Shown piece after piece: positions 1-48,724 of a stretch of DNA of 48,724 bases. Position 1 is the stretch's first letter, and each line of letters opens with the position of its first letter. The stretch is taken from contig JAFGKK010000089.1 of the NCBI GenBank assembly GCA_016928575.1, positions 1 to 48,724 of the forward strand, in the 5' to 3' direction. Both the position numbers and the translations under genes were made by a program. The stretch is from Anaerolineales bacterium. Lineage in GTDB: Bacteria > Chloroflexota > Anaerolineae > Anaerolineales > RBG-16-64-43. The notes under the pieces were generated by a model. The model had not been told where the DNA came from, ran no database searches, and worked only from the letters and a program-made list of their open reading frames with translations.

Positions 1-87
1 AAGAATCGCCTTCCTCAGAGGATAATTCCCTGATTCAACGGGGGTTCTTTTTTGGCTTTTTCAAAGTGGACCCAAGCAACAGGCTCC

Positions 88-116
88 AATCCTGAAAAAT
101 CCTGTTCATCCTGTCC
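88..116. repeat. intergenic repeat remnant (ATCCTG units)
   Basis: The stretch repeats ATCCTG three times at irregular spacing just beyond the stop of the first gene. I know similar ATCCTGTTCATCCTGTC strings as dispersed intergenic repeats in many bacteria; that link is from memory, not a search. Nothing else is recognisable between 1 and 123. Confidence 0.4.
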
Positions 117-123
117 AAAGGTT

Positions 124-690
124 TTAGGGTTTCTCAACAATAATCCAGACGATATGGTTTTCCGCCTCAATGCGGACCCGCGCGCCGTCAAAGCGGAAAA
201 GATCCGCAATCTGCTGCGGGGCGAGGATCCGGCTCCGCATCAACGCCAGCCTTTCGGCGATCGAAAGCAGCTTGACGCCGAAGGACCGCAAGTCGGGTTC
301 CTCGATCACCAGCCTGCCGCCCGGCGCGAGCGCCCGCCAGAGTTCGAGTGCGGTCCGGCGCTGATCGCACACATGGTGGAGGGCGTCGACCATCAGAATC
401 CGGTCGAAGAAGCCATCCGGAAAGGGCAGTCGTTCGGTGTGCGCGCAGACGGGGCGGAGGCCGTTCTTGCCCCGGGTTTGGGTCAGCATCGGATGGGAAA
501 GGTCGGCCACAATGATCGGATCGGCCATCCCGGAAAACAATTGCGCAATCCGCCCCGTTCCTCCGCCGGCGTCGAGCAGGGCGCCGGAGACGGGCAGTTC
601 GAGGCGGTCGATCAGTGTTTTCGGATCGGAAGGCCGGAAGATCCGATCGTACAGGGGCGCGAGAAAACCGAAATGGTCGAAGATGGGCAT
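124..690 (-). CDS. class I SAM-dependent methyltransferase
   Basis: A 188-residue Rossmann-fold methyltransferase. The SAM-binding motif I is LLDAGGGTGRIA (about residues 38-49). It is followed by an acidic loop after VADLSHPML, the motif LPFPDGFFDRILMVDALHH and the post-motif GGRLVIEEPD, an arrangement typical of the UbiE/MenG-like Methyltransf_11 group. The start ATG at 690 lies 12 nt after the frameshifted arsC-like gene, so it is probably the last gene of the ars-type operon. Its location suggests a link to metalloid stress, but it has only two cysteines and lacks the cysteine set and length of ArsM arsenite methyltransferases. I therefore do not call it arsM, and its substrate is unknown. 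Confidence 0.85.
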   Translation of the reverse strand: MPIFDHFGFLAPLYDRIFRPSDPKTLIDRLELPVSGALLDAGGGTGRIAQLFSGMADPIIVADLSHPMLTQTRGKNGLRPVCAHTERLPFPDGFFDRILMVDALHHVCDQRRTALELWRALAPGGRLVIEEPDLRSFGVKLLSIAERLALMRSRILAPQQIADLFRFDGARVRIEAENHIVWIIVEKP

Positions 691-702
691 GTTCCCGTCA
701 TT

Positions 703-1111
703 CTAATCCGCACACAGCGAAGCGGCGATCCGGTGCCGGATGTCGTCGTGCGCATCCCGGAAGGACGCAGCGATATCCTCGTCCGCGCCCGCCGCGGCAG
801 GATCGGGACATCCGAGGTGCGCGCATTGCCCTTCCCCCGCCGGATCGGGCTGTTCCCCGCCGCGTGATCGCATAACGCGGCGACCGGGTTGAAATCCGTT
901 CCGCGGAACCGGCCGCCATTTTCGGGCGGCCCGCGTACCGGATCCCGATTTCCGCCAACGCCGCAAGCGCCGCCGGACGGGCGCTTTCCGCCGGACGGGT
1001 TCCCGCGCTGAAAGCCTCCCAAACCTCCCCGAGCCGGGAATTGACGATCGCCTCGGCCATCTGCGAGCGGGCGGCGTTGCCGGTGCAAAGGAACAACACC
1101 TTGCGTTTCAT
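703..1111 (-). pseudogene. arsC: arsenate reductase (ArsC / LMW-phosphatase type), two frameshifts
   Basis: The ATG at 1111 overlaps the preceding stop (ATGA). The first frame gives MKRKVLFLCTGNAARSQMAE, with the CX5R phosphate loop of thioredoxin-coupled arsenate reductases and low-molecular-weight phosphatases, and runs to about GIRYAGRPK. The match continues in a second frame (RFRGTDFNPVAALCDHAAG, about 850-925) and then a third (HLGCPDPAAAGADEDIAASF to the stop at 703). Together the pieces rebuild a full-length family member of about 135 residues, including the second cysteine region and the DPAA motif. Each switch is equivalent to one missing nucleotide. As written it cannot make an active protein. 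Either it is a decaying gene or the assembly has two indels. Confidence 0.8.
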
Positions 1112-1362
1112 GCGGAATCCTCCGCCGCGTCGGCGAGCCAGGCGGCTACTTCCTCCGGGCCGGGGATCCGTCCGGAGCAAACCACCTTCTGGTTGATGAC
1201 CAGCCCCGGCGTGGCCAGGATGTTGTATTCCATTATTTTGTTGATATCGGTGACCTTGGTCAACTCCGCTTGCAGGCCTTTCGCCTCGAGCGCCTGCCGG
1301 GCGACGGCCTCCACTTTTTTGCAATTGGCGCAGCCGGAGCCGAGAACTTTTATGGTGAGCAT
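1108..1362 (-). CDS. small thioredoxin-like redox-active disulfide protein
   Basis: An 84-residue protein of the thioredoxin_3 type (redox-active disulfide protein 2). It has a beta strand MLTIKVLGSG, then a CANC active site (C11, C14), a helix, and the cis-proline motif ATPGLVI. There is no signal peptide, so it is cytoplasmic. It sits between an ArsP-like permease and an arsC-like gene, whose start codon its own stop overlaps. The context suggests a thiol donor for ArsC or a metal-handling partner for the permease. Such proteins commonly accompany permeases of this family; the specific role is inferred. Confidence 0.85.
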   Translation of the reverse strand: MLTIKVLGSGCANCKKVEAVARQALEAKGLQAELTKVTDINKIMEYNILATPGLVINQKVVCSGRIPGPEEVAAWLADAAEDSA

Positions 1363-1402
1363 GTTTTTTCCTCCGCAAGAATGGATTTGCGCCTGAAGTA
1401 TT

Positions 1403-2878
1403 TTACTCTCCCGACACCGGGATCTCCGCCTGCACGCGGGCGACCCTGCGGTTGATGAGAATGAGCAACCCAGCCAGGACGGCCAGGAATGCCGCCAGGA
1501 AAAGCGCCAGCAGGCCCAGGCCGGTTCCGTCGATCCAGGCGCCGTAGATCAGGCCGGCCAGCATGCTGAACAGCGCCACCCAGAATACGTACACCCAGGC
1601 CTTAAGTCGGCCGATGATGGCCGCGGTGATCAGGATGCTCTGCAGGCTCAGCTCCGGGTCGGCCATCAGGTACGCCAGCAGCGGGCCGCGGTGCATTCCC
1701 AGGCTGAGGAACATGTTCGCAATCGGCACCTCCACCAGCGTGGGGAAGTACATGAACACGCCGAAGATCACTCCCGCCAGGTTGCCGGGCAGCGTGTTCG
1801 ATCCGGCCAGCGCTTCGATCCACTCCGGACGGATGATCACACGGATCATGCCGACGGCGAACACGCCGACCACCAGCAGGGGGAAGATCTGCTTGACGAA
1901 GCGCCAGGATTCCCAGAGGAAATCGCGCTGTTCGTCTTCGCTCAGCCGTTTGCGCAGCAACCACCCGAGGACGGCAAGAGCCGCAAGCACCGCGAAGAAC
2001 TTCCCGGTGAAGAGGATATCCAATCCGCCGAGGTGCGGCTGCATGCCGAGCGCGGCGGTCAGCAGCGTCAGCCCGGTCAACCCGAGCGCGGCCCACGTCC
2101 AGGCGGAAAATCCGCTGTGGATGTTGTCGAAACCCTTCCAGGAGGCGATGCCGACCAGGATTAGGAGCCCGATCAGGATCGCGCCCTGGGCGGTGACGCC
2201 TTCCTCGCCTTTGGCGGCGTTGTAGGGGACGAGCGTGTACAGGACATCCTGGAACTTATCCACGCCGGGGATCGGCAGGGTTGCCTGTCCGTACGAATTG
2301 GTCAGCAACCCGACCTTGAGCGTGCCCGAGAGCAGTAGGGCCACCAGGATCAGCAGGAACGCCAGCGCCGCGCGGCGCATCCCCTTGCCGCGCTGTCCGG
2401 CAAACACTTCGTCGGTGTCCTTGTCGTGGGCGACGTCCGATTTGTGGAAGATCAGCGCCATGATCAGGCCGATCCCGATCCCGAACGCGAGCGAGAGGAA
2501 CAGGCGGGCGAAAGCCAGGTCGGTGCCGATCACGCCTCCGGTGTACACCAGAGCCAGGATATTGGCGGCCGGGGCAAAAAACAGGAAGGTAATCGCCGGT
2601 CCGAGCCCGGCGCCCTTCTTATATATCCCGGCGAAGAGCGGGACGATGGTGCAGGAACAAACCGCCAAAACCGAACCGGCCAGTGCGGCCGCCGGGTAGG
2701 ATATCCACTTAGGGGTGTTGCGTCCGAGGAAGCGCGTCACCGACGCCTTGGGGATGAGCGCGGTCATCGCGCCGGCGATGTAGAACGCCGGTACGAGGCA
2801 CAGGAGCACATGTGCGGCGAGATAGGCCGCCAGGTTGCCCAAGCCGCCGCGAAGCAGGGAGCCGAACAATTCCACCAT
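1403..2878 (-). CDS. ArsP-like two-domain permease (PF03773 type)
   Basis: A polytopic membrane protein of 491 residues with roughly ten to eleven hydrophobic segments. Near residue 60 it carries AVCSCTIVPLFAGIYKKGAG, the Cys-Ser-Cys signature of the DUF318/ArsP permeases, followed by FFAPAANILAL. The second half repeats the architecture (FGVFMYFPTLVEVPIANMFL). Characterised relatives export trivalent organoarsenicals; other members are linked to divalent metals. The start is taken as the ATG at 2878 (MVELFGSLL) because the long upstream extension in this frame overlaps arsR and is compositionally unlike a protein. It is separated from arsR by 35 nt and transcribed with it. Confidence 0.88.
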   Translation of the reverse strand: MVELFGSLLRGGLGNLAAYLAAHVLLCLVPAFYIAGAMTALIPKASVTRFLGRNTPKWISYPAAALAGSVLAVCSCTIVPLFAGIYKKGAGLGPAITFLFFAPAANILALVYTGGVIGTDLAFARLFLSLAFGIGIGLIMALIFHKSDVAHDKDTDEVFAGQRGKGMRRAALAFLLILVALLLSGTLKVGLLTNSYGQATLPIPGVDKFQDVLYTLVPYNAAKGEEGVTAQGAILIGLLILVGIASWKGFDNIHSGFSAWTWAALGLTGLTLLTAALGMQPHLGGLDILFTGKFFAVLAALAVLGWLLRKRLSEDEQRDFLWESWRFVKQIFPLLVVGVFAVGMIRVIIRPEWIEALAGSNTLPGNLAGVIFGVFMYFPTLVEVPIANMFLSLGMHRGPLLAYLMADPELSLQSILITAAIIGRLKAWVYVFWVALFSMLAGLIYGAWIDGTGLGLLALFLAAFLAVLAGLLILINRRVARVQAEIPVSGE

Positions 2879-2913
2879 GGGGCCTCCATGTTTGTTGCTT
2901 GGAATCGATCTCG

Positions 2914-3288
2914 TTATTCGCCCGCGGGGTGATCCGCGCAATTCGGGCAATGGCATTTTTGGGGCATCGGGCCACGGACCGCCGCGGAAAGGTCCGTGTT
3001 CACCCCAGCGATCCTTGCCGCCAAACCGATCAGCTCGAGCAGCGCCGGATCCGCAAGTCGGTAATAAATGAACCGCCCGTCGCGCCTGTTCTTGATCAAT
3101 CCGGCTTTGCGGAGTGCCATCAGATGCTGGGAAAGGGCGGCCTGGCGGATTCCCAACCGCGCTTCGAGGTGGCAGACGCACGATTCGCCGCCGCCCAAAA
3201 CTCGGATGATTCCCAGACGGGCGGGCGGCGCGATCGCATCCAGAACCCTGGCTGTCCGGAGGATTGCGTTGTCGGTCGGCTTTTTCAT
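2914..3288 (-). CDS. arsR: ArsR-family metal(loid)-sensing repressor
   Basis: A 124-residue winged-helix regulator. ESCVCHLEARLGI is the alpha-3 region, with the CVC metal-binding cysteines of ArsR proteins; QAALSQHLMALRKAGLI is the recognition helix; and RDGRFIYYRL is the wing. The tail has another cysteine cluster, KCHCPNC, which could add a second metal site. The ATG at 3288 is chosen over the in-frame TTG at 3294 because AGGA lies 8 nt upstream of the ATG but only 2 nt from the TTG. As first gene of the ars-type operon with an operator-like palindrome at its own start, it is expected to autoregulate. Confidence 0.92.
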   Translation of the reverse strand: MKKPTDNAILRTARVLDAIAPPARLGIIRVLGGGESCVCHLEARLGIRQAALSQHLMALRKAGLIKNRRDGRFIYYRLADPALLELIGLAARIAGVNTDLSAAVRGPMPQKCHCPNCADHPAGE

Positions 3289-3304
3289 ATTCAATATCCT
3301 GAAT
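3289..3304. promoter_or_regulatory. candidate ArsR operator
   Basis: ATTCA-N6-TGAAT is a perfect interrupted palindrome between the -10 box and the arsR start codon. ArsR sites commonly have this TTCA...TGAA form. Binding by this ArsR is inferred from position. Confidence 0.6.
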
Positions 3305-3315
3305 GTTTAAAAGCA

Positions 3316-3343
3316 ATTATATTCAAAAAAAATAATGTGTCAA
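3316..3343 (-). promoter_or_regulatory. sigma70-type promoter of the ars operon
   Basis: On the minus strand TTGACA (3343-3338) is separated by 16 nt from TATAAT (3321-3316). Both hexamers match the consensus exactly. The predicted start of transcription falls just upstream of the operator-like palindrome and the arsR ribosome-binding site. Confidence 0.85.
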
Positions 3344-3692
3344 CCTGCCGGAAGCCCGGCGGAGTCGGGATCGGTTTTCCTCGCGGGGAGGAACGGCGGC
3401 CGCCGGTTTGAGGTTTTACCTGCGCGAGATTCGGACCGGGGGGGCGATTTTCCTTCGCGCATTGCTGGAAGCGTCGGCCGTACTGGAGGTAGCCCTGCAC
3501 GGCTCGTGCCGGTTGATTCCGCCGCCGCCGGGAACCTTTTTATACGGCTTTCACCCGTCGTTTCTGGCGGACTGGATGTGATGGAAGGGGAGTGTCGTCC
3601 GAGGGTGTCCGGGAAACGTCCGAGGATGCGGATTCAGGATGGCCTTTGCGGTAGAATCCCCTTGCACTCAGCCTGGATCTCCGGAGCAACCT

Positions 3693-4613
3693 TTGTTCGA
3701 CATCGTTTTCCTCGGCACCTCCGCTTCCGCCCCCTCCATCCAGCGCGGCCTGCCCGCGCAGATGGTCCTGCACAAGGAGTACCGGTTCCTGATCGACTGC
3801 GGCGAGGGAACCCAGCGCCAGATCCTGCAATCCGGCCTGGGGTTCAAGCGGCTGGATAAAATCCTGATCACCCATTCGCATTTGGACCACATCCTCGGAC
3901 TGGCCGGCCTGCTCTCCACCTTCATGCGCTGGGAGGCGATGGAAAAGCTGGAGATCTGGGCCGGGCCGCCGGCGCTTGCGCGGATCCGCGACCTGCTGTA
4001 CGGAGTGGTGCTGAGGGGGGGCCGCCCTCCGGTGGCGGTCGAATTCCACACCATCGAACCGGGGTGCCTGATCGAGGATGAAACCTTCCGGCTTTCCGCC
4101 TTTCCGGTGACCCACCGGGGCGGCGGGACCTTCGGCTTCCTGTTCGAGGAGAAGGCGCGCCGTCCGTTTTTGGCCGAGAGGGCGGAAAGCCTGGGCGTGC
4201 CGCCCGGCCCATTGCGCGCCAGGCTGGTGGCGGGCAAGGCCGTCACGCTGCCGGACGGTTCGGCGGTCGAGCCGGACGAGGTCCTCGGGCCGCTGACGCC
4301 CGGGACCCGGCTGGCGTTTGTCGGCGACTGCGGAAGGACGGATAATATCCTGGAACGTTGCCGCGGCGCCGACGCGCTGGTGATCGAAGCCACCTATCTG
4401 GACGTGGAGGCGGAACTGGCGCGCGAGTTCTCCCACCTCACCGCCCGGCAGGCGGCGCAGCTGGCTCGCGACGCTCGGGTCCGCCGGCTGTTCCTCACCC
4501 ACCTTTCGCGGCGGTACCGCGACCGGGAGGTTTTGGAGGAAGCCCGGGCGGTGTTTGCGGAGACGACCGTGGTGAAGGATTTCGACCGATTCTCGATCGC
4601 ACGGGAAAAATGA
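3693..4613 (+). CDS. rnz: ribonuclease Z-like metallo-beta-lactamase-fold nuclease
   Basis: Ribonuclease Z family (tRNA 3'-end processing), 306 residues from the TTG at 3693. FLGTSASAPSIQRGL and LIDCGEGTQRQILQSGL match the RNase Z N-terminus. ILITHSHLDHILGLAGL holds the metal-binding HxHxDH motif (a Leu replaces the more usual Gly), FPVTHRGGGTFGFLFEE the next His, AFVGDCGRTD the metal-bridging Asp, and LFLTHLSRRY the last His. The TTG is preferred because GGAG lies 6 nt upstream; an in-frame ATG at 3639 would add an 18-residue tail unlike the family. Its stop overlaps the next start (ATGA), so the two genes are translationally coupled. Confidence 0.88.
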   Translation: MFDIVFLGTSASAPSIQRGLPAQMVLHKEYRFLIDCGEGTQRQILQSGLGFKRLDKILITHSHLDHILGLAGLLSTFMRWEAMEKLEIWAGPPALARIRDLLYGVVLRGGRPPVAVEFHTIEPGCLIEDETFRLSAFPVTHRGGGTFGFLFEEKARRPFLAERAESLGVPPGPLRARLVAGKAVTLPDGSAVEPDEVLGPLTPGTRLAFVGDCGRTDNILERCRGADALVIEATYLDVEAELAREFSHLTARQAAQLARDARVRRLFLTHLSRRYRDREVLEEARAVFAETTVVKDFDRFSIAREK

Positions 4614-7600
4614 TCCGCGCATTGCGCCACTTTCCGATCGTTCTTCGCACCGTGGTGATGGCGGTCGCCGCCGTCATCCTCCTGCTGGCGCTGTTCGCCT
4701 TCCTGGGGTCCGACGCGCTGGATGACAGTACCCTCCAGGCGCAGCAGATGCAGCTGCAGTCCGCCGGGCTGGCGGCGCAGAGCCTGGACGTGCGGTTGGA
4801 CGCCTCCTTTCAGGTCCTGACCCATCAGGCGGATGCGCTCGGGAGCGGCGCGGATCCGCCGGCCGACCGGGAAGAAACCCTGAGCGCGTTGGCCGCGAGC
4901 GGGCTGTTTCCCGGCGGAACGTTCCTCCTGGATTGCGCCGGGTCGCTGCTCGCGGCGGAACCGGCCTTGGACGAACAAGCGGCCGAATCCCTCCGCAAGT
5001 CCCCGGCCGTCGGGCGGGCGCTTGAAACCGGCGCCCGCCAAACCGGCGATTTTGACATCGACGGAGGGGGATCGCCCCGGACCGTTCTGCTGGCGCCGGT
5101 GCCGGATTCCCGGGGCGGGGACGGTTGCTGGCTCGGCGGGTGGATCTATCTGGACACGGCCCCCTTCCGCGACTTCGCCGGCCCGGCCGAAGCGGGGGGC
5201 GCTTACTCCATGGTCGTCGATTCGGCCGGAAACACCCTGGAGCTCGACTCCCAGGGCCGGCTGACCGTACGCCCGGCGGCGAATTACGCCTACCTGTTCC
5301 CATATCTGGAAAAGCGGGAGGCCGGCCTGACGCGCCTGGACCGAAATCGGATCCAGGCCGAGGAGAGTCTGATCGCGGCCATCGTCCCGATGGAAAACGC
5401 TCCCTGGAGGATGGTGATCGTATCTCCCGAGAGCCGGGTGTACGGCCTGTTGAACACCCTGCGCTGGCAATTTGTCTATTTCGGCGCCCTGATCATGGCG
5501 GCGGCGATCTTCTTCGTCTGGATTTATCTGGAGGCGTTCGTCGGCCCGATCCGCGAGCTGCTCCAAGCCACCCGGCGCCTGACGGACGGCGACCTCTCGA
5601 CGCCGATCCGCGCCGCGGGCCGCGACGAAACCGCCGAGCTGGCCAGGGCGTTCGATGCGATGCGTTTGAAGATGGCGGATTGGAGCGGCGCGCTTTCGGC
5701 CGCGGTGGAACGGCAGACTCACCGCCTCTCGACCCTGTACGCCATCGACCGGGCGGCTTCCAAGACCCTGGCGCTGGAAGAAGTGCTGACCATCTCGCTG
5801 GAGCGGGTCCTGGACCTCTTAAAGATGGACGCCGGGGCGATTCTGCTGGCGGAAAAGGGCGCCCTCCGGCTGAAGGTGCAACAGGCGCTTTCGCAGGACC
5901 TGGCCGCCGCACTGAGCCGGGTGGACACCTCCCACCGCGGGATCGGGACGGCGACGCTGCGCAAAAAGGTTTCCGTGGCGGTTCCGGCCGAGTTTCCCGC
6001 CGACGGCCTGCTGGAGCAGATCCTCCGATCCGGCTTCCAGACGGTGGCCTGCACCCCGCTGATCGCCAAGGATCAATCGCTGGGGGTTTTGACGCTGTTC
6101 ACCCAGGCCGAGCGCACCTTCGCCGTCGACGACTTGGACCTGCTGGAATCGATCGGCCAACAGATCGGCGGCGCAGTCCACAATGCCCAGCTGTTCGAAT
6201 CCGAACTGCACCGGCGCGAGCAGGCGGAGGGATTGTACGAGCTCGGTTCGGAGATCATTTCCCTTTCGACCCAATCCGACACGGCGCGGGCGATCTGCTC
6301 CAAGGTTTCGAAGGCCGCCCGCGCCCATTCGGTCAACATCACCCTGATCGACCCGAACGGCCAGGTTGTCCTGCGCCTGACCGTGGACGGGCGCGGAACG
6401 GCGGCGTCCGAGCTGCCTCCCCGGCCGCACGGCCTGACGATGCGGGTATATTTCGACGGGCTGCCGCTGATCGTGGAGAAGCCGGATCCCGAGCAGGCCG
6501 AGATCACCCGGGAGACGGCGGCCGCGGGGGTGCAGGCGATGATCGGCCTGCCCCTGCGGGCGTCCGGGCGGGTGGTCGGCACGATGTTCGTCCGCTATTC
6601 CCAGCCGCGGTCCTTTTCCGAGGAGGACATCCGCGGGCTGACGACGTTCGCCAACACTGCGGCGATGGCGCTCGAGCGGGTGCGGCTGTTGCAGGAAACC
6701 GAACGAAGGCTGGAGGAAGTGGCCGCGCTCTACGAGCTCTCCAGCGTCCTGCGCGGCGCGATGACCCTGCACGAGATGCTTCCCCAGCTGCTGCACCAGG
6801 CCCTGCAGATCGCGCGCGCGGATGCGGCCAGCATCTCCCTGGTGGACGGGCAGGAGGTCGTCTGCCGGGCGGCGGAAGGCCTGGCGGCGGAGGTAATCGA
6901 CCGGCGGATTCCGCTCGGGGAGGGGTTGACCGGCGGGGCGGCCGCCAGCGGCGAGATCCGCCAAACGCCGTTCCTGCCGCGGGATCCGATGCTGGTCTTT
7001 CCGCCCGACTCCGGCACGATGGTGCGCGGCGTCGGCTGCACCGTGTGCATTCCGCTGCGCGCGGCCGACGAGGTGGTGGGCGTGCTGCTGCTGGCCTCCT
7101 CCAGCCGTTCGCAATTCGGCGAGAACGAGCTGAGGCTGCTGAAGGCCGCCGCCGACATCGCCGGCGGATCGATCCACCGGGCGAACCTCTTCGAGCAGTT
7201 GGAACACCGGGTGCACGAACTGAGTTCGCTCTACGAGTTCGGCCAGGCGGTGTCCACCAGCCTGCATCTGGAAGACGTCGTCCGCCTGATCGTCCGCACG
7301 GTCCCCCCCGCCGTCCACGCCCAGGCGATCTGGGTCTTTCTGTGGAACGAGGTCGAGGAACGGCTCGTGCTGCAGCATTCCGGGGAAGGATCGGATTCCG
7401 GACCGGCCGAATTGAAGTACCGCGCCGGCGAAGGGCTGGTGGGTTGGGTGTTTCTGGAGGGCCGTCCGGCCATCGTCGCGGACGTCAATTCCGATCCGCG
7501 CTGGAAGCAGGAAGCCGAGCACGAAACGGCGACCCTCGGGTTCCGGGTCCGGGACGTGATGGCGGTGCCGATGATCCACGGTAAGAAGGTGCTGGGGGTT

Positions 7601-8284
7601 CTGCTGGCGATCAACCGCCAGCAGCAACGCAGGTTCTCCGAAGCCGACCAGTCGCTGTGTGAGGCGCTGGCCGCCCAGACGGCGATTGCCATCGAGAACG
7701 CCCAGCTGTTCGAAGATGTCCGCGCCATTTCGGTGGCGACGATCTCCTCGCTGGCTACCGCGATCGACGCCCGCGATCCGTACACCCGCGGCCATTCCGA
7801 GGACGTGACTAAGGTTGTGGTCCAGCTGGCCCGCGAACTCGGCTGGCACGGGGCGGATCTGGAGATGCTGGAATTCGCGGCGCTGCTGCACGACGTGGGC
7901 AAGATCGCCGTCCCCGACGACATCCTGCGCAAGCCGGAGAAGCTGGTCCCCGACGAGTGGAACGTCATCTATCTGCATCCCTACCACAGCGCCCAAATCC
8001 TGCGCCCGGTCGAACCGCTGCGCAAGATCATCCCCTGGATCTACCACCACCACGAACGATGGGACGGCGACGGGTATCCGGACCGTTTGAAGGGCGAGGC
8101 GATCCCCGAGGGGGCGCGGATCATCGCCGTGGTGGACGCCTTCAACGCCATCACCACCAACCGCCCGTACCACAAGGCGCTTTCGGAAAAGGAAGCCCTG
8201 GACGAGATCGAACGCAATTCCGGCAAGCAGTTCGACCCGGTCGTCGTCCGGGCCTTCCTGCGGATCATGAAGCCCGCCCGCTGA
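4610..8284 (+). CDS. membrane sensor with HAMP, four GAF domains and HD-GYP phosphodiesterase
   Basis: 1224 residues. A first membrane segment (about 10-30) is followed by a large extracytoplasmic region (about 31-287) and a second membrane segment (about 288-311). Then come HAMP (IRELLQATRRLTDGDLSTPI) and four successive GAF-like modules starting near 373, 540, 704 and 868, each opening with a LYELGS-like helix. The C-terminal HD-GYP domain (about 1043-1220) has AIDARDPYTRGHSEDV, ALLHDVGK, HHERWDGDGYP and VDAFNAITTNRPY. HD-GYP domains hydrolyse cyclic di-GMP (some prefer cGAMP). The expected metal ligands are visible, so it is probably active. Four GAF modules in one protein is unusually long and suggests integration of several ligands. 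Start ATG at 4610 overlaps the rnz stop. Confidence 0.92.
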   Translation: MIRALRHFPIVLRTVVMAVAAVILLLALFAFLGSDALDDSTLQAQQMQLQSAGLAAQSLDVRLDASFQVLTHQADALGSGADPPADREETLSALAASGLFPGGTFLLDCAGSLLAAEPALDEQAAESLRKSPAVGRALETGARQTGDFDIDGGGSPRTVLLAPVPDSRGGDGCWLGGWIYLDTAPFRDFAGPAEAGGAYSMVVDSAGNTLELDSQGRLTVRPAANYAYLFPYLEKREAGLTRLDRNRIQAEESLIAAIVPMENAPWRMVIVSPESRVYGLLNTLRWQFVYFGALIMAAAIFFVWIYLEAFVGPIRELLQATRRLTDGDLSTPIRAAGRDETAELARAFDAMRLKMADWSGALSAAVERQTHRLSTLYAIDRAASKTLALEEVLTISLERVLDLLKMDAGAILLAEKGALRLKVQQALSQDLAAALSRVDTSHRGIGTATLRKKVSVAVPAEFPADGLLEQILRSGFQTVACTPLIAKDQSLGVLTLFTQAERTFAVDDLDLLESIGQQIGGAVHNAQLFESELHRREQAEGLYELGSEIISLSTQSDTARAICSKVSKAARAHSVNITLIDPNGQVVLRLTVDGRGTAASELPPRPHGLTMRVYFDGLPLIVEKPDPEQAEITRETAAAGVQAMIGLPLRASGRVVGTMFVRYSQPRSFSEEDIRGLTTFANTAAMALERVRLLQETERRLEEVAALYELSSVLRGAMTLHEMLPQLLHQALQIARADAASISLVDGQEVVCRAAEGLAAEVIDRRIPLGEGLTGGAAASGEIRQTPFLPRDPMLVFPPDSGTMVRGVGCTVCIPLRAADEVVGVLLLASSSRSQFGENELRLLKAAADIAGGSIHRANLFEQLEHRVHELSSLYEFGQAVSTSLHLEDVVRLIVRTVPPAVHAQAIWVFLWNEVEERLVLQHSGEGSDSGPAELKYRAGEGLVGWVFLEGRPAIVADVNSDPRWKQEAEHETATLGFRVRDVMAVPMIHGKKVLGVLLAINRQQQRRFSEADQSLCEALAAQTAIAIENAQLFEDVRAISVATISSLATAIDARDPYTRGHSEDVTKVVVQLARELGWHGADLEMLEFAALLHDVGKIAVPDDILRKPEKLVPDEWNVIYLHPYHSAQILRPVEPLRKIIPWIYHHHERWDGDGYPDRLKGEAIPEGARIIAVVDAFNAITTNRPYHKALSEKEALDEIERNSGKQFDPVVVRAFLRIMKPAR

Positions 8285-8355
8285 ACGCGAACGACAAAGG
8301 CCGGTTGGGAAAACCGCTCGGGAGGGTTTACAATCGGCCGTTGGAGAAATGACCG

Positions 8356-8586
8356 ATGCCTCTTTACGAATATGTCTGCGAAGCCTGCCGCCGCGAATTC
8401 GAACTGCTGCGGCCGATGAACGAGGCGGACGCGCCGACAGCCTGCCTTTCCTGCGGCGGCACTCGCATCCGGCGCAAGCTGTCGGTTTTCCACGCCCAAA
8501 GCGACGGAAAAAGCGTCGCCGGGACGAACGCGCCTTCCTGCTCGGACTGCGCAGGCGGTTCCTGCGGCTCGTGCGGGCTCGGGTGA
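8356..8586 (+). CDS. FmdB-type zinc-ribbon protein
   Basis: A 76-residue protein starting MPLYEYVCEACRREFE, the signature of the FmdB/CxxC_CXXC_SSSS zinc-ribbon family. Two CxxC knuckles (CEAC and CLSC) form the ribbon. The tail is rich in Ser, Gly and Cys (CSDCAGGSCGSCGLG), as is typical. The name comes from a putative regulator of formamidase; the molecular role of most members is unknown. It stands alone between the HD-GYP gene and a spacer of 262 nt that contains only a GGCC-rich hairpin and nothing I recognise. Confidence 0.88.
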   Translation: MPLYEYVCEACRREFELLRPMNEADAPTACLSCGGTRIRRKLSVFHAQSDGKSVAGTNAPSCSDCAGGSCGSCGLG

Positions 8587-8848
8587 AGGTCTTTGCGCTG
8601 GGGGGAGCGTTTTCCCAGCCGGTTTTTCACCGATCAAACATGAAGGAGTCGGATTAAAACCGGATGCAGCCGGGTAACCCCGGCAACCCGCCGGGCCGGA
8701 TCGAGTCTGCAGGGGACCGAACGGTCTTGCCGAGTTCGTCTGGGGATGCGGTCAGAAGGCATGCGGGCTTTCCCGGGCCTTCGGCCGGGATGGGTTCGAT
8801 CAACTTTTTCAGGCGGGGAAAAATTCCTATACCAAGAGGGAGCCAAAA

Positions 8849-9256
8849 ATGGAACAGGATACCAAATACCTCACAATTCTCTCTATATTCCATTACGTCG
8901 TTGCCGGCATCGCCGGATTGCTATCATGCACCCCCATATTCCACCTCCTGATCGGCATATCCATGCTGACGGGCTCGTTGTTCGCCGGCTCCGAATTCCC
9001 GGATTCATTTCCAGCCGGCCTGTTCGGATTGGCGTTCACCGCCATTCCGGCGATCATCATCCTCGCCGGATGGGCGTTCGCGATTTGCCTGGGACTGGCG
9101 GGCTTTTTCCTCTCCCAAAAACGGCATTATTATTTCTGCCTGGTCATGGCCGGGATCAGCTGCATCTTCACGCCGTTCGGGACCGTGCTGGGAATCTTCA
9201 CCATCATCGTGCTCATGCAGACCTCCGTGCGGAAGTTGTTCGGACAAGACGCGTAG
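8849..9256 (+). CDS. small four-helix membrane protein, unknown function
   Basis: 135 residues with four hydrophobic segments at about 10-30, 33-48, 57-88 and 93-120. The opening LTILSIFHYVVAGIAGLLSC resembles a widespread family of small membrane proteins that begin with an FHYVxGG-like helix. No catalytic motif is present. The ATG has a plausible GGGAG 6 nt upstream. The gene is isolated, and its location next to the copper operon is probably coincidental. Function is not assignable. Confidence 0.7.
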   Translation: MEQDTKYLTILSIFHYVVAGIAGLLSCTPIFHLLIGISMLTGSLFAGSEFPDSFPAGLFGLAFTAIPAIIILAGWAFAICLGLAGFFLSQKRHYYFCLVMAGISCIFTPFGTVLGIFTIIVLMQTSVRKLFGQDA

Positions 9257-9511
9257 CCGGTTCCGATTCTTAAAAAATCCTTCACTTCCCGGTACACTCA
9301 CCAAACCCCTCGAGCTTGCACCGGCAAGCCCACCGGGGGCGGGCGGAATCGCAGAATTTTTCGGTGGTTTCGCTCACCCCGCAGGAGGTCGGGCTTGGGG
9401 ATACATATCGAATAACCCCCGGGGGCAGGCTCACACTCCTCCTCTCCATCTCCCAACAGCCTGCTGGAGGCATGGGACTCCCGCGTACCACGTATCGATT
9501 AATATGACATA

Positions 9512-9540
9512 TTGACTCCTAATTATTTAAATGCTAATAT
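9512..9540 (+). promoter_or_regulatory. promoter of the csoR-copZ-copA operon
   Basis: TTGACT (9512-9517), a 17-nt spacer and TAATAT (9535-9540) form a near-consensus sigma70-type promoter in an AT-rich island. It ends 5 nt before the CsoR-type operator. The remaining part of the spacer 9257-9511 holds nothing I recognise. Confidence 0.8.
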
Positions 9541-9545
9541 TCTAA

Positions 9546-9569
9546 TACCCTACCCCCCTGGGTGGGGTA
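9546..9569. promoter_or_regulatory. CsoR-type operator
   Basis: TACCC and GGGTA arms bracket a C-run/G-run core, giving the pseudo-palindrome expected of CsoR/RcnR binding sites. It covers the predicted transcription start and precedes the csoR ribosome-binding site (AAGGA at 9569-9573). The operator pattern is established for CsoR; its use here is inferred. Confidence 0.8.
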
Positions 9570-9582
9570 AGGACAATATAGA

Positions 9583-9855
9583 ATGGCTGAAAAAGAAGAG
9601 GTATTGCGGAGAGCCCGCGTGGCCGTCGGACATCTCGAGGGTGTGTCGAAGATGATCGAGCGCGACGAGTATTGCATCAACGTCATCCGCCAGATCCAGG
9701 CCGTGCAGGCTGCACTCAATCGGCTCTCGTCCAGGATCCTCGAGAACCACCTGCAATCGTGCGTCACCACCGCCGTCCGGGGCGGCGATCCGGACGCGCG
9801 CGAGAAAGTGCTCAAGGAGATTGCAGAAGTATTTCAAGCGGCGAATCGTTCTTGA
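9583..9855 (+). CDS. csoR: CsoR-family copper-sensing repressor
   Basis: A 90-residue all-helical DUF156 protein. The copper ligands of the CsoR group are in place: C31 (EYCINVIRQIQAV), H56 and C60 (NHLQSC). The N-terminal helix RRARVAVGHLEGVSKMIE is typical. CsoR binds DNA without copper and releases it when Cu(I) binds. It is the first gene of the copper operon, directly behind a matching operator, and is expected to repress itself and copZ-copA. The ATG has AAGGA 9 nt upstream. Confidence 0.93.
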   Translation: MAEKEEVLRRARVAVGHLEGVSKMIERDEYCINVIRQIQAVQAALNRLSSRILENHLQSCVTTAVRGGDPDAREKVLKEIAEVFQAANRS

Positions 9856-9873
9856 CCCCCTGGAAATCGCCGT

Positions 9874-9902
9874 CCCCCCATTTCTCGAAGGGAAATGGGG
9901 GG
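9874..9902. repeat. C-rich/G-rich palindromic hairpin
   Basis: CCCCCCATTTC and GAAATGGGGGG form a perfect 11-bp stem with a 7-nt loop, between csoR and copZ. No T-run follows, so it is not a standard terminator. It may lower expression of the downstream genes or be a member of the dispersed G/C palindrome family seen elsewhere in this window. Confidence 0.7.
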
Positions 9903-9932
9903 ACTATAGGGGGGCGGGATAAGGAGAAAACC

Positions 9933-10142
9933 ATGAAAACCGTCACGCTCAAGATCCCGTCCATCACTTGCCATCACTGCATCAGCACCATCACCAAGGA
10001 GTTGATGTCCATCACCGGGGTGAAAAAAGTGACCGGCGATGAGCATGCCAAGCAGGTGGAGGTGGAGTTCGACGCGCCGGCGGCGCTCGAGATCATCCGC
10101 GACGTGCTGACCGAGATCGATTACGAGCCGTCGAACATCTAA
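9933..10142 (+). CDS. copZ: CopZ-like heavy-metal-associated chaperone
   Basis: A 69-residue stand-alone HMA domain. IPSITCHHCISTITKEL holds the CxxC metal motif (C13, C16) in the usual first loop, with a ferredoxin-like pattern and a final EIDYEPSNI. Such proteins carry Cu(I) to a P-type ATPase. It lies between csoR and copA. Having His-His inside the CxxC rather than the typical Gly-Met-Thr-Cys-x-x-Cys is a mild variant. ATG with AAGGAG 6 nt upstream. Confidence 0.9.
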   Translation: MKTVTLKIPSITCHHCISTITKELMSITGVKKVTGDEHAKQVEVEFDAPAALEIIRDVLTEIDYEPSNI

Positions 10143-10232
10143 CACCGCCGGAACGGACGCGTGGCGTGTTCCGTGTTCCGTGTTTGAGGCCGAGGCGGGC
10201 TTGAAGGGCGAATAGGCTCCGCGAGGAAATCC

Positions 10233-12647
10233 ATGGCCGACGAAAGGGTCACCCTGCCAGTCACCGGAATGACCTGCGCCAATTGCGTGGCGACGATCGA
10301 GCGCAGCCTCAAGCGCCTGCCCGGCGTGCACGAAGCCCAGGTGAACCTGGCATCGGAACGGGCCAGCGTAGCGTACGACCCGGCCGCACTCGGACAGGAA
10401 GCGCTGGTCGCGCGCATACGGGATGCCGGCTACGATGTGGCCCTCGGTGAAGAGGCGATCCCGCTCAAGCGCCTCTCCGACCCGGGGCAGGCCCGGCGCC
10501 TGGAAACCCGGCTGCGCGGCCTGCGCGGCGTGCTTGCGGCGGAGGTTTCCCTCGCTTCCGAACGCGCTTTGGTGAAATTCATCCCCACCGTGGCCGCCGC
10601 CGCCGAGATCCGCAGGGAAATCGCCGCGGCGGGGGTGGAAGTTGCGGAAGCGGCCGACGCGGGCGAAGACGCCGAGGCGCTCGCCCGCCGCAGGGAGATC
10701 GAGCACCAGCGCCGCCGCCTCGTGTGGGGGGTCTTGTTCACCGTGCCGCTGTTCCTGCTATCGATGGCGCGCGATTTCATGCTGATCCCCGCGACCGTCG
10801 GCCAGGCCCCATGGTTCAACTGGATTCTGTTTTTCCTGGCCACCCCGGTGCAGTTCGGGGTCGGATGGCAGTATTACGCCGGGGCGGTCAAGGCCGTCCG
10901 CGGCGGGTCGGCCAACATGGACGTGCTGATTGCGATGGGATCATCGGCGGCCTATTTTTATTCCATCCCGGTGATGCTGGGTGTCCTTCCGGGTCACGTC
11001 TATTTCGAAACCGCCGCGGTCATCGTCACCCTCATCGTTTTGGGCAAGTTCCTCGAAGCGCGCGCCAAGGGCCGGACGAGCGACGCGCTGCGCAAGCTGG
11101 CCTCGTTGCAGGCCAAGACGGCCCGCCTCCTGCGAGACGGAGCGGAGCGCGATATCCCGGTCGACGAGGTTAAGCCGGGCGACGTCCTGGCTGTCCGGCC
11201 CGGCGAAAAGGTCCCGGTCGACGGGGAGCTGATCGACGGCCGCTCGAATGTGGACGAATCGATGATCACCGGCGAGCCAATCCCGGCCGCGAAGGGCCCG
11301 GGCGACAGGGTCATCGGCGCGACGATCAACCGCCGGGGGGCCTTCAAGATGAAGGCGCTCGCCACCGGCCGGGACACGGTCCTGGCGCAGATCATGCGTT
11401 TGGTCGAAGAGGCGCAGGGCGGGAAAGCGCCGATCCAGCGGTTGGCGGATAAGATCTCGGAGTGGTTCGTCCCGGCGGTGATTTTCGCCGCGGCGGTGGT
11501 GTTCGCGGCCTGGTTAATGGCCGGGCTGGCGGCGAACGCGCCGGATGCGTTCACCACGGCGCTGATCCGCGCGGTGGCGGTGCTGGTGATCGCCTGCCCG
11601 TGCGCGATGGGCCTCGCCACCCCGACGGCGGTGATGGTCGGGACCGGGAAGGGGGCCGAGATGGGGATCCTCTTCCGCAGCGCCGAAGCCCTGGAGAGCG
11701 CCGGCCGCGTGACGACCGTCGCGTTCGACAAGACCGGCACATTGACTCGCGGACTTCCGGAGGTTACGGATGTGATTGCCGGTGCGTTCCCCGGAGGCAA
11801 GGATGAGCTGCTGCGGATCGCCGCATCGGCCGAAAAGCCTTCGGAGCACCCGCTGGCCGACGCGGTCCGGGCCGCGGCGGCGGCCCTCGGGCTGACGCTG
11901 GAAGATCCGGAATTGTTCGAAGCCGATCCCGGCCGCGGGATCGAAGCCGTCATTTCCGGCCGCACGGTGCGGGTGGGCCACGAAAGGATGCTCGCCGAAG
12001 TCGGGATCTCCTCCGCCCCCTTGCGGGACGAGATCGACCGCCTGCAGGCGGCGGCGCGGACGGTGTTCCTCGTCGCGGTGGACGACCGGCTGGCCGGATT
12101 GATCGCGGTCGCGGACAAATTAAAGGAAGGATCCCTCGACGCGGTCCGGGAATTGAAACAAGCGGGCGTGAAGCTGGCGCTGATCAGCGGCGACAACCGG
12201 CGCTCGGCCGAAGCGGTGGCGCGCGCGGCGGGGATCGAGCGGGTGCTGGCCGAAGTGCTGCCGGACGCCAAGGCGGCCGAAGTGGCGCGCCTGCAGGCGG
12301 AAGGCGAAAAAGTGGCGATGGTCGGCGACGGCATCAACGACGCCCCGGCGCTCGCGCAGGCCGATGTCGGGATCGCCCTCGGCACCGGGACCGACATCGC
12401 CATGGCCGCCGCGCCGGTCACGCTGATCTCCGGCGACCTGCGGGGCGTCTCGCGCGCGATCCGGCTTTCGCGCGGCGCCCTGCGCACCATCCGCCAGAAC
12501 CTGTTCTGGGCTTTCTTCTACAACGTCGTCCTGATCCCGGCCGCGGCCTTCGGCCTGCTCAACCCGATGCTGGCCGCCGGCGCGATGGCGTTCTCCTCGG
12601 TCTTTGTGGTGACCAACAGCCTGCGGTTGCGGGGGTTCCGGGGCTGA
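10233..12647 (+). CDS. copA: Cu(+)-exporting P1B-type ATPase
   Basis: 804 residues, full length. HMA1 has GMTCANC (C15, C18). A second HMA-like segment (about 75-150) keeps the fold pattern but has no CxxC. The membrane part carries the CPC ion-binding motif (about 455-457, [13 protein letters not shown]). The cytoplasmic part has the phosphorylation motif DKTGTLT (D499), SEHPL in the nucleotide-binding domain, [10 protein letters not shown] and [11 protein letters not shown] (about 697-707). The last membrane helices have [12 protein letters not shown] and a [15 protein letters not shown] end typical of Cu(I) pumps. It exports Cu(I) using ATP and is regulated by CsoR. Confidence 0.95.
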
Positions 12648-12653
12648 AGCCTC

Positions 12654-12726
12654 TTCACCGCAAAGCCGCCAAGAACGCTGAGAGTTCAATAAAATTACTT
12701 TGCGATCTTCGCGCCTTGGCGGTGAA
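12654..12726. repeat. inverted intergenic repeat, TTCACCGC type
   Basis: TTCACCGC and its complement GCGGTGAA close this spacer, with CCGCCAAG and CTTGGCG arms inside. I recall similar ACCGCAAAG..CGCCAAG strings as a common dispersed repeat in environmental bacteria. It follows copA and could act as a weak transcription end, though no T-run is present. Confidence 0.55.
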
Positions 12727-12761
12727 AAGGTATGTCCTCCGCATTGTATTAAAATTCCTCC

Positions 12762-13643
12762 ATGCCCCCGAAATATCGGTATCCCGCGCGGATTACATTT
12801 CTAATCCTGCGGGATTTTCTTTTTGGACGGCGGCGGTCCTTCGTCGCAGACGCATCACGGTTGATCCAAGGCGTCCGGTCCTTCACCGTGGTAGGAATCG
12901 CGCCTGCGGGGAGCAGACCCTTTCTCTTCTTGGTCAATCACTATTCACGACCTGGATTCAAAGCTTGGTGGACTGCGATCGCTCTCACTGCCGCGGCGAA
13001 CTCCCCGCTTCGTGGGGAAAGGCGCGAACCCGCCCCGGCTGTCGGGCCGGGGCTGCACTGGCCGATGACCGCCGCCTGGACCTTTCCGGATCCGCTGCGT
13101 TCGCGCCTGCTAACGCCGCTCAGCCGCTGGGCGCTGGCGCGGATCGCGCGGATGTACGGCTTCACGCTCATGCCGCCGATGCCTCCGCGGCCGGAGGATG
13201 CGGGGGCGCGCGCGGATTCGGTGCGGCGCATCCTCCGCCTCGCGCGGCGGAGCCGCCCCGACATCGCGCTCGCGCCCGAGGGGATGGATTCGCCCGACGG
13301 CCGGCTGAAGCCGCCGCCCTCAGGGGCCGGCCGCTTCATCGCACACCTGGCCGCGCTGGGATACACGCCGGTCCCGGTCGGGGCGTATGAGACGGACGGC
13401 GCGTTTTGCCTGCGGTTCGGCGAGCCGTTTCGCCTTCCTCAGACCGACGCGGTCTTCAAGACCGGGTCGGTCTTTGCGCCGTCCGGAGAGCGGGTTTCCG
13501 GGTTCAGGGAGGCGGAGGACCGCGACCGGGAAACGGATAGAATCGTGATGGAGAAAATTGCGGAACTGCTGCCACCTAACCTCCAATCCCCCGACCCCTT
13601 TCCCCCTTCCCTTAAGGGAAGGGGGAAAGGGGAGAAGGGGTAA
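12762..13643 (+). CDS. putative PlsC-like acyltransferase
   Basis: 293 residues. FLFLVNHYSRPGFKAWW is a variant of the NHxxxxD catalytic block (His present, Asp not evident). LAPEGMDSPDG resembles the (F/T)PEG motif, and YTPVPVGAYE the following conserved strand. These suggest a glycerolipid acyltransferase fold, but the deviations make catalysis uncertain. The last 25 or so codons run through a G/C palindrome repeat (SLKGRGKGEKG before the stop), so the original C-terminus was probably altered by the repeat. The ATG at 12762 is the first of the frame. Confidence 0.6.
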   Translation: MPPKYRYPARITFLILRDFLFGRRRSFVADASRLIQGVRSFTVVGIAPAGSRPFLFLVNHYSRPGFKAWWTAIALTAAANSPLRGERREPAPAVGPGLHWPMTAAWTFPDPLRSRLLTPLSRWALARIARMYGFTLMPPMPPRPEDAGARADSVRRILRLARRSRPDIALAPEGMDSPDGRLKPPPSGAGRFIAHLAALGYTPVPVGAYETDGAFCLRFGEPFRLPQTDAVFKTGSVFAPSGERVSGFREAEDRDRETDRIVMEKIAELLPPNLQSPDPFPPSLKGRGKGEKG

Positions 13644-13658
13644 GGGGGTTAGGTTAGG
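13575..13658. repeat. long G/C palindrome, nested inverted repeat
   Basis: A perfect 38-nt palindrome at 13595-13632 is centred on CTTAAG. Outer arms CCTAACC and GGTTAGG extend it. It spans the 3' end of the acyltransferase gene and reaches the ribosome-binding site of the MFS gene. Confidence 0.85.
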
Positions 13659-13665
13659 AGACTTT

Positions 13666-14940
13666 ATGCGCAAGGTCACCGCCTGGGAATTTTTAACCCT
13701 CAATGCGTACTTCTTCGGCCTTTCTTTTTTATGGAACAGCCTGCATCTGATCCTTCTGCCGGCGATCCTCCTGCTCTACGTCCCGGACGGGCAAAAGAAC
13801 ACCGTGCTCGGCGTGCTGACCGCGGCGGGTTTGGTGATCGCGATGGTCGTCCAGCCGGTTTCCGGGTCGGTCAGCGACCGGTGGGCTTCGCGCTGGGGCA
13901 GGCGCCGTCCGCTGATTCTCTTCGGCAACCTGGGCAACCTCGCTTTCCTCGGCCTGCTGGCGGCGGCCGGCGGCGTACCCGGGCTGGCGATCGGGTACGT
14001 CGGATTGCAATTCACCTCCAACACCGCGCACGGGCCGGCGCAGGGCCTGCTTCCGGACCGGATCCCGCCCGCGCTGATGGGCCGCGGCAGCGCGGTGAAA
14101 AGCGCGCTCGACATGCTGGGGATGATCGCCGCGTCGTTGATCATGGGGCGTTACCTGCGCGGGGACGGTTCGAATTGGATTCCGGCGGTCGGGATCATCG
14201 CCGCGGTCATGCTTTTCACCGCCGGGATGACCCTGCTCGGATCCCGCGAGGAAGACAGCCGCGCGCGGGCGGCGACCGGGTCGCTCGGCGTCCGGCTCGG
14301 CGGAATGTTCCGCGTGCAGTGGGACACGGCCCCCGGATTCGCCTGGCTGATCGTTTCGCGGTTCGTGTTCCTGGCGGGCGTCTATGGAGTCCAGGCGTTT
14401 TCGCAATATTTCATCCGCGACACCCTTCCCGCCGAGGACCCGGTGAAGCTGACCGGGGATCTGATGGCGGTGATCGCGCTTTCCCTCACCGCCACCGCCT
14501 TCGGCAGCGGCTGGCTGTGCGACCGGTTCGGGCGCAAGCCTCTCCATGTGCTCGCGGCGTTCCTTGTCGCCGGCGGCAGCCTGCTGATGATCCCGGCGCG
14601 AACGGCGGAGACGGTCCTGCTGTGCGGCACGATCATCGGCGCCGGCGCCGGCGTGTTCATCACCGCCAACTGGGCCTTGGCCACCGACCTCGCGCCGCAG
14701 GCCGAGGCGGGCAAATTCCTCGGGCTGACGAACTTGGCCACCGCCGGCGCCGGCGCCTTCAGCCGTCTGACGGGACCGGCGATCGATTTCCTCAACGGTG
14801 CGGCCCCGGGAAGCAACCTCGGGTACACGGCGCTGCTCCTCAGCAGTGCGGCCTTCGCCCTGCTGGCGTTGTTTGTCCTCGTCCGCGTTCCGGAGGGATT
14901 TCGCCGATCCGCCGCCGGCCTTCCGGCGGAGGCGCCTTGA
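13666..14940 (+). CDS. major facilitator superfamily transporter
   Basis: 424 residues with about twelve hydrophobic segments. The MFS motif appears twice in degenerate form: SVSDRWASRWGRRRPLILFG (about 65-85), and GWLCDRFGRKPLHVLAAF in the second half, with the acidic-basic loops expected between helices 2-3 and 8-9. The arrangement resembles sugar or glycoside carriers (GPH-like), but the substrate cannot be read. The ATG at 13666 has AGGAG 5 nt upstream, directly after the palindromic repeat. Its stop overlaps the start of the next membrane protein. Confidence 0.85.
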   Translation: MRKVTAWEFLTLNAYFFGLSFLWNSLHLILLPAILLLYVPDGQKNTVLGVLTAAGLVIAMVVQPVSGSVSDRWASRWGRRRPLILFGNLGNLAFLGLLAAAGGVPGLAIGYVGLQFTSNTAHGPAQGLLPDRIPPALMGRGSAVKSALDMLGMIAASLIMGRYLRGDGSNWIPAVGIIAAVMLFTAGMTLLGSREEDSRARAATGSLGVRLGGMFRVQWDTAPGFAWLIVSRFVFLAGVYGVQAFSQYFIRDTLPAEDPVKLTGDLMAVIALSLTATAFGSGWLCDRFGRKPLHVLAAFLVAGGSLLMIPARTAETVLLCGTIIGAGAGVFITANWALATDLAPQAEAGKFLGLTNLATAGAGAFSRLTGPAIDFLNGAAPGSNLGYTALLLSSAAFALLALFVLVRVPEGFRRSAAGLPAEAP

Positions 14941-15899
14941 TCCGCGCGGCCGCCCGCCGGCTGGCGCTCGTCCTCTCCGCCGGGTACATCCTGATGTTTT
15001 TCTCCGAGCACCTGTTTTGGGCGCGGTTCCGGCCGGGGATCGACGGGCCCGGGAACTACCTCAACACCTACATCGCCTATTGCCTGGCCGGATACGCGGC
15101 GCTGGCGGTGATCTCGATCTTCCGCGTGCGGCGCGCGGCGGCGGTCTTCCTGGCGGGGGCGGTGTTCGGCTGGCTGACCGAAGGCGTGATCGTCGGCACC
15201 GCTTACGAGATGCTTCCGCTCTCGATCTCCTTCACCGGCTTGGCCTGGCACGCGCCGATCAGCGTCGCGCTCGGGTTATGGGCTGTGCCGGAGATCCTCA
15301 GCCGCCGCCGCGCGTTCCTGCTTCCGGCCGCGGCCGGCATCGGCCTGTTCTTCGGCGCCTGGGGGATCAATTGGCTCGCGAACGAATCCGAATATCACGC
15401 GACCGTTCCCGAATTCATCCTGTTCGCGACGGTCGCGACCGGGGCGCTGATCGTCGCCTACGGCGTTTTTCTTTCGGCACGAAGGTCGCCGGCGCGGATC
15501 CATCCGCCGGAGGGGATCGCGCTGGGCGGGCTGGCGGCGTTCTTCTTTCTCTTTCGGGGGATCGAACAACCGGTTGCGTTTTGCGTTTTGCCGATCCTGA
15601 TGGGCCTCACCTTCTGCGCGTTGTGGATCAACCGGCGGAAGGAGGCGCAGGGGAGCCTGCTGGCCGAGCCGCTGGCGCACACCCGCCTCCCGGTTTTGGC
15701 CGCCCTGCTGCTGATTCCCACCGCCGCGGCGGCGGTGTATGCCCCGGCAGTCTGGCTTGGGGCGAAGATTCAGACGAACATCCTTTTCTACCTCCTGCTG
15801 ACGCCGCTGGGGTTTTTCTTGTACGGCGCATCGCTGGCGGCCGCCTTGCGGAGTGGGCATGCCGCTGCGCCGGAGACTCGGCCGGAGCCGCGCACCTGA
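14937..15899 (+). CDS. polytopic membrane protein of unknown function
   Basis: 320 residues with about nine hydrophobic segments. The start is TTG at 14937, overlapping the MFS stop (TTGA) and preceded by GGAGG, so it is translationally coupled to the transporter. No family motif is recognised. Short blocks such as FSEHLFWARFRPG and GWLTEGVIVGTAYE near the N-terminus might help a profile search. Its stop codon lies inside the ACCTGACAGGT palindrome that follows. Context suggests a partner of the MFS protein; function unknown. Confidence 0.72.
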   Translation: MIRAAARRLALVLSAGYILMFFSEHLFWARFRPGIDGPGNYLNTYIAYCLAGYAALAVISIFRVRRAAAVFLAGAVFGWLTEGVIVGTAYEMLPLSISFTGLAWHAPISVALGLWAVPEILSRRRAFLLPAAAGIGLFFGAWGINWLANESEYHATVPEFILFATVATGALIVAYGVFLSARRSPARIHPPEGIALGGLAAFFFLFRGIEQPVAFCVLPILMGLTFCALWINRRKEAQGSLLAEPLAHTRLPVLAALLLIPTAAAAVYAPAVWLGAKIQTNILFYLLLTPLGFFLYGASLAAALRSGHAAAPETRPEPRT

Positions 15900-15923
15900 C
15901 AGGTCGACGGCACCTGTCAGGTG
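15893..15923. repeat. ACCTGTCAGGT inverted repeat, copy 1
   Basis: Two 12-bp arms, CACCTGACAGGT and ACCTGTCAGGTG, face each other across 7 nt. Each arm is itself nearly palindromic. The upstream gene ends inside the left arm. A related copy lies at 31975-32006. Confidence 0.8.
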
Positions 15924-16040
15924 TGAAAATCATCCGGATGGATCCTCCCGTCCGACTCCCGCGGCCGATGGAGACCGCCGCCTTCTGATACAATCCCGGC
16001 AGAATTTCAAGCCCGTCTTTTTTTTTCCAAAGGAGGCGCC

Positions 16041-16583
16041 ATGCGCAGGTTCTTTCCGATCCTGGCGGGTTTTGTGCTTGTCGGTTTGGCTTGTGCCTGC
16101 CCGAACGTGGGCGGGATACAAGGGACTTTGGAAGCCATGGGCGGCACCGTCGGCTACATGCTGACCGAAGCGCCCGCGCTACTTTCCGATCTGCCCGGAA
16201 CATTGGAGGCGCAAATGACGCCGCCGGACCTGAGTGCGCCGGGGATAATCCGCGGCAAGCTGAGCTACCCGAGCGACTTCATTCCCGCCCAGCGGGTCGT
16301 CGCCTTCCGCACGGCCACGATGGAGGTCGAGGCGGACGTGACCACGGCCGACGGCCAAGGCGAATATGCGCTCAGCGTGGGAGCCGGCGAGTACTATGTT
16401 GTGGCCTACAAGCTCCCCGGCGGAAGCGCGGCCGGCTACACCCAAGCGGTGCCTTGCGGCCTGCTGGCTTCCTGCACTGACCACAGCCTGATCCCGGTTT
16501 TCGTGGACGCCGGAGCGGTGGTGGACAACATCAATCCGCAGGATTGGTACGCCCCGCCGGGCACCTTCCCGCCGATGCCTTGA
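16041..16583 (+). CDS. small lipoprotein with carboxypeptidase-regulatory-like fold
   Basis: 180 residues. The signal [20 protein letters not shown] contains a lipobox (LAC), predicting lipidation at Cys and anchoring outside the membrane. The middle part ([13 protein letters not shown] ... [20 protein letters not shown]) follows the pattern of a carboxypeptidase-regulatory-like/CnaB-type beta sandwich. The C-terminus is Pro-rich. The ATG has AAGGAGG 4 nt upstream. No enzyme motif is present; a surface or binding role is likely but not specified. Confidence 0.75.
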
Positions 16584-16825
16584 CAGCGATCCCGCCAATA
16601 TACGACCGGACCGACGCGGTCTTTGCGGCCGCGTCGGTCTCTGTGGAAAACGCCTCGGTCAATCCGGACCAATCCGACCGATGCAAATCGCGGCGGTACG
16701 TGTGCAGCAAGTCGCAGAACCCCCTCGGTCCCCCAGGTCCTGAAAGGAACGGTGGGAAAGAGAACCCGGGGGGTAAAATCCCCCTCTGGAAAACACTCCG
16801 CGCTTTGATAGAATCCTCCTTCGCC

Positions 16826-18835
16826 ATGGAGTTTAAACTGCATTCCCCCTACCAGCCCACCGGCGACCAGCCGCAGGCGGTCGATTCGCTGATCGACGGC
16901 CTACGCAAGGGCGAGAAGCACCAGGTCCTGCTCGGCGCCACAGGCACCGGCAAAACCTTCACCATCGCCAACGTGGTGGCGCAAATCCAAAAACCGACTC
17001 TGGTGATCGCGCACAATAAAACCCTCGCCGCCCAGCTCTACGCCGAGTTCCGCGATTTCTTCCCCGAGAACGCGGTGGAGTACTTCGTCTCCTACTACGA
17101 CTACTACCAGCCGGAGGCCTACGTCCCGCGCCAGGACCTCTACATCGAAAAGGAAACCGAGACAAACGCCGAGATCGAGCGCCTACGCCTGGCGGCGACC
17201 ACCGCCCTGCTTTCGCGGCGCGACGTGCTGATCGTCGCCTCGGTCTCGTGCATTTACGGCCTCGGCTCGCCGGAGAACTACGGCAAGGTGATCATCCCGC
17301 TCGAGCGCGGGAAAACCTACCGCCGGACGACCCTCCTGCGCCAGCTGGTGGACATTCACTACGAGCGCAACGACACCGAGCTCAAGCTCGGCACCTTCCG
17401 GGTGCGCGGCGACACGCTCGAGGTGATGCCGGCCTACGCCGAAGCGGTCTTCCGTTTTTCGTTTTTCGGCGACGAGCTGGAGCGGATCAGCGAGCTCCAG
17501 CCGGTGACGGGGGAGATCCTCGCCGAACCGGATTCGGTCACCATCTACCCGGCGCGGCATTACATCGCCGAGGGCGAATCGATGCGCGCGGCGATCGCCG
17601 ATATCGAAGCCGAGGCGGCGGAGCGGGTGGCCCATTTCAAAGCCGCCGAGAAACCGCTCGAGGCCGAACGCCTCGAACAGCGCACGCGCTACGACCTGGA
17701 GATGCTGCGCGAGGTGGGCTATTGCTCGGGCATCGAAAACTACTCGCGCCACTTCGACCGGCGGGCGGCGGGCACCCCGCCGTGGGTGCTCTTGGATTAC
17801 TTCCCGCCGGATTACCTGCTGGTGATCGACGAAAGCCACATGACCGTTCCGCAGGTGCGCGGCATGTCGGGCGGCGACCGCTCACGCAAACAGACCCTGG
17901 TGGATTACGGATTCCGCCTGCCTTCGGCGCTGGACAACCGGCCGCTTTCGTTCGAGGAGTTCGAAGCCCGCATGGGCCGGACGATCTACACCTCGGCCAC
18001 GCCCGGACCCTACGAGATGGAGCGCGCCGAGCGGGTGGTGGAGCAGATCATCCGGCCGACGGGGATCCTCGACCCCGACCTGGAAGTGCGCCCGGCCCAG
18101 GGGCAGGTGGACGACCTGATCGCCGAAATCCGCGCGCGCACCGGCCGCGGGGAGCGGGTGCTGGTGACCACGCTGACCAAACGGATGGCGGAGGACTTGG
18201 CGGATTACCTGGCCGAGCTGGGGATCAAGGTCCACTACCTGCACTCGGAGGTGCAGACCTTCGAGCGGGTGGAGATCCTGCGCGACCTGCGGCTGGGGCA
18301 ATACGACGTGGTGGTGGGGATCAACCTGCTGCGCGAGGGGCTCGACCTGCCGGAGGTATCGCTGGTGGCGATCCTCGACGCCGACAAGGAAGGCTTCCTG
18401 CGCTCCGACACCTCGCTGATCCAGACCATCGGCCGCGCGGCGCGCCACGTGCAGGGCAAAGTGATCATGTACGCCGAAAAGGTCACCGATTCGATGCAGC
18501 GCGCGATCGACGAGACCGCGCGGCGGCGCAAGATCCAGGTCGAGTACAACCAAGCCCACGGAATCGAACCGGTGAGCATCGTCAAGGCGGTGCGCGACCT
18601 GACCCAACGCCTGCGCTCCGGCGCGCCGGAGCCATCCCGGGAAGCCGGGGAAGCGGGGGCGGGGCTCTCGCGTGCGGAAGCCGAGCGCGTGGCTCGCGAA
18701 CTCGATAAGGAGATGCGCACCGCCGCCCGCAACCTCGAATTCGAGAAGGCCGCGGCGCTGCGCGATCAGTTGTTCGAGTTGCGCGGGTTCCTGGAGGATG
18801 AGAAAGTAGGCCGGGGGAGGAAGGGCCGACCATAG
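16826..18835 (+). CDS. uvrB: excinuclease ABC subunit B
   Basis: 669 residues, the normal UvrB length. Motifs in order: [11 protein letters not shown]; Walker A GATGTGKT (about 37-44); [13 protein letters not shown] (beta-hairpin region that clamps damaged DNA); [56 protein letters not shown]; and a C-terminal UVR domain ([18 protein letters not shown]). It works with UvrA and UvrC in nucleotide-excision repair. The ATG at 16826 ([13 protein letters not shown]) is taken from family alignment; the frame stays open upstream without homology. The stop codon lies in a heptamer-type repeat. Confidence 0.97.
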
Positions 18836-19071
18836 ACCATCGACAACCGACCATCGTGAAGACCGGACCCCACCTCCTACCCCCTCCCCAATATGGGGAG
18901 GGAAAGGGGAGGGGGCTCGAGGAATCCGCTAACATCCGATATCGCACCGAATGGAATTTGGGGAGATGTAAACGCGATGGAATACTCGACGATGGTCCAT
19001 GGTCTATGGTCTGCGGTCCATCGTCGAAATACTGATGGTCGAGAATCCATGGTCCATGGTCCATCGTCTCG
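18826..19071. repeat. degenerate heptamer repeat (GGTCCAT) with inverted counterpart and G/C hairpin
   Basis: Between uvrB and the HAD gene, 18994-19028 and 19037-19071 each contain about five 7-nt units of the form GGTCCAT or GGTCTAT. The opposite orientation (GACCATAGACCATCG) lies at 18828-18842 and covers the uvrB stop. In between, CCCTCCCC and GGGGAGGG (18882-18902) form a perfect 8-bp hairpin. No gene is seen in this spacer. Confidence 0.75.
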
Positions 19072-19100
19072 TTGCTTTCCGAAAGAATCGAGGTTAACGG

Positions 19101-19790
19101 TTGACGCCTTTTCAAGGAATCATTTTCGACTTCAACGGGGTGTTGTGGTGGGACGGGCCGCTGGTGGAGGAAAGCTGGCAGGCGGCGGCTTTTAAAATCC
19201 GCGGGCGCCCCTTCACGCCCGAAGAAACGGCGCGGATCATGCACGGGCGCGACAGCCGCGGGACGATGGAATACCTGGCCGGGCGGCCGCTCAGCCGGGA
19301 GGAATCCGCGCGGCTGGTGGGGGAGAAGGAAGCCCATTACCGGGACCTATGCCGGAAGCAGGGCGAGGCCTTCCGGCTCTCGCCCGGCGCCGAGGAGTTG
19401 CTGGAGTACCTGCGCGAACGGGGGATTCCGCGCACCATCGCCACCGTCTCGATCATCGAGAACGTGGATTTTTTCGTCCGGCGGCTGCGGTTGGACCGCT
19501 GGTTCAACACCAGGCTGATTGTTTACGACGACGGGATCCTGCCCGGCAAGCCGGCGCCGGATTTCTACCTCAAGGCGGCGGAAAACCTGAAGCGGGATCC
19601 GGCGCGGTGCGTCGTGGTCGAGGATTCGCTTTCTGGCATCCAGGCGGCGCGCGCCGCGGGGATCGGGCGGGTGATCGGGCTGACCACCAACCAGCCGGCG
19701 GAAGCGTTGCTCGGCGCGGGGGCGCACGAAACGGTTGAAAATCTCGGGCAGGCCGACTGGGAACAACTTTTCGGACCGGTCACCGTATGA
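19101..19790 (+). CDS. HAD-superfamily hydrolase, beta-phosphoglucomutase-like subgroup
   Basis: 229 residues. Motif I reads FDFNGVLWWDG: the nucleophile D10 is present but the second acidic residue is Asn (N12). The cap domain carries LLEYLRERGI; motif II is TVSIIENV; GKPAPDFYLKAAE is motif III with the Lys; and VVVEDSLSGIQAARAAGI is motif IV. This order matches phosphatase and phosphomutase HADs of the PGMB/GPH type. The TTG at 19101 is the start, with GAGG 7 nt upstream. The Asn change may reduce the acid/base step, so substrate and activity are uncertain. Confidence 0.85.
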   Translation: MTPFQGIIFDFNGVLWWDGPLVEESWQAAAFKIRGRPFTPEETARIMHGRDSRGTMEYLAGRPLSREESARLVGEKEAHYRDLCRKQGEAFRLSPGAEELLEYLRERGIPRTIATVSIIENVDFFVRRLRLDRWFNTRLIVYDDGILPGKPAPDFYLKAAENLKRDPARCVVVEDSLSGIQAARAAGIGRVIGLTTNQPAEALLGAGAHETVENLGQADWEQLFGPVTV

Positions 19791-19874
19791 ATAGGTGGAA
19801 ACCTCTGAAAAAGGGGGCATGCTGAGCGAACCGAAGCATCTGATACAGAATTTTTAGCCCCTTCGCTGCCACCG

Positions 19875-19905
19875 CTCCCCCCGGTGAAATGCCCACCGAG
19901 GGGGG
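19875..19905. repeat. imperfect CCCCCCGGTG hairpin
   Basis: CCCCCCGGTG and CACCGAGGGGGG pair with one bulged A. It lies in the 511-nt spacer between the HAD gene and the propeller lipoprotein, which otherwise shows no gene or clear promoter. Confidence 0.5.
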
Positions 19906-20301
19906 CGCGAACCTGCCTTCGGCAGAGAGGCCGGAGGGGCAAGCGCTCAGGGGGTCTCTTTTGAAGGTTTCCGGCAGTTATCGCAAAGAATGGTGATCTT
20001 ACTCGAAAATGGGGGATGTGACGGCGGCCATCTGAAAAAAGTCAAGAAAAAAGAGAAATGAAACGGGAGGCCGGCATCGTTTCGGGCCGGGAATCCGGGT
20101 GTTCCTCCTCAAGCATAGAAAGGATAGCCTTGGAAAAAAAGAAGAACAACGTTGCCCCCGCTGATCCTTGGCATTTGCCGAATTTGCAGGGCGGGGATAT
20201 AATTGTGCCACTACTCAAATCCGTTTTTTTCCAAGAAGGGGGATAACATGAAATCCATCTGCACGCCCGAAGAAAAAACCAATATATCCAAAGGAGGGGA
20301 A

Positions 20302-21759
20302 ATGGATACAGCAACCAGCAAGCGGAAGTTAGCGGCGCCGGCCGCCGTTTTTATGATTCTGGCGGCGGTGCAAATGGCGTGTGCACTCAGCGGCGCGGAA
20401 CCTCAAGCGGCGGAGAACACGCCGACCGCAGACACGGCTGTGACCGCCCAACCCGCGGGGGAAACCGCCGTGCAAACGCAAGCCCAACCCGAAGCCACGA
20501 AGGAAGGGGATGCCGAAGGCGGCCCGTCCTCCGGCGGCTCGGTGGGCGATTTCGCATGTTTTGCAACCTCGGACAACGGGGTCACCTGCCTGAACGACGG
20601 GGGGTGGAAGACGTATACCGAGGAGAACACCGATTTCTACAGCCTCGACGTCGAGGATATGGCCGCCTGCCCGGATGGAAAGATATACGCCTCCACCTTT
20701 TCGATGGTGCTGGTGTTCGACGGAAGGGCGTGGGAGGAAATCCCGCCCGGTGGAGAGGAATATATCGGGGGCGATTATATAGCCTGCGGCGCGGAGGGGA
20801 GTATCTGGGTCGGCGGATACAAGGGTATTCACTACTACAAGGACGGGGAATGGGGATCGTTCGCCGTCGAAGCCTACGCCACCGGTGAATACCCAGATCT
20901 CATGTATGGGTTGGAAATCGCTCCGGACGGCACCGTTTGGGTGGCGACGGCCCGCTCGATCTCGGCGTACGATGGAACGTCGTGGAAGGAATATACGCAG
21001 GGCAGCGGATTCGACGTGGAGATCAGCCCCGCCGGTTTGGCCGTGGATTCCAAGAACCGGGTTTGGATGATCGATTACGATATGCTGTATCTGTTTGAAA
21101 ACGGCGGATGGAATGCCTTCGAGTTGAAGCACAGCATCATGACTCCGAACTCGCTCCTTGTCGATCCGCAGGACCGCCTGTGGATCAACACGGACACCTA
21201 TGGGGCCTTGATCCTTGACGGAGACCAGTTCAGCGAGTTCTCCTATAACAGCGGAGATCTCCACAGTAACGGGGTCTTCTCGGTGGCATTCGACAAATCG
21301 GGCAAAACCTGGGTGGCTATGGAGTACGGGATTGACATCCTTTCGGGAGACACGACGACCCACTACCGGATGGATAACGCCGATCTGGCGGACAACAAGA
21401 TCATTCGTGTCGCGGTCGTCGGCAACGGGCCGGCTCTTCCCGCGGAAATGACCAAACAGCCTGGCTCCATCGTCGGGAGCATTACGGTGGGAGGGAAACC
21501 CTTGGCCGGCGCGGAAGTGGAATTTTGCGTCGAGGAGTTGGGCTTTCAATACGTCGGAGAGACTCCCTGCAGCAGCCAACCCTTCATGAAAAAGGGAACT
21601 ACGGATGCGGAAGGAAATTTCTCCATCGCGGATGTCCCGACGGGATATTATTACATCACGGTGAAGGTTGAGGATGGATGGATTTACTTATACGAGAGAA
21701 TTCCCGTCGCGGAGGGCAAAGAGACTGATATCGGCGAATTGAAGGTTAAGGAAGACTAA
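20302..21759 (+). CDS. beta-propeller lipoprotein with C-terminal carboxypeptidase-regulatory-like domain
   Basis: 485 residues. The signal peptide ends in a lipobox (VQMAC). A Thr/Pro/Ala/Gln-rich linker (about 35-80) is followed by a propeller built from repeated blades of the type APDGTVWVATARSISAYDG, DSKNRVWMIDYDMLYLFENG and DPQDRLWINTDTYGALILDG, similar to the Reg_prop repeats of two-component sensors. It ends in a CnaB/CarboxypepD_reg-like domain (GSITVGGKPLAGAEVEFC ... TTDAEGNFSIADVPTGYYYI). The ATG at 20302 is preferred because AAGGAGG stands 4 nt upstream; the in-frame ATG at 20248 would bury the signal. There is no kinase or DNA-binding domain, so it is likely an extracellular ligand- or protein-binding module. 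A strong terminator follows. Confidence 0.82.
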   Translation: MDTATSKRKLAAPAAVFMILAAVQMACALSGAEPQAAENTPTADTAVTAQPAGETAVQTQAQPEATKEGDAEGGPSSGGSVGDFACFATSDNGVTCLNDGGWKTYTEENTDFYSLDVEDMAACPDGKIYASTFSMVLVFDGRAWEEIPPGGEEYIGGDYIACGAEGSIWVGGYKGIHYYKDGEWGSFAVEAYATGEYPDLMYGLEIAPDGTVWVATARSISAYDGTSWKEYTQGSGFDVEISPAGLAVDSKNRVWMIDYDMLYLFENGGWNAFELKHSIMTPNSLLVDPQDRLWINTDTYGALILDGDQFSEFSYNSGDLHSNGVFSVAFDKSGKTWVAMEYGIDILSGDTTTHYRMDNADLADNKIIRVAVVGNGPALPAEMTKQPGSIVGSITVGGKPLAGAEVEFCVEELGFQYVGETPCSSQPFMKKGTTDAEGNFSIADVPTGYYYITVKVEDGWIYLYERIPVAEGKETDIGELKVKED

Positions 21760-21795
21760 CCCGGCCGGAAGCGATGCTCACCCTGCGAAAATAAT

Positions 21796-21837
21796 AAAAA
21801 AACTCCCCGCCCGAAATTCGGCGGGGAGTTTTTTTTA
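21796..21837. terminator. bidirectional intrinsic terminator
   Basis: AACTCCCCGCC and GGCGGGGAGTT form a perfect 11-bp stem around an 8-nt loop. It has an A-run on the left and eight Ts on the right, so it works for the lipoprotein on plus and the membrane gene on minus. Confidence 0.95.
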
Positions 21838-21866
21838 TCAGACTCGCACACGAGAAATCACTCAGG

Positions 21867-22348
21867 CTACGGGCTCGACGGTTCGATCACCGGCGGCTTC
21901 TTGGGTTCCACGGCGGTATGGAAAAATCCGGACGCTTCGATCTCCAGCCCTTGGATGATTTTCAGCGCCGGATTTACGAAAAACGCGCCGATCGGACCGT
22001 CGATAAAGCCCAGGACTCCATAGAGGATCGGCAGGCAAACGACGGCTCCCAGGCTGGTGATCAGACCAAAGAAGTCAATTGATCTTCCGTAGGATGAGCA
22101 GGGTGCTGAAAAAAGAGGGGAAGGCGGTTGAGCCCGCCCCGGACAGTCCGCCGGGCGGGGCTCGACCGGCTTTTTCAGCACCCGATTAGGAGGAGCGGAA
22201 GGAAAGCGCTGATGGCAGCGCCCCCGGTGAGAATTGTTCCAAGCAGATTCACAAAAGTCATGAACAATCCCCCTGCGAATCCGAACAGGGCATTGACCGC
22301 GGCGGAAACCGCGGCAAACGAAAGAATTCCAGCGCGGCGGATTTTTAT
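21867..22348 (-). pseudogene. small membrane protein gene interrupted by an 83-bp palindromic element
   Basis: The C-terminal half (IDFFGLITSLG ... CLPILYGVLGFIDGPIGAFF ... GLEIE) and an N-terminal half in another frame (RRAGILSFAAVSAAVNALFG ... GGAAISAFLPLLLI) fit one small membrane protein. I recall a family with a PILYGxxGFIxGxIGAFxYN helix. They are separated by the element at 22101-22183. Deleting exactly those 83 bp joins ..PLLLI to CSSYGRSIDFF in one open frame of about 130 residues. No ATG, GTG or TTG start suits the N-terminal half; an ATA at 22348 stands 5 nt behind GAGGGG. It is probably inactive now. Confidence 0.7.
22101..22183. mobile_element. 83-bp MITE-like element with 13-bp terminal inverted repeats
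   Basis: GGGTGCTGAAAAA at the left and its exact complement at the right enclose a GC-rich interior that is itself largely self-complementary (CCCGCCC / GGGCGGG, GGTTGAGC / GCTCGACC). It is non-coding. Related TGTTGAAAAA ends occur at 44581-44710 and partially at 27537 and 30965. No transposase is in the window. Confidence 0.75.
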
Positions 22349-22405
22349 CCTTGCCCCTCGTATGAAAAACGCGGATTGGATTCGATTGAATGGCGGGCTG
22401 CGGCG

Positions 22406-23032
22406 TCATGACCTCCCGCCCGGTTTTTCGGCGGTCATCAGGAACAGGGGGAATTCCCTTACTCCGCGCTCGGTCTGCTTGCGCATGCGGAAGACCGTAT
22501 CGAAGGCGACCTTCCGAAACCCCGCGCGCACGGCCAACGCCTGCAGCTCGCCGCGGTCGAAGCCCCGATGGCCGTCGAAGCCGCCGCCATGGAACGAGCC
22601 GTCTTCCGAATCCAGATCCGCGATGCACGCAAAGCCGTTTTCTTCGAGCAGGGAGAAAAACGCCCGCAGGATTCCGGCGGTGTCCGGGATGTGGTGCAAG
22701 GCCATCAGGCTGTAGATCAAGCCGTAGCGTTCCGGGGGTGGGGGATCGGTAGTGAGGTCCAACCGCAGGGGGAACATATTGCGGATGCCGGCGCCGGCGA
22801 TTTTTTCCGAAAGGACGGCCAGCATCCCCTCCGAGCTGTCGGCCAGCGTGATCCGCCCCAGGCGGCGGCGGAGGGCGAAGCTGAGCAGGCCGGTTCCGCA
22901 TCCGTATTCCAGCGCCCGCATGCCGCGGCTCAGCGGGACGCGGCGGGCGACGGCGCCGGCAACGGCTTGCGCGCGTTCCGTCTTGACGGGCGACTGGTCC
23001 CAGTCTTTTGCTTTGCGGTCGAACTCGGTCAT
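22406..23032 (-). CDS. class I SAM-dependent methyltransferase
   Basis: 208 residues. It starts MTEFDRKAKDWDQSP, a common opening for small methyltransferases. Motif I is ALEYGCGTGLLSFALRR (about 40-56), LADSSEGML the acidic motif II, and LIYSLMALHHIPD the post-II region. The C-terminal half has DLDSEDGSFHGGGFDGHRGF and ends in PLFLMTAEKP. The start overlaps the stop of the response-regulator/cyclase gene (ATGA), so the two are co-translated. This could be a signalling-linked methyltransferase, but the substrate is unknown. Confidence 0.87.
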   Translation of the reverse strand: MTEFDRKAKDWDQSPVKTERAQAVAGAVARRVPLSRGMRALEYGCGTGLLSFALRRRLGRITLADSSEGMLAVLSEKIAGAGIRNMFPLRLDLTTDPPPPERYGLIYSLMALHHIPDTAGILRAFFSLLEENGFACIADLDSEDGSFHGGGFDGHRGFDRGELQALAVRAGFRKVAFDTVFRMRKQTERGVREFPLFLMTAEKPGGRS

Positions 23033-24093
23033 CCGTCGAGGTCCAGGGCGAAGACCGCCACCCGTCCGGAGCGGCCGGAGAGGTGTTTGTCGCCGAGGGG
23101 GCGGGCGGGGGGCTTGCCGGCGGCCTCGTAGGTGGCTTGGCTGAGGAGCACCTGCCCCGGCCAGGCTTCCTCCTGCAACCTCTGGGCGATGTTGACCGCG
23201 TCGCCCACCACGGTGTAGTCCATCACCAAATCGGAGCCGATGTTGCCGACGATCGCTTCGCCGGTGTGCAGACCGATGCCGAGGGCGATCTCGCCCGAGG
23301 CGAGGTTCAGCGCAGGCGCCTGCTCGGCGAAGGCGCGCTGGACGCGGCGGGCGGCCTCGACGGCGCGGCGGGCGTCGTCCTCCTGCGGCACGGGCGCGCC
23401 GAAGAATGCCATCACCGCGTCGCCGATGAATTTATCGAACGTGCCCCCGCACTCGAAAATCGCCCCGGTGAGGATCGGGAAGATGCGGTTGAGCATCGCC
23501 ACCACCTCGGCGGCCGGATGGTTCTCGGTGAAGCGCACGAAGCCCTTGATGTCGGCGAACAGCACCGTCACCCGGCGGGATTCGCCGCCCAGCCGCAGAT
23601 AGCGCTCGGGTTCGGTGAGGATCGTCTCGGCCACGTCCTTCGACACGTAGCGGTGCAGGGCGCGCGCCAGCAGTTCGTTGCGCTCTTCCAGGTCGAGGTG
23701 CAGTTTGCGCAGGCGGAGCAGCGAGCGCGCGCGGGTGAGCAGGATGACCGAATCCAGCGGCTTGCCGAGGAACTCGTCGGCGCCGGCGTCGATCGCCTCC
23801 AGGCGCTCGGAATCGTGGGCGGTGACGATCATCGCCGGAACCAGCCGGGTGCGCCTTTCGGCGCGCATCGCGCGGCACACTTCCAGGCCGCTCTTGCCCG
23901 GCATCGAAATATCCAGCAAGGCCAGGTCGATCCCCTCGCGGGAGAGGATCTCCAGCGCGGCGTCGCCGCTGCCGGCGGGGAAAACCCGGCAGCCGGAGGA
24001 TTCCAGGTAGGTCTGCAGGAGTTCGCGGATGTTTTTGTCGTCGTCCGCAACGAGCACGAGGGGAGGCCGGTTGAGGATGGCAGCCAGGTCCAT
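23029..24093 (-). CDS. response regulator fused to a class III adenylate/guanylate cyclase
   Basis: 354 residues from the ATG at 24093. The receiver domain (about 11-125) has DDD (17-19), phospho-acceptor D61 (LLDISMP) and the Lys in FLGKPLD. After a helical linker, the CHD cyclase domain shows VTVLFADIKGFVRFTE (metal Asp), FDKFIGDAVMAFFG (Lys and second Asp), GLHTGEAIVGNIG and YTVVGDAVNIAQRLQ (Asn and Arg of the transition-state pair). All catalytic positions look intact, so it probably makes cAMP or cGMP on phosphorylation. An in-frame ATG 14 codons upstream is less likely; GGGGA precedes the chosen ATG. No kinase gene lies nearby. Confidence 0.93.
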   Translation of the reverse strand: MDLAAILNRPPLVLVADDDKNIRELLQTYLESSGCRVFPAGSGDAALEILSREGIDLALLDISMPGKSGLEVCRAMRAERRTRLVPAMIVTAHDSERLEAIDAGADEFLGKPLDSVILLTRARSLLRLRKLHLDLEERNELLARALHRYVSKDVAETILTEPERYLRLGGESRRVTVLFADIKGFVRFTENHPAAEVVAMLNRIFPILTGAIFECGGTFDKFIGDAVMAFFGAPVPQEDDARRAVEAARRVQRAFAEQAPALNLASGEIALGIGLHTGEAIVGNIGSDLVMDYTVVGDAVNIAQRLQEEAWPGQVLLSQATYEAAGKPPARPLGDKHLSGRSGRVAVFALDLDG

Positions 24094-24573
24094 GGAATTA
24101 TCCCCAGTTATTCTACCGAAAAGACGGTTTTCCAACCATCAACGGAAACAGGGGGATCCTACCCTTTTTCGGCACCTTGTTGGGCTTGTCGATTTTTAAC
24201 CGATTGGATCATCAAACCACACAATACCGCGGCGAAGTCAGCGACCCCGTGGAGAGCGCGGTTCATTTCTTGTGCGAATTCCCTGCCGGGACTAGAATAT
24301 CCGCCGTCCGCAACGCCGGGAGTGCAATCCCCCGGGCAGGCGTTGCTTGCCGGACGGGAAACCGCAAAATTAGGATTCCCCAGCATCCCCTCCCGCCGAC
24401 GCCAGCCGTGTGCCGAGAAACCGTCCCGGGGAAAAGGATTATCCCCGGGGGGCTGGATTTTCTTTGAGGCGGTTTTCCGCCGGATGCCCCGCACCCCGTG
24501 AAAGCGGCGAGCGGCCGGGGGCGTATCGCGGGAGTCGAAAGCTTCGGCGGATCCTTTGCGAAAGGAGGCAAGG

Positions 24574-25233
24574 ATGATGAAAGTCACCATCGTGTATGAT
24601 AATACCGCAATCCGGAAGGACCTAAAGCCCGACTGGGGTTTTGCCGCTCTGGTCGAGGCGCACGGGCGACGAATTCTGTTCGACACGGGAGGAAGCGGTT
24701 CCATTCTTCTTGCCAATCTGAAGGCCTTGGCGGTCGACCCCAAGACGATCGGCGATGTGTTCATTTCCCACGCCCATTTCGATCACACCGGGGGATTGTC
24801 CGCTTTTCTGGATCAGAACTCCGAGGTGAAAGTGTGGGTTCCTCCGTCTTTCCGGGGCGTGAAGCACGCGCGCGAAGTCGTCACCGTGAAAACCTCGGGC
24901 GTTCTGTACGCAGGGATCCATTCCACGGGCGAATTGGACGGTGTGGAACAATCCCTTTGCGTGGAGACTTCGAAGGGCGTCGTCGTCGTCGTGGGATGTT
25001 CCCATCCGCCGATGGAGCGCATTCTCGGCGCGGCTTCCGCGTTTGGAACGGTATACGGAATCATCGGCGGGCTGCACGGCAACCGGCCGGAATCCCTGAA
25101 GGATGTACAAATGATCTGCGCCACCCATTGTACGCAGCACAAAACGGAAATCCGGTCCCTGTATCCGGATTCCTACCGGGAAGGGGGGGCGGGGCAAGTG
25201 ATCCTCGTCGGCGAAGCCCCGGGCGGGAAGTAG
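24574..25233 (+). CDS. metallo-beta-lactamase-fold hydrolase, COG1237 type
   Basis: 219 residues. VTIVYDNTAIRKDLKPDWGF and ILFDTGGSGSILLANLKAL open the protein, as in COG1237 proteins annotated as dihydropterin RFA-P synthases. FISHAHFDHTGGLSAFL is the metal-binding HxHxDH motif. CSHPPMERIL and GIIGGLHG give the further ligand histidines. The annotated reaction is known mainly in archaeal methanopterin synthesis; most bacterial members have no proven function. The ATG at 24574 has AAAGGAGG 5 nt upstream. The upstream spacer 24136-24573 shows no gene, only a GGCAGGC/GCTTGCC hairpin. It heads a tight three-gene unit. Confidence 0.85.
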   Translation: MMKVTIVYDNTAIRKDLKPDWGFAALVEAHGRRILFDTGGSGSILLANLKALAVDPKTIGDVFISHAHFDHTGGLSAFLDQNSEVKVWVPPSFRGVKHAREVVTVKTSGVLYAGIHSTGELDGVEQSLCVETSKGVVVVVGCSHPPMERILGAASAFGTVYGIIGGLHGNRPESLKDVQMICATHCTQHKTEIRSLYPDSYREGGAGQVILVGEAPGGK

Positions 25234-25287
25234 GCGCCGGGCTTCGACTCCGCGCGGCGTGCGCCTGGGCTCCGGGCATTGTCATCC

Positions 25288-26439
25288 ATGGTGATCAACA
25301 TCATCGGCACCGAATCGCTGGGAGTCCGCGGACTGTCTTGCTCGGTGCAATTGAAGGATCGGAAGATATTTATCGATCCGGGAATTGCGCTGGGCTATTC
25401 CCGGGGCGGCTATCTGCCGCATCCCTTTCAGGTTGCGGTGGGGGGGGAAATTCGAGGTCGGATCGTGCGGGAATTGGAGAATTCCAGCGATGTGATCGTC
25501 AGCCATTTCGACGGCGATCATTGCCCGTTGGACGATCCCAATCCGTACCAGTTGGGAATCCGCGGCCTGGGGATGGATTTCTCGGGCGTCCGGATCTGGG
25601 CCAAAGGCTGGGAGGATTGTCCGCCCAAGCAGCAAGCCCGGCGCAAGGCCTTAACGGAAAAATTTTCCGCACATTGGCGCGACGCGGAAGGCGTGCGGGC
25701 AGGGCCTTTGACGTTCTCTTTGCCGGTGCCCCACGGGCGGAGGGAGGGGAACCGCCGCACCGTCATGATGAGCCGGATCGAAGAGGGGGGCACGGTTTTC
25801 GTGCATGCATCGGACATTCAACTCTTGGACGATCAAACCGTCGAGGCGGTGTTGGCATGGCGGCCGGATATCGTGCTGGCTTCGGGTCCGCCCGTTTACC
25901 TTGGCAGAGCCGCCGGAGAGCCCTCGCCTTGGGAGCATGCCCGTCGGAACGCAATCAAACTCTCGCGGATGGTGGATGCGCTGATTCTGGACCATCACCT
26001 CCTGCGGTCCACGGAAGGGCTTTCCTGGCTGGAGGAGGTCAAACGCGCCGCCGGCCATCCCGTTCTCTGCGCGGCGGAATTCATGAAGCGGCAACCGCTC
26101 TTTTTGGAGGGATGGCGCAAGCAACTGTATGAATGGCTGCCGGTGCCCGATGCATGGCATGCCGAGTATGCCAGCGGAAAGGCGGATGCCGGCTCGTACC
26201 GGATCCCCGGGTGGAAGGCGTTGATCGACAAGGGCAGGATCACCCCCTGCCGGTGGTATCCGGTCTGCCCGATCCGGGAGTACACCGAACGGGGGGAGTT
26301 GGAAAGGTATTGGGTAGAAGCGTACTGTTTGGTCGGGAATCGGAACTGCCTGCGGTACCGGATGGAAGAACAGGGCAAGCCCCATCCGGATAATCTCCTG
26401 CCGGACGGCGAAATCCGGGAAGGGTTGCTGCGGAGGTGA
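25288..26439 (+). CDS. UPF0282 metallo-beta-lactamase-like protein with extra four-cysteine domain
   Basis: 383 residues. Blocks typical of UPF0282 are visible: GTESLGVRG, FIDPGIALGYSRGGYLPHP, SLPVPHG, VFVHASDIQLL and RPDIVLASGPPVYLG. The usual HxHxDH is HFDGDH here (H73-H78), so one ligand His is replaced. About 90 extra C-terminal residues follow, with C321, C327, C347 and C354 (CX5C-X19-CX6C) in CRWYPVCPIREYTERGELER and a Y-C-L-V-G-N-R-N-C block, then HPDNLLPDG. The pattern suggests a metal or Fe-S site. UPF0282 is known mostly from archaea and is uncharacterised. It is 54 nt from the previous gene and 7 nt from the next. Start ATG 25288. Confidence 0.85.
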   Translation: MVINIIGTESLGVRGLSCSVQLKDRKIFIDPGIALGYSRGGYLPHPFQVAVGGEIRGRIVRELENSSDVIVSHFDGDHCPLDDPNPYQLGIRGLGMDFSGVRIWAKGWEDCPPKQQARRKALTEKFSAHWRDAEGVRAGPLTFSLPVPHGRREGNRRTVMMSRIEEGGTVFVHASDIQLLDDQTVEAVLAWRPDIVLASGPPVYLGRAAGEPSPWEHARRNAIKLSRMVDALILDHHLLRSTEGLSWLEEVKRAAGHPVLCAAEFMKRQPLFLEGWRKQLYEWLPVPDAWHAEYASGKADAGSYRIPGWKALIDKGRITPCRWYPVCPIREYTERGELERYWVEAYCLVGNRNCLRYRMEEQGKPHPDNLLPDGEIREGLLRR

Positions 26440-26446
26440 GGCGCGG

Positions 26447-27121
26447 ATGATCGGAGACAACGTGCGGAAAATCCTGGCCGAGCTGCCGGAGGGCGTGGAA
26501 CTCGTGGCGGCGGCGAAGGGGCGAACCCCGGAGGAAATCCTGGAGGCCATCGCCGCCGGTGTGCGGATCATCGGCGCGAACTACATCCGGGAAGCCCAAA
26601 GATCCCATCGGGTGGTGGGAAAGCGGGCTGGTTGGCATTTTATCGGCCTCCCCGGACAGCAAAAGCACGATTTGCTCCGGAGAAAAACATTGGAGTTGTT
26701 CGATATGATCGAAACGGTCGATTCCATCGACATCGCGGCCGGGATCGATCGCAAATGCGGCGAGATCAGCAAAGTTATGCCGGTGCTGATCGAGGTGAAC
26801 AGCGGGCGGGAAGTTCAGAAATCCGGCGTGCTGCCGGAGGACGCCGAAGGGGTGATCCGGGAAATCGCCGGGTTGGCGCATGTGCGGATTCTGGGACTGA
26901 TGACGATGGGGCCGCGGTTCGGCGATCCGGAAGACACCCGGCCGTATTTTGCAAACACCCGGAAGCTGTTCGAACGCATCCGCGGGCTGAAAATTGCGGA
27001 TGTCGAGATGAAATACTTATCGATGGGCATGACGAATTCCTACCCCGTGGCGCTGCAGGAAGGGGCCAATATGGTGCGGATCGGCACGAAGATCTTCGGA
27101 GAGAAGGCGGCGCAAGCCTGA
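26447..27121 (+). CDS. YggS/PLPBP-type pyridoxal-phosphate homeostasis protein
   Basis: 224 residues, the family's normal size. LVAAAKGRTPEEI carries the PLP-binding Lys; then come IIGANYIREAQ (usually GENYVQE), WHFIGLPGQQKHDLLRR (usually WHFIGxLQxNK), VLIEVNSGREVQKSG, LGLMTMGP, YLSMGMTNSYPVALQEG and MVRIGTKIFGE. It is a single-domain fold III protein that holds PLP and maintains vitamin B6 and amino-acid balance. The GANY and LPGQQK changes are distinct from housekeeping YggS. With the two MBL-fold genes, this may be a specialised paralogue. Start 7 nt after the UPF0282 stop. Confidence 0.88.
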   Translation: MIGDNVRKILAELPEGVELVAAAKGRTPEEILEAIAAGVRIIGANYIREAQRSHRVVGKRAGWHFIGLPGQQKHDLLRRKTLELFDMIETVDSIDIAAGIDRKCGEISKVMPVLIEVNSGREVQKSGVLPEDAEGVIREIAGLAHVRILGLMTMGPRFGDPEDTRPYFANTRKLFERIRGLKIADVEMKYLSMGMTNSYPVALQEGANMVRIGTKIFGEKAAQA

Positions 27122-27536
27122 CGGTGAGGCTCGAACCGGGCTTTCCTCCTGTTCCTCACTTTCCGCGCGGAAGACGCATTGTTTCCGGATAAAAACGGAA
27201 AAGCCGGGCTTTTTGGGAGGCCCCGGCCCGCTCGGTAGGAATAACGGCGGAACGGGGCCGGTCCGGAGAGCAAGGTTTCCGCCTGCGCGCGAAAAGGCGG
27301 CTGGTTTTTCCAAAAACGCCGCAATGATGAATTGATGCCTCGACGAGCATCCGGCCGAGCCGCTCGGCCTCGGGGCCCCGGCCGGGTTGGCCGGCATCGT
27401 TTGATCTGGCCGCCGCATCCACCGCGTGATGGCCGTCCGGGAAGCCGCTCGCGGTCCCGCCGATCGATCGGCTTGCCTGCATGGTTTTTGCGGACATCCA
27501 GCGGGCGGCCGCCAAGATCGTTTTTTCCAGACGTCC

Positions 27537-27681
27537 AGCAGAGTGTTGAAAAATGCGCCGTTGCCGGCGGGGAAATCCCGGCAATCGGAGATTCCCAGAC
27601 AGGTCTGCAGGATTTCACGGATGTTCTTGTCGTCGTTGGCGACGAGCACAAGGGCGGGCCGGTTGAGGATGGTTTGGAGAT
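27537..27681 (-). pseudogene. response-regulator N-terminal fragment next to a repeat end
   Basis: On the minus strand LNRPALVLVANDDKNIREIL and the following QTCLGISDCRDFPAGNG match the first 40 or so residues of the receiver-cyclase protein at 23029-24093 (LNRPPLVLVADDDKNIRELL). The similarity ends abruptly at 27553, where AGCAGAGTGTTGAAAAATGCG takes over. No usable start or phospho-acceptor region remains. The rest of the spacer 27122-27849 shows no recognisable gene. Confidence 0.75.
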
Positions 27682-27849
27682 GCCTGGAAGCGCCCGGATA
27701 CGGATTGGACCGGAAAGCGGCATCCTGACAGCGGAGCCGGGAGACGCGGTTTTTCCTTTCGGATAAAATTGGGGAAACCGTGGAACTCCGGACGCCGCTG
27801 AGGTTAGGATGTCCGCCGCCGAGCGGTCTTTTTACCAAGGGAGCGCGCA

Positions 27850-28521
27850 ATGGAAGCGATTATCGCCGCAATTGTCACCGGGCTTTTCGGTTTGGCCGGA
27901 ATTTGGTACCGCCACTATCTGGAGCAACACAAGAGCGCCGCGGGGCAAGCCTCGTCCGAGGCGGCCGGCCCGGAACCGAGGGCGCCCAAGCCGACTCCGG
28001 CGAAGCGCGCAGAATCCGCCCGGACTCCGACGGCCGAAAGAACGAAGGAGTTTGTCTTCTACCGCGAAGGCAGTTGGTGGATCGGCATGGTCGTGATCAT
28101 CCTGCTGTCCGTCGCCGGGGCGCTTTTCGCCGGATGGCTGGCGGCCTACCTGAGCGGTGTCCTGGCCGTCGACTTCCCCTTGCCGGACGGGGGTTGGACC
28201 GCGCTTGGGATCGCGGGCGCGGTTTGGGGAATCGTGTACTCCGTCATCGGCGGATTGGGAGCCGACGACTGGGTGGAGATGTTTTTCCCGCTGGTCGGAC
28301 CCTATGAAAACATTTTTTCCCCGTCCGACGCGGGCGATTTTTTCCGCGGATTGCTTTCCGCGCCGCCGGTGAATATCCTGGTCGGGATTGCGGCCGCCAT
28401 GATCGCAGGAATCGCGGCGGAAAATTTCCTCGGGGCGGATTTGGCGGGTGTGTTCTATCTCGCGTTCGGCCTGACGGTTTTTGTGGGGATCGTATGGTAC
28501 GCCACGCAGGAGGCGTGGTAA
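27850..28521 (+). CDS. multi-pass membrane protein, unknown function
   Basis: 223 residues. An N-terminal membrane helix (IIAAIVTGLFGLAGIWY) is followed by a charged Ala/Pro/Lys-rich stretch (about 30-70) and at least four further hydrophobic segments from about 78 to the end. The acidic loop DDWVEMFFPLVGPYENIFSP lies between helices. No family is recognised. The ATG is preceded by GGGAG about 7 nt upstream. The N-terminal helix plus linker could be an oligomerisation or partner-binding element. Confidence 0.7.
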   Translation: MEAIIAAIVTGLFGLAGIWYRHYLEQHKSAAGQASSEAAGPEPRAPKPTPAKRAESARTPTAERTKEFVFYREGSWWIGMVVIILLSVAGALFAGWLAAYLSGVLAVDFPLPDGGWTALGIAGAVWGIVYSVIGGLGADDWVEMFFPLVGPYENIFSPSDAGDFFRGLLSAPPVNILVGIAAAMIAGIAAENFLGADLAGVFYLAFGLTVFVGIVWYATQEAW

Positions 28522-28836
28522 TCGTTGAAGGAATCCCCATCATCGGCAATTCCGTAAAGGCCGGGCCGTACATCCCCGTGCCGGAAATCCCATCCGGATG
28601 CCAAAAAAGGAAAAAGGCGAGAGGGAAACCGCAAGAATCCGGAAACCCGCCGATGGCGGGTGATTGCGCTCGAGGAGGTTTCTTGCGGCTGATGCCGCGG
28701 CCGCGGCGAGGCGACGCAGGGACTGTATGCGAAAGTTTTGTCCAATAATTATGGGGAAGCGGGCAAGGCTTTTCGCCCCCCTGATTTCAGCGACCATCTC
28801 CGGGCGCAACCCGGCGATTAACGCACGCCGGAACGA

Positions 28837-28868
28837 CGGGCCCCTCCCCCGATCGGGGGAGGGGCCCG
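28837..28868. repeat. perfect 32-nt G/C palindrome
   Basis: The halves CGGGCCCCTCCCCCGA and TCGGGGGAGGGGCCCG are exact complements centred on GATC. It lies in the spacer 28522-28929, which otherwise shows no gene, and belongs with the C-rich palindromes at 9874, 13595 and 18882. Confidence 0.85.
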
Positions 28869-28929
28869 CCAGCCGAAACCGACCGGACCGCAAAACCGAT
28901 CGGTCGCACTAGAGGGGGAATGCGCCGAC

Positions 28930-29550
28930 TTAAGATGCGCGTGAGAAGGCCATGGTCACCGTCCCGCTCCCGGTGGGATGAGAATCGATCTCCAAACGTT
29001 CGGCCGTGCAACGGTATGGCGCCGGGCCGTCGACCGCAAGGTTCACCTAAGGTCCCGCTCCCGGAGCCGAGACCATGGCGCCGTCCTTGTAGGCCGTCCA
29101 CTCGGAGACGCCGGATTTGACGGAGGCGGAGTCGAATTGGATGATCTCATCGTTGGCGGTGTAGGTACCGGTATTGCGGAAACTGGACGTAGCTTCCATA
29201 TATTGTCCGGGGCCAAAGTCCATGCGCAGAACGAACTCGTCGGAATAATAGGTGTAGGCATTCCCGTCGAACGCCATCTGCAATCCGCCGGACACGGCGT
29301 GCAAGCCCGGAACAGGGACAATCGCCGCCAGCAATGAATCCAAGTCCGCGGTCGGCATCACCCAATTCCCAACCAGACAAGCGGCCCCGTCCGCTCCGGC
29401 TTGGGAGGCAGGAGTGCGGGTTGACGTTGCGGAGGCCTCAGGTTCCAAGATGCCGGTCGAACCGGCGGCCCCGGCTGCGTCTCCCAGGCTGAAAGCGGAA
29501 ACCAGTGACGCGAAGCCGAAGAAAAAGGTAAAAAAGTGAGATCGACGCAA
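28930..29550 (-). pseudogene. secreted protein gene with an in-frame amber codon
   Basis: A signal-peptide-like N-terminus (RRSHFFTFFFGFASLVSAFS) and a Ser/Thr/Ala-rich linker lead to a lipocalin-like core starting CLVGNWVMPTADLDSLLAAI, with YYSDEFVLRMDFGPG and YTANDEIIQFDSA. A TAG at 29049-29047 follows SAPGAGP. The same frame then continues with VNLAVDGPAPYRCTAERLEI and GSGTVTMAFSRAS to a TAA at 28930. The continuation looks like the missing last strands (a Cys partner for the first Cys and a closing strand). The conventional start is TTG at 29550; the AGGAGG (29569-29564) is 13 nt away, but an in-frame ATA at 29559 is only 4 nt behind it. Nonsense mutation, readthrough or sequence error are all possible. 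Confidence 0.7.
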
Positions 29551-29585
29551 TGATTCTATCTTGCCTCCTAATAATGGATAATATT

Positions 29586-29604
29586 AGTCATAATAGTCAT
29601 AATA
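29586..29604. promoter_or_regulatory. direct repeat in the promoter, possible operator
   Basis: On the minus strand ATTATGACT occurs twice in tandem, overlapping the -10 box and the predicted transcription start. The divergent AraC-like gene is a plausible binder, but this is only inferred. Confidence 0.45.
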
Positions 29605-29626
29605 TTGGAATTAAGCTGTAAGTCAA
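29599..29626 (-). promoter_or_regulatory. sigma70-type promoter of the amber-interrupted gene
   Basis: TTGACT (29626-29621), a 16-nt spacer and TATTAT (29604-29599) on the minus strand. A 5' leader of about 40 nt with AGGAGG follows. Confidence 0.75.
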
Positions 29627-29922
29627 GTCGGAAAAATATTTCTCATGGAAGGATTAACTACTATAAGGCGCGAGTAATTCCGATAAGGGAGTCGGGATAA
29701 TTCAAAAAGGGGGAAACCCAAAGAAATTTCCGATCGAGGTACGGCGGCTCTGAGTTTCGCTATGACCGTTCCTTTTTTTTTATGGTCAAGGACCAGGTAG
29801 AATACCCGGGCAAGGAGGGCGGAACGCAGGTTTATGGGAGGCTGTATCCATCGGGCTGGAAGATCCAAGCGCGGGGGATGCGTTCGCCGGGCCACCCGCA
29901 GACAACTCGGGGCAGGGAAGGG

Positions 29923-30843
29923 ATGACAAGCGGCGCCGCCGTTTCGACCATGGCCGATTATTCAAAACGCATCGCAATCGTTCAACAATACATCGACGGC
30001 CATCTAACCGAGCCGCTCGATCTCGGGACCCTGGCCGGGGTGGCCGGGTTTTCGATGTACCACTTTTCGCGTTTGTTCTACGCGTACGCCGGAATGCCGG
30101 TCATCCGCTACGTGAAGGCGCGGCGCCTGGAGCAGGCGGCCGGGATGCTGGCTGGAACCGGGGAGAGCGTCACAGGCATCGCCCGCAAGTGCGGGTTCGC
30201 CTCGATCTCCTCGTTCAACGCGTTGTTCAAGCAGATGTTCGGCATGTCCCCGAAAGCATACCGGGAGGGGAAAAAACGCAAGAAGCCGGCAGAGTCGCGC
30301 AAGATCCGGGAAGACGCCGACGGGAAAACCGCCGATACTCCGAAGAATTCTTTTTTACGGAGGATCTGGGCGATGAACGTCGAAATCAAGAATCTACCCG
30401 AATACCGGATCGCGTATTTCCGACACACGGGGAGCTACCTGGACACGGGGCGGAACTGGCAACGGCTGTTGGCTTGGGTGGGAAAGCGCGGGCTGTCCGC
30501 CGCGCGTCCGCTGTTCATCGGGATTTCGCAAGACGATCCGGAGACGACCGAAGAAGACGAATGCCGGCACGACGCCTGCGTCACCTTGCCGGCCGGTTTT
30601 CCCGAAACGGATGAGGACGGGGTGCGGTACACTACGATTCCGGCCGGACGGTACGGCCAGTACCTCTTTTACGACACGATCGACAAGCTGGCGATCGCCT
30701 TCCGGGCTTTGTACGGCGAGTGGCTGCCGCAGAGCGGATACGAACTCGACGAGCGTCCGCCGCTGGAGATCAACCTCAACAATCCGGCCGAGGATCCGGA
30801 GCGGAAGAGCAAGTGCCTGGTGTGCATTCCGCTGAAGAACTAG
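29923..30843 (+). CDS. AraC-family regulator with GyrI-like effector domain
   Basis: 306 residues from the ATG at 29923 (a second ATG at 29950 is also possible). The N-terminal AraC domain has two helix-turn-helix units: LGTLAGVAGFSMYHFSRLFY and VTGIARKCGFASISSFNALF with FGMSPKAYREG. A charged linker leads to a GyrI-like/effector-binding domain (IKNLPEYRIAYFRHTGSY ... CRHDACVTLP ... YTTIPAGRYGQYLFY ... PPLEINLNNP), as in Rob/SbmC-type and DUF2174-like multidrug-responsive regulators. It likely binds small hydrophobic drugs and activates stress or efflux genes. The frame is open further upstream, but without coding-like composition. Confidence 0.88.
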   Translation: MTSGAAVSTMADYSKRIAIVQQYIDGHLTEPLDLGTLAGVAGFSMYHFSRLFYAYAGMPVIRYVKARRLEQAAGMLAGTGESVTGIARKCGFASISSFNALFKQMFGMSPKAYREGKKRKKPAESRKIREDADGKTADTPKNSFLRRIWAMNVEIKNLPEYRIAYFRHTGSYLDTGRNWQRLLAWVGKRGLSAARPLFIGISQDDPETTEEDECRHDACVTLPAGFPETDEDGVRYTTIPAGRYGQYLFYDTIDKLAIAFRALYGEWLPQSGYELDERPPLEINLNNPAEDPERKSKCLVCIPLKN

Positions 30844-30964
30844 GGCAATAAGCCGGAGCGATCCATACCGGAACCGCGGACCGCTCCGGCCAACCGCCGC
30901 TTCATTGGAAAATCCGGGGTGAAACCAAGCGAAACGGATGGCAAGCCCGGGACTGGGCTGGATG

Positions 30965-31000
30965 CCAGAGTGTTGAAAAATGCGTCGTGGCCGGCGGGAA
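30965..31000. repeat. TGTTGAAAAA element fragment
   Basis: CCAGAGTGTTGAAAAATGCG followed by GGCCGGCGGGAA repeats the junction at 27537-27572, including a few nucleotides that resemble the response-regulator gene. It sits in the 272-nt spacer before the hydrolase, in which I see no gene. Confidence 0.55.
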
Positions 31001-31115
31001 GCGGGGAGGAAGAGAACGCCATCGGCCTTTTGTTTGTTATCATTCGCGGTGTGCTCCTTTGACGGCCCCGCGTATTCCCGGAAAGAAAATTCACGCGGGC
31101 GAGGCAGGGCGTCCT

Positions 31116-31952
31116 ATGCCATCTCGCTGGACGGAAAACGATATTCAGGTCAGCGGCGCGCGACTGCACTACTACCGCACCGGACGAGGAACCAAACGCC
31201 CGTTGGTGCTGCTGCACGGCTTTTCCGACAATGGCCTGTGCTGGATTCGCGAGGCGCGCGGACTTGAGGCGGAATACGACGTAATCCTGCCGGATGCGCG
31301 GGCGCACGGCCGATCCGAGCGGATGCGTCCAGGCGATGCGGTGGATCTGGCTTCCGACGCGGCGGGGATCATCCGCGCGCTCGGGTTGAAACGCCCCGTC
31401 GTGGTCGGGCACTCCATGGGCGCGATGACCGCCTTCCAGGCCGGCGTGCGCTTTCCGGAGCTGGTCCGGGCCCTGGTGTTGGAGGATCCGCCCTGGAGGC
31501 TGCCGTCGCCGGTTCAGACTCCGATTCCGCACCCTCCCGAAAGCATGCCCATGGTGCAGTGGGCGGTAAACCTTCCCCATCAAAGCCTGGAGGAACTTCT
31601 GGCGCAAAACCGCCGCGATCATCCCGGCTGGCCTGAAGAGCTGGTGTGCGTGATGAGCGAAGCGAAAAAACAGCTCGATCCCGCGATCGTCTATCCATTG
31701 GTTGAGGAAGTGCAGACCCGGGAAACGGAATGGCTGAAGACCATCGGCCGCGTCGCCTGTCCGATGCTGGTCTTCACCGGCAACCCGGCCCTCGGTGGGT
31801 TGATGACCTCCGAGGCCGTTGCGAAAATCCGCGGGTTGAACCCCGCGGCGGAAATCGTCCACGTCCCCGATGCGGGCCACCTCATCCGATTTGATCGGTA
31901 CGCCGTCTTCATGGAAGCCTTGCGCGGGTTCCTGAAACGGATCGATTACTGA
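31116..31952 (+). CDS. alpha/beta-hydrolase-fold protein
   Basis: 278 residues. LVLLHGFSDNGLCW is the oxyanion-hole HGF region. VVVGHSMGAMTAFQAG contains the nucleophile elbow (S100). LVLEDPPW follows, and the catalytic His lies in HVPDAGHLIRFDRY (H255); the acid is probably the Asp/Glu after VFTGNPAL. The order matches esterases, lipases and C-C hydrolases, and the substrate cannot be inferred. The ATG at 31116 has no strong ribosome-binding site. Downstream lies a degenerate ACCTGTCAGGT repeat. Confidence 0.85.
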   Translation: MPSRWTENDIQVSGARLHYYRTGRGTKRPLVLLHGFSDNGLCWIREARGLEAEYDVILPDARAHGRSERMRPGDAVDLASDAAGIIRALGLKRPVVVGHSMGAMTAFQAGVRFPELVRALVLEDPPWRLPSPVQTPIPHPPESMPMVQWAVNLPHQSLEELLAQNRRDHPGWPEELVCVMSEAKKQLDPAIVYPLVEEVQTRETEWLKTIGRVACPMLVFTGNPALGGLMTSEAVAKIRGLNPAAEIVHVPDAGHLIRFDRYAVFMEALRGFLKRIDY

Positions 31953-31974
31953 TCCAAGTCCTTTCCGAAGACCG

Positions 31975-32006
31975 GCACCTGTCAGGTCCCTGGGTCTGGC
32001 AGGTGC
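31975..32006. repeat. ACCTGTCAGGT inverted repeat, copy 2
   Basis: GCACCTGTC and GGCAGGTGC face each other across 14 nt with one G-T pair, and ACCTGTCAGGT itself is present. Same type as 15893-15923 and likewise just behind a gene. Confidence 0.6.
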
Positions 32007-32117
32007 AAGATCCCTGACGTATGTCGGTTTACGTTCTGACCCCTGAATGCGGCGATCCCGCGATCCCTAAAAAAAGCAACCAAAACCGAAGGGGGTAATC
32101 ATCTTGCCGATAACGCC

Positions 32118-32167
32118 TTGACGCATACCGATTAAAAAGTAACAAATAAGAAAGTTACAAATGTAAC
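32118..32167 (+). promoter_or_regulatory. promoter and GTTAC palindrome upstream of the SDR remnant
   Basis: TTGACG (32118-32123) is followed 16 nt later by TAACAA. The palindrome GTTACAAATGTAAC (32154-32167), with a further GTAAC at 32139, overlaps the predicted start of transcription. A MarR protein from the same unit could bind it. Confidence 0.5.
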
Positions 32168-32192
32168 CAGAATTTATTCCCCAGGATGGAGG

Positions 32193-32650
32193 ATGAAGAT
32201 GAATGCAGGTCGCACGGCTGTCATCACGGGAGCTTCAAGCGGCATCGGAAAGGCTTTCGCGCACAAATCCGCCGCGATCGGGTATCCGCTGATGCTGATC
32301 GCGCGGAACGAGCGGAATTTGCGGTCCACTGCGGATGCCTTGGCTGAGGAATTCGGCGCGCAATGCACCACCCTGCCGGCCGATCTGTCGCTCGATGCGT
32401 ATGCTGATGCCTTGGCGGAAAGGATTGCAGCCGAAAAATCCGTCTGCCTGCTTGTCAACAATGCGGGATTCGCGGTTCCGCAGAAGCTCGCCGAAGCTCG
32501 CCGAAGCCGACATGGAAAAACAACTGGATATGGTCCGGGTCCTTCCGGAAATTGGGCCGACAGGTGGTGGTCGTTCCGGGATTGTTGAATCAGGCCAGCA
32601 TTAAGCTTGAAGGAGTATTCACAAGGATATTGTGCGAAAAGGCCAAATAG
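32193..32650 (+). pseudogene. short-chain dehydrogenase/reductase remnant
   Basis: The N-terminal Rossmann half is intact: AVITGASSGIGKAFAHK (TGxxxGIG cofactor motif) and LLVNNAGFAVPQK (NNAG). AAGCTCGCCG is then duplicated (32484-32503), shifting the frame. Removing one copy gives PQKLAEADMEKQLDMVRV, as in classical SDRs. After this, the region with the YxxxK catalytic pair is absent, and a C-terminal end (FRKLGRQVVVVPGLLNQA ... CEKAK) appears in another frame, stopping at 32650. So it has a 10-bp duplication plus an internal deletion of roughly 100-130 codons. It cannot be an active reductase. Confidence 0.85.
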
Positions 32651-32719
32651 GAACCCCTGCCCGATCCCGCCGTTTGTCAAGGGGAGCCGGTCGGGATATC
32701 ATGGCGGGGAAAGGCGAAG

Positions 32720-33187
32720 ATGAAGACCCTTGACGATGCGGAAACCGGGATTTTTCATGCCATCAACAAAACCTCCATCGATTTGTTCGCCTATTTCGAC
32801 GGACTGTTGGCGGAGAAAAAGTTCGATATCAATACGTACGAGTGGCTGTTGTTGACCCATATCCTCAAGCAGCCGGGGAAGAGCCAAAAATGGTACGGAG
32901 ACAATATCCTTAGAGATAAAACCTTTGTCATGCGGTTGGTGGATTCATTGGAAAAGAAGCAATTGCTGGGAAGGAAGCCGGACGGAAAAGACCGGAGAAG
33001 GAATCTGCTGTACGGCACCAAGGCGGGGGAGCGGTTGATCCGAAGAACCCTTCCATACATCCGCGAGGACTATCGCTTCCTTTTCTCCGATATCGATGAA
33101 AAACGGTTGTCAATCACGATCTCCGTCCTCCAGAATTTAATGGCGAAAATCGCCAAAAAGAGCAAGGACGATGCCGTGCAGGGATAG
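32720..33187 (+). CDS. MarR-family transcriptional regulator
   Basis: 155 residues. The winged-helix core: FDINTYEWLLLTHILKQPGK, SQKWYGDNILRDKTFVMRLV (recognition helix region), DSLEKKQLLGRKPDGKDRRR (wing with the DxRR motif) and LYGTKAGERLI. It binds DNA as a dimer and usually controls neighbouring detoxification or redox genes. It is located 69 nt behind the SDR remnant and is probably its former regulator. Composition is more AT- and Lys-rich than its neighbours, which hints at acquisition. Confidence 0.87.
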   Translation: MKTLDDAETGIFHAINKTSIDLFAYFDGLLAEKKFDINTYEWLLLTHILKQPGKSQKWYGDNILRDKTFVMRLVDSLEKKQLLGRKPDGKDRRRNLLYGTKAGERLIRRTLPYIREDYRFLFSDIDEKRLSITISVLQNLMAKIAKKSKDDAVQG

Positions 33188-33424
33188 GACTCAGCCCAAT
33201 ATCCCGGGCTTGATCCTGCCCGAAAGGTTTCCCGCCGTGAAATCCTGCGGGTCACTCGGATCCATCGGGTCTTCCGGCGAGCAGAGACTGCTTCGTACCG
33301 GGCGGGCTTCCGCTTGGTATCAGCAGCGGAGGATCGAAAGATGATGTGAATTACCGGCGCCCGGGCCGGTTCCGCCGCGGGGAGGCGGTGTGCGGGCGGG
33401 ATGATCCGGAAAAAAGGAGACGCG

Positions 33425-35410
33425 ATGAAAAAAATCTCCCCCCTCATCCTCGTGTTCGCGGTTCTGTTCCTGGTCTTCCTCCAGGCGGCCGGCACGCTGG
33501 TCGAATCCATCTACATCCTTAATCTTCTGCAGGCGGCGCTGAACGCCAAGGCCCTGGGCGTGCTGTTCTTCTTCGCGCCCCTGCTCGGGATTCCCTTTTA
33601 CAGAAAATTTCCGCGCGGGCTGATCTGGACTTTGTTTACAATTCTCCTTCTTGCGCGCGGTGTTCTCCCCTACGTCGACACGTCGAACCGCGCGCCGGCC
33701 GCCGGCCTCGCCGCCTCCGCCGCCTTGAGCCTGATCTTTCTCCTGCTGATCAGGAACGGTGGGGAATCCCGCGGCCGGATCGGCTTATGGGCGTCGGCCG
33801 GGTTCGGGCTGGCGGTGAGCCTTTCCGTGTTGCTGCGGACCGTCGGGCTGGGAATCGAATACTCCCTCACCCCCTCCGGCGGCTGGGTCGGTTGGGCGCT
33901 GGGGCTCTTGCTGGGGGGCGCGTTGACGCTCCTCGATCTCACCCATGGGTCGTACGCCGAGGAAAAGGACCGGAGCGGCGTAACTGCCGGGGTGGTGGGG
34001 CTGATCCTCATCCTGACCCTGATCTGGTTTTCGTTTTCCGCCCCGGGGATATTCGCCCGCTGGACGGAGGGTGATTACACCCTGATCGTGACCGCGGTCG
34101 CGTTGCTCTCCGCCGGCTGGGTTCTGCTCATGCTCCTGCGTCCGCAATGGATCGACCGGATCCGCCCGCGGGAGCTTTGGATTTGGAACGTACTCTTCAC
34201 GCTTTCCCTGGCCGGCACCGTCCTGGCCCACCGCGTCGCATTTCCGTCGACGCCGGATTCCGCGCCGGTGGTGGTTTCGACTCCGGGCGGGTGGTCCTAC
34301 ATTCCCCTGGCCCTGATGCTGCTGCTGTTCCCGGTCGTCCTTCTGGATTTGGTCTTCTTTGTCCGCGAGGTCGCAGAGAGCATCTCGTCTCCGGCGGATT
34401 TGGTTCCGGGAATTCTCCTGGGCGGTTTTTTTCTCATTCTGCTGGCGTTTATCCAAATCTTCACCAATGTGTGGGGCTACGTTCCGCCGGTCAGCCCGCC
34501 GTTCCGGAATTTATTCTGGCTTCCCTATCTCCTGGCGGCGGGAGGCATCACCCTACTGGTCGGGCTTTCCCGCCGCACCGACGCGCAAGCCGCTCCGGCG
34601 CCCGGGGGGGCATTTTCCCGAGCGTGGGGCGTGTTGCTCGGCGGCATAGTCGCGGCCACGACGGTTTCCGCGTTCCCCGCCCGGCCCGGCGGGGTTCCCG
34701 ATGCGGATCGCTCCTCCCTGACGGTGATGACCATAAACGTCCAGCAGTTCAACGACATGTACGGGGAAAAATCCTACGAACGGCAGCTGGACCTCATCCG
34801 GAGCGTTTCCCCGGATATCCTGGCGATGCAAGAGACCGATTCGACGCGGATTTCGCTCAACAACAACGATTACGTCCGGCACTTCGCCGAGCGGCTGGGG
34901 TATCACTCGTACTACGGACCGACCACCGTCGCGGGTACGTTCGGAACGGCCATCCTTTCCAAATATCCGCTGCGGAACACCCGCACCGTCTTCACCTACA
35001 GCGACACGGATGAAATCGGCAGCGCCGAAGCGGAAATCGAGGTTGACGGCCGGCGTATTTTTATTTATGTCGTTCATCCCGACGGAACCGACGCCGCCAT
35101 GCTGGCCTTCACCCGGGGGCTTCTCGACCGGATCCGGGATAGGCCGTACGTCATCGCGCTGGGGGATTACAACCTGAGGGATTACGAGGAAGCGTATCGG
35201 ATGATCGACAGCGTGCTGGTTAACGCCTGGACCAGCGTCTATCCTTCCAAGCTCAGCCCGGAGGGAGTCGATCTGGCGGGCGAAAACCGCATCGATCATA
35301 TCCTCTTTTCCCCCAATCTGGCCGCGCGCAATCCGGTCTACGTGCTCCCTCCGGATTCCGCCACCGATCACCCCGTCCACTGGACGGAAATTTACTGGCC
35401 GGAGGATTAG
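33425..35410 (+). CDS. CWH43/PGAP2IP-like membrane protein with C-terminal endonuclease/exonuclease/phosphatase domain
   Basis: 661 residues. The first about 430 residues contain some ten to twelve hydrophobic segments. The remainder is an EEP-fold domain: LTVMTINVQQFNDMYGE (Asn), ILAMQETDSTR (metal Glu), FGTAILSKYPL, IFIYVVHPDG, IALGDYNLRD (GDxN), NRIDHILFS and TDHPVHWTEI (final DH). All EEP catalytic positions look conserved. The N-terminal membrane part plus EEP is the architecture of eukaryotic CWH43/PGAP2IP, which acts on GPI lipids; bacterial homologues are uncharacterised. ATG with GGAG 5 nt upstream. Confidence 0.8.
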   Translation: MKKISPLILVFAVLFLVFLQAAGTLVESIYILNLLQAALNAKALGVLFFFAPLLGIPFYRKFPRGLIWTLFTILLLARGVLPYVDTSNRAPAAGLAASAALSLIFLLLIRNGGESRGRIGLWASAGFGLAVSLSVLLRTVGLGIEYSLTPSGGWVGWALGLLLGGALTLLDLTHGSYAEEKDRSGVTAGVVGLILILTLIWFSFSAPGIFARWTEGDYTLIVTAVALLSAGWVLLMLLRPQWIDRIRPRELWIWNVLFTLSLAGTVLAHRVAFPSTPDSAPVVVSTPGGWSYIPLALMLLLFPVVLLDLVFFVREVAESISSPADLVPGILLGGFFLILLAFIQIFTNVWGYVPPVSPPFRNLFWLPYLLAAGGITLLVGLSRRTDAQAAPAPGGAFSRAWGVLLGGIVAATTVSAFPARPGGVPDADRSSLTVMTINVQQFNDMYGEKSYERQLDLIRSVSPDILAMQETDSTRISLNNNDYVRHFAERLGYHSYYGPTTVAGTFGTAILSKYPLRNTRTVFTYSDTDEIGSAEAEIEVDGRRIFIYVVHPDGTDAAMLAFTRGLLDRIRDRPYVIALGDYNLRDYEEAYRMIDSVLVNAWTSVYPSKLSPEGVDLAGENRIDHILFSPNLAARNPVYVLPPDSATDHPVHWTEIYWPED

Positions 35411-35537
35411 CGTTCCGGAGCCACCGGTCCTTATGGAGAGCCGTCATACCGGACCCGCGCGGCGGCAGCGCGGCGCTCACTAGGCGGTCGTATGGACTAT
35501 TGCGGAAAACCCCGTTACCATAGGGTGAGGTGAGACG

Positions 35538-35975
35538 ATGAACAGGGAACAGGGAACCCCGAAACGGAACAAGATCCTCTCGGATGCGGTCGAGAGGACA
35601 AAACCGAAGGCGGAGGAACTGCTGCGGCAGCCGGAAAAAGCGGAGCGGCTGCTTTCCCAAGCGGTCGAGAAGGCCGATAAACGCGAGGAACGGAAAGGCC
35701 CGTTGCTGGAAGTGTGGAAGTATTTGCGGGCATTGTTCCGTCTGATGCGATCCTATCTCAAGCGCGAATACACGTCCATTCCCTGGGGCTCGATGGCGCT
35801 GGTGGTGATCGCGGTGATTTATTTTGTCGCCTTGGTAGATGTGCTTCCGGATTTCGTCCCCGGGGTGGGATACATCGACGACGCCGCGGTGATCGCGTTC
35901 GTCGTCTCGCAAATCCGGGTGGACCTGGATGCTTTCCTGCGATGGGAATCCGCACGGGGCGGGAAGGCGGAATAG
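35538..35975 (+). CDS. YkvA/DUF1232-family membrane protein
   Basis: 145 residues. A charged, helical N-terminus (KPKAEELLRQPEKAERLLSQ) is followed by the DUF1232 core: FVALVDVLPDFVPGVGYIDD and AAVIAFVVSQIRVDLDAFLR. The D-x-x-PDxxPxxGxxDD pattern is diagnostic. Function is unknown; the protein is expected in the membrane. It is separate from the upstream nuclease-like gene by 127 nt with nothing recognisable. A hairpin with a short T-tract follows at 36016. Confidence 0.87.
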   Translation: MNREQGTPKRNKILSDAVERTKPKAEELLRQPEKAERLLSQAVEKADKREERKGPLLEVWKYLRALFRLMRSYLKREYTSIPWGSMALVVIAVIYFVALVDVLPDFVPGVGYIDDAAVIAFVVSQIRVDLDAFLRWESARGGKAE

Positions 35976-36015
35976 CGCCGGCAAGATCCTTCCGCCCACT
36001 CGCCGGGACAATCCG

Positions 36016-36041
36016 CCGCACCCGCAAAGCGGGTGCGGTTT
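36016..36041 (+). terminator. short terminator-like hairpin
   Basis: CCGCACCCGC-AAA-GCGGGTGCGG followed by TTT, just behind the DUF1232 gene. The T-tract is short, so termination may be weak. No gene is evident in the rest of the spacer up to 36449. Confidence 0.6.
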
Positions 36042-36449
36042 GCGCTTTCCGCATCCCTGCCCTTTACGGTTTCGATCATTTTCCAGGATAATCTTTATCG
36101 CGGCTCAACCCGCCGCGGGGCGGCCGCCTTCGGATGCCCCTTTGCCGGCGGATGCCCGGATTGTTGTCGGAGCGGCACGCTTCCGGAGGGACCGGTTCCG
36201 CCTATCCCTTTCGGACGGGATGAAATCCTCCGGCGGCTCAATCTCGGGGGCTGCGAATTTCGCCGGTTGGGTTCTGTGAGGGCCGCAGGCGGCGAGGAGG
36301 CAGAACAGGTTTGCCGGGCCGGCGGCGACGCACTTGAGAGTGACGTTGATGGGCGACCTCCTATCGGAATGGGGGTTTCCAACGTACAATCCGGATCTGA
36401 AGATCCTCTCAAGCTGGGCTTAAGATTTTCCGGGAATGCGCGCGGCAGG

Positions 36450-36525
36450 GGAACCCTTGGGAACCCTTGCCGACCCTTAGGGTTGGCGGAACCCTTGGGA
36501 ACCCTTGCCAACCCTTAGGGTTGGC
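36450..36525. repeat. two tandem copies of a 38-bp repeat
   Basis: The units 36450-36487 and 36488-36525 differ at one base. Each contains two ACCCTTG steps and a palindrome GCCRACCCTTAGGGTTGGC. It ends 8 nt before the ATG of the frameshifted membrane gene. Confidence 0.9.
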
Positions 36526-36533
36526 GGAATGCC

Positions 36534-37339
36534 ATGCGGAAAATCCTGCGGACCGAGGTTTCCACCAAAAACCTGATCGCTGTCGGAGCGGTTGCGGTGT
36601 TTCTTCCGCCGCTGGTCCAGCGCGGGTTTTCCCTCGCCGGGATCCCGCAGCTGAACTGTTCGTCCTGACCCACCCGATCCGGGAGGATTTCGCGGCCGTC
36701 TTCCCATTCGTCAACGCGCTGTTCCTGCTCCTCCTGGTTGGCGTCCTGGCCGACGGCGCAAGAGTCAGCCGGCTGTTTTCCCTGTGCGTGTCGGTCCTGT
36801 ATCTCTTCGCGTCGGTTTTGCAAAGCGTGTCGGTTGATGATCGGTACGGCCTGGCCGTCTGCACCGCCTCGCTGGTCCCGACCTTGTGCCTGGCCTTTCT
36901 CTGGCTGCAGGATTTTTTTCTGCACGGGAACGCCTTCGCCCACCGTCCCGGCGCGCGCCGGCTGATCCTGCTCCTGCCGCCGGCGCTGTTGGCGCTGTGG
37001 CGGCCGCTCGATCCATCCACCGGGCTGCCGGATATCCATGTCCGCTATCTGTTTGAATCCGGATCCGCACTGACATTCTGCATGACGACCACCGCAACGC
37101 TGGCGGTTCTGTTGGCGCATTTCCCGTCGGTGAACCGGCCGCTCCTGAAAGCGTCCGCTCTGTTCGGCTTTCTGTTCGGAATGGGGAATCTGGTGCTGGA
37201 ATTCGTCATTCTGCCGGAGCTCTTGTGGACCGGGGTGATGCACTTTCCGCTGCTGATCCTCTCGGCGGCGGGATTGTTCGTATCGTTCCGGGATCCGGCG
37301 AAAAAAGATACGGAAAAACGGAATACGATGAACGGATAA
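36534..37339 (+). pseudogene. integral membrane protein gene with one frameshift
   Basis: From the ATG at 36534 the first frame gives RKILRTEVSTKNLIAVGAVA and VFLPPLVQRGFSLAGIP, then hits a stop. From about 36647 the downstream frame continues without a break as AAELFVLTHPIREDFAAVFP and further hydrophobic helices to 37339. Joined, they make one protein of about 268 residues with around seven membrane segments, so a single-base insertion or two-base loss near 36641-36650 is the simplest reading. The family is not recognised. It may be an assembly indel. Confidence 0.7.
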
Positions 37340-37459
37340 TGGATCGATGCGTAAATTTATGTCATTCGGGATCCCGTCCACCACCAACCTCGGTATGCCA
37401 GCTGCCGCCGGCCGGGGAGAAAAGCGGGGTAGAATCCCACAAACTGAAAGGAGCGCATG

Positions 37460-37882
37460 ATGGATTATTCCCTGGACGGTTATTGCGGTCTGTATTGCGG
37501 GGCGTGCCCAATCTTTCTGGAAACGAAAGCCGGAACGGCGAAGGAAGCATGCCGCGGGTGCAAGAGCGGACTGAATGCGGAGTGGTGCCGCGTATGCAAC
37601 CTCAAGGCCTGCGCCCGGAGCAAGGGCGTCGAATTTTGCTCCGCCTGCGAGGAATATCCCTGTGAAAAGCTGAAGGGATTTGCGGACATGGAGGAATATC
37701 CGTACCACCGCGAAATTTTCGAATATATGAAGACCATCGACCGGGAGGGAAAAGCCGCCTGGCTGGAGGGGATGAAGGCGCGCTGGTCCTGCCCGGAGTG
37801 CGGGCAGGAAGCCTCCTGGTGGGACACGGCCTGCACGCGTTGCGGAACCGCATTGCGCGGGTATTCGAAACCGAAACCCTGA
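37460..37882 (+). CDS. DUF3795 cysteine-rich protein
   Basis: 140 residues. GYCGLYCGACPIFLETK, ACRGCKSG, CRVCNLKACARSKGVEFC and CSACEEYPCEKLKGF are the cysteine clusters of DUF3795. A C-terminal zinc-ribbon-like CPECGQEA and CTRCGTAL is added. It probably binds zinc or an Fe-S centre; no reaction is known. The second ATG (37460) is chosen because GGAG is 6 nt upstream; the first ATG (37457) is only 3 nt away. Confidence 0.87.
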   Translation: MDYSLDGYCGLYCGACPIFLETKAGTAKEACRGCKSGLNAEWCRVCNLKACARSKGVEFCSACEEYPCEKLKGFADMEEYPYHREIFEYMKTIDREGKAAWLEGMKARWSCPECGQEASWWDTACTRCGTALRGYSKPKP

Positions 37883-37902
37883 CGATCGCCGACCAATCTA
37901 AA

Positions 37903-37962
37903 AAACGCAAAGCCCCAAAGGCGCCGGAGATTTTTCTTCCGTGCCTTTGAGGCTTTGCGTTT
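37903..37962. terminator. bidirectional hairpin terminator
   Basis: AAACGCAAAGCC pairs with GGCTTTGCGTTT, and CAAAGGC with GCCTTTG inside, around a loop containing TTTTT. An A-run precedes it. The rest of the spacer to 38247 contains only low-complexity C-rich sequence. Confidence 0.75.
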
Positions 37963-38247
37963 CGGGGGCAGTTCGCCGTGGGAACAACTTGGCTGGGGCT
38001 ATTCAAGTAATCTTGTTTCTGCTCGGCGGATTCAATGTTAAAGGAAATCTTAGACTTCTCGATCCCCGCCCCTATCCCCTGGCCCCCCCAGCCCGCCCTC
38101 GAGCGGCCTGTCCCGAGCGTAACGAGGGAAAGCGAGAGACGGGTGTGGGGGTTGGAAGCGAGGAAAGACCAAAACCGGAAGCCGGGGAGATGCGTCTCCT
38201 TCCGATAACACGAGCGCTTCCGCCTCCCCGTGGTATCATGGGCGGCC

Positions 38248-38922
38248 ATGATCGCGGCCCTCTTCGACATCGAAGGCACGCTGTTCACCAATCCGATGGG
38301 CAAGGGGATGACCGAGTACGCCTTTGCCCACGGGCGCGCGATTCCGGCCGCGGCTTACTTCGCCTCGCTCCTGCCTCTGTATCAGATTAGCAAATTGGGT
38401 TTTTACTCCCGGGAAGCGTTCAATACAATCGCGATCGCACGCATGGCCGGTCTGATCGGAGGATACAGCCGGCCGGAGGCCGACGCCGCCTTCGACTGGG
38501 TCGCGGATGAGTTCATCCTCCCCTCGGGCCGCAGGGAAATCCTCGGCCGCTGGGAACGCCACCGCGCGTCGGGGCATCTGCTGATGATCGCCTCGGGCGG
38601 ACTGACGCCGATCGTCGCGCGGATCGGGGCAAGGCTCCAGGCGGCGGGGACGGCCGGGACGGACGCCGAGGTGCGCGCCGGCCGCTATACCGGACGGATC
38701 GGATCGCCGGTGGTGATCGGCCGCGAGAAGGCCGCCCGCACATTGCGCTTGGCTGCGGAGCTTGGGGTAGAGGTGGATTGGAAGGAGAGTTACGCTTACG
38801 CGGATTCGTTCCACGATCTGCCGTTTCTGGAGCTCGCCGGCCACCCGACGGCCGTCCATCCGGATTCGAAGCTGCGGCAAACCGCCGTGCAACGGGGATG
38901 GTCCGTGCTGGACGGGGAGTAG
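38248..38922 (+). CDS. HAD-IB family hydrolase
   Basis: 224 residues. FDIEGTLFTNPMGKGM is motif I with nucleophile D7, but Glu (E9) instead of the second Asp. LMIASGGLTPIV is motif II, REKAARTLRLAAELGV motif III and YADSFHDLPFLELAGHPTAV motif IV, as in SerB-like HAD-IB phosphatases. The cap is helical (PLYQISKLGFYSREAFN). Glu at the acid/base position is also seen in some HAD-IB proteins, so activity is possible. Start ATG 38248; it is 9 nt from the following methyltransferase. Confidence 0.87.
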   Translation: MIAALFDIEGTLFTNPMGKGMTEYAFAHGRAIPAAAYFASLLPLYQISKLGFYSREAFNTIAIARMAGLIGGYSRPEADAAFDWVADEFILPSGRREILGRWERHRASGHLLMIASGGLTPIVARIGARLQAAGTAGTDAEVRAGRYTGRIGSPVVIGREKAARTLRLAAELGVEVDWKESYAYADSFHDLPFLELAGHPTAVHPDSKLRQTAVQRGWSVLDGE

Positions 38923-38931
38923 GAAACCGGA

Positions 38932-39744
38932 ATGGGACGGGCGGACAGGCTGGACGACAAGCGCTTTCTGAAAAGACAATACCGCGACGCCTCGAACCTG
39001 AACGCGCGCGTATCCATCCACCGGACCTTCAGCACCAACCCCCACGGCTTTTTGCAGTGGATCTTCGAGCGGCTGGATCTTCCCCCCGATTGCCGGTTGC
39101 TTGAGCTGGGGTGCGGAAGCGGCGAGTTGTGGCGCGACAACCTCGGCCGGATCCCGGAGGGATGGAACCTCACGCTGACCGATGCTTCGGCCGGCATGGC
39201 GCAGCAGGCGCGGAGGAATCTCGCTTCCGGCGGCCGGCTGTTCCGCTTTGCACTCGCGGACGCGCAAGCGGTCCCATTTCCCGCGGCGGCTTTCGACGCG
39301 GTGATCGCCGACCACATGCTGTATCACGTTCGCGAACGCCCGCGGGCGCTGGCGGAAATTCGCAGGGTGATGCGCCCCGCCGGGCGGTTTTATGCTTCCA
39401 CGGTCGGGAGCGGGCACATGCGCGAGTTGGCCGAACTGGTTTCCGGATTCGATCCGCAACTGGACGTGTGGAGGTCGGGCGGGTTGGAAGAGGGGTTCAC
39501 GCTGGAAAACGGCGCGGAGCAGATCGCGGCTTTGTTCCGCGAGGTGACTCTCCAGCGCTACGAGGATTCCCTGGCCGTCACCGAGTTGGAGCCGCTCATC
39601 GCCTATATTCAATCCGGCCGGATGACGGTCGGCGAAGGCCGGCTGGGTGAATTGAAGGAATACCTAAAGCGGGAGATGACGCGAAGAGGCGGGGTGATCC
39701 GGATCTCGAAGGAGACGGGCCTATTCTCCGCGGTCCGGGAGTGA
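38932..39744 (+). CDS. class I SAM-dependent methyltransferase
   Basis: 270 residues. LLELGCGSGELWRDNLGRIP is motif I (about 60-80), LTDASAGMAQQARRNL motif II, and VPFPAAAFDAVIADHMLYHV the UbiE-like motif. MRPAGRFYASTVGSGHMREL follows. The first 45 residues (RQYRDASNLNARVSIHRTFS) are a specific N-terminal cap. It forms a tight pair with the HAD-IB gene. The substrate is unknown. Confidence 0.88.
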   Translation: MGRADRLDDKRFLKRQYRDASNLNARVSIHRTFSTNPHGFLQWIFERLDLPPDCRLLELGCGSGELWRDNLGRIPEGWNLTLTDASAGMAQQARRNLASGGRLFRFALADAQAVPFPAAAFDAVIADHMLYHVRERPRALAEIRRVMRPAGRFYASTVGSGHMRELAELVSGFDPQLDVWRSGGLEEGFTLENGAEQIAALFREVTLQRYEDSLAVTELEPLIAYIQSGRMTVGEGRLGELKEYLKREMTRRGGVIRISKETGLFSAVRE

Positions 39745-39871
39745 GAGGAATCGGTTCGGGCTGAACAACCGCTGGGCACGGCGGATCCGGAAGACGGTCC
39801 GTCTTTCGGCGCGGACAAAACGCGGATGCGCCGGGGCGGGAAGCCGTCCGGACGGATACGGGAGGGAACGC

Positions 39872-40417
39872 GTGGGCAACCGAAGGAAGCTGGTGTTGTT
39901 TTTGTTCCTGGTCGCAGCGGTGCTGGCCGTCGACCAGGCGGGCAAGGCGCTCGCGACGGAATATCTTTCCGACGGCGTCCGGCATTCCTACCTTGGGGAT
40001 TTCCTCCGCCTGGAATACATCCACAACACCGGCGCCATCCTCGGGCTGGGCTCCCAGCTTCCAGCCGGGATCCGCCGCTGGTTCATGCCACTCTCCACGG
40101 TCGCGATCCTGGTCTGGGTCGGCATCATGCTCATTCGCGAGGAAGGATTCGGCTGGGCGGCCGCGGGCTTCAGCTTGGTGTGGGGCGGCGGCTTCGCCAA
40201 CCTGATCGACCGGGCGGCGTACGGCGAGGTGGTCGATTTCTTCAGCCTGGGATTCGGCGCGGTGCGCACCGGGGTTTCGAACTTGGCCGACGTGGCGATC
40301 GTGGTCGGCATTCCGCTGATCATCATCGGTTGGCTGGGCATGAAGCCGGCGGTCCCGGAAGCCGGGGAAGGGAACGGAGCGGCCGCGGACGAGGCGCGCA
40401 AGGATCAAACGATGTGA
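39872..40417 (+). CDS. lspA: signal peptidase II (lipoprotein signal peptidase)
   Basis: 181 residues. It has four membrane helices; VLAVDQAGKALATEYL is the N-terminal motif, YIHNTGAILGLG the NxGxxF-like segment, and WGGGFANLIDRAAYGEVVDF and GVSNLADVAIVVG carry the catalytic aspartates (D113 and D140). It cleaves the signal peptide of diacylglyceryl prolipoproteins, including the several lipoproteins in this window. The start is GTG with GGGAGG upstream. The C-terminal tail is hydrophilic and extends a little beyond the typical end. Confidence 0.93.
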   Translation: MGNRRKLVLFLFLVAAVLAVDQAGKALATEYLSDGVRHSYLGDFLRLEYIHNTGAILGLGSQLPAGIRRWFMPLSTVAILVWVGIMLIREEGFGWAAAGFSLVWGGGFANLIDRAAYGEVVDFFSLGFGAVRTGVSNLADVAIVVGIPLIIIGWLGMKPAVPEAGEGNGAAADEARKDQTM

Positions 40418-40600
40418 CGCGCCGCCGGCCGTAGAGGGCGATTGCGATTCGCGAAAGCGGCGAACCGGGGCGCTTGGCCGAGCCCTCCGGTTCGAACCAT
40501 CCTCCGCATTTTATAAAGGCCGGACACGTCTTTACAGGGGGCGATCCGACGCAGCAATCTGCTTCGCTCCCTCCGGCCCCTTGCAATCATATTTTCCAAG

Positions 40601-40861
40601 GTGGTTTTCAATATTCGGGTGGGGGGCCGCGCTTTCCTCAAGGAAACCAGGCTCGCCGAGCTGTTCGGCGGCGGGATCAGCTCGGATTGCGAGGTGCCCG
40701 AAGGCCGGCCCTGCCAGAGGATCCTCCAGTGGAACCTCCGCGATCCGCTGCTGGCGCAGGGCTGGCCGGAATTCTTCTCCATAGATCTCGATGGCGTTTT
40801 CATTACGAACCTGCGCGAAGGGACGGTGGGCCGAAAAGAACCCGCGCGGTCCGCGCCTTAA
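40601..40861 (+). CDS. hypothetical protein
   Basis: 86 residues from a GTG. FLKETRLAELFGGGISSDCE, CQRILQWNLRDPLLAQGWPE and FFSIDLDGVFITNLREGTVG look like ordinary protein sequence, but no family is recognised. There is no good ribosome-binding site and the frame is open some way upstream, so the start is uncertain. It might be a fragment of a larger gene. Confidence 0.4.
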   Translation: MVFNIRVGGRAFLKETRLAELFGGGISSDCEVPEGRPCQRILQWNLRDPLLAQGWPEFFSIDLDGVFITNLREGTVGRKEPARSAP

Positions 40862-41012
40862 GCTTTGGGGGTTGCATGCCGACAATGCTGGAGGCGGAAT
40901 CCGAATCCGGCGGATGCGTCGCCGCTACCGTCGATTGGTTCGGGAGGCGTGCATCCGGTAAAATACAACACGAACCCCCGGGATCCGCAGATTTCGGCGG
41001 GAAAGGCCATAC

Positions 41013-42464
41013 GTGCCCATGCGCTTTGCCTTCGTAGACGAGGTTATCCGGTTCAATATCCCGGTTGGATTCACCGGAGTGGCATCGATGCTGCGGCGCG
41101 GCGGCCACGAGGTGAAGTTGTTTGTCATCGGCGGGCGCCCGGAGCGGGCTCTCGAGGCGATCCGCGCCTGGGCTCCCGCCGCGGTGTGTTTCAGCATGCT
41201 GACCGGCGGCCATCAGCGCATTCTGGAATTTGCCCGGATCCTGAAGCAAGGCGCGGCGGTGACGACGGTCTTCGGCGGGCCGCACCCGACCTTCTTCCCC
41301 GAGATGATTAAGCTCCCCTGGGTGGACGCCGTCTGCCGGGGCGAGGGTGAAGAAGCCGCTCTGGAATTCGCGGATCGGCTCGAGGCGGAGGGGGGGCGAA
41401 TTCCGGAGGACGTGCGCAACTTCTGGGTGAAGCGCGGCGAAGAAGTGATCCGCAATCCGGTGCGGCCCCGCAACCGGTCCCTCGACGACCTGCCCTTTCC
41501 GGCCCGCGATCTCTACACCCGGCTCTCCCCCTTCCTCTACCACCACGGGATCAAGCACTTTGTGGCCCACCGCGGATGCCCGAACCGCTGCACGTACTGT
41601 TTCAACGACGCCTACAACAAGATGTACCGCGAAGAAACCGGCCAATCCGGGATTTTCTTCTCCCGCTCGCCGGAAAGCATCATCGAGGAAATCCAGGACC
41701 TGCGCAAGAAAGTCCCGCTGCGGATGGTGGGCTTCGTGGACGACGTCTTCACCCTGGATAGGAAATGGGCCTTGGCGTTCGCGGAGGCGTATGCCCGGCG
41801 GGTCCGCCTGCCGTTCAGCATCAACGCGCGCTTCGAATCCTTGGAGGAGGATGTGACGGCGGCGTTGGCCGAGGCCGGCCTGCGGCTGGCGTATTGCGGG
41901 GTGGAATCCGGCGACGAATATTTCCGCAACCAGGTGATGCTGCGCCGGATGAGCGAGGAGCAGATGGCCGCCGCCGCGGATCGGCTCCGCCGCCACGGCG
42001 TGAAGCTGATCACGGAAAACATCGTCGGGCTGCCGGGCGAAACCTACGCGGCGGCACTGCGCACCCTCGCGGTCAATCAGCGGATCCAGCCCGACGTCGC
42101 CAACGCCTCGCTGTTCGCCCCGTATCCGAAGCTGCCGCTCACGGCGTATGCGGTCGAGCGCGGATTCTTCGACGGAAATTTTGACTCCCTGTATGAGAAT
42201 TATTACCACCGGACGCCCCTGCGGTTCGCCGACGAGCGCGAGCGAAGGCGGATCCTGAACCTGCGTTGCTTCTTCAGCCTGTTGTCGCATCATCCGCGCC
42301 TGATGCGCGTCTTTGCGCCGCTGCTCGAGCTTCCCCCGAACGCGCTGTTCCGCCTGATCGGGGACCTGATCGACGGGTATTATCTGCGCAAGTGCCTGGC
42401 TTACCGGATGGGCTTCGGGGAATCGTGGCAAACCCTGCGGCATTTCCTGTCCGCCTATCGCTGA
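41013..42464 (+). CDS. B12-binding-type radical SAM protein
   Basis: 483 residues from GTG (an ATG follows at 41019); AAAGG lies 6 nt upstream of the GTG. The N-terminal part is a cobalamin-binding-like Rossmann domain (FTGVASMLRRGGHEVKLFVI ... VTTVFGGPHPTFFPEMI). HRGCPNRCTYCFND gives the radical SAM cluster (C189, C193, C196). VGFVDDVFTLDR, LRLAYCGVESGDEYF and ENIVGLPGETY are later TIM-barrel motifs. The DxHxxG B12 motif is not seen, so B12 use is unproven. Such proteins often methylate or rearrange unreactive carbons. There is no cluster context. Confidence 0.88.
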   Translation: MPMRFAFVDEVIRFNIPVGFTGVASMLRRGGHEVKLFVIGGRPERALEAIRAWAPAAVCFSMLTGGHQRILEFARILKQGAAVTTVFGGPHPTFFPEMIKLPWVDAVCRGEGEEAALEFADRLEAEGGRIPEDVRNFWVKRGEEVIRNPVRPRNRSLDDLPFPARDLYTRLSPFLYHHGIKHFVAHRGCPNRCTYCFNDAYNKMYREETGQSGIFFSRSPESIIEEIQDLRKKVPLRMVGFVDDVFTLDRKWALAFAEAYARRVRLPFSINARFESLEEDVTAALAEAGLRLAYCGVESGDEYFRNQVMLRRMSEEQMAAAADRLRRHGVKLITENIVGLPGETYAAALRTLAVNQRIQPDVANASLFAPYPKLPLTAYAVERGFFDGNFDSLYENYYHRTPLRFADERERRRILNLRCFFSLLSHHPRLMRVFAPLLELPPNALFRLIGDLIDGYYLRKCLAYRMGFGESWQTLRHFLSAYR

Positions 42465-42787
42465 AGGGAGGGGGAGTTCCTCTCCGTCGCGGTGCGCCGC
42501 TTTTCGCGCCGCAGCCGGCGGTTGTTCATCCGGAATCCTTCGGAGGACTGCTCCGGCCGTCTTGATGCATGGCCGGTGAGCTGGATGCGGACGAACACCG
42601 GAACGGAACGTGTCGGTGCGTAGCGCCACCGTGCCGAAACCCGCCGGATCGTCTACGGGCGGCCGGTATCGTGACCTACGGGCGACCCCGCCCCGGCCGA
42701 CGGCGAGTTGCCAAGCGTCTCCCCCACAGTGGATACTGGCGGAAGCTCGGTTCTCGGCAAGCGAATCGGAACCCGACGGGGTGCGCC

Positions 42788-43870
42788 ATGAAGACGATTT
42801 GTGGAACCTTCTGGAGGATGCTGTACCTGCCGGCGGCGTGCGCGCCGGTCCTCGCCTGTTCCCTGATTTCCGGCGTTGTGCCGGCGACGCCAACAATTTC
42901 GTCCGATCCTTCCTCCATTCCTCCGACGGGAACGGTTTCGAGCGCCGTCGATCCGGGATGGCCTGAGTGCGACGATCTCAAGGCCGGCGATCTCGGCGGG
43001 AGGATTCTGCACGGATCCGGACCGCTCTTTTGGCCGGAGCATCACAACGCGTACCTGGCCGCCTTCCCCGACACCCTGCCGATCGTCGTCCGCGACGATA
43101 TCAACCTTGGAGGAACACGGTTCACCCTCGACCAGATGATCGACCGCCTGGCGGACGATTTCAACCGTTACCCGCGCGAAATTCCGCTCCTGACCATCCT
43201 GTACACCAGTTCGGAGGGCAGGACCATCACCGGCCTGGAACGGGAAGTGGCCCGCGGCGACTACGACGACGCGCTTGTAAAATTGGCCGCGCTGGTGCGC
43301 GGATTCGACCGGCCGGTGTTCGTCCGTCCGGCGCCCGAATTCAACGGCTCCTGGAGCGGGTACCACATCCGGCATTTCGCCGAATCCTTCCGACGCATCG
43401 TCAGCTTGTTCCGCCGGGAGGGGGTGACCAACGCCGTCTTTATGTGGAACTATATGCCGCAAGCGCGGGAATTCCCGTATTTGGATTGGTACCCCGGGGA
43501 CGACGTGGTCGATTGGTGGAGCGTCGACATCTTCTCGCTCCATTTCCTCGACCCCGCGGCCAACGCCGAGCTGCTGCGCTTCCTGGCGGACGCCGCCGCC
43601 CGCGGCAAGCCGGTCTTCATCCCCGAATCGGGGCCGTCGACCCAGGGAGTCGCCGACGCTGCCGTCTGGGATTCCTGGTTCGCGCCTTTCTTCGCGCTGA
43701 TCAACGCGGATCCCAACATCAAGGGGTTTTGCTATTCCAACGAGGATTTCCGCCAGACGACGACCGCCCCGGATTGGCAGAACGTCATGCTCCAGGATTC
43801 GCCCATCCGCCCTTTTTACGCGGAGGAACTGCGCAAGCCGCAGTATTGGCACCAATCCCCGCAACCGTGA
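42788..43870 (+). CDS. lipoprotein, GH26-like glycoside hydrolase
   Basis: 360 residues. A signal peptide with lipobox (VLAC) and a Pro/Thr/Ser linker are followed by a TIM-barrel like that of GH26 beta-mannanases. VRPAPEFNGSWSGYHIRHF fits the RPxHExNGxW acid/base block (here PE instead of HE), and VFIPESGPSTQGV fits the nucleophile strand. WWSVDIFSLHFL and GFCYSNEDFRQ follow. It is probably cell-surface anchored and acts on mannan or related glycans, but the missing His in the first block makes specificity uncertain. The preceding spacer 42465-42787 holds nothing recognisable. Confidence 0.8.
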   Translation: MKTICGTFWRMLYLPAACAPVLACSLISGVVPATPTISSDPSSIPPTGTVSSAVDPGWPECDDLKAGDLGGRILHGSGPLFWPEHHNAYLAAFPDTLPIVVRDDINLGGTRFTLDQMIDRLADDFNRYPREIPLLTILYTSSEGRTITGLEREVARGDYDDALVKLAALVRGFDRPVFVRPAPEFNGSWSGYHIRHFAESFRRIVSLFRREGVTNAVFMWNYMPQAREFPYLDWYPGDDVVDWWSVDIFSLHFLDPAANAELLRFLADAAARGKPVFIPESGPSTQGVADAAVWDSWFAPFFALINADPNIKGFCYSNEDFRQTTTAPDWQNVMLQDSPIRPFYAEELRKPQYWHQSPQP

Positions 43871-44101
43871 AGCCCCGCAAGGGCGGAGTGATCGTCATGC
43901 AGGCCGCAGTCACATCCGCTGCGCGAGGGCCTGCCTCCCGAGCGATGAGCACAGTAATCTTCCGATGCAAAGAATTCGCGAGCGGGCGCGGGCGCCGGGG
44001 TGACGAACGAAAACCGGAAACACAAGAAATGGGCTCGAAGAACCCTTCCACAATCCGGACGGCGTCACCATGGGGAAGGCGATATGGCTTGGGCAGTTGA
44101 T

Positions 44102-44404
44102 CGAAGAGAGTACTTCGCAACCGGGAGCCCGGGGATTGACGCCGGGATTAATCGCGTCCGACCCTGAACGCCGGTGAAGCACACGCCGGCACGACGAATT
44201 GGGGGGCGTGGTCAGCCGACGGCCTCACGGATCAGCTTGCCCTTCAACTCGACGACGGCCTTGGTGACCTTGATCTCGCGCGGGCAGGCGACCGTACATT
44301 GGAAGATCGTCCGGCAGCGCCAGATGCCATCCGCGCCCTGAGGCGCCGCCGTGTGTTCCGCGGCTCCGCGGTCGCGCGAATCGAACAGGAAGCGATACGC
44401 CGCA
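44102..44404. repeat. direct repeat L, duplicate of the sdhB 3' region
   Basis: About 300 bp aligned by eye to 47659-47961 at roughly 85-90% identity. It covers the last 65 or so codons of sdhB plus about 110 nt beyond its stop (GTGAAGCACACGCCGGC and GACGAATTGGGGGGCG are shared exactly). The flanking 43871-44101 has no gene. Confidence 0.85.
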
Positions 44405-44408
44405 AAGA
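44212..44408 (-). pseudogene. sdhB: 3'-end fragment of succinate dehydrogenase iron-sulfur subunit
   Basis: In frame on the minus strand, RFLFDSRDRGAAEHTAAPQG, CRTIFQCTVACPREIKVTKA and VVELKGKLIREAVG match the C-terminus of the intact SdhB at 47769-48476, including its last Fe-S cysteines. Beyond the fragment the frame opens into unrelated sequence (the homology stops at about 44404), and no start for a full gene exists. Differences are mainly conservative (I/V, V/L), so this copy diverged while still under selection or came from a related strain. Confidence 0.85.
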
Positions 44409-44580
44409 AGAAGTAATAAAAACCCTCAATTGGAATTCCCGTCATTAATCCATTTACCGGACATTAACCAAACGATAAATCCCCATTAACCGGCATTTTA
44501 CCCGCTTCCGATAAATTTTAACCGTCAAAACCCACGATGGAATCCCGTTCGGCGCGGGTCGTGGAATCCATTTAGCAGGA

Positions 44581-44710
44581 TGTTGAAAAAAGGTGTCGCA
44601 GGTGGTTGAGCAGCCCCGATGAAGCATCGGGGCGTATCGAAACCGCCGGAAATATCGCGGTCTCGATACGCCCGCACAAAACGCGGGCTACGCGACCGGT
44701 TTTTTCAACA
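44581..44710. mobile_element. 130-bp palindromic element with TGTTGAAAAAA ends
   Basis: TGTTGAAAAAA on the left is complementary to TTTTTTCAACA on the right. The interior has hairpins CCCCGATG-AAG-CATCGGGG, GTATCGAAACCGC-GCGGTCTCGATAC and CCCGC-GCGGG. It has no coding capacity. The ends are related to those of the 83-bp element at 22101-22183. The AT-rich stretch 44409-44580 before it is otherwise featureless. Confidence 0.7.
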
Positions 44711-44830
44711 CTATGTTAGGAAAATTTCTCGGAGGGAAAAATCAAACGGTTAATTAAAGCGTTCCATGCCTCTTCGGCCGGGCGGCTGGCAAGCAAGGCC
44801 GGATTCGCCTACCGCAATACGGGAATTTTT

Positions 44831-46507
44831 ATGAAAGTCCTTGTCCCGGTCGTCGGATGCATGCTGCTGTCCATGCTGACGACGGGGTTGGTTTATAACT
44901 TCGGGATAATTTCCATCTCCCGGACCTTGCTGGAAGGCGAGGTCCAGTCGGACAATCAAAAGGTCGTCGCCAGTCTGCGCGAAAAGCTGGGGTTCGGTGA
45001 TACGGCGGCGCGCATGTTGGCGAACGATCCGATCATGACATCAGCCCTGGCGATGGATACGGCGGATTCGCTTCCCGTCGTGAACAGCCGCGCGGTGGTA
45101 ATCCGCGACCGATTCGAACTCGATCTGATACAGATCTACACGGCAAACGGGAATCCGCGGACCAATTTGGTCCAAGCCAGCCTTTACAAGATTTCCTCCG
45201 TTATCGGTCTATTGCCGATGGCGGGATCCGGTATTTTCGAAGTGGATGGCCGCCTGTTGTATTTGGTCCGCGAGGATATCCAGGGCGGCGGGGCGGTCGT
45301 GGTTGGCATTGATCTCGCATCGGAATTGGAGAGGATCGCCTTCACGCTTGGTCTGCGGGACACCCTTTTCTTGAAGGCGGACTCCACGCCGGATAATTCC
45401 TCCCGGTTCTCCAGCGGCGAATTCATTTTTCGAACGCCGGTGACAATCGGCGCGCGGACTTTTATCCTGCAACAGGCCCGGCAGATATCCCAATTCGCCC
45501 GGATCGCGAATACGGGTCGCGACTTGATCCTTGCCGGAACCGCGGCCACCGCCATCCTGCTCAGCCTGCTCTTGGCGTTCGTGCTGCGTTCCATCATCCG
45601 GCCGGTGCGCCGTTTGGCGGAGGCGGCCCGGTTGTTGGCGCAGGCGGATTTTTCCAAAGCGCAATCCGGTTTGCCTTTGCTCGGCGAAGTCGACCATCTG
45701 ATCCCCATCGGCGTCCATGATGAGATCGGCCAGCTGGCCGATGCGTTCACCCATATGTCGGCGGAATTACAAGGAATTTACGGCGGATTGGTCCGCGATT
45801 TACAGGAGGCCAACCGGCAATTGAGCCTCGTCAACCGCGACCTTAAGGAATCCAACCGTTGCTTGGCCGTTACCTTCGAGGATCTGCAGGAAGCGAACCG
45901 GCAACTTAATGCCGCCTACGATTCCGCTCTCCGGGGCTGGTCGAGCGCTTTGGAATTGCGCGACCACGACACCCAAAAGCACACCGAGCGCGTCGCCGCG
46001 GACGTGGTTGTGTTGGCGCGAATGATGAAGGTTCCGGACTCGGACCTAATCGAATATCGCCGGGGAGCCTTGCTGCATGACGTCGGAAAAATGGCGATCC
46101 CGGACAGCATCCTGCACAAACCGGGCCCGCTGTCGGATGACGAATGGAAAACGATGCGCCTACACCCGATCTACGCGTTTGTCATGTTGCGGGAGATCCC
46201 CTTTCTCCACAAGGCGTTGGATATTCCCTACGCCCATCATGAACGCTGGGACGGCTCGGGATATCCGCGGGGTCTCATCCGAACACAAATTCCCCTCGCC
46301 GCGAGAATCTTCGGCATTGTGGATACCTGGGACGCGCTAAACAGCAACCGGAGTTACCGTGCGGCGTGGCCCCGGGCGCGGGCGCTGGAGTACATCCGTT
46401 CGCAGGCTGGAAGACAATTCGATCCGGAAATCGTGAGACTGTTTTTGCAATGGGTGGAAACGCCCCGGACGAAAATTTTGGAACGGTTCGAGGCCGTACC
46501 GGCCTGA
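44831..46507 (+). CDS. membrane-anchored HAMP/HD-GYP cyclic-di-GMP phosphodiesterase
   Basis: 558 residues from the ATG. A membrane segment (about 5-27), an extracytoplasmic sensor domain (about 28-230), a second membrane segment (232-255), HAMP, a coiled-coil linker (LQEANRQLSLVNRDLKESNR, repeated as LQEANRQLNAAYDS) and an HD-GYP domain: ELRDHDTQKHTERVA, ALLHDVGKMAIPD, HHERWDGSGYP and VDTWDALNSNRSYR. Metal ligands look intact. The frame is open 30 codons further up to 44741; there GGAGG stands 5 nt before ATC, giving IKRLIKAFHASSAGR, a cationic start typical of membrane proteins. The ATG is kept as the annotated start. It is the first gene of the block between the sdhB repeats. Confidence 0.9.
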   Translation: MKVLVPVVGCMLLSMLTTGLVYNFGIISISRTLLEGEVQSDNQKVVASLREKLGFGDTAARMLANDPIMTSALAMDTADSLPVVNSRAVVIRDRFELDLIQIYTANGNPRTNLVQASLYKISSVIGLLPMAGSGIFEVDGRLLYLVREDIQGGGAVVVGIDLASELERIAFTLGLRDTLFLKADSTPDNSSRFSSGEFIFRTPVTIGARTFILQQARQISQFARIANTGRDLILAGTAATAILLSLLLAFVLRSIIRPVRRLAEAARLLAQADFSKAQSGLPLLGEVDHLIPIGVHDEIGQLADAFTHMSAELQGIYGGLVRDLQEANRQLSLVNRDLKESNRCLAVTFEDLQEANRQLNAAYDSALRGWSSALELRDHDTQKHTERVAADVVVLARMMKVPDSDLIEYRRGALLHDVGKMAIPDSILHKPGPLSDDEWKTMRLHPIYAFVMLREIPFLHKALDIPYAHHERWDGSGYPRGLIRTQIPLAARIFGIVDTWDALNSNRSYRAAWPRARALEYIRSQAGRQFDPEIVRLFLQWVETPRTKILERFEAVPA

Positions 46508-46522
46508 ACCCCGGAGGAAACC

Positions 46523-47344
46523 ATGAACAAAACGCTGTTGTTGCCCTTGCTGATGTTTTCCGTTGCAAGCTGTCGGCCGGCGACGGTCTCCCCCGCGCCG
46601 ACCGAGGACCCGCTCGCCGGACGGCTGACGTTTGCCGGCTCCACGACGGTGCAGCCGTTGGTTTCGCAGTTGGCGGACGACTTCCGAGCTATGCATCCTC
46701 ATGTCACCATGGAAATCGCCGCCGGCGGATCGGCGGTGGGGATTCAGGCGGTGCACGACGGGACCGCCGACATCGGAATGGCCTCGCGGAATCTAAGCCC
46801 GGAGGAGGCTTCCGGAATCATCCTGCAAAAAATCGCAATCGACGTTCTGGCCATCATCGTCCACCCGGATAATCCGGTTTCCGGGTTGACGCTGGAGCAA
46901 TTGCGGGATTGCTACCTGGGGCGGATCACCAATTGGAGGGAATTGGGGGGAGCGGACATGCCGATTTTGCCCGTCCAACGGGAGACAAGTTCGGGGTCGC
47001 GGGGTGCCTTCGATGAATTGGTGCTTGAAAAGCAGGAGGCTTCCGCTCCCAACCTGGTGACGGCTGTGACGGCCGGGGATATGGCGGCCCGGGTTGCCGG
47101 GGAGCCGGGTGCCGTTGGTTATGTCGGCTTCGGGAATTTGGATCCTGCGGTCAAGGCGCTTGCGATTGGGGGAGTTGTTCCGAATCCGGCCAGTGCAAAA
47201 GATGGATCCTATCCGCTGATCCGCCCGCTGTTCCTATTAACCGGACCTCTGTCCCAGCCGTTGGCACAGGCGTTTATTGATTTTGTCCTTGGGGCCGAAG
47301 GACAAAATCGAATTCAAGAATTGGGCTGGATCCCGGTCCGTTAA
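46523..47344 (+). CDS. PstS-like phosphate-type substrate-binding lipoprotein
   Basis: 273 residues. The lipobox (SVASC) predicts a surface lipoprotein. LTFAGSTTVQPLVSQLADDF, IAAGGSAVGIQAVHDGTADI and GMASRNLSPEE fit the PstS-type binding fold (PBP-like domain). RETSSGSRGAFDELVL carries the conserved ligand-binding SG(S/T)R loop. It ends in EGQNRIQELGWIPV, a common PstS-type end. No pstCAB genes follow, so it could act as a sensor or accessory partner of the adjacent HD-GYP protein rather than in transport. Start 15 nt behind the HD-GYP stop, with GGAGG 5 nt upstream. Confidence 0.85.
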   Translation: MNKTLLLPLLMFSVASCRPATVSPAPTEDPLAGRLTFAGSTTVQPLVSQLADDFRAMHPHVTMEIAAGGSAVGIQAVHDGTADIGMASRNLSPEEASGIILQKIAIDVLAIIVHPDNPVSGLTLEQLRDCYLGRITNWRELGGADMPILPVQRETSSGSRGAFDELVLEKQEASAPNLVTAVTAGDMAARVAGEPGAVGYVGFGNLDPAVKALAIGGVVPNPASAKDGSYPLIRPLFLLTGPLSQPLAQAFIDFVLGAEGQNRIQELGWIPVR

Positions 47345-47356
47345 AAGGAGGCATCC

Positions 47357-47734
47357 ATGGATATCGGATTGGAATCGGCACGTGTCTTGGCGGGTGATTT
47401 TTTTCCGGGCGCCCTGGCGTTCTGGGTCAAAGCGGAGGAAAATTCGCCAGAGATGCGTTTGAGAGCCGGCGACCGGATCGTTTGCATCCGGACCAAAGCC
47501 CGGCCCGGCGACTTGGTCCTGGTTGACGGGAACGGGAAGGCCGGTTTTCGTCCGTTCGGCGACTCGGCGCGGGATTACCGCGGGGTGGTGTTTGCGGTAG
47601 TCCGCGATCTGGAGCCGGGGTCCCTCGCATCGCAATTGGCCGGGGGGGTAAATCCATCCGAAGAGAGTGATCCGCAACCGGGAATCCGGGCAACGGCGCC
47701 GAGATTAACCGCGTCCGACCCTGACTGCCGGTGA
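47357..47734 (+). CDS. small LexA/S24-like fold protein, C-terminus altered by repeat
   Basis: 125 residues. FWVKAEENSPEMRLRAGDRI and ARPGDLVLVDGNGKAGFRPF resemble the peptidase S24 (LexA/phage-repressor) fold, with NSP at the Ser-Met position and Arg where the catalytic Lys is expected (GFRPF vs VKR). YRGVVFAVVRDL fits the last strand. So it is probably a non-proteolytic relative. It has no DNA-binding domain. The last 25 residues (SEESDPQPGIRATAPRLTAS and on) are encoded by the sdhB-side direct repeat, so the natural end was probably nearer SLASQLAGG. ATG with AAAAGGAGG upstream. Confidence 0.6.
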   Translation: MDIGLESARVLAGDFFPGALAFWVKAEENSPEMRLRAGDRIVCIRTKARPGDLVLVDGNGKAGFRPFGDSARDYRGVVFAVVRDLEPGSLASQLAGGVNPSEESDPQPGIRATAPRLTASDPDCR

Positions 47735-47961
47735 AGCACACGCCGGCATGACGAATTGGGGGGCGCGGTCAGCGGACGGCCTCACGGACCAGCTTGCCTT
47801 TCACCTCGGCGATGGCCTTGGTGACCTTGATTTCGCGCGGGCAGGCGACCGTGCATTGGAAGATCGTCCGGCAGCGCCAGATCCCATCCACGCCCTGGAG
47901 CGCCGCCGTGTGTTCCGCGGCGCCGCGGTCGCGCGAATCGAACAGGAAGCGGTGCGCCGCC
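47659..47961. repeat. direct repeat R (partner of 44102-44404)
   Basis: Same orientation as copy L. It begins in the 3' end of the S24-like gene and runs into sdhB. Left and right copies bracket about 3.25 kb containing three genes and the 130-bp element. Confidence 0.85.
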
Positions 47962-48476
47962 ACGAAGGCCGCCGGGCCGATGTATTCCCCGTCGGCCCAG
48001 AAGACCGGGCAGGCGGTGGTGCAAGCCCCGCACAGGATGCACTTGGTCGTGTCGTCGATCCGCATCCGCTCGGCCGGGCTTTGCCGCCGTTCGCGCCCGT
48101 CGGCGGGAAGCGGTTCGTCGTTGATCAGATAGGGCTTCACCTTGCGGTAGGCGGCGAAGAACGGCTCCATATCCACCACTAGGTCCTTCTCCACCTGCAG
48201 CCCGAGAAGAGGTTCCACGGTGATGTTGCGCCCCTGATCGCGAACCAGGGTTTTGCAGGCCAAACGGTTGGCGCCGTTGACCCGCATCGCGCACGAACCG
48301 CAAATCCCGTGGGCGCATGAGCGGCGGAAGGTGAGCGTGCCGTCCATCTCATCCTTGACGCGAATCAGCAGGTCCAGCACGCGGTCGGAGGGTTCGGCCT
48401 CCAGGCGGAAGACGGACCACCAAGAGGAGGGAGTCCGTTCCGGATCGAAGCGTTGGATTTTCAGGGTGACAAGCAT
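47769..48476 (-). CDS. sdhB: succinate dehydrogenase/fumarate reductase iron-sulfur subunit
   Basis: 235 residues, full length. The 2Fe-2S domain has CAHGICGSCAMRVNGANRLAC; the C-terminal domain has CILCGACTTACPVFW (4Fe-4S) and CRTIFQCTVACPREIK (3Fe-4S). It transfers electrons from the flavoprotein SdhA to the quinone site in the membrane. Its ATG at 48476 has AAGGATGG upstream. No sdhA or sdhC lies within the window; they may be beyond the right edge. This gene's 3' end is duplicated at 44102-44404. Confidence 0.95.
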   Translation of the reverse strand: MLVTLKIQRFDPERTPSSWWSVFRLEAEPSDRVLDLLIRVKDEMDGTLTFRRSCAHGICGSCAMRVNGANRLACKTLVRDQGRNITVEPLLGLQVEKDLVVDMEPFFAAYRKVKPYLINDEPLPADGRERRQSPAERMRIDDTTKCILCGACTTACPVFWADGEYIGPAAFVAAHRFLFDSRDRGAAEHTAALQGVDGIWRCRTIFQCTVACPREIKVTKAIAEVKGKLVREAVR

Positions 48477-48496
48477 TGGCCATCCTTTTGTAGGTG

Positions 48497-48590
48497 CGTC
48501 ATTCCCGCGCCTGCCCCGCGGGAGCGTGGCGCTTCGGTTTACGAAGCGCCACGCTTGCGAAGCGGGGTGATCGCAGCGGGTATCCAGTTC
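48497..48590. repeat. dispersed palindromic repeat, GTCATTCCCGCG type
   Basis: GCGTGGCGCTTCG and CGAAGCGCCACGC form a perfect 13-bp stem (48524-48554) with CCCCGC/GCGGGG further out. The left end GTCATTCCCGCG and the GTATCCAG on the right are typical of a widespread bacterial repeat. A similar shorter unit (GTCATGCCCGCGG ... GCGGGCATCCAG) follows at 48599-48630. No gene is seen from 48477 to the end. Confidence 0.7.
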
Positions 48591-48724
48591 ATCCGTTCGT
48601 CATGCCCGCGGGTACTTAGCGGGCATCCAGCGGCTTTCCCTCAGACCGTATTCAAAGACCCTGGGCCCCCGATAAACCCGCTCGGGGGTGACGATCACAC
48701 CGGAATTCACGCCAGAGTGATTCC

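Follow-up and report, generated by a model that had tools for sequence, protein, structure and literature searches.

The NspS–MbaA system signals through a GGDEF–EAL output. Its periplasmic binding protein, described in Vibrio cholerae and Sinorhizobium meliloti, acts as the co-receptor of a c-di-GMP-changing membrane protein, and the ligand is a polyamine (PMC8967002, PMC9993111). In the AioX–AioS–AioR system for arsenite sensing, the gene for a periplasmic oxyanion binder lies beside the gene for a sensor histidine kinase (PMC5908839), while RapA of Pseudomonas fluorescens ties phosphate availability to a c-di-GMP phosphodiesterase that is expressed in low phosphate (PMC3032545). According to a 2022 review, SBP_bac_3 (in RmcA) is the only member of the periplasmic-binding-protein clan studied in c-di-GMP networks (PMC8846402), and our literature searches, which covered few subscription journals, found no published pair of PstS and HD-GYP proteins. 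On the side of DNA rearrangement, one-sided integration in Escherichia coli left 109–950 bp of the homologous gene end duplicated in most clones (PMC3240628).

We analyzed a window of 48,724 nucleotides, contig C89 of a 3.84-Mb Anaerolineales genome assembled in 137 contigs, in which an HD-GYP sensor gene and a PstS-like lipoprotein gene lie between two copies of the 3′ end of sdhB. The original prediction described the interval as a three-gene signaling block; comparison across genomes reduces this to a conserved two-gene module of HD-GYP and PstS-like proteins plus an unrelated small ORF. The features are as follows.

44102–44404, forward strand: left direct repeat, with 110 bp of sdhB downstream sequence and a dead sdhB 3′ fragment (reverse strand, stop codon at 44212)
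44571–44715, no strand assigned: palindromic MITE-like element with GTTGAAAAA/TTTTTCAAC ends and related copies elsewhere in the genome
44831–46507, forward strand: membrane sensor of 558 aa with an extracytoplasmic domain, HAMP and HD-GYP output, a predicted c-di-GMP phosphodiesterase (Pfam and sequence)
46523–47344, forward strand: PstS-like phosphate-binding lipoprotein of 273 aa, the predicted ligand receptor of the sensor, starting 15 bp after the sensor gene
47357–47734, forward strand: small ORF (P0004) of 125 aa without clear relatives, its last 25 codons within the right repeat
47659–47961, forward strand: right direct repeat, with the functional sdhB 3′ end and 110 bp downstream
47769–48476, reverse strand: intact sdhB, succinate dehydrogenase iron–sulfur subunit of 235 aa, spanning the right repeat

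Base-by-base alignment placed the repeats exactly where they had been predicted. The segments 44102–44404 and 47659–47961 are 90% identical over 303 bp, with an ungapped core of 300 bp (90%) and a widest extension of 309 bp (89.6%), and the longest identical runs between the left and right copies are 29 bp. The 3.84-Mb genome has no third copy, these two segments being its sole matches, and in ~700 kb of it we saw no further repeat pair with a length of ≥300 bp and an identity of ≥85%; the remaining repeats in that sample were tandem arrays and paralogous genes, mostly at 64–76% identity. The window holds a second direct repeat, of 117 bp and 85% identity, inside two same-strand ORFs (23964–24080 and 27556–27672). 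A portion of the sdhB downstream repeat (47721–47755 and 48596–48630) is a member of a short dispersed intergenic repeat family; about five similar intergenic units, spaced at ~91 bp, lie upstream of sdhB in G001, a genome of the same genus (L128, 7935–8371).

The right copy consists of the final 193 bp of the intact sdhB and 110 bp past its stop codon. In the left copy, which sits in the intergenic stretch between the GH26-like and HD-GYP genes, the same sdhB sequence ends at about codon 171 and is followed by AT-rich DNA (43% G+C, 44405–44570). Both the truncated SdhB C terminus on the left and the intact gene across the right copy had been predicted, and both can be read in the sequence. 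Using as references the sdhB genes of G001 and of G003, a genome of the same family (79–80% protein identity), we assigned the differences to one copy or the other. The ratio of left to right changes was 11:2 when polarized by G001 and 13:3 when polarized by G003 (two-sided binomial P ~0.02), and 10:2 (P ~0.04) and 12:2 (P ~0.01) after removal of the outermost repeat positions, the full counts comprising 13–16 sites. By its sequence, the left copy is a dead and decaying remnant of the sdhB end. The copies differ at 15/109 noncoding and 16/193 coding positions, roughly as expected if both drift outside the gene and the left alone drifts inside it. They are nearer to each other than either is to G001, so the duplication postdates the split of these species, yet it is old. 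The polarized decay makes the scar readable, telling which copy was orphaned.

Both G001 and G003 have a single sdhB with unrelated genes beside it, and neither contains the block or a second sdhB end. In G001 (contig C127), sdhB is followed by ~5.4 kb, lspA and then genes from further left in the window, their order matching with gaps; judged from their translations, three ORFs between sdhB and lspA are transporter-like, one of them Amt-like. G003 retains sdhB and the further-left genes and has other unrelated genes downstream of sdhB. No sensor or close PstS relative was found in the four other genomes of the family. The region downstream of sdhB is thus variable within the family. Left of the repeat, the window encodes radical-SAM/B12-binding and GH26-like proteins (41013–43870) that are absent from the lspA–sdhB interval of G001; the variable region therefore reaches left of the repeats, and the limits of the insert are unproven. 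To tell which flank is native, we aligned the left flank to the sequence that follows sdhB in the relatives; the matches were confined to short, dispersed repeats of intergenic type. The block is missing from these relatives, and no clean empty site is present among the available genomes, in which different genes fill the lspA–sdhB interval.

That the block arrived through recombination at the 3′ end of sdhB, as originally predicted, fits the anatomy, the single sdhB of the relatives and the decaying left copy, but the empty-site part of the case was not found. We consider one-sided recombination at sdhB, with duplication of the gene tail, the probable route by which the module came in. The donor DNA would have carried, in order, the HD-GYP sensor, the PstS-like gene, the small ORF, the sdhB downstream region and the sdhB 3′ end, and it would have recombined in an ancestor with the resident sdhB through homology on just one side, by a single crossover of a circular molecule or by homology-facilitated illegitimate recombination. 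The incoming 3′ end would have completed the resident sdhB and become the right copy, while the resident 3′ end would have been stranded past the insert as the left copy, decaying without selection. The left edge at 44102 would then mark the end of likeness between donor and recipient flanks, and the right edge of the left copy, at ~44404–44410, would be the illegitimate joint; by this route, block and duplication would have arrived together. One-sided integration is consistent with the size and orientation of the repeats, the pairing of an intact copy with an orphaned one and the absence of mobility genes. In GC3, the block genes fall at the 11th–16th percentile of host genes, a weak composition signal. 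Since the module is missing in the rest of the family, is scattered across three further families of the order and has a mildly low GC3, horizontal arrival is favored, with multiple loss as a possible alternative.

An equivalent repeat, with the observed pattern of decay and an intact sdhB, would be produced, with nearly as good a fit, if the block had already stood beside sdhB and a replication error or template switch had placed a separate 303-bp copy of the sdhB 3′ end ~3.5 kb away; the left copy does lie in the intergenic stretch from GH26 to HD-GYP, and the repeat would then be uninformative on how the block arrived. We regard this as unlikely without being negligible, because it requires two illegitimate joints and an extra event for the block, which relatives lack, and leaves unexplained why the repeat begins near the point where the folded core of the small ORF likely ends.

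Elements that integrate into icd or tRNA genes bring along a substitute for the gene end, and the layout left by them has the intact gene at the near side and, at the far side, the 3′ end that was displaced. The arrangement at sdhB is the one expected if the sdhB 3′ end had been the attachment site of a site-specific element of which only the cargo is left. This origin is nevertheless improbable and was dropped, as the ORFs lying between the repeats gave no integrase, no excisionase and no mobility gene of any other kind in Pfam and NCBIfam searches. No related element is present at sdhB in G001 or G003, and a check for an attachment core gave identical runs of 29 bp at most in the 10% diverged repeat, where an old core could have decayed.

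With one-sided recombination as the preferred origin, the repeats are an old scar. Excision had been suggested as a means of restoring one sdhB end, but sdhB is already intact and there is nothing to restore; moreover, identical runs of only 29 bp would make excision between the repeats inefficient. Recombination between them is possible in principle and would yield one chimeric sdhB end and no repaired gene. For these reasons active excision is not supported.

Two further components of the block had been predicted, an S24-like protein and a 130-bp palindromic element. The first assignment was rejected: P0004 scored 12.8 bits against the Pfam Peptidase_S24 model, below the cutoff of 23.3, and nothing in NCBIfam. 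Searches for its relatives found none in plasmids or the family and two borderline matches in the order, and P0004 does not come after the sensor–PstS pair in other genomes. A single-sequence model of the protein was too poor to interpret (mean pLDDT 52), and a fold search with it gave no match; in that same poor model, folding stops near residue 95, ~15 bp before the right repeat starts, and the recombination junction may have replaced the original end of the ORF. The palindromic element is real and extends over ~44571–44715. About eight related copies, complete or partial, occur in other parts of the genome; the closest of them, on contig C30, is 92% identical over 142 bp.

By themselves, the sdhB repeats are an ordinary insertion scar, and the cargo matters more. 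Pfam and NCBIfam searches confirmed the two signaling proteins named in the original prediction. The sensor belongs to the HD-GYP family (Pfam HD_5, 1.2e-38; motifs LLHDVGK and HHERWDGSGYP) and is a predicted c-di-GMP phosphodiesterase. No Pfam family covers its outer domain, no solved structure matched the sensor profile and a single-sequence model of the domain was too poor to interpret (mean pLDDT 40). With the listed start at ATG 44831, the protein (P0002) has 15–45 N-terminal residues fewer than its relatives. An in-frame open stretch at 44716–44835, upstream of this ATG, has a GGAGG site and lacks ATG, GTG and TTG; the gene may start at a rare codon. Elsewhere in the window, 4346–8281 encodes a second HD-GYP protein, of ~1300 aa, which is kept in G003 in similar surroundings.

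The PstS-like protein scored 211.8 bits against TIGR02136 (cutoff 206.6), is related to solved phosphate-binding proteins and carries the lipobox VASC, as read from its sequence. In PstS proteins, the GSTT and SSGSRG loops contact phosphate. Both ligand-binding loops are present in 8/8 members of the group described below, the second as SSGSRG or SSGTRG, and they align with similar loops in 4gd5.

A scan of the genome contigs with the HD-GYP protein as query mainly brought up proteins related to it in the HD domain only. A search of 400 genomes from the order found PstS relatives at 57–63% identity in seven others (G395, G030, G234, G134, G039, G078 and G305), separated by a clear gap from the next-best relatives at ≤47%, and a profile of the N-terminal sensor matched exactly those seven and the window genome. 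The hypergeometric probability of this co-occurrence in 8/400 genomes is ~7e-17. The binding-protein gene adjoins the sensor gene in seven of the eight, with spacings from a 4-bp overlap to 63 bp. In the eighth, G395, the module is broken at a contig end, the sensor and half of the HD domain lying on C231 and the remaining HD domain and PstS on C44, and the two genes were presumably adjacent. The output of the sensor is HD-GYP in five of the eight genomes and GAF, HisKA and HATPase in three; the outer domains of the HD-GYP and histidine-kinase versions are homologous (~28–33% over ~340 aa, E ~1e-34 to 1e-48). Elsewhere in the phylum, three genomes (G723, G597 and G537) have the sensor on HAMP-PAS-HisKA-HATPase kinases adjoining PstS proteins at 52–57%. 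A distant sensor is present in G463, where the 10 kb read showed no PstS, and in G728 the only PstS, at 32%, is ~2.9 kb from the sensor. The kinase version of G305 (L211, 3667–11879) directly adjoins pstS-pstC-pstA-pstB-phoU on the same strand and is flanked on its other side by a response regulator scoring against PhoB and a second pstB-like gene.

The pairing of the genes, the exchange of outputs and the linkage to pst genes suggest that the lipoprotein reports its ligand to the sensor and changes HD-GYP activity. The PstS-like lipoprotein would bind an oxyanion, most likely phosphate, for which the linkage to pstSCAB-phoU in G305 is the best evidence. It would dock on the outer domain of the neighboring membrane sensor, which, via HAMP, would switch the breakdown of c-di-GMP by the HD-GYP domain; we infer the ligand, the docking and the direction of control. 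Going beyond the window, we tentatively put forward, at slightly less than an even chance, a phylum-wide module in which the PstS-like lipoprotein would be the dedicated receptor of an undescribed outer domain, an ancestral PAS/GAF histidine kinase output would have been swapped for HD-GYP in one group within the order, putting c-di-GMP under the direct control of external phosphate, and the two genes would move between lineages as a cassette. The membership of the PstS-like protein in the PstS family would also suit an ordinary phosphate-transport subunit whose position by HD-GYP is incidental. We find this hard to credit given how strictly its gene co-occurs with, and adjoins, a single sensor family whatever the output type, and given that no transport genes follow the PstS-like gene in the window, that the same genome has another PstS paralogue (36% identity) and that the module PstS of G305 adjoins a separate pstS with its own transporter.

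Taken as a joint explanation, a one-sided-recombination origin together with an HD-GYP function gated by a PstS-like lipoprotein stands, in our estimate, at about even chances. An assembly artefact joining two sdhB loci of different strains, as a metagenome assembly of 137 contigs with a contig stopping ~250 bp past sdhB might invite, is highly improbable, since the copies differ at 10% of bases with identical runs never above 29 bp, the lspA–sdhB linkage recurs in G001 and the decay is mostly limited to the left copy, unlike in a live second strain.

If confirmed, the module would give external phosphate a direct route to c-di-GMP in this phylum; with one sensor joined to several outputs, it also serves as a ready-made natural comparison. 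The proposed integration resembles that in E. coli in that homology on one side joins foreign DNA and in that the size range seen there brackets the 303 bp of the present repeat; laboratory plasmids were used there, whereas the event that we infer here is old and natural. As in NspS–MbaA, a periplasmic binding protein would be the co-receptor for a c-di-GMP-changing membrane protein, but the polyamine-binding partner is replaced by a PstS-like protein, the output is HD-GYP and the outer domain has no Pfam match. The kinase versions of the module share with AioX–AioS–AioR the placement of a periplasmic oxyanion-binder gene beside a sensor kinase gene; AioX, however, resembles the phosphonate-binding PhnD and not PstS, and the kinase is the sole output of that system. 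With RapA the module has in common a tie between phosphate availability and a c-di-GMP phosphodiesterase, made in P. fluorescens through expression in low phosphate and here, as we propose, through direct gating by a phosphate-binding lipoprotein.
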